A stretch of 22,576 nucleotides of DNA, from IMG/VR virus record IMGVR_UViG_3300030098_004278, positions 1 through 22,576 of that record; one strand, 5' to 3'. Below are positions 1 through 22,576 of the stretch, piece after piece (position 1 is the stretch's first letter; every line of letters starts with the position of its first letter). Both the position numbers and the translations under genes were made by a program. Under the pieces are notes generated by a model. The model saw only the letters and a list, made by a program, of their open reading frames with translations. It ran no database searches and was not told where the DNA came from. Source of the DNA: a virus.

Positions 1-3000
1 TAAGCAACAGAAACAATTATCTCCTGATGAAATTAAGTATAATGAAATACAAGTTAGAATAAAAGATATAGATAAAGAGTTAAAAGAAAATAAAGAAATT
101 CAAGATCATTTGAAAAAAGAATATCCAGGTTTTGAACCTGATTCAAAAAGAAATAGAGAAATAAAGAATTTAAAAGAAGAAAAAGCTATATTGCAAGAAC
201 AAGCATCTGTAATGGAGGCAGTTTCAGATGAACGAAAAGCTGAAGAGACATATGAAGTAGGCCCTACAATTACCACAGATGAAGAAGCATATGATAGAAA
301 ATTTGAAAAGACATGGGGAGTAAAAAAAGGAGAAAGACCATTTAAAGGAGCTATGTTTGTATCTGATGGTGTGACATATGAAATAGACAAGGTTAAGTCT
401 GTGAGTGGTGAAATAGCGAAAGAAATGAACAAAGATATCTTAAGCTTTGCTGAAGAAGGAGTATCTAGTATAGAAGATATTATGTCTAAAGAAGATTTTG
501 AAGAAGGCGATTTATATCAAATGTATGATCTTACTCAATGGACTGATAAAGATGGAAAGAAAATAGACCCTGAACCAGTTTTTGATGTTCCTATAAATGC
601 TTTAGTTAAGGCAGGCTATACTATAATTAACAAACCAGGAGAGAAAGCTGATCCAAGTAAGATTATTTCACCAATTAAAGGAAAGTATGAACAAGCTGAG
701 CTTTTTGAATCAGTCGATGAAGTTATTGAAAAAGGAGTTGACAAAGCAATAGATGAAGATTTGACTCCATTGCCTAAAGGTTATAAAGATATTGATTTTC
801 AACAAGTTGATAAAACTGATAAAGCTAAAATTAAAGATAATAAAGAAGTTGCTAATAAGCTTGCATCTAAACTTAAGAAACAATTTCCTTTTGTAAAAGC
901 TGAAGGAATAGAGAAAGTATTTAATGAAGAAGGTCAAGAAGTAGCTGGTAGAGCCTTTAAGAATATAGTTGAATGGTCTACTACACAAGGAACATTAGAT
1001 ACTATTCCCCATGAGTATGCTCATATTTATATGAAGATTATGGGAAATCATCCTGTTATAAAAGAAGGGTTAAAAAGATTTGGTGGTGAAGAGAATTTAG
1101 TTCAGTATATAGGTGATTACTATGCTGGTAAAATACAAGACAAAGGTTTAGTTTCCAGGTTAAAAACCTGGCTTAGAAAATGGACTAATGCTTTAAAGAA
1201 CTTTTTTGGCATGGCTTTAACTGATAAGGAACTTGGTGATTTAATTTCAGAGAAATTTTATAGTTTTAAAATGAAAGAATCTGATTTATATACTATTAAA
1301 AATAATAAAGTTGAATATCAAGAAATTAAAAAGCCTTCTAAAAAAGAACAAGCTGTTATTCAGCAAAAGTTTAATACTATGATGAATGATATTGAATCTC
1401 AAGTTAGAAAATTTAACAAATCATCAGATACAGTATTTAAGCCTATAATATTTATTGATCAAGTTCTTAAAAGATTTGAAAAACAAAAGAAGAATTGGAT
1501 ACCACTATTTTATAATTGGATGTCTCAACATAAAGATAAAACATTTAATGGTGTAGCTAATGTAGGTCAAACAACTGATGGTGAATCATTTATTAGTAAG
1601 CATGTTAAGCTTTATGGAGATACAGAGTCTATAGAAGCAATAGCATACAAAATAAGATATTTAGTTGACAATGTTACAGATAATGAAATAGCTGTTAGTG
1701 AGGCTGAAGTTGATGCAAGAGAAAATGTTCAAAGAGGTATTGACAGGTCATTAACATTGCTTGGTGATTTTAAAATAACTGTTGCAGAAAGAAATAAATT
1801 ATATGATGCAGCTAATGCAAAAGATTTTGATGAATGGTATAGAGAAGATTTAGCTAGTTTATTAGCATTTAAAAAGAAAGATATAAAGCTATTAAATCAA
1901 GCTCAAAAGGATGCTGCAGCTCAATTACATACATTTTTACATAACAGAATATTAGTTAATCAAGCAGCTGGAGCTGGTAATGCTATAAATTATATTCGTT
2001 TTGACAAGCAGTGGAATGGACAGAAGAAAGAGTTTATATACAAAATTAAATTAGTTGGTCCAGAAGAAAGAGTTTTTAAGAGTGATTATAGCATGGGCAT
2101 TGTTAAACAACAAAGTCAATATGATACAAATCTTATAGCCCATTCAAAACCTCATTTATCTGCCTTATTAAGACAAATGTATTTTGTTACAAATAAAATG
2201 TTTAATCAAATTGAAACAATTGAAAAAGATGCTTATTATATGCTTCATCCTGATTATAAGTTTAAATCTAGAAAAAGTTATAAGTTTTTAAATTCTAAAG
2301 AAGTAAGAGCTTTAGAAAATGTAAAAGTTGGTGGAGTTGTTGATCCGTTTGTATTTTTATTTAGTAGGGGTGATTCAGCTAAAATAGCAACAGGTATAGT
2401 TCAAGGTAAGCATTTTGATATATCTAAAGATAGTAAACTTTGGGATAAATTTTGGACACAAGCTGAAGCAGGTGGGTATATAAACAAAAAACAGAAAGAG
2501 ATTTATTTAAGCTGGAAAAAGAAAGATACACAATATGATATAATTGCAAGAGCAAGAGCTATTGCTGCATTTGATTATATAAATAGCTTTGTTCCAGGCT
2601 GGGTTAATAGAGACTTTGCCGATGTATTGAAAAGAATGAAAGTTCCTTTAACTCCTGCTTTTACAAATAAAAAAGTTCCTGATGGGGAAGCTAGATATAT
2701 ACCTGCAAGCAGAATACAGTTTTCAGTAGGTGATGGACCAAAGCATAATGGTACGGAAAATATTGGACCATTAAAAAATACTTATGAAGGTGATGGCAAT
2801 ACTATTACAAGTAGAAGGTATGTAAGGTCTGTAGCTAAAGCATATGGTATTGATAGGGCTATAGGATGGCTTAAAAGTGTTGTTTATGATGTTGATCCTT
2901 ATTTAGATGATAAAGGCAATATAATACCTTTAAATGATGTTAATATGTTAATGCTTAAACATCAGCACAGTGTTCCAGAGGCTGGTCTTAAAATATGGAA

Positions 3001-5191
3001 TAATAATACTTTAGTTGGAGAAGTTGATTCTGATGGTAACATAAGAGATCCCAAAGGTAATATTATTGATATGATTATGACAGGTGATGAAAGAAAGATG
3101 GCTAGTGGTCATATTAAAGAAGATGGAACAGGATATGTTGATTCTAAAGATCCAGAAGGAAAAGAAAGAACTGTTGAATTTACTATTCCAGGCAGTGCAT
3201 TTGGTTTAATTAAGATGTCTGTAGGGAAGAAGAATACTGTTAAGTTTCCTTTGCAATGGATGAATTATATAACAGATATGGATTTAATTGCAGATTTAAT
3301 AGAAGCTTTTACTGGTCCAAATAGTAGGGCAGATCAAATACTAAGGACTTTAATGATGGCTACAAGAAGTCCAGAAAAGATTAAAATATTAGCTGATAAA
3401 TTAAAATCAAAGTTTAAAGAAGATTTTGATACTGATTTATATAATGATATAATGGCTAGTGGTGGTTTAATACCTAGAGATGCAGGTAGGTTAGAAATTA
3501 CTACAAGAGGAAAGATATTAGATCCTGCTGTTAATTTAGGTGAGCAAATGGGTATACCTCTTTATTTTGCACCTAATTATGCAAGAGATTTAAAGGTTGA
3601 TGAATTGGCTGTTGATATGAAAGCTATAACAAGTAATAGACAATTAATGACTAAGTTTAGAAAAGATACAAACATAACAGGCAAGCCTACATTTAAACAA
3701 ATCAATAAATGGTTAGATAAGAATGATATAAGAGTTTTAGCATATAGAAGTCCTATAGCTTATGCAGGTGGTGTAAATTATTTAAGAATAAAGAGATTAA
3801 CTAATGTTAATGGAACTGTTCAGATACATAGAGATACCACTTTCTTGGGATATGAGGGTGATTATGATGGAGATGCTTTATATATAATGTCTATGCCAGA
3901 TAATATGAATGAAAAATTAAAAGATTATTTTCAGTCTAAAGAATTTATAGATAGTATAGAAGGAGTTGATTTAAAGAAATATATAGGCAAAAGAAATAAA
4001 TTTAATCCATTGCATCCTTCTGATAGGTCTCAAATGATTGAAGCTATGGTTTATTCTAATACTGCCATAGGAGAGATAGCATCATCATCGTTGATATTTG
4101 GTTTAATTAGAAATAGTATGATTAGTGCCACTATTGTTACTAAAAATAATGATACTGAGACAATAGTTCCTAATACAGGTATTATTGATATGGGAAATGG
4201 TGTTAAAGGTACCGCAGATAAGGTATTAAGAATCTATCTACAAGCAGCTGTAGATAATCCTAAGTTCTTACTGTTGAAAGATTGGAATTATAATGTTACA
4301 GATTTTAGAAAGAAATTATTTAAAACTAAAGCTGGCTTAACATTAGATAAATTTGATGTTGAAGATGGAGGATGGATTACTAATGATGTATGGACAGCTT
4401 TTAATGAAGTAATTTGGAAGAGATATAAAATAGCTTCCAATATAAGGAATTTAAATACTGTTGGTGGAGATAATAATTCTGTAGAAGGCATTATAAATGA
4501 TAGTCAAAATTATGCTAGATTTGTAAATGCCAGATTAAATAAGACTTTACCCAATACTAAAGCAATAATGAAAGATGGACATCCTTATAATGTTACGGTT
4601 ACATGGAATAATAATGTAGGTTTATTAGAAAAAGCTGTTACTAAAGTATATGAAATGTTTGATAAATATGTTGAATCTGGTCCTCAAGGTTCTGATTCTA
4701 GAAAGTCTCCATTAAGATTTGATCAAACTACTTATGAAGCAGCACATATGCAAGCTAAAGAAAATATGGATATTAATTCTAAATTAGAAATTTTAAGGAA
4801 CAAAATAGGTAATACTAAGTTTAATGCAGCTCAATCATTTGCTAGAAGTATTTTAAAAGATTCAGAAGTAGCTATGACTTCCAAGGAAACAAAAAGCAGA
4901 AGACCTCTTCAACCTAATAGTTGGCAAACTAATCCTGATTTAGTTAATATAATAATTGAAAAATTAGAACCATTAAAAGATAAAAGTATAGAAGGTCAAG
5001 AAGTTGTAACTTTAATTATGCTTAAAGAAATTAAAAATGGTAATTTAGATTTATTACCTCCTCATGCATATTTACATAAGTCTGTTAATCAATATTATAA
5101 AGAAAATACTAAATATTTAAGAGGTGAGCCTACAGCACAGGAAGCAAGTGATGTTAGCTTGAATGAAGCTAAGAGGAGGAATTGTGATTAA
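1..5191 (+). CDS. Giant zincin / DPBB RNA polymerase protein, 5' partial
   Basis: The reading frame is open from base 2, so the gene begins before the window; the TTG at 110 has no ribosome binding site and is not the start. 1729 residues are visible. Numbering from base 2, HEYAH (337-341) with a downstream acidic stretch GGEENLVQYIGDYYA is a gluzincin-like metallopeptidase site. DYDGD (1287-1291; bases 3860-3874), preceded by YRSPIAYAGG, matches the catalytic DxDGD loop of double-psi beta-barrel RNA polymerases of the single-chain type (QDE-1, YonO, crAss-like phage virion polymerase); the three Asp would hold Mg2+. The fusion of a zincin and a DxDGD polymerase on one very long chain suggests a polymerase packaged in the virion and injected to transcribe early genes, perhaps self-processed. 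Function rests on motif recognition; injection is inferred from family precedent. Confidence 0.8.
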   Translation, partial: KQQKQLSPDEIKYNEIQVRIKDIDKELKENKEIQDHLKKEYPGFEPDSKRNREIKNLKEEKAILQEQASVMEAVSDERKAEETYEVGPTITTDEEAYDRKFEKTWGVKKGERPFKGAMFVSDGVTYEIDKVKSVSGEIAKEMNKDILSFAEEGVSSIEDIMSKEDFEEGDLYQMYDLTQWTDKDGKKIDPEPVFDVPINALVKAGYTIINKPGEKADPSKIISPIKGKYEQAELFESVDEVIEKGVDKAIDEDLTPLPKGYKDIDFQQVDKTDKAKIKDNKEVANKLASKLKKQFPFVKAEGIEKVFNEEGQEVAGRAFKNIVEWSTTQGTLDTIPHEYAHIYMKIMGNHPVIKEGLKRFGGEENLVQYIGDYYAGKIQDKGLVSRLKTWLRKWTNALKNFFGMALTDKELGDLISEKFYSFKMKESDLYTIKNNKVEYQEIKKPSKKEQAVIQQKFNTMMNDIESQVRKFNKSSDTVFKPIIFIDQVLKRFEKQKKNWIPLFYNWMSQHKDKTFNGVANVGQTTDGESFISKHVKLYGDTESIEAIAYKIRYLVDNVTDNEIAVSEAEVDARENVQRGIDRSLTLLGDFKITVAERNKLYDAANAKDFDEWYREDLASLLAFKKKDIKLLNQAQKDAAAQLHTFLHNRILVNQAAGAGNAINYIRFDKQWNGQKKEFIYKIKLVGPEERVFKSDYSMGIVKQQSQYDTNLIAHSKPHLSALLRQMYFVTNKMFNQIETIEKDAYYMLHPDYKFKSRKSYKFLNSKEVRALENVKVGGVVDPFVFLFSRGDSAKIATGIVQGKHFDISKDSKLWDKFWTQAEAGGYINKKQKEIYLSWKKKDTQYDIIARARAIAAFDYINSFVPGWVNRDFADVLKRMKVPLTPAFTNKKVPDGEARYIPASRIQFSVGDGPKHNGTENIGPLKNTYEGDGNTITSRRYVRSVAKAYGIDRAIGWLKSVVYDVDPYLDDKGNIIPLNDVNMLMLKHQHSVPEAGLKIWNNNTLVGEVDSDGNIRDPKGNIIDMIMTGDERKMASGHIKEDGTGYVDSKDPEGKERTVEFTIPGSAFGLIKMSVGKKNTVKFPLQWMNYITDMDLIADLIEAFTGPNSRADQILRTLMMATRSPEKIKILADKLKSKFKEDFDTDLYNDIMASGGLIPRDAGRLEITTRGKILDPAVNLGEQMGIPLYFAPNYARDLKVDELAVDMKAITSNRQLMTKFRKDTNITGKPTFKQINKWLDKNDIRVLAYRSPIAYAGGVNYLRIKRLTNVNGTVQIHRDTTFLGYEGDYDGDALYIMSMPDNMNEKLKDYFQSKEFIDSIEGVDLKKYIGKRNKFNPLHPSDRSQMIEAMVYSNTAIGEIASSSLIFGLIRNSMISATIVTKNNDTETIVPNTGIIDMGNGVKGTADKVLRIYLQAAVDNPKFLLLKDWNYNVTDFRKKLFKTKAGLTLDKFDVEDGGWITNDVWTAFNEVIWKRYKIASNIRNLNTVGGDNNSVEGIINDSQNYARFVNARLNKTLPNTKAIMKDGHPYNVTVTWNNNVGLLEKAVTKVYEMFDKYVESGPQGSDSRKSPLRFDQTTYEAAHMQAKENMDINSKLEILRNKIGNTKFNAAQSFARSILKDSEVAMTSKETKSRRPLQPNSWQTNPDLVNIIIEKLEPLKDKSIEGQEVVTLIMLKEIKNGNLDLLPPHAYLHKSVNQYYKENTKYLRGEPTAQEASDVSLNEAKRRNCD

Positions 5192-8100
5192 AGCTTGTAA
5201 AGCAGTTAAAGACAATATCAAAGAAACTGTAAGTGCTGATAAAAAAAGTACCTTTGAAATTAATGAATTAATAGATGATAACTTCCCTATTAGTAGTCAT
5301 GTTCGTAAGAAGTTTAATACTATATCTAGTTATTTAAAAAAGAAATTTGACAAAGAAGTTGTAGATGAAAAAGTTATAGATCAGTTGTTTGATAAAGGAG
5401 TTCCTGTTGCAGGAAAAGTAAATCAATTATTTAAAACAAGAGAAGAGAGAGAAACAGCTAAGATAATATTTAAAATGCATGCTTTATTTGGTGGAAACAG
5501 AACATTGTTAAATACTTATGTTGGAAACAAAGATACTATGGGAGAGATAGCATTAGCTGGTATAACTGGTTCTAATGTGAAAAGTAGATTAAAAAAGTAT
5601 GGAGTTGAGGGAGAGTCTAGCACCAATATCAATGGTAATCTTAAATTAAATTTTATTAATCCTAGTATTTTATCTAAAGTTTATCAGCAAATATATGGAC
5701 AAATGAGTAGTACTGATAAGAATTTTACAGGTGTTTATGGTAATGTTATGGTTAGTCTTTCTACTCCTAGAAATATGAGATGGAAAGAAAAGACTGGTGC
5801 TCTTGCTTTAGCAGTTAAAGCAGTAGAATCTTTTGTATCTGAAGTTAATAGACATATAACAAAGTTTATGGGTGATAAGACTAGAAATAGAATGGAATGG
5901 ATATATGAACAATTAGATGCTCTTAGAGACGATGATATGGAAAAGATGAAGATTACTAGAATGTTTAATAGAGTTATGAATGGTTGGATGCAAATTGAAG
6001 ATGGTATTATAAAAATAAATGCTAGAAGAGGATTTGTTAAAGATCCTAATGATCCTAAATATTTAGGTGTTGAAGATAAAGAAACAGGTAAACCTGCATA
6101 TATATTTGATAAAGCCAATGGATTATGGACTTATGCTTCAACTGGTGATCCAGTTTATTCTTTTCAAAAATTAATACCTTTATCTGAATATGTTAAAGGA
6201 AAGCATTTAAATAAAACACAAAGAGAACAGTTAGAAGAAGGAAATACTATTGATCCAGAAGTTAGATTTGTTATTGAAGCTAGAGAATTAATATTAGAAG
6301 ACAAATTAAGTAAAGCAGAAATACAAGAAATAGTAGATTTATCTAAGAAAGCCAGAAGTATACATAAAAAAGTATTTAAATATATAGTACTTGAGTTTAA
6401 AAAAGTTGAACAAGATTTAAGACTTGAGCTTGGATTATGGATTAAGCAATTAAAAAGAAAAGAAATAATAGATGCATTTTTAACAGGTAATTTTAACAAG
6501 AAAAAAAATGGTAAGTATTTAATTCCTAAAAAAGAAGATAGAGAAAGAGGAAAGTTTTTATATGAAAAGTTTGGCAAATCTACAATATTAAATCCTTTCT
6601 TTACTGGGACAGTTAATTTGCAAGAAAATCCTGATAGTTTTCCTGTTATATATCAAGATGAAATGTTAAGGTTTCATTATGACAAGATGTTAAGAGAAAT
6701 AAGTGATAGACTTGATCAACTTAGAGAAGAATATAATAATGTTGATCCATTAAAACAACAAGCTTTAGCTGAACAAATTGAAAAAGAAGAAACCAATAAG
6801 CTTAGATTGGAAGTTACTAGGGATAGATTAGATGAAGCAGCTGAAGATCCTGTTTATGGTAGAAAAGTTCATAGTAGTCGTGATGCTAAAAGCTTAAAGC
6901 ATATTACCAATTCTATTGATATTAGAAATATGAGAGATGATCAGTCAGTTTATTATGATTATTTAAGAAATATGTTTTCTACATTAGAAAGAGCTCAACT
7001 TGCTAGAAAAATGATAACATCAATTAGAACTGCTGATCCTAAGTTTGAAGGTAAAAATAATTTAATTAAAGATTATATATTTGGTTTGTATGATACAGTC
7101 TTGCATAAGCCAGAGGCAAGAGCTAGTGTATTTGGTGTTGATTTAAGTTTAAATAAGATATATAAAGGGTTTATTAGAAAGTTACCTTTTGAAATAGATG
7201 AATATAAGCTTGATAGATATGTAAGAACTTTAAGTGCTGGTATAACAGCAAGATATTTAGGTAGAATGTCTACAGCTATATTAAATAAGACAGCTACTGT
7301 TCAAAAAATTATTCATGTTGGTTGGAAAAGATATAGAGAGGCACAATCAAAGATTGATCAAAAAGCATTGGGACCAGCTATTGAGTCATTAGTTTTAAAG
7401 TCTGGTATACTTGATTTTGGTGATTTCTTTAGTAAGGGCTTGGTTCAAGATTTAAGTCAAAGAGATAATATTTCTCTTGAAGAGTCTATGAAAATAACCA
7501 AAGCAATGTTTCAATATTATGCTGATATAAAAGCTGGTATGAAGCCTAAAGATGCTATAAAGAAATTTGAAAAAGAAGCCAACATTAGAGCTAAATATAT
7601 TCCTGGTATTAAAAAATTAGATAAAGATATAAATGCAGAGGTTGATCCTGTAATTAAGGCAAGACTCAGATCATTAAGAGAGAAAAAAGTTAAAAAAGTA
7701 GTAGATAGATGGGCTAACTGGGCTATTACAAAGGACTATGTAGCATATCCTATGCAAAATGTTAGTGAGATAGGACTTAGAAGGTTAATAGAATTATCTA
7801 GTAAAGGATTTGAAGCTTTTAATAAGGGTCTTTATAGTGGTAATTTAAAAGAATTATTAACTATGAGTGGTACAGAGAAAGAACTTAGAACACATAGTTT
7901 TGTTATAGGTGTAGATTTAGCTATTAATGCAGGTGTTATTAGTAAAGACTTTTGGAACTTATTGAGAAGAAGAGAAAAACTTCAAGGATCAGAACTTCAA
8001 AGATTAAAAGATGATACAATAAAAGCTTTAGAGGTTGGAAGAGAATATACTAGGGTATTAGACTTTGGTTTGTCTAATCAAGATACTGGTGAATTGTCAA

Positions 8101-8717
8101 GACTTGGTGGTGGCATTATGACCAAGTTTACTATATGGTCACAACAAAGATTTGGTTATGATGTTAGATTATTTAGAGATGCTTATAGATCTATGAAAAT
8201 TAAAGATGGTAGTGCTATAGGTAATACTATGTTAGAATTAATAAAATCTATGGGTCAAGGTAGCAAGGCTTGGGAAAAGAATCCTGATATAGCTAGACTC
8301 AGGAATTTTGTTTTGTTACAGGGTCCTTTGACATTGTTTATGGATTTAGTTTTGTTTGGGCCATTTTTGTCTATGGGCTTAAGAAGGTATACCCCTACTA
8401 AAATAATGTCTGGTATGAGTTCTGATCTTATATCTTTAACTACAAGTTTACCTATTTATTTAATTATGGCTGCACTTGGAGATGAGGATGAAGAAGATAT
8501 ACAAAGAAATATTTTCTACAAAATAAGAAAAATACCATTTTTAGGCTATGGTTTTGGATATAGTAGTGATTTAATGTTTTGGTTGTTAGGTTTAGCTTCA
8601 GATGTTGAAGAAGAAGAAAATATTAGAAGGGCAAGCAAATTGGTAACACCATTTATACCTGCCCCTCCACCCATTGTTCATGGCGTAGAAGCTGTAGGCA
8701 AGGAATTTCTTCCTTAA
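5184..8717 (+). CDS. Giant phage protein with hydrophobic C-terminus, probable virion/ejection protein
   Basis: About 1177 residues from a GTG at 5184, chosen because AGGAGG (5174-5179) lies just before it; an in-frame ATG at 5163 has no such site. It overlaps the end of the polymerase gene by 8 bases and is probably translationally coupled. The chain is mostly charged and helical. The last ~140 residues hold three hydrophobic stretches (about 1041-1067, 1082-1099 and 1129-1140), preceded by a region (LSRLGGGIMTKFTIWSQQ, then FRDAYRSMK) that resembles the C-terminal part of other very large internal or polyvalent phage proteins. No catalytic motif was recognised. Position after the polymerase suggests it is co-packaged and perhaps inserts in the host membrane during ejection; that is inference. 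The gene ends convergently with the minus-strand block, the two stop codons overlapping. Confidence 0.75.
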   Translation: MIKACKAVKDNIKETVSADKKSTFEINELIDDNFPISSHVRKKFNTISSYLKKKFDKEVVDEKVIDQLFDKGVPVAGKVNQLFKTREERETAKIIFKMHALFGGNRTLLNTYVGNKDTMGEIALAGITGSNVKSRLKKYGVEGESSTNINGNLKLNFINPSILSKVYQQIYGQMSSTDKNFTGVYGNVMVSLSTPRNMRWKEKTGALALAVKAVESFVSEVNRHITKFMGDKTRNRMEWIYEQLDALRDDDMEKMKITRMFNRVMNGWMQIEDGIIKINARRGFVKDPNDPKYLGVEDKETGKPAYIFDKANGLWTYASTGDPVYSFQKLIPLSEYVKGKHLNKTQREQLEEGNTIDPEVRFVIEARELILEDKLSKAEIQEIVDLSKKARSIHKKVFKYIVLEFKKVEQDLRLELGLWIKQLKRKEIIDAFLTGNFNKKKNGKYLIPKKEDRERGKFLYEKFGKSTILNPFFTGTVNLQENPDSFPVIYQDEMLRFHYDKMLREISDRLDQLREEYNNVDPLKQQALAEQIEKEETNKLRLEVTRDRLDEAAEDPVYGRKVHSSRDAKSLKHITNSIDIRNMRDDQSVYYDYLRNMFSTLERAQLARKMITSIRTADPKFEGKNNLIKDYIFGLYDTVLHKPEARASVFGVDLSLNKIYKGFIRKLPFEIDEYKLDRYVRTLSAGITARYLGRMSTAILNKTATVQKIIHVGWKRYREAQSKIDQKALGPAIESLVLKSGILDFGDFFSKGLVQDLSQRDNISLEESMKITKAMFQYYADIKAGMKPKDAIKKFEKEANIRAKYIPGIKKLDKDINAEVDPVIKARLRSLREKKVKKVVDRWANWAITKDYVAYPMQNVSEIGLRRLIELSSKGFEAFNKGLYSGNLKELLTMSGTEKELRTHSFVIGVDLAINAGVISKDFWNLLRRREKLQGSELQRLKDDTIKALEVGREYTRVLDFGLSNQDTGELSRLGGGIMTKFTIWSQQRFGYDVRLFRDAYRSMKIKDGSAIGNTMLELIKSMGQGSKAWEKNPDIARLRNFVLLQGPLTLFMDLVLFGPFLSMGLRRYTPTKIMSGMSSDLISLTTSLPIYLIMAALGDEDEEDIQRNIFYKIRKIPFLGYGFGYSSDLMFWLLGLASDVEEEENIRRASKLVTPFIPAPPPIVHGVEAVGKEFLP

Positions 8718-8860
8718 TCCTTAAACTTTATTCTTTTACTCCTCTTCACAAGTTTCTTTTCTATTGAGTCAAAGACACTAGCTTTAGCTTCTTCTTTTAT
8801 ATAAGGATTATTCAACTTAGAAAGACTGTATTTAAACTCTTTCATTTCTAAATTAATCAT
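8714..8860 (-). CDS. Small basic hypothetical protein (48 aa)
   Basis: ATG at 8860 overlaps the stop of the upstream nuclease gene by 8 bases, the arrangement seen throughout this block. The product is Lys/Glu-rich and predicted helical, with a strongly basic end (KKLVKRSKRIKFKD). No family recognised. It is the last gene of the leftward block, and its TAA overlaps the TAA of the rightward giant gene. The ribosome binding site is weak (GGAAG), so confidence is moderate. Confidence 0.5.
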   Translation of the reverse strand: MINLEMKEFKYSLSKLNNPYIKEEAKASVFDSIEKKLVKRSKRIKFKD

Positions 8861-9224
8861 CTTCCATTCCATGTCTGTCATCATCTTTCCTTATCAGTTT
8901 AATGAAAGTTTCAATAGGAATACAAGCATAAGGATTTCTTCTATTCTTTTTAACAATTAATACAGGAGACAAATCCTCCTTACAGTTGTCTTCGCATTGT
9001 GAAATTGATTGCCAGAATTGAAGTCTTTCAACGTTTTTACATTCAAAGCTGAAAGGGATTGATTTCCTTGCTGCAGGTGACAAGACTATATCTTCTCCTG
9101 TCATTCCCATAGTTTGAGATTTTATATCATCTTCTTCTAGGTTAGGGAATGCATCTCTCAATACATCTCTTACCATATTTTGTAACTTTCTTCCTTTTGC
9201 CTTGCTACTTCTGGGATTTCCCAT
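8853..9224 (-). CDS. PDDEXK-type phage nuclease (resolvase-like)
   Basis: 123 residues. GRKLQNMVRD near the N-terminus, GEDIVLSP (D45), FECKN (E61, K63) and QCEDN (Q76) form the D...ExK...Q core of a PDDEXK nuclease. I recognise the whole arrangement, with AARKSIPFSFECKN followed by a Trp/Gln helix and a PVLIVKKNRR strand, as a small nuclease family common in phage replication modules. A role cutting branched DNA or recombination intermediates is likely but not shown. The ATG overlaps the stop of the upstream gene (TAATG), so translation is coupled. Confidence 0.8.
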   Translation of the reverse strand: MGNPRSSKAKGRKLQNMVRDVLRDAFPNLEEDDIKSQTMGMTGEDIVLSPAARKSIPFSFECKNVERLQFWQSISQCEDNCKEDLSPVLIVKKNRRNPYACIPIETFIKLIRKDDDRHGMEDD

Positions 9225-9490
9225 TATTGAAATAGATCTTCCAAGGAAACTGATTGTTTAGCTTCTTGAACCTCTTTACTTAGTTCGTTTTCAACAGTAA
9301 AGCTAATGAATATTGACTGATCTTCTTTGCCATACTTGCCTTGTTTTATCCATCCAGTCATTAACATTTCTTTACCTTCTATTGTAGCTGTTCCCTTGAA
9401 AAATGGGCTATTCTTGCCATTAGGATCATGTTTTTTCCATCTATTAAGCCAACCTGTTCCTAAATCTCTCCATCTATTGCTTGAAGCCAT
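9224..9490 (-). CDS. Small conserved phage protein, DNA-metabolism context (88 aa)
   Basis: A strong ribosome binding site (AAGGAG) precedes the ATG at 9490. The sequence alternates short beta-like segments (PFFKGTATIEGKEMLMTGWI, then DQSIFISFTV) and ends in an acidic/hydrophobic tail (SVSLEDLFQ). The small beta-rich body with acidic tail recalls ssDNA-binding or accessory proteins, but I cannot assign a family. It is coupled to the PDDEXK nuclease by a 1-base overlap. Confidence 0.7.
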   Translation of the reverse strand: MASSNRWRDLGTGWLNRWKKHDPNGKNSPFFKGTATIEGKEMLMTGWIKQGKYGKEDQSIFISFTVENELSKEVQEAKQSVSLEDLFQ

Positions 9491-9530
9491 TTACTTCTCC
9501 TTATTTAAAACCCAAACACAAAAGCTTGGA

Positions 9531-9713
9531 TTACTTCTTTTTTACATTAGGATACATCCTTAAGAATGCTTCTATCCACCAGCAACCTCCAGATGCTTCT
9601 TTGGCAATTTTAGCTCTTCTTTCATGTGATGTACCACTACTTTCATAGTAGTTGTTTTGTTTCCATCTTTTCTGAATTTCTCTTTTCGGAAACTGTTTTA
9701 ACTTTACTGACAT
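9531..9713 (-). CDS. Small basic hypothetical protein (60 aa)
   Basis: The frame is open up to a TTG at 9740, but ATG 9713, preceded by a purine-rich GAGAGAATAAGA, is the more plausible start. The product is basic at the N-terminus (KREIQKRWKQNN), contains an ERRAKIAKEASGG helix and a Trp pair (GGCWWIEAFLRMYP). The Trp/aromatic C-terminal half looks conserved in style, but no family was recognised. Confidence 0.55.
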   Translation of the reverse strand: MSVKLKQFPKREIQKRWKQNNYYESSGTSHERRAKIAKEASGGCWWIEAFLRMYPNVKKK

Positions 9714-9734
9714 TCTTATTCTCTCTTTCTTTCT

Positions 9735-9767
9735 GGTCAACCTGACCTGAATCTTCTTCTCAGGTCA
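9735..9767 (-). promoter_or_regulatory. Pair of mutually exclusive hairpins between small genes
   Basis: TGACCTGA (9743-9750) and TCAGGTCA (9760-9767) form a perfect 8-bp stem with a 9-base loop. The alternative GGTC (9735-9738) with GACC (9744-9747) uses the same bases. The larger hairpin covers the stop codon of the 30-residue zinc-ribbon gene and lies before the 9713 gene. No T-tract follows on the minus strand, so it is not a classic terminator. Confidence 0.45.
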
Positions 9768-9852
9768 TAGTATATCCACAATTTTGACATTGGTAATGAC
9801 AGTTTAATATATAAACATTTTCATTACATATCATACAATTACCTATTTTCAT
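9760..9852 (-). CDS. Zinc-ribbon microprotein (30 aa)
   Basis: ATG at 9852 overlaps the end of the HNH gene. The product has CMIC, then CHYQC and QNCG: five cysteines spaced as a minimal zinc ribbon within 30 residues. The frame remains open upstream, but that part lies inside the HNH gene in another frame. The purine-rich stretch GGTGGAAAAAAGA serves as a modest ribosome binding site. A role is unknown; similar minimal zinc proteins recur in this block. Confidence 0.5.
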   Translation of the reverse strand: MKIGNCMICNENVYILNCHYQCQNCGYTMT

Positions 9853-10156
9853 ATTCTTTTTTCCACCTCCAATATCTAGTGTAGATTTTTTTACAGGCTT
9901 TACAAGCATTACATCTACATCCACCACTATAAGAAACATAGCTTGGATGAGGATTTTCTGTAGAAGAAGCTGATTTTGCTGAATTGCAAGATAAGTGGGA
10001 ATAAGCAATGTTATTTATATCCCAAAACAAATCATTAGATTTATTTAACCATGTCTCAATATGATCAATAGATAACTGTTTATAGTCAGTTATTTTTTCA
10101 TTACATCTGTGACAAGTATCTAATTCTAATTTTTTTACTAAGCTATAAAACAACAT
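9839..10156 (-). CDS. HNH endonuclease with C-terminal cysteine motif; true N-terminus uncertain
   Basis: 105 residues from ATG 10156. CHRC (15-18), LSIDHIETW (D31, H32) and NIAYSHLSCN form a treble-clef HNH nuclease core with structural zinc site. The C-terminal GGCRCNACKACKKIY is a second cysteine motif often appended to phage HNH proteins. Upstream of the ATG the same frame stays open for 26 codons and encodes QLGISYSTASNRLKK, which matches the usual N-terminal helix of this HNH family, but there is no ATG, GTG or TTG in that extension. Either the start is non-canonical, or the protein is made by frameshifting from the preceding gene, or the extension is a relic. Likely a free-standing homing-type or packaging-associated nicking enzyme. 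Confidence 0.75.
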   Translation of the reverse strand: MLFYSLVKKLELDTCHRCNEKITDYKQLSIDHIETWLNKSNDLFWDINNIAYSHLSCNSAKSASSTENPHPSYVSYSGGCRCNACKACKKIYTRYWRWKKEYENR

Positions 10157-10194
10157 CTTTTTAAGTCTATTAGATGCTGTACTATAAGATATGC

Positions 10195-10431
10195 CTAGTT
10201 GTTTGCTTTTCTTTTCGTTGCTGTTTTTGCCGATTTAGGTTTTCTCTCTTTCTTGGTCTTAACAAAGTCCATAAACCCTTTTTCATCATCTTTAAATCTT
10301 ACATATTTTATAAAATTATCTCCAACCATATCAACCATTTCTTGCAGTATTATCAACTGCTGCATTAATATGTCAGTTCTTTTTTCTAATTCTTTTACTG
10401 ATAGTTTTCTATTAATAGGTTTTTTCTTCAT
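10195..10431 (-). CDS. Small helical protein with basic tail (78 aa)
   Basis: ATG 10431 has an AAAGGA ribosome binding site. Residues 10-45 are predicted helical with a heptad-like pattern (KELEKRTDILMQQLIILQEM); the last 18 residues are very basic (KKERKPKSAKTATKRKANN), typical of a nucleic-acid-binding tail. Its 3' end overlaps, in the -1 frame, the coding-like N-terminal extension of the HNH endonuclease. No family recognised. Confidence 0.65.
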   Translation of the reverse strand: MKKKPINRKLSVKELEKRTDILMQQLIILQEMVDMVGDNFIKYVRFKDDEKGFMDFVKTKKERKPKSAKTATKRKANN

Positions 10432-10453
10432 TTAATCCTTTCTTAAGGCGAAA

Positions 10454-10549
10454 GGGAGGCTGGTATGTTGTGATTTGATAATAGAAGGATAATGTGCGAT
10501 TTTGTTCATCTTATCAAGTGCTTATTTTAGGAGGAGTAACCAGCCCCCC
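10454..10549 (-). promoter_or_regulatory. Two-tier structured intergenic RNA element
   Basis: Outer stem: GGGAGGCTGGT (10454-10464) with ACCAGCCCCCC (10539-10549). Inner stem: TTGATAA (10475-10481) with TTATCAA (10511-10517). The single outer mismatch is A:C on the plus strand but G:U in leftward RNA, so the minus transcript is the likely structured form. It fills the gap between the DUF932 stop and the 78-aa gene. There is no T-tract after the stem; it may be a processing, stability or leader element. Confidence 0.5.
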
Positions 10550-10558
10550 AGTTTTTGT

Positions 10559-11401
10559 TTAATATGCTGCTATTGGCCCAGTAGGAACTTTTACTGTTTT
10601 AGCATAGTCCAAGAATCCAGTAGTTAGATAATCATTATTATTGAAATCTGCTACTGTTTGCTTTTCTTTATGCCAAAGAACATGTGTTCCAGCATTAAGT
10701 AGATCCCAAGATGTAATATCTTTACTACCTGTATAATAAGGATCGTTATATATTTGATCTACTACTTTGCCAAGAGTTGATGTAGGAATCTTAGGTATAA
10801 ACTTCTTTCTAATATATCCCATATCATTAATATCAATAGAATCTGTTGTTAATTTACTACATATTCCTGCAAATTCCTTGACATTAGTTCCTGCATGTTT
10901 GATTATTTCAGCTGCTGACTCCATTTCTTCAGCCCAATTTTCATTTTCTTTACTATGCTTAAAGCGATAGCTTTGAAACATTTTCTTAGCCATCATTCCA
11001 TTCTTGCATAACAATCTATATGCAAAGATAGAGAATCTGCCAGATGTTGATCCATCATAACTATTGCTAACCATTACTCCTATACCCAAGTTATCTCCTA
11101 CTTCAACTTCAGCATCTATTTCTTCTGTAGCTTTGTAACATCTCATGAATTGCTTACCATTAAAGAATGTTTTATCTAAAGCAAAGTCTATATCAGAATG
11201 ATCTATAATACTTTCTACCATATTAGTAATTTCTTTATTATTTACTAACATATAGTCTTTACTTACTATGCCTACTTCATTCCAAGGCTTTTCATAATTT
11301 AATTCATTCTTTAGATGAACTGAATAAGCTGATGATTGTAAAGTATCTCCAAATAGAGGTACTTTCTTTATTTCTGCAAATGGGTTGCTAACTTCTTTCA
11401 T
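10559..11401 (-). CDS. DUF932 family protein (phage/plasmid-like)
   Basis: 280 residues. The sequence follows the DUF932/phage-plasmid-like protein pattern: an N-terminal KPWNEVGIVSKDYMLVNN segment, a central NSYDGSTSGRFSIFAYRLLCKNGM, and a C-terminal GTHVLWHKEKQTVADFNNND. The family is widespread in phages and plasmids near replication genes, but its biochemical role is not established. The start overlaps the stop of the Gp157-like gene (TAATG), so both are co-translated with the primase-helicase upstream. Confidence 0.85.
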   Translation of the reverse strand: MKEVSNPFAEIKKVPLFGDTLQSSAYSVHLKNELNYEKPWNEVGIVSKDYMLVNNKEITNMVESIIDHSDIDFALDKTFFNGKQFMRCYKATEEIDAEVEVGDNLGIGVMVSNSYDGSTSGRFSIFAYRLLCKNGMMAKKMFQSYRFKHSKENENWAEEMESAAEIIKHAGTNVKEFAGICSKLTTDSIDINDMGYIRKKFIPKIPTSTLGKVVDQIYNDPYYTGSKDITSWDLLNAGTHVLWHKEKQTVADFNNNDYLTTGFLDYAKTVKVPTGPIAAY

Positions 11402-11892
11402 TATTTTAATCCTTTCACATAAGGGTTCTTCTTTAATTCTACTCCATCAATCTTTTTACCTTTCTTTAGATCTTTGAGTAGATTCTTCTTGTCTAGTTTT
11501 ACTGCTCTATGTTCTACCCAATATTCTTGAGGTATTATAGATTCATCTATTACATTTACAGATGCTGTCTCTAATATCTTTATTGGGTTAAACTCAGAAT
11601 AAGTTGGCATTTTGTCAACAGAAAGATTAGATTCTATGACAAGTTCTTTTAATTTCTTTTGAGCTACTTGTCTTTTCTTTATTTCATCTTCTATTTTCTT
11701 TTTGTATTCTACTGCAAGCTCTATATCTTTATCTAACTTTTTGTAAAACCAATAAACACCATCTTCTTTTACAGCTAACTCATTATACAGTGTAGCTAGC
11801 TGTTCCTTTATCTCTTCTTCGGTAAGGCTAAAGTCATCTTTAGCCATTACTATGTCACTTGTTATATCAATAAAACTTCTTTTTTTTGACAT
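11401..11892 (-). CDS. Siphovirus Gp157-like protein
   Basis: 163 residues. A long charged coiled-coil (about residues 20-90) is followed by ASVNVIDESIIPQEYW, then RAVKLDKKNLLKDLKKGKKIDGVEL. That C-terminal pattern (V..iDE..IP.ey ... DKk.i...lK.G....G.eL) is characteristic of the Gp157 family (PF05565), usually found beside recombination or SSB genes. Exact function is unknown; the family was first linked to phage interference in Streptococcus. Coupled to both neighbours by TAATG overlaps. Confidence 0.75.
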   Translation of the reverse strand: MSKKRSFIDITSDIVMAKDDFSLTEEEIKEQLATLYNELAVKEDGVYWFYKKLDKDIELAVEYKKKIEDEIKKRQVAQKKLKELVIESNLSVDKMPTYSEFNPIKILETASVNVIDESIIPQEYWVEHRAVKLDKKNLLKDLKKGKKIDGVELKKNPYVKGLK

Positions 11893-13649
11893 TAATATCC
11901 TTCCTCTTTTACAATGTTTAAACCATCAAGTCTTAAGTTTACATTTAGTTGTTCTTTTTCTCTGTTAGCAACTGTTTGTATTCTTAGTCTTTTTATCTTA
12001 TTTTTATCCATTTTATCTCTATCGGCATGCAATGAAAGTATTTTATTTGCTGAATAAGCTATTCTAAAGCTACCTCTTGATGCTACTATAGAGTTTTCTG
12101 TTCCTTCTCTTATAGCTCCTTTACTTATTTCAGATACAGTTATCACTACTACATTTTGTCTGATAGCTAAATTTCTTAAGCCTTCAGATATTTCTTCCAT
12201 TTTCATATTAGCATCTTTGTGATTAGTAGCAAGTAATCCCATATGGTCTACTACTACTATTTCAGGTTTTTGAGCTAATACAGATACTCTTTTTTCTATT
12301 TCAAATGGATGACAATTATTAGTATCAAAAGTTAACCATTCAAAGCCTTTGTGAAGACCATTTTTCTTGCCTTTATAATAAGACATTATTTCTTCTTCAC
12401 TCATACCTGTTTTTATTTGTAGAAACCTCATAAATATCTGTCTGGAACTCATTTCAAGTTCTAAGAAATATGTTGGTTTCTTTAATGCACATAGCCAATT
12501 TTGTATTAACATTGTTTTCATTGACTTTGGTGGTGCTTGTATTACAAGTACTTCTCCAGGATAAATAGGAAAATCTTCTCCATACAATGCTCCAAGGTTT
12601 ATAGGTTCAACTTTAGAATCAATAAAATCAAGCAACAAGTCTTCCATTGTTTCTGCTGTTATTGCTTTTTGACTTTTCTTTGAACCATATAATGTACAGC
12701 TAGAATTACAGAAATGATCCATTACTGAATCACTACATCCATATCTATAGCCTTTACCATTGTGACCTGTATAGCAATTTTCAACTATTGTGTCCATTTC
12801 CTTTTTTGGAAATGGTTTGTCTTGCATATCAACTCTTTGTCTGAAGTCTTCCATAACTACTCTTACGACATGTTCTGGATATCTATCTTTAAGCCAAGCT
12901 GCTATTCTTAATGAAACATTATGTCTTGAGCCATAAGAAATACCTTCTAACATCTTTTGTATACAAGGATAATAAAATGAATCTCCTGTTCTGCTACTTG
13001 TTACAACTGGAGTAGTACCAGCTATTTTTACTCTTTTAGTTATATCAAATATAGGAGTTTCTTCTTCATTTTCTATTAAATACCAGTCTGGAATCCTTAC
13101 TTTCTTTGCAAGTTCTTTAATTGTTTCTATATCAGTATGTAATTCAGATTCAGTTATAGGTATTTTAAATAATCCTGATTTACTATTTCTTGTATTAACA
13201 AGTCTTATAATCCTTGTTTTATCTACAACAGCACTATCAGCATAATTAAATATTCCATTAGATGTTAAGCAATCTTTCATTCTAAGATGCAATTCTTTTG
13301 ATGGTTCCCATTTAAAGATACCTTGACTTACTCCTACATGAAATCCTGTTCCAGAAAAGTATAATCTATATATTATATCAAATTCTTTTAAGTATTCACA
13401 TAATCCAATAGTCAATTGTCTTGCTCTTTCAGAGCTGTCGCCATCTACATCAAAGAAAAATTCTTTAGGCATATATATTTTACCACTATATCCTGCCAAA
13501 GTTTGTTTTTCTTTAAAATACTTCATTACATCATCATCATAGTTATATAGACTTGCATAAGTATCTGTTGTGCCTTTCCATTTTATAACATCATCTTCAG
13601 GCATAAAATGGTGTCTATTGGCAATGCCAAATGCAACCTCTTTTATCAT
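11892..13649 (-). CDS. Fused AEP-type primase / DnaB-like replicative helicase
   Basis: 585 residues from ATG 13649 (GGAG binding site). The N-terminal half carries archaeo-eukaryotic primase motifs: FDVDGD (D67, D69), SGTGFHV (99-105, H104) and D143 in DKTRIIRL followed by NSKSGLFKIPI. A PriCT-like helical segment (about 235-290) follows, then four cysteines (C292, C305, C314, C318) that could bind zinc or an Fe-S cluster. The C-terminal half is a RecA-fold DnaB-type motor: Walker A APPKSMKT (372-379), LELEMSSRQIFMRFL, Walker B VVVDH (D468, H469) and a C-terminal R-rich strand. It should prime and unwind at the phage fork. Walker A is degenerate: both usual glycines are replaced (Ala372, Met377). 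Confidence 0.88.
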   Translation of the reverse strand: MIKEVAFGIANRHHFMPEDDVIKWKGTTDTYASLYNYDDDVMKYFKEKQTLAGYSGKIYMPKEFFFDVDGDSSERARQLTIGLCEYLKEFDIIYRLYFSGTGFHVGVSQGIFKWEPSKELHLRMKDCLTSNGIFNYADSAVVDKTRIIRLVNTRNSKSGLFKIPITESELHTDIETIKELAKKVRIPDWYLIENEEETPIFDITKRVKIAGTTPVVTSSRTGDSFYYPCIQKMLEGISYGSRHNVSLRIAAWLKDRYPEHVVRVVMEDFRQRVDMQDKPFPKKEMDTIVENCYTGHNGKGYRYGCSDSVMDHFCNSSCTLYGSKKSQKAITAETMEDLLLDFIDSKVEPINLGALYGEDFPIYPGEVLVIQAPPKSMKTMLIQNWLCALKKPTYFLELEMSSRQIFMRFLQIKTGMSEEEIMSYYKGKKNGLHKGFEWLTFDTNNCHPFEIEKRVSVLAQKPEIVVVDHMGLLATNHKDANMKMEEISEGLRNLAIRQNVVVITVSEISKGAIREGTENSIVASRGSFRIAYSANKILSLHADRDKMDKNKIKRLRIQTVANREKEQLNVNLRLDGLNIVKEEGY

Positions 13650-13668
13650 AATAACTCCTTAGTAGGTT

Positions 13669-13694
13669 AGGGGAAGAATGTTTGTTCTCCCCCT
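13669..13694 (-). terminator. G/C-rich hairpin upstream of the primase-helicase gene
   Basis: AGGGGAAGAA (13669-13678) pairs with TTCTCCCCCT (13685-13694), loop 6 bases. The one mismatch becomes a G:U pair in leftward RNA, giving a continuous 10-bp stem. It lies between the SSB-like stop (13711) and the helicase start (13649). No good T-tract follows on the minus strand, so attenuation, pausing or mRNA protection is as likely as termination. Confidence 0.5.
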
Positions 13695-13710
13695 AGTTGT
13701 ATTCATCTTA

Positions 13711-14229
13711 TTAATCCCAAGGATCTGGGGTGCTACTTTCTGTGGCAGGACTATTATTGAGGTATCTTTTGATTCTTTCTTCGCAAGAAGTTTTCATTCT
13801 TTCTACACCAGCTTCATCAAACTCTTCTAAGTCGTTTTTAAAGACTGAAGGAGCAATTATTTCTGAAACATTAGTATAGCCTTCTTTGTTTTTATAGAAA
13901 TAAACATTTACTTTATTTCCAATTAAGTTTTCAGGTTCATCTTCTATTCCAATAGTCATACTACCATCACTACCTTCAAGAACTTCTTTTATCCCTGAAT
14001 TAGAATATCTGTATAAATTCAATACAGCAAATTCTTCATTAGTATCTTTATTATACTTTTCATGTACTCTTAATTTTAAGCTATCAGGATAGCCATCAAA
14101 GAACACATCTAAATATTTAGTTCCTTCTCCTCCAGAATATTTTCCTGGTGAAGCTTTACTCATTACTACTTCGTGCCATCCTTCTCCAAATGACACTCCT
14201 GTTGTTTTCTTTACAGTTAAGGTTTTCAC
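13711..14229 (-). CDS. SSB-like / DUF669-like ssDNA-binding protein
   Basis: 172 residues from a GTG at 14229 that overlaps the TGA of the ATPase gene (GTGA), so it is coupled. The first 120 residues are beta-rich and fit a single OB-type fold (GWHEVVMSKASPGKYSGGEG, then YLDVFFDGY, LIGNKVNVYFYKN). The C-terminus is a linker ending in PDPWD, an acidic-aromatic tip like that of SSB proteins, which recruits partners. Position between a Sak4-type ATPase and the primase-helicase fits an SSB role. Family assignment is by pattern only. Confidence 0.65.
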   Translation of the reverse strand: MKTLTVKKTTGVSFGEGWHEVVMSKASPGKYSGGEGTKYLDVFFDGYPDSLKLRVHEKYNKDTNEEFAVLNLYRYSNSGIKEVLEGSDGSMTIGIEDEPENLIGNKVNVYFYKNKEGYTNVSEIIAPSVFKNDLEEFDEAGVERMKTSCEERIKRYLNNSPATESSTPDPWD

Positions 14230-14972
14230 TTAGTCCCCTTCCTTATTGTTTTTAAACTATATGTTTTGCCTGATCCAGGTGATCCAATAATTAATATTTT
14301 AGCACCTTTCCAGCCTTTTTTCTTAACAGCATCAATTACTAATTGGTAATCTTGTGGTATTTCTGCATCCAATAATTGAGTTCTGTCTTTAGCATTATCA
14401 TATCTTTCAGTTCTTTGTGTTCTCCACATAAAAGTACTATTACCTTTTAAATCTGTAACAGCTTTAGTATAGAATACAAAGTCAAACCATTTAGATATAT
14501 CTTCTTTACTTGATCCATCTATATATGGTATGAGTTTAGTAGTACCATCATCCATATGTTGTGTTTTACTATGACAATTCATTATTACAATGCCTGGAAT
14601 TTTAGTAAGCATATCTAACATTTTATCTAAATTGTTCTTTAGCTTGCCCCATTCCTTTAATTTCATAGTACCATCTTCAAGAGTTAAAGACCTTTGATAT
14701 TTTTTAGATAACTCAGAAACTGTATCTACTACAATTCCTGATATTTCTGTTTCATTTGCAGGTTTTATCTCTGTTTTTTCTTGCTTTACAGTTGTATTGC
14801 CTATCTTTACTTCTTCTACTACTTTTGTAGGCTTGTACAATTGTTTGATTGTAGCTGAAAACTCTTTCCAACTACCTGATTCTAACATTGGATAACCAAA
14901 TAGTTTTTCAACATCTTTTGGGCCACCTAATGTTTTAGACCCATGCTCTAGGTCAAAATATAATAGCTTCAT
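14226..14972 (-). CDS. Sak4/AAA_24-type ATPase, circularly permuted (P-loop at C-terminus)
   Basis: 248 residues; ATG 14972 has a clear AAGGAG site, so the N-terminus is firm. The order of elements is: KLLYFDLEHGSKTLG (3-17, the strand that normally follows the P-loop helix), SWKEFSATIKQL, Walker B GIVVDTVSELS, KLKNNLDKMLDMLTKIPG, sensor strand IVIMNCHSK, then KWFDFVFYTKAV and WRTQRTERYDNAKDR. All are in the order known for Sak4/AAA_24 recombinases. The P-loop strand and Walker A, KILIIGSPGSGKT (Walker A residues 230-237, bases 14262-14285), come last instead of first. Sak4 proteins are RecA-like single-strand annealing or recombination factors; the adjacent SSB-like gene fits. The family call is confident; the permutation is read directly from the sequence. 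Confidence 0.85.
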   Translation of the reverse strand: MKLLYFDLEHGSKTLGGPKDVEKLFGYPMLESGSWKEFSATIKQLYKPTKVVEEVKIGNTTVKQEKTEIKPANETEISGIVVDTVSELSKKYQRSLTLEDGTMKLKEWGKLKNNLDKMLDMLTKIPGIVIMNCHSKTQHMDDGTTKLIPYIDGSSKEDISKWFDFVFYTKAVTDLKGNSTFMWRTQRTERYDNAKDRTQLLDAEIPQDYQLVIDAVKKKGWKGAKILIIGSPGSGKTYSLKTIRKGTK

Positions 14973-14999
14973 TTATTCTCCTTGGTTGATAAGACAAAG

Positions 15000-15024
15000 A
15001 AAGGACCGCAAATTGCAGTCCTTT
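15000..15024. terminator. Hairpin resembling a bidirectional intrinsic terminator
   Basis: AAAGGAC (15000-15006) pairs with GTCCTTT (15018-15024), and GCA (15008-15010) with TGC (15014-15016); the C:A position between them becomes U:G in leftward RNA. TTTTCT follows on the plus strand and CTTTCTTTG on the minus strand. It separates the small accessory genes from the ATPase-SSB-helicase group and could lower read-through into it. Confidence 0.55.
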
Positions 15025-15069
15025 TCTGCCTGTTAATTTACATTAGAAACACCAAAAAACACAAGTCTT

Positions 15070-15420
15070 TTAATGTATAGTAAAGCCTCCAGAATCTTTA
15101 CAAAAGTCTATAAAATCTAAAACATTATCAAGACTAGCAGGATGACTTCCATTCTCTATTTTTCTTTGTGCTTCATATTCTTCTATCTCGTCTTTAATAA
15201 CATCTATTTTATCTATCAGTCTTTTATATATCTTAATAGCTGTTTTAGCTTGTATGGCACTACCATTGTTCCAATTTCCATATTCCATTTCTTCTTCAGT
15301 TAGTATATCGTCACAATGATTGCATACCAGAGACCACAAGGGTCTCCAGTACCATACATTATTTCTAAAGTAATCACCTTTTTCTGTTTGAGGGTCTAAT
15401 CCATATACATCAAATCCCAT
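15070..15420 (-). CDS. Conserved phage protein, MGFDVYGL...YFRNNVWYWRPLW type (116 aa)
   Basis: The N-terminus MGFDVYGLDPQTEKGDYFRN, then NVWYWRPLW, is a hallmark of a small hypothetical protein family found in many phages. CNHC at about 33-36 could be half of a metal site. The rest is helical. Function unknown. The ATG overlaps the stop of the upstream gene (TAATG) and has GAGGAG before it. Confidence 0.75.
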   Translation of the reverse strand: MGFDVYGLDPQTEKGDYFRNNVWYWRPLWSLVCNHCDDILTEEEMEYGNWNNGSAIQAKTAIKIYKRLIDKIDVIKDEIEEYEAQRKIENGSHPASLDNVLDFIDFCKDSGGFTIH

Positions 15421-15674
15421 TAGTCTTCTCCTCTAAGTTTTTTTTCTAGTTCATCAATAGCATACTCAATATCATTTAAATAATCTGCAGCATTGCCTGT
15501 TTCTCTAATAACTTCATCTAAAGCACTTTTAGAAGAATCTATTTCATTTCTACATCTAGATATTTCTGAGTTCACATCTGGAGTTTCTTGTTTAAATGTT
15601 TTAAGATTTCTTATTACAGATGAAAGTGTATCTGTTACTCTATTAAGTTTATCTATATCACTATTATAAGACAT
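15420..15674 (-). CDS. Small coiled-coil protein (84 aa)
   Basis: Entirely charged/helical with heptad spacing (DKLNRVTDTLSSVIRNLK; DYLNDIEYAIDELEKKL). No catalytic motif. GGAG ribosome binding site; the start lies just after the upstream stop and the end overlaps the next start. Possibly a structural or regulatory partner of its neighbours; no family recognised. Confidence 0.65.
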   Translation of the reverse strand: MSYNSDIDKLNRVTDTLSSVIRNLKTFKQETPDVNSEISRCRNEIDSSKSALDEVIRETGNAADYLNDIEYAIDELEKKLRGED

Positions 15675-15675
15675 A

Positions 15676-16194
15676 TTAAGCTCCTAATTGTGGCACACCT
15701 GCACCTTTTAAGATTCTATTAACTTCAGTTGTTAATCCATCAAGTTCATTTATTCCATGTAGAAGATCACAAGCAGCTCTTTTCTGTTTTTCTAATCTAT
15801 CAATCTCTTTACCTATTTCATTAGATTCAAAGTTCTGTAAAGCTACTTCTTCACAACATTTTCTAAAGCATTCTTCTATAGTTTCTTGACTACTACCTTG
15901 ATACATTGTTGGCCAATCATGATGATAGCCTTTTATATCTAAAGCTCTTTTTATATTGTCATAAACTTGTCTTATAGTAGCATTAAGATCATCAGCTTCT
16001 TTTCTTATTTTTGCATATCTTAACATATTGTCATAGACACCTATTTCTTTAAGATAGCTGTTAAATTGTTTATTCCCCATTTCAGTTACTTGACTAGCAT
16101 TCTTATGCTTAAGTACTGATATTCTATCATTAATAGCTTCATTTATTCTTTCAGTAAAATACTTTCTTTGTTGTACACTTATTTTATTTGACAT
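15676..16194 (-). CDS. Helical hypothetical protein (172 aa)
   Basis: Strong AAGGAG before ATG 16194. Predicted almost wholly alpha-helical with long amphipathic segments (RYAKIRKEADDLNATIRQVY; EIGKEIDRLEKQKRAACDLL) and a His/Trp-containing middle (GYHHDWPTMYQG). No known family. It heads a tight run with the 84-aa and 116-aa genes. Confidence 0.65.
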   Translation of the reverse strand: MSNKISVQQRKYFTERINEAINDRISVLKHKNASQVTEMGNKQFNSYLKEIGVYDNMLRYAKIRKEADDLNATIRQVYDNIKRALDIKGYHHDWPTMYQGSSQETIEECFRKCCEEVALQNFESNEIGKEIDRLEKQKRAACDLLHGINELDGLTTEVNRILKGAGVPQLGA

Positions 16195-16216
16195 TTTTGT
16201 CTCCTTCTTTTATTAT

Positions 16217-16465
16217 TTATAGTACTGGTAATACTTCTTCTTTATCTTTTGTTAAGCAAGTTAATACTCCACCATCATTGCCTTCATCGTCACACATAGC
16301 AATGACTCTTGTTCCGTTATCAAGCATAAATGTAATAGGTCTTTTATCCCAATAATATCTATCACATTCATCTTGTTTCATATATTCTACTCTAACTATT
16401 TGCCTTCCAAGCAAAGCATTTTCTGCTACTTCAGTCCATCTATTTGTTATTTCTTGTTCATTCAT
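16217..16465 (-). CDS. Conserved small phage protein, DDEGN type (82 aa)
   Basis: An N-terminal helix is followed by a small beta sheet: GRQIVRVEYM, RPITFMLDNGTRVIAM, CDDEGNDGGVL. The LxGxxI..V.Y ... LDNG ... DDEGNxGG pattern occurs in hypothetical proteins of many phages. Function unknown. The start overlaps the upstream gene by 8 bases. Confidence 0.7.
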   Translation of the reverse strand: MNEQEITNRWTEVAENALLGRQIVRVEYMKQDECDRYYWDKRPITFMLDNGTRVIAMCDDEGNDGGVLTCLTKDKEEVLPVL

Positions 16466-16598
16466 CTTCTTTATACTCCTCCATATCTTTATAAAGACAT
16501 TCCATTAATTCATCAAGCCTACCTGCATTTAGCATTAATATATATAATGATATTCTATTAGGCTTGTAACCTGCTATTAGTCCTATCTTATCAGACAT
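16458..16598 (-). CDS. Small hypothetical protein (46 aa)
   Basis: ATG 16598 follows AAGGAGAAAATA. The product has a helix with hydrophobic middle (NRISLYILMLNAGRLDELM) and an acidic end (MEEYKEDE). No family recognised. Overlaps the genes on both sides (TAATG upstream, ATGAATGA downstream). Confidence 0.6.
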   Translation of the reverse strand: MSDKIGLIAGYKPNRISLYILMLNAGRLDELMECLYKDMEEYKEDE

Positions 16599-16744
16599 TA
16601 TTTTCTCCTTCTTATTAGTTTCCAATTACCTTCATCTATGACTTTGATAAACATTCTTACCATTAAGTCATCTCTTGTTAGTTCTCCATCCATCCATAAA
16701 TCTTCATCAGGAATTTCTTCCCAATTGTCAAATTCTTCATTCAT
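16598..16744 (-). CDS. Small acidic hypothetical protein (48 aa)
   Basis: Starts at ATG 16744 with GAAGGA nine bases before. Acidic and Trp-rich N-terminal half (DNWEEIPDEDLWMDGELT), basic end (KLIRRRK). The 3' end encodes the ribosome binding site of the next gene, and its TAA overlaps that gene's ATG. Function unknown. Confidence 0.6.
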   Translation of the reverse strand: MNEEFDNWEEIPDEDLWMDGELTRDDLMVRMFIKVIDEGNWKLIRRRK

Positions 16745-16903
16745 TTATATTTTCCTTCTATTTTCTTTCATTATTTCTGATATATATATTTGTTGCAAAT
16801 TATCAAGATGATTTAAATCTTTTTCATTCTTAATAATGCCTTGTTTATCTATTTTATCTTCAAGCTGTTTAATAGCTTTTTCTATTTTATTTATTTCTAT
16901 CAT
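16745..16903 (-). CDS. Small coiled-coil protein (52 aa)
   Basis: ATG 16903 after AAGGAGAATAA. Charged amphipathic helix throughout (EINKIEKAIKQLEDKIDKQG; DLNHLDNLQQIYISEIMKEN), suggesting a helical hairpin. Overlaps the stop of the upstream gene (ATGA). No family recognised. Confidence 0.6.
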   Translation of the reverse strand: MIEINKIEKAIKQLEDKIDKQGIIKNEKDLNHLDNLQQIYISEIMKENRRKI

Positions 16904-17097
16904 TTATTCTCCTTCATTGTATGATGTGTCTTTATCCATATAGATACCTCCAATAAAGAATGGAATATATGATCTTTTAAATCTGATTCATCTTTATCAT
17001 GCATCATAGCAGTTGAAACAGCTTCATGATAATGTTTTTCTTCTATATCTAGATACATATCTACTATTTTAATTAAATGTTTTATAATGCTTTGCAT
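16900..17097 (-). CDS. Small helical, His-rich hypothetical protein (65 aa)
   Basis: First gene downstream of the structured RNA region; TAAGGAG lies directly between the last RNA stem and ATG 17097. Sequence features: EEKHYHEAVSTAMMHDKDES with several His/Asp/Glu, and a C-terminal helix ending WIKTHHTMKENK. Clustered His/Glu might bind metal, but no family is recognised. Its translation could depend on the RNA element immediately upstream. Confidence 0.6.
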   Translation of the reverse strand: MQSIIKHLIKIVDMYLDIEEKHYHEAVSTAMMHDKDESDLKDHIFHSLLEVSIWIKTHHTMKENK

Positions 17098-17117
17098 TTA
17101 TTCTCCTTAAAGTTTAT

Positions 17118-17636
17118 CCCTGCCATAGTCTTTGGTCAGAAAGAACATCTAGTATCACCAACAGCCCCACATTCAATGGGAAATATAACCCAAAAAGCTG
17201 TTTATGATTCTTAACTACTATGACAGGGAATTTTAAAGAGTATAAAACAGCAACTTCTGGTTTTTACACCTCTGTATCTGGTATCATACTCTTCAATATT
17301 GAGGCTGGGCATGCTGGGATGTTCATGCATGCTATGTAAGAGGAGCTACCTCTCCTTCCCACTCAGCCTATGGTACCAATTATAAGAGAGCCTCACCGAT
17401 GCTTTATCCATTTTATTATAGGAGAAACTATGATAATTAAGATTTGCTTCGCTTATTGGCTCTCTAATTGTAAGTACCCAGGTCTCGGCTTTGTTGTTAA
17501 TGCATATTTTAAGACACTCCAATATCTTTTAATATACCAACTTGGCTACTGGGTACTAAATGTTTGGGACACAGGTAGAAAGAGAGAATACCTATGTCCC
17601 ATCTTATAGCCATCCACACACTCTGTTTTAAGCTAT
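17118..17636 (-). ncRNA. Candidate large structured phage RNA, seven stem-closed domains
   Basis: No credible gene lies in this stretch. Seven inverted repeats tile it side by side, 2-8 bases apart (plus-strand arms): 17118-17129/17217-17228 (12 bp), 17236-17243/17286-17293 (8 bp), 17302-17307/17364-17369 (6 bp, enclosing hairpins 17309-17314/17327-17332 and 17339-17343/17349-17353), 17377-17381+17385-17392/17458-17470 (13 bp with a bulge), 17473-17481/17549-17557 (9 bp), 17566-17577/17589-17600 (12 bp) and 17606-17610/17632-17636 (5 bp). The two imperfect stems have C:A on the plus strand, which is U:G in leftward RNA, so the minus strand is probably functional. Size, setting and multidomain shape recall phage ornate RNAs such as ROOL and GOLLD, but I cannot match a class. 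It begins right after one stop codon and ends before a ribosome binding site. Confidence 0.75.
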
Positions 17637-17780
17637 TTAATTTCTATCAGGTTTTCTTCTAAAGTCTATTTCTTTGGTTATTATATAGTCTGCAAAATAG
17701 TCAAGTTCATCGTGACTAAACAGTTCTAGGTGGGCTTTTATAAACTCTATCAGTGTCTCTCTTTCACTTAATTGTGGCAT
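17637..17780 (-). CDS. Small acidic helical protein (47 aa)
   Basis: ATG 17780 overlaps the upstream TAA and has AAAGG four bases before. The product is helical (SERETLIEFIKAHLELFSHD, then LDYFADYIIT) with a basic end (RRKPDRN). No family recognised. Its stop codon abuts the first stem of the structured RNA, as if the RNA is cut from or extends the same transcript. Confidence 0.6.
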   Translation of the reverse strand: MPQLSERETLIEFIKAHLELFSHDELDYFADYIITKEIDFRRKPDRN

Positions 17781-17944
17781 TATACCTTTCTTGCATGGTA
17801 CTGCCTGAAAGTAATACCTCCAGGCATATACGCTGTAGTATGATATTTAGTTGTCTTTATTCTATTAATAAAGCCTAATTTACTACAAGTTGATAAAAAT
17901 CCACATAATATTTTTGAAAATACTGACTCTTTCTTCTTAGTCAT
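17780..17944 (-). CDS. Small basic hypothetical protein (54 aa)
   Basis: AAGGAG precedes two candidate starts, ATG 17950 and ATG 17944; the second has better spacing. Basic, with NRIKTTKYHTTAYMPGG, then ITFRQYHARKV. It overlaps the upstream gene's 3' end in a different frame. Function unknown. Confidence 0.55.
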   Translation of the reverse strand: MTKKKESVFSKILCGFLSTCSKLGFINRIKTTKYHTTAYMPGGITFRQYHARKV

Positions 17945-18074
17945 CTTCATCTTCTCCTTCTTTTTTTATTGCACCTACACTTATATTATAGCAAGTAACA
18001 CAGACTTCATCTTTATTAGGGTCTGTTAATACTGCTTCTTGTTCTTCACATCTAACACAGCTACCTCTGTCCAT
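17937..18074 (-). CDS. Zinc-ribbon microprotein (45 aa)
   Basis: CVRC (6-9) and CVTC (25-28) make a four-cysteine zinc ribbon in MDRGSCVRCEE...VCVTCYN, followed by an acidic tail (KKEGEDEDD). ATG 18074 overlaps the 3' end of the upstream gene by 14 bases, and the ribosome binding site is weak, but the motif argues for a real product. Role unknown; may be a protein- or nucleic-acid-binding adaptor. Confidence 0.6.
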   Translation of the reverse strand: MDRGSCVRCEEQEAVLTDPNKDEVCVTCYNISVGAIKKEGEDEDD

Positions 18075-18345
18075 AATGCTTTGCCATTTCTTCTATGTCT
18101 ATCTCAAATTGCAAGATAGTTTCTTCAGCTGTAGTTATTTGTTCTTGTAATTTAGTTAAACAGTCTTCTAACTCATTTAATGGCAATACCGAACTATCAG
18201 ATATATGGTCATTTAATAAGTTTCTTGCTAACTTCATTACCTTTACTGTTTCTATAAGATACAATTCTTGATCTACATCATTCATTGTAGGTATTATATC
18301 CCACATTTCATTGTTATCTTTATTGTATTCAAAGACTTTACTCAT
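18061..18345 (-). CDS. Coiled-coil hypothetical protein (94 aa)
   Basis: The frame opens at a TTG (18381), but ATG 18345 follows AAGGAGGAGACT and is taken as start. The product is helical, with ELYLIETVKVMKLARNLLND and a long heptad region LNELEDCLTKLQEQITTAEE. No family recognised. Confidence 0.65.
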   Translation of the reverse strand: MSKVFEYNKDNNEMWDIIPTMNDVDQELYLIETVKVMKLARNLLNDHISDSSVLPLNELEDCLTKLQEQITTAEETILQFEIDIEEMAKHYGQR

Positions 18346-18381
18346 AGTCTCCTCCTTCTTCTTAATAAAACCAAAAAACAA

Positions 18382-18666
18382 TTATCTATTGTATTTAGTA
18401 TTATAGTCTTTAATTATGTTGTAAAGAAAACTTGGATTTATGTCATCAGTTATGCAGTCAAGTATCTTCTCAGCAGCAATTATTCTGCTTATATACCCTC
18501 CTGTTGTCATTGATCTCATTTCAACTGTTTTTGTTTCAACATATTTATTACAGTCTTCGCACCAGACAGCGGCATCTTCATAGTTCATTATCTCATCTGT
18601 ATTTATATTGCAGGTAGCTTTTTGTGTTAGCTCTGCACCATCGCATTCTTCACATAAAAACTGCAT
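18382..18666 (-). CDS. Zinc-ribbon protein (94 aa)
   Basis: FLCEECDG (C4, C7) and WCEDCNKY (C35, C38) form a zinc-ribbon pair; helical C-terminal half (YISRIIAAEKILDCI). AAAGGAG binding site; ATG overlaps the upstream TAA. Likely a small regulator or adaptor; family unknown. A TTTTTTGG motif follows directly after its stop. Confidence 0.65.
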   Translation of the reverse strand: MQFLCEECDGAELTQKATCNINTDEIMNYEDAAVWCEDCNKYVETKTVEMRSMTTGGYISRIIAAEKILDCITDDINPSFLYNIIKDYNTKYNR

Positions 18667-18863
18667 TACTCATCTCCTTTTATTATAGTTATTGTATTGT
18701 CTGCTTTATTAGTAAGTATTCTAACCTTTTCATTAAGTTTCCAGCCCATCTTAGTCTTCCATACATGTGGTGGCAAGCTTACCTGATAATGATTAGTTGC
18801 AGTCAAAGTATTGCTTGTTGATCTAACAAAGCCTTTATAACTATTCTTTTTATTATTTGACAT
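18666..18863 (-). CDS. AbrB/SpoVT-like swapped-hairpin DNA-binding protein (65 aa)
   Basis: TNHYQVSLPPHVWKTKMGWK, then LNEKVRILTNKADNTITI: a beta strand, LPPHV turn, GW..NEKV strand and a final IT-I strand are the layout of AbrB/MazE swapped-hairpin domains, which dimerise and bind DNA. The N-terminal 20 residues are basic. Likely a small transcription regulator, possibly of the phage early promoters. GGAG binding site; coupled to both neighbours by TAATG. Confidence 0.6.
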   Translation of the reverse strand: MSNNKKNSYKGFVRSTSNTLTATNHYQVSLPPHVWKTKMGWKLNEKVRILTNKADNTITIIKGDE

Positions 18864-19039
18864 TACTTGTCTCCATCTCTTACAATAAGGCCATATGTTA
18901 ATATTCTAATAGCATCATCATCTAGTTTAATATGTTTTACAAACTTACCATCTTTATATTTAGTCATCATTTTTACTTTAATATGATTTCCATATTTATC
19001 TGGTTCAAGACTTGCTTGTTTTATTTTATAAGTAATCAT
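18863..19039 (-). CDS. Small beta-rich hypothetical protein (58 aa)
   Basis: ATG 19039 has GAAGGAG and AAAGG upstream. Two or three predicted strands (ITYKIKQASLE; HIKVKMMTKYKDGKFVKHIK) and a short C-terminal strand. It overlaps the upstream zinc microprotein by ATGA. No family recognised. Confidence 0.6.
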   Translation of the reverse strand: MITYKIKQASLEPDKYGNHIKVKMMTKYKDGKFVKHIKLDDDAIRILTYGLIVRDGDK

Positions 19040-19152
19040 TTACCTTTCTCCTTCTTCTTATTATTGTATTGACAATCACTACAATTAGAGTATATAGTCT
19101 GAGGATTGCCAGCATCAGCTATCTTTCTTTTACACCATCTACATAGTAACAT
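19036..19152 (-). CDS. Zinc-ribbon microprotein (38 aa)
   Basis: MLLCRWCKRK...NCSDCQYN gives CxxC (4-7) and CxxC (24-27), followed by a Lys-rich end (NNKKKEKGK). GGAGG binding site; overlaps the upstream membrane-protein gene by 14 bases. One of at least four tiny zinc ribbons in this block. Role unknown. Confidence 0.6.
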   Translation of the reverse strand: MLLCRWCKRKIADAGNPQTIYSNCSDCQYNNKKKEKGK

Positions 19153-19282
19153 TGTCTTTCCTCCAAGTTATAAATGATATTATTATTAAGGCTATTATTA
19201 GCCATATTACTACTATTTTACTTACTCCTACAAACATATCTATCATTAAAGATATGAAATAGATTTTATCATAAGTATCCAT
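19139..19282 (-). CDS. Single-span membrane microprotein (47 aa)
   Basis: GAGGA precedes ATG 19282. A long hydrophobic stretch (KIVVIWLIIALIIISFITW, about 22-40) is preceded by a short acidic N-terminus and followed by RK, the expected N-out/C-in pattern. Candidate small membrane effector, holin-like or superinfection-exclusion protein; sequence alone does not decide. Confidence 0.6.
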   Translation of the reverse strand: MDTYDKIYFISLMIDMFVGVSKIVVIWLIIALIIISFITWRKDNVTM

Positions 19283-19283
19283 A

Positions 19284-19523
19284 CTAGTCCTCTTTCATTA
19301 TTTTATTCTTATAGGCTTGTATCTTCTCATGTTTATCATCTGGTATATGCTCTATATCAGCAGCATTAAGTACATTAGCTATGTCTTGTATGTTCCCATA
19401 AGTATGTTTGATGTGTGTTAATATGTCGTGAAGGAGCTCTTTCAGCCCCTTCACCTCTTTGTTAAGTTCTTTAACTTTTTGAATGGTTTGTTCAAGGGTT
19501 ATTGGTTTAGTTTGTTGGGTCAT
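19284..19523 (-). CDS. Coiled-coil hypothetical protein (79 aa)
   Basis: Residues 8-45 form a heptad-rich helix (LEQTIQKVKELNKEVKGLKE). It overlaps the upstream two-span membrane protein by 17 bases and its stop lies one base before the next ATG. The context of adjacent membrane genes (19139-20073) suggests a membrane-associated set, as in some lysis or spanin clusters, but no signature was found. Confidence 0.6.
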   Translation of the reverse strand: MTQQTKPITLEQTIQKVKELNKEVKGLKELLHDILTHIKHTYGNIQDIANVLNAADIEHIPDDKHEKIQAYKNKIMKED

Positions 19524-19806
19524 TGTATTCCTTTATAGTTGTTACAAGGTATGCAAATGATACAACTCCTATCAACAACATAGGCTTCCATTCATTATCA
19601 TTAAAGTATCTATGTAATGTTAGTGCTGTGGATGCCATTAGTCCAATACCTGATATAATCATCCCCATCATCAACTCTCCAGGATTATATTCTATTGTTT
19701 CTTCTTTATCTTTATAGTCTTTCTGTTCAAAACCTGTTGACAAAGGACTTTCTTTTACTTTTTTAGGTTTATCAACATAAGGTTGTGATGGTCTAAACAT
19801 ATTCAT
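19507..19806 (-). CDS. Two-span membrane protein (99 aa)
   Basis: After a polar N-terminal 40 residues come two hydrophobic segments, LMMGMIISGIGLMASTALTL and PMLLIGVVSFAYLVTTI, joined by a short polar turn (HRYFNDNEW). AAAGGAA lies before ATG 19806, which overlaps the upstream TGA. Candidate holin or membrane effector. Function unproven. Confidence 0.6.
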   Translation of the reverse strand: MNMFRPSQPYVDKPKKVKESPLSTGFEQKDYKDKEETIEYNPGELMMGMIISGIGLMASTALTLHRYFNDNEWKPMLLIGVVSFAYLVTTIKEYNDPTN

Positions 19807-19988
19807 AGTTCTTTCCTTTCTTGAGTTATAAATGCATCTGTTTCTTTCATTAATTGTAATCTGTCTTTAGGCATACCTTCTAATGTAGGTGCATCATCTA
19901 ATGCCATCCACCTCATAAGTAGTATTTCTCCATGCAGTACCCTGTCACTAAGATACTGCATGTTTTCAATCATTTCTTCTCTATTCAT
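19803..19988 (-). CDS. Small acidic hypothetical protein (61 aa)
   Basis: Helical, with MIENMQYLSDRVLHGEILLM, RWMALDDAPTLEGMP, then a C-terminal helix (LQLMKETDAFITQERKEL). No family recognised. Overlaps both flanking membrane-protein genes, so likely co-translated with them. Confidence 0.6.
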   Translation of the reverse strand: MNREEMIENMQYLSDRVLHGEILLMRWMALDDAPTLEGMPKDRLQLMKETDAFITQERKEL

Positions 19989-20073
19989 TTATCTGCTGAT
20001 CATTTATAGGCAAGACTGATACAGCCCCAACTACTGCCAATACTACTATTGTTATTATTATGTATTCAAACAT
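19981..20073 (-). CDS. Single-span membrane microprotein (30 aa)
   Basis: A strong AGGAGG sits before ATG 20073. Almost the whole product is a membrane segment (YIIITIVVLAVVGAVSVLP, 4-22) with a short polar tail (INDQQINE). Overlaps the upstream gene by 8 bases. A holin-, toxin- or inhibitor-like membrane peptide is possible; no family recognised. Confidence 0.55.
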   Translation of the reverse strand: MFEYIIITIVVLAVVGAVSVLPINDQQINE

Positions 20074-20299
20074 CTACAACCTCCTTTATTCCTACCACAT
20101 CTAATTTAAATTGCTTATTATCATAGACACAATCTTCTCCATAGTACCATTCTTTCTTTGTATTATCTATAAACTCTATTTCTATTTTAGATTGTTTCTT
20201 ATCAGTTTCTTCAAATGCTAAAGGTATTATCCATACTGACTTAATGCTTGCAGGATTGATCTTCCATTTACCATTGAACAATGTTATAAACTTACTCAT
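20066..20299 (-). CDS. Small beta-rich hypothetical protein (77 aa)
   Basis: Predicted strands FITLFNGKWKINPASIKSVW, KIEIEFIDNTKKEWYYGED, and a C-terminal LDVVGIKEVVDV suggest a small barrel- or SH3-like fold. Trp/Tyr-rich. No family recognised. The ATG overlaps the upstream gene's end by 8 bases. Confidence 0.6.
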   Translation of the reverse strand: MSKFITLFNGKWKINPASIKSVWIIPLAFEETDKKQSKIEIEFIDNTKKEWYYGEDCVYDNKQFKLDVVGIKEVVDV

Positions 20300-20450
20300 T
20301 ACTACCTCTTTTCTTAGTTATTGAGTAGAAGATACCATATAACCTCTTCTTACTCATTTTATTAAACTTTGATTTATCTTCTTTAAAGTGATTAGAAGCC
20401 CAATCAACTAATTGGTATTTATATCTATAAGGACAACTACTAATATACAT
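20292..20450 (-). CDS. Small basic hypothetical protein (52 aa)
   Basis: A YKYQLVDWASNHFKEDKSKF helix is followed by KMSKKRLYGIFYSITKKRG; the RLYGIFYSI core looks like a small DNA-binding or adaptor motif. The ribosome binding site is an unusual GGGGGG (20458-20463), which can also pair with the C-run of an upstream hairpin and so may be controlled. Confidence 0.6.
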   Translation of the reverse strand: MYISSCPYRYKYQLVDWASNHFKEDKSKFNKMSKKRLYGIFYSITKKRGSNE

Positions 20451-20457
20451 TTTATAT

Positions 20458-20519
20458 CCCCCCTTTTTTTATAATTTTATAGTTGTTTAAAAGATGTTAG
20501 GGGGATGGTTAGTCCCCCT
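20458..20519 (-). promoter_or_regulatory. Hairpin with alternative pairing to the next gene's binding site
   Basis: AGGGGGA (20499-20505) and TCCCCCT (20513-20519) form a 7-bp stem, loop 7, just past the stop of the 104-aa gene. In leftward RNA the C-run from 20499-20505 could instead pair with the G-run at 20458-20463, the presumed ribosome binding site of the 52-aa gene. As a plus-strand element it also resembles a terminator (stem then TTTT). Confidence 0.5.
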
Positions 20520-20526
20520 TTTCAGA

Positions 20527-20841
20527 TTAGAAACCTGCTGATTCAGATTGAGTTTCATCAACGTGAGCTGATGGTGCTGATAATGTTGCATATTGCTCAT
20601 CAGTTACTACATCTCCATTAATGATGCCCCAAGCTTTTTGAGGAAGCTTTTCAGCATTAACATCATCTTCATTGATGAACCAAAAATGTTTCTTCTCTCC
20701 TGCTGAATTGCTCCCTTGTTGGTATCTTGCTTTCATACCAAGTATAGATACTACATTGGATACAATGTTAGAATAGAAATAACCTGCTGATTCAGTATTT
20801 TGTAAGTATACTCTTACTGCTTTAGGTTTGCTTGTTGACAT
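20527..20841 (-). CDS. Hypothetical protein behind a long structured leader (104 aa)
   Basis: The N-terminal half is beta-alpha (KAVRVYLQNTESAGYFYSNI; VVSILGMKARYQQ), with FWFINEDDVNAEKLPQKAW in the middle and a disordered Ser/Glu tail (SAPSAHVDETQSESAGF). AAAGGA binding site. Its own hairpin-flanked promoter and ~110-base leader suggest strong or regulated expression. No family recognised. Confidence 0.65.
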   Translation of the reverse strand: MSTSKPKAVRVYLQNTESAGYFYSNIVSNVVSILGMKARYQQGSNSAGEKKHFWFINEDDVNAEKLPQKAWGIINGDVVTDEQYATLSAPSAHVDETQSESAGF

Positions 20842-20864
20842 AGAAATATGTCCTTTCTTCTTAT

Positions 20865-20899
20865 GATTAGCTTAAATGAATGGTCTATTGATGCTAATC
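20865..20899 (-). repeat. Inverted repeat in the leader of the 104-aa gene
   Basis: GATTAGC (20865-20871) and GCTAATC (20893-20899), a perfect 7-bp stem with a 21-base loop, lie ~25 bases before ATG 20841. A 12-bp perfect palindrome (20920-20931) lies just upstream. Together they make the leader a plausible control site. Confidence 0.5.
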
Positions 20900-20938
20900 T
20901 TGTTATCAATAAACCAAAAAACAAATTTGTTGTAAGAA

Positions 20939-20997
20939 TATGGTGTTGGTAGGATGCTCTCATTAGATTGCGAGGTTTCCCTACTTGCAACACCATA
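20939..20997 (-). promoter_or_regulatory. Sigma70-like promoter bracketed by GGTGTTG/CAACACC half-sites
   Basis: On the minus strand: -35 TTGCAA (20985-20990), 17-base spacer, -10 TCTAAT (20962-20967), start expected near 20955. The core is enclosed by TATGGTGTTG (20939-20948) and CAACACCATA (20988-20997), 10 bp perfect, with an inner GTAGG (20949-20953)/CCTAC (20980-20984). Same layout as the element at 21784-21831, suggesting an operator pair. Confidence 0.5.
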
Positions 20998-21050
20998 TAA
21001 TTACTGTTGTTGGAAAATAGCTATTTAAACAATAATAAAAAGCCAAAAAA

Positions 21051-21185
21051 CTATTTACCCTTGATGTTACGATAAATAGTAAAACCAAGTTCAACAAATA
21101 GAATTAATACAATGACAATAGCAAATAACATCAATGTACACATTAGTATTAATATCCAAGATTGCATAACTGTTAATGATAGCAT
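21051..21185 (-). CDS. Single-span membrane microprotein (44 aa)
   Basis: AGGAG before ATG 21185. WILILMCTLMLFAIVIVLIL (10-29) is a clear membrane segment, followed by FVELGFTIYRNIKGK, with the basic end inside by the positive-inside rule. A TTTTTTGG motif begins directly at its stop codon. Early position suggests a membrane-acting takeover protein; family unknown. Confidence 0.6.
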   Translation of the reverse strand: MLSLTVMQSWILILMCTLMLFAIVIVLILFVELGFTIYRNIKGK

Positions 21186-21197
21186 AATAACTCCTGT

Positions 21198-21350
21198 TTA
21201 GTGTTTAAAGTATGGTTTTGGAGCTGTGTATTTCTTCTTAACTCCATCATTAGTTGTTATCCAACCTCTCTTACGACTTTTGGATATTTGTCTTGCTGTA
21301 CAATTCATAATTGTAGCAAGTTCTTTGTTTGTTTTAGGTTCACTTGACAT
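21198..21350 (-). CDS. Small helix-turn-helix DNA-binding protein (50 aa)
   Basis: AAGGAG before ATG 21350. TNKELATIMNCTARQISKSR with RKRGWITT reads as a helix-turn-helix (ELATIMNCTARQISKSRKRG) and wing. The rest is basic (VKKKYTAPKPYFKH). Its position next to the repeated GGTGTTG/CAACACC elements makes it a candidate regulator of them. Confidence 0.6.
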   Translation of the reverse strand: MSSEPKTNKELATIMNCTARQISKSRKRGWITTNDGVKKKYTAPKPYFKH

Positions 21351-21392
21351 AGTTACTCCTTTGTTTAGTTGTTAATAGATTTAAAGAGGAAA

Positions 21393-21422
21393 GGATGTTG
21401 CGACTAACAAGCCACAACACCC
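21393..21422 (-). repeat. Third GGTGTTG/CAACACC-type inverted repeat
   Basis: GGATGTTG (21393-21400) and CAACACCC (21415-21422), 14-base loop; the imperfect pair is G:U in leftward RNA. It stands upstream of the HTH gene (ATG 21350). I see no convincing -35/-10 pair here. The surrounding bases resemble those near 21800-21840 (shared CAACACC(C)AAAGAAC). Confidence 0.5.
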
Positions 21423-21433
21423 AAAGAACAACA

Positions 21434-21742
21434 CTAAATACATCTCTTTGTAGGATGTAGATTCAATTGTCTATGACACCAATTGATGTCGTAGTTAAGA
21501 GCTCTTATGCCCTCTCTACTTGTCAATGTATATGTGCCAACATTCTTACCACCAAGAGACAAGTTAACTCTTGGACTACCTTGAAATGTAAAGTATTTAA
21601 TCTTCATTGGATTCCCTCCTTTGTCTTTCTTAATCCATTCATAATAAGACTTGTCAGAGCAATCATCACACCAATCATCTGTGATAGAGTCTTTAAAGTC
21701 TTCTTCATTAGTTGTACCACAATCTTTACAAGATAAAAACAT
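21434..21742 (-). CDS. Zinc-ribbon protein, first gene of the leftward operon (102 aa)
   Basis: AGGAGG before ATG 21742. CKDC (5-8) and CDDC (25-28) make an N-terminal zinc ribbon; a beta-rich domain follows (MKIKYFTFQGSPRVNLSLGG; NVGTYTLTSREGIRALNYDI). It stands directly behind the best leftward promoter, so it should be the earliest product. Function unknown; a host-takeover or transcription role would fit the position. Confidence 0.65.
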   Translation of the reverse strand: MFLSCKDCGTTNEEDFKDSITDDWCDDCSDKSYYEWIKKDKGGNPMKIKYFTFQGSPRVNLSLGGKNVGTYTLTSREGIRALNYDINWCHRQLNLHPTKRCI

Positions 21743-21783
21743 AATAACCTCCTATAAGTTGTTGTATAAGTCCTATAACTACA

Positions 21784-21831
21784 GGTGTTGTGTGTAGTAT
21801 AGGATGTAAGTGTAAACAAGTAAACAACACC
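21784..21831 (-). promoter_or_regulatory. Leftward early promoter bracketed by GGTGTTG/CAACACC
   Basis: On the minus strand: -35 TTTACT (21819-21824), 17-base spacer, -10 TATACT (21796-21801), start expected near 21789, about 47 bases before ATG 21742. Flanking arms GGTGTTGT (21784-21791) and ACAACACC (21824-21831) are perfectly complementary. A second inverted repeat TCCTATA (21771-21777)/TATAGGA (21798-21804) overlaps the -10. Because one arm lies upstream of the start site, the pair must act as DNA, probably as operators. Confidence 0.6.
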
Positions 21832-21897
21832 AAAGAACTAAACAATACACCAAGCTACAACTATAAGTAAGTATGTAGTATCAATGTGCTGTAAGGA

Positions 21898-22070
21898 TTG
21901 AGACCCTGTTGCAGTCGCAGACTGCCAGTGGTCGAGGCAATGCTGTTGCTTTTGTTGAAACTGATTTGACTCAGCTGAAATCCAATTCAAGTCAATTCAG
22001 ATGAGGAAAAGCTGTTTCATTGGGGGGTAGTGATGTAAATAGAGTGAGCATTAAAATGCCCCAATTTTTT
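21898..22070 (+). ncRNA. Candidate plus-strand small RNA ending in an intrinsic terminator
   Basis: No gene lies between 21743 and 22256. This part holds a near-continuous 13-bp stem 21902-21933 (GACC/CTG/GCAGTC with loop GCA), a short hairpin GGCAA (21936-21940)/TTGCT (21946-21950) that needs a G:U pair on the plus strand, TTGACT (21966-21971)/AGTCAA (21990-21995), and ATTGGGG (22019-22025)/CCCCAAT (22059-22065) followed by a T-tract to 22070. Alternatively it is a packaging (pac/cos) or replication site, given the probable packaging gene next door. No convincing promoter seen. Confidence 0.45.
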
Positions 22071-22200
22071 AGGATTTGCTTACCAATCTGGTTTTGATTC
22101 CAAGTTAAAGTTGTTTTCTGATAGAAACATAAGCCTTGATTTATATAGGTAACACTATGTAATATTGTGTGTGATAAATTTAATTTATAAAAAATTCTTT

Positions 22201-22229
22201 GTTACATCAGTTGTAACAACTAGTATATT
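22201..22229 (+). promoter_or_regulatory. Rightward late promoter with overlapping palindromes
   Basis: -35 GTTACA (22201-22206), 17-base spacer, -10 TATATT (22224-22229). Two operator-like palindromes fill it: GTTACA (22201-22206)/TGTAAC (22212-22217) and AGTTGT (22209-22214)/ACAACT (22216-22221). It drives the gene at 22257 and is a likely control point for late expression. Confidence 0.5.
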
Positions 22230-22233
22230 CAAA

Positions 22234-22249
22234 GGTGCCTAGGGGCACC
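22234..22249 (+). promoter_or_regulatory. Leader hairpin covering the binding site of the 22257 gene
   Basis: GGTGCC (22234-22239) and GGCACC (22244-22249), loop TAGG. The only Shine-Dalgarno-like bases (AGGGG, 22241-22245) lie in the loop and stem, so folding would hide them. It sits at the predicted 5' end of the rightward transcript. Confidence 0.5.
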
Positions 22250-22256
22250 AGTTAAG

Positions 22257-22576
22257 ATGAGAAGTTATACTATATCTAAGATAAATCATGTTGTATATGA
22301 TGATGTAACAGAGTTGCCAGATGGTTTCAACTATAGTAGTAACTGGAGAGAAGCTGATATTGGTGACTGGGTTCAGGCTGATGATGGTTGCATTATTCAG
22401 ATACTTAGGTCTGGAATAATGAAGAAACCTAGAGGTAAGATAAGAGATGTCAAGTATTTAGGTACTTGTACAGGTACTTTTTCTACTGCTAAGTCTACCA
22501 AGTTTCATACTAACCCATTTGATAATATATATTCATTTTCTGGTAAGAAGTACCAGCAAGGCTCTTTAAAAGATAG
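22257..22576 (+). CDS. Conserved phage protein, possible terminase small subunit, 3' partial
   Basis: Opens at ATG 22257, the first start after an in-frame stop at 22221, and runs off the window (106 codons). The pattern LPDGFNYSSNWREADIGDWV, then ADDGCIIQILRSG, YLGTCTGTF and YSFSGKK is one I associate with a conserved protein encoded upstream of the terminase large subunit in many phages, often listed as a terminase small subunit or DNA-packaging protein. Confidence in a real gene is high; in the function, moderate. It would start the late plus-strand operon. Confidence 0.75.
   Translation, partial: MRSYTISKINHVVYDDVTELPDGFNYSSNWREADIGDWVQADDGCIIQILRSGIMKKPRGKIRDVKYLGTCTGTFSTAKSTKFHTNPFDNIYSFSGKKYQQGSLKD

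Follow-up and report, generated by a model that had tools for sequence, protein, structure and literature searches.

Can a Sak4-type recombination ATPase carry its nucleotide-binding loop at the end of the chain instead of at the beginning? The question is raised by sak4cp, a gene in the 22,576-nucleotide stretch of viral DNA analysed here (the window), in which a sequence-only reading had recognised the elements of a Sak4/AAA_24 protein in family order, except that strand beta1 and Walker A came last, and had proposed a natural circular permutation. Circular permutations that cut across the P-loop itself are seldom found in nature, and the documented example of their fixation is a group of ribosome-assembly GTPases. 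Our analyses indicate that sak4cp is very likely (probability approximately 0.88) a naturally circularly permuted Sak4, that is, a single-strand annealing recombinase of the RecA/Rad51 fold. The permutation, taken alone, is very probable; that the protein acts as an ATP-dependent, SSB-assisted annealing recombinase is a likely inference, made without biochemistry.

Motif order and the rotation test

Read from its start codon, the sak4cp chain runs from KLLYFDLEHG through Walker B (79–83), the sensor strand (128–139), KWFDFV and AKDR to KILIIGSPGSGKT (225–237) and a short helix, with the old C-terminal helix (209–219) leading into beta1 via about five residues (Table 1). The protein comprises the RecA core only, its 248 aa including no extra domain, and the RecA C-terminal domain is absent. 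In a 66-sequence alignment, D7 and E9 of beta2, D83, T84 and E87 of the Walker B region (the motif itself being VVDT, 81–84), H134, K195 and R197 are all invariant. We take FDLEHG to be the counterpart of RecA FIDAEHA, the strand of the catalytic glutamate, while the role of K195 and R197 as a basic finger in a C-terminal hairpin is drawn from knowledge of the family and from published work (PMC8093625).

Table 1. Positions of sak4cp, its sequence elements and neighbouring genes in the window.
Feature	Position	Strand	Remarks
sak4cp, Sak4-type RecA-core ATPase, very probably circularly permuted	14226..14972	minus	248 aa, ATG start
AAGGAG ribosome-binding site	14978..14983	minus	ATG 5 nt further on
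New N-terminus, residues 2–11, KLLYFDLEHG	14940..14969	minus	core strand beta2, AAA_24 position 24 onward
Walker B strand and start of next helix, residues 79–87, GIVVDTVSE	14712..14738	minus	
Sensor strand region, residues 128–136 (strand 128–139)	14565..14591	minus	invariant H134
AKDR, residues 194–197	14382..14393	minus	invariant; position of RecA-family finger hairpin
Residues 198–223, canonical C-terminal helix and a few residues, bridging into beta1	14304..14381	minus	
Relocated beta1, P-loop and helix 1, residues 224–245	14238..14303	minus	AAA_24 profile 2–22
Walker A GSPGSGKT, residues 230–237	14262..14285	minus	
SSB-like gene	13711..14229	minus	GTG start overlapping sak4cp stop; next gene downstream in operon
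Primase/DnaB-like helicase, same module	11892..13649	minus	Pfam DnaB_C, E 2.5e-13; PHROG primase, E 1.9e-19
Sipho_Gp157-like gene, same module	11401..11892	minus	Pfam, E 1.3e-14
RusA-like/PDDEXK nuclease, possible Holliday-junction resolvase	8853..9224	minus	PHROG 244, E 8.5e-21; Pfam PDDEXK_15, E 1.5e-7

Homology to Sak4 is evident in profile searches, in which the missing element can also be located. Pfam AAA_24 (PF13479) matches sak4cp at 69.1 bits against a curated cut-off of 27 (E 5.8e-19), with residues 2–197 aligned to positions 24–194 of the 195 in the profile and a second stretch reported; the first 23 positions, corresponding to beta1 and the P-loop, are missing from the N-terminus, and the last 34 aa alone match positions 2–22. 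The two stretches are complementary, with a seam of one residue, and this alignment places the cut point between positions 22 and 24, where a loop connects helix 1 with beta2. The same arrangement is seen with PHROG 124 (‘Sak4-like ssDNA annealing protein’, E 5.4e-20), where residues 4–218 correspond to profile 67–259 and the C-terminal piece to profile 42–65. All 66 representative relatives match AAA_24. When the C-terminus was removed, the remaining 214 aa lost the PHROG 124 match, though the same residues score within the full protein; we take this loss as a filter effect and base no conclusion on it.

Rotation of the protein in silico, by placing its last 25 residues at the front, raised the AAA_24 score from 69.1 to 84.8 bits and converted two partial matches into one end-to-end match, while the score for PHROG 124 (Sak4) rose from 73.1 to 93.5 bits, likewise as a single end-to-end match. 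Profile–profile comparison by hhalign of 66 permuted proteins with 11 canonical Sak4s (HK620, crAss001, Fnu1, phi14:2, EcP1, phiPSA1, an Oceanotoga phage and others) improved from E 2.7e-14 in natural order to 4.7e-25 when rotated, with tails beyond helix 1 trimmed in the rotated set, and extended from beta1 through the C-terminal helix. With tblastn against phage records, natural sak4cp matched one record at E<=0.01 and none was covered to 80%, whereas the rotated protein matched 60 records at E<=0.1, 36 of them with at least 80% coverage and many annotated as Sak4; the E thresholds were unequal, so that the coverage figures are the fairer comparison. Identity to the matched canonical phage records is about 28% or less. 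Unrotated members of the sak4cp family gave partial matches or none against phage records, and the Oceanotoga phage match, when translated, has the canonical order. Walker A comes first in 11 of 11 canonical comparison proteins and last in every callable relative of sak4cp; because it comes last, we class sak4cp as a circularly permuted offshoot and not as an ordinary Sak4.

The C-terminal piece is considered to be the missing Sak4 element, and not a chance Walker A, because the two best PHROG matches of the last 34 aa, phrog_124 and phrog_2872, are both Sak4 families, and because 14 of 19 residues are identical to the N-terminal P-loop of the canonical Sak4 of the Fusobacterium phage Fnu1 (KILIIGSPGSGKTYSLKTI vs KILIIGSSSSGKTVSLRTL). 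In isolation, the 34-aa C-terminus also has weak matches to several generic AAA profiles, and when PDB sequences were searched with a profile of the permuted proteins, only generic P-loops (ClpX, LRRK2) were returned, via residues ~198–248.

Conservation in related viral contigs

Relatives of sak4cp occur in viral contigs at identities from 98% down to about 38–47%, and the order is permuted in all that are callable. Permuted loci numbered 84 in a first pass, 144 (with 93 distinct proteins) in a second and 181 overall, against no canonical locus; some contigs are counted more than once in the total of 181, and seven truncated or split matches could not be called. The distinct genes number 109, every one of them permuted. 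Hence, for callable relatives, the permuted order is fixed across a whole uncultured viral clade. The Walker A residues G, P, G, G, K and T (G-x-P-G-x-G-K-T) are invariant in 109 of 109 distinct genes, and their codons vary synonymously, four glycine and four threonine codons being used; from invariant residues with varied codons we infer that Walker A is under selection.

A hidden N-terminal P-loop was sought in the 168 related loci whose upstream sequence reaches 300 nt or more, by scanning up to 600 nt in three frames, and none was found in frame with the gene; three G4GK[ST]-like strings were present in the scanned sequence, none of them part of a sak4cp gene. AAGGAG or GGAG is kept upstream of the gene in relatives. 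Several claims of the sequence-only reading are upheld: that the Sak4/AAA_24 elements stand in family order except for beta1 and Walker A, all motifs being present; that a strong AAGGAG precedes the start codon; that no stop-free P-loop lies upstream; and, given the same order in 109 distinct genes, that the gene is neither frameshifted nor split.

All but one of the relatives come from metagenomic viral contigs and none from isolates. A first scan of genome contigs gave no match; a second, with a deeper alignment, recovered one metagenome-assembled contig (L236, 2396–3178) binned to Flavobacteriaceae bacterium UBA6231, encoding a permuted relative that is 43% identical and is followed, as in the window, by SSB-like and primase-helicase genes. 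Bacteroidota are therefore possible hosts of these viruses, an inference resting on the binning of this one contig. A scan of viral contigs with the divergent L236 protein as query yielded no new relatives.

Two peculiarities of individual relatives were noted. In L117 (77–828) the gene is frameshifted after AKVKC and the P-loop lies in another frame, probably through a contig error or as a pseudogene. The C-termini of L055, L044, L072, L045 and L083 are variable, and extend beyond the P-loop helix by low-complexity sequence that can reach about 60 aa; such tails are common among relatives, and the tail of the window protein is short.

Predicted fold and comparison with known families

An AlphaFold2 model of sak4cp, built with the 66-sequence alignment, has a mean pLDDT of 90.9 and a pTM of 0.88. 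It contains a strand at 224–230, followed by the P-loop and a helix at 238–242, with mean pLDDT values of 95 (221–230) and 93 (231–240), and confidence falls below 50 in the last three residues only. An earlier run with nine sequences had given low confidence for the C-terminal P-loop, which was raised in the 66-sequence run. Against the PDB, the best VIA-align 2 match is the Sak4 of phage 52A (8rc5; Z 12.7, 167 residues, 3.2 A), followed by RAD51 and its paralogues at Z of about 10. The 8rc5 alignment superposes model residues 1–220 on chain residues 49–259, leaving out the relocated P-loop strand. In the paper describing 8rc5, K41 and T42 of 52A Sak4 are at the nucleotide, and therefore the alignment, in starting at chain residue 49, begins just past the P-loop, as a permutation predicts. 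Foldseek returned no match for the whole model against the PDB at E<=0.001, which is expected because a sequential method was applied to a permuted chain. In BFVD, the model of a 248-aa viral protein with 47% identity superposes on that of sak4cp over 244 columns (TM 0.93), so that the full-length fold has been predicted a second time, independently; the entry also indicates that at least one such protein is already present, unnamed, in a public protein database.

The proposal of a natural circular permutation is thus supported by the rotation scores (higher for the rotated sequence in Pfam, PHROG and profile–profile comparison alike), the Sak4 specificity of the C-terminus, the clade-wide order among the homologues found in related phages and a confident model whose best PDB match is a Sak4. 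It would have been refuted by a standard P-loop upstream, which was not found, or by a fold in which the C-terminal segment fails to complete the core sheet next to FDLEHG. The latter was not seen either, although strand 224–230 is assigned to the sheet by inference, on the strength of its confident prediction as a strand and of the fold match, and the flanking strands were not measured.

Comparison with known systems separates sak4cp from each of them. Like Sak4 (PF13479 AAA_24, PHROG 124; for example HkaL of HK620 and the 52A protein, 8rc5), it consists of the RecA core only and shares Walker A and B, size, the position of the RecA-type catalytic glutamate, the KDR/KNR hairpin and an SSB gene neighbour, with homology supported by both profile and fold; unlike Sak4, it has beta1, Walker A and helix 1 at the C-terminus instead of the N-terminus, and begins at beta2. 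With RAD51, the RAD51 paralogues and RecA (9qn8, 8faz, 4po9) it shares the core fold (Z 7.5–10.2, VIA-align 2), but it lacks their extra N- and C-terminal domains and its order is permuted. The GTPases RsgA/YjeQ/YloQ and RbgA/YlqF present a natural, family-fixed circular permutation of a P-loop NTPase domain (PMC6912228), but these are TRAFAC GTPases with their own motif order, acting in ribosome assembly and not in DNA recombination; an N/TKxD GTPase motif is absent from the sak4cp sequence, and Pfam returns AAA_24 and no GTPase family. The sequence-only reading knew of no permuted Sak4, and we likewise found no description of a permuted Sak4/AAA_24, RecA or Rad51 in the open-licence literature searched, although such absence is weak evidence.

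That sak4cp has remained permuted through deep divergence implies that an N-terminal position of the P-loop is dispensable for the recombinase fold, and makes it a natural tool for probing the roles of chain ends in filament formation. Searches that demand an N-terminal Walker A, and structure aligners that work sequentially, miss or under-score proteins of this kind, as in the Foldseek result above, and viral data may therefore contain further permuted ATPases that have been overlooked.

Gene neighbourhood, proposed function and alternatives

The gene downstream of sak4cp is a separate SSB-like gene, as the sequence-only reading had held, although the SSB matches are weak. It adjoins sak4cp in 146 of 146 loci and is followed by the primase-helicase gene in 145 of 146. 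Its homologues have acidic tails, with frequent endings IPF, LPF, DPF, PWD or DDW, and PHROG SSB families 378 and 743 each match 3 of 26 homologues, weakly (best E 4.9e-4); on these profile matches and the acidic tail rests the likely identification of its product as the cognate SSB partner of sak4cp. Up to 80% of known sak4 genes have ssb neighbours, and in HK620 the SSB stimulates Sak4, an ATP-dependent annealase (PMC5928155); orf157-like genes, too, are known as sak4 neighbours (PMC8093625), and the module in the window includes a Gp157-like gene. A second small SSB-like gene (9224–9490, minus) lies beside the RusA-like gene (PHROG 18154 SSB, E 2.5e-5), and the module may possibly encode two SSBs. 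In the primase-helicase, the Walker A of the DnaB-like helicase half is unusual: it reads APPKSMKT, with neither of the two glycines, and APPKHMKT in the L236 relative.

The strongest functional clue is an exchange between sak4cp and ERF annealases (PF04404), which occupy the same slot ahead of the same SSB-like gene in sister phages. A scan with the SSB-like gene added 75 loci, 42 with a permuted Sak4, 32 with an ERF, none with both and one with neither (L195, for which the upstream sequence is too short); the ERF assignment was confirmed by Pfam in six loci. Because ERF replaces it there, sak4cp is considered to fill the annealase slot. The ERF fold is unrelated to Sak4, belongs to a Rad52-like superfamily in published classifications and has no P-loop; no ERF (PF04404) match to sak4cp was obtained by Pfam. 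Neither an unpermuted sister nor an evolutionary intermediate was found in this gene slot among the 75 loci.

In the mechanism that we propose, the ends of an ancestral Sak4, before beta1 and past the C-terminal helix, would have been joined through residues ~198–223, and new ends opened in the loop linking helix 1 and beta2, to give a chain that runs from beta2 with the catalytic glutamate through Walker B, the sensor, the KDR hairpin and the C-terminal helix to beta1, Walker A and helix 1. On folding, the full ATP site would be rebuilt, with the C-terminal Walker A beside the N-terminal catalytic glutamate. We further infer that the protein binds ATP, oligomerises and, together with the SSB encoded by the overlapping gene, assembles on ssDNA, and that it anneals complementary strands while phage DNA is replicated and recombined.

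Four alternatives may be considered. The one that survives best, although unlikely, accepts the fold as described and holds that sak4cp has ceased to be an annealing recombinase and serves replication as an accessory ATPase within the primase-helicase operon, loading for instance a helicase or SSB. Its almost constant proximity to SSB-like and primase-helicase genes is consistent with this, and Rad51 paralogues are often accessories; against it, the ERF annealase takes the same slot in sister phages and is never found beside sak4cp, and the characterised Sak4 that adjoins its SSB is an ATP-dependent annealase (PMC5928155). A second, very unlikely, alternative sees a degenerate Sak4 remnant without a P-loop, joined to an unrelated C-terminal GxxGxGKT that does not complete the fold. 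P-loop motifs are common, and the weak generic AAA matches of the C-terminus could be cited in its favour; however, the C-terminal piece fills exactly what the N-terminal profile match leaves out, its two best PHROG matches are Sak4 families, the P-loop is invariant in 109 genes, as are the catalytic glutamate, Walker B and KDR residues in the 66-sequence alignment, and the model is confident in this region (pLDDT 93–95).

Less probable still is the view that FDLEHGSKT at the N-terminus is a canonical Walker A in degenerate form and that the loop at the C-terminus is an additional one, with no permutation at all. DLEHGSKT in the window superficially resembles GxxxxGKT, but we rejected it as a candidate Walker A because the likeness is lost in relatives (GSQT, GYKS, NSFKS) in which D7 and E9 are invariant, because AAA_24 aligns the segment to the strand past the P-loop, and because the 8rc5 fold match starts beyond the nucleotide-site residues. 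Finally, metagenomic contigs are prone to frameshift and misassembly, and the L117 relative is frameshifted within the gene, but an artefact or gene fission hiding a normal upstream P-loop is all but excluded because 109 distinct genes, drawn from many contigs, have the identical order, because a Shine-Dalgarno sequence and start codon stand immediately before beta2, and because no in-frame P-loop occurs in the upstream sequence scanned, up to 600 nt.

Returning to the permuted annealing recombinase as the preferred reading, a bolder version of it is possible, in which a whole viral lineage recombines DNA using a RecA-family ATPase with relocated chain ends, and in which filament assembly or nucleotide control may be altered relative to every known RecA/Rad51/Sak4 protein. 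Such alteration is conceivable because the ATP loop is made last and bears a free, variable tail, and because the ancestral ends are joined; the tail past helix 1 might act as a gate, for example, or the ATP site might be completed in step with translation of the SSB gene that overlaps sak4cp.

Two further observations concern other genes. In the ERF-bearing locus L220 (765–2302), erf is preceded by two genes whose products resemble a Prok-JAB protease (PF14464, E 2e-6) and ThiF/E1 (PF00899, E 1.7e-22), and the same pair occurs in L178, L188, L191, L192, L205 and L221; it is possibly a phage ubiquitin-like handling pair. In the window itself, a plus-strand ORF of 1693 aa (110–5191), with a single, insignificant PHROG match, combines a zincin-like HEYAHIY motif with DYDGD, recalling the DxDGD of RNA polymerase, and by motif resemblance only it might represent a virion RNA polymerase-type polyprotein.
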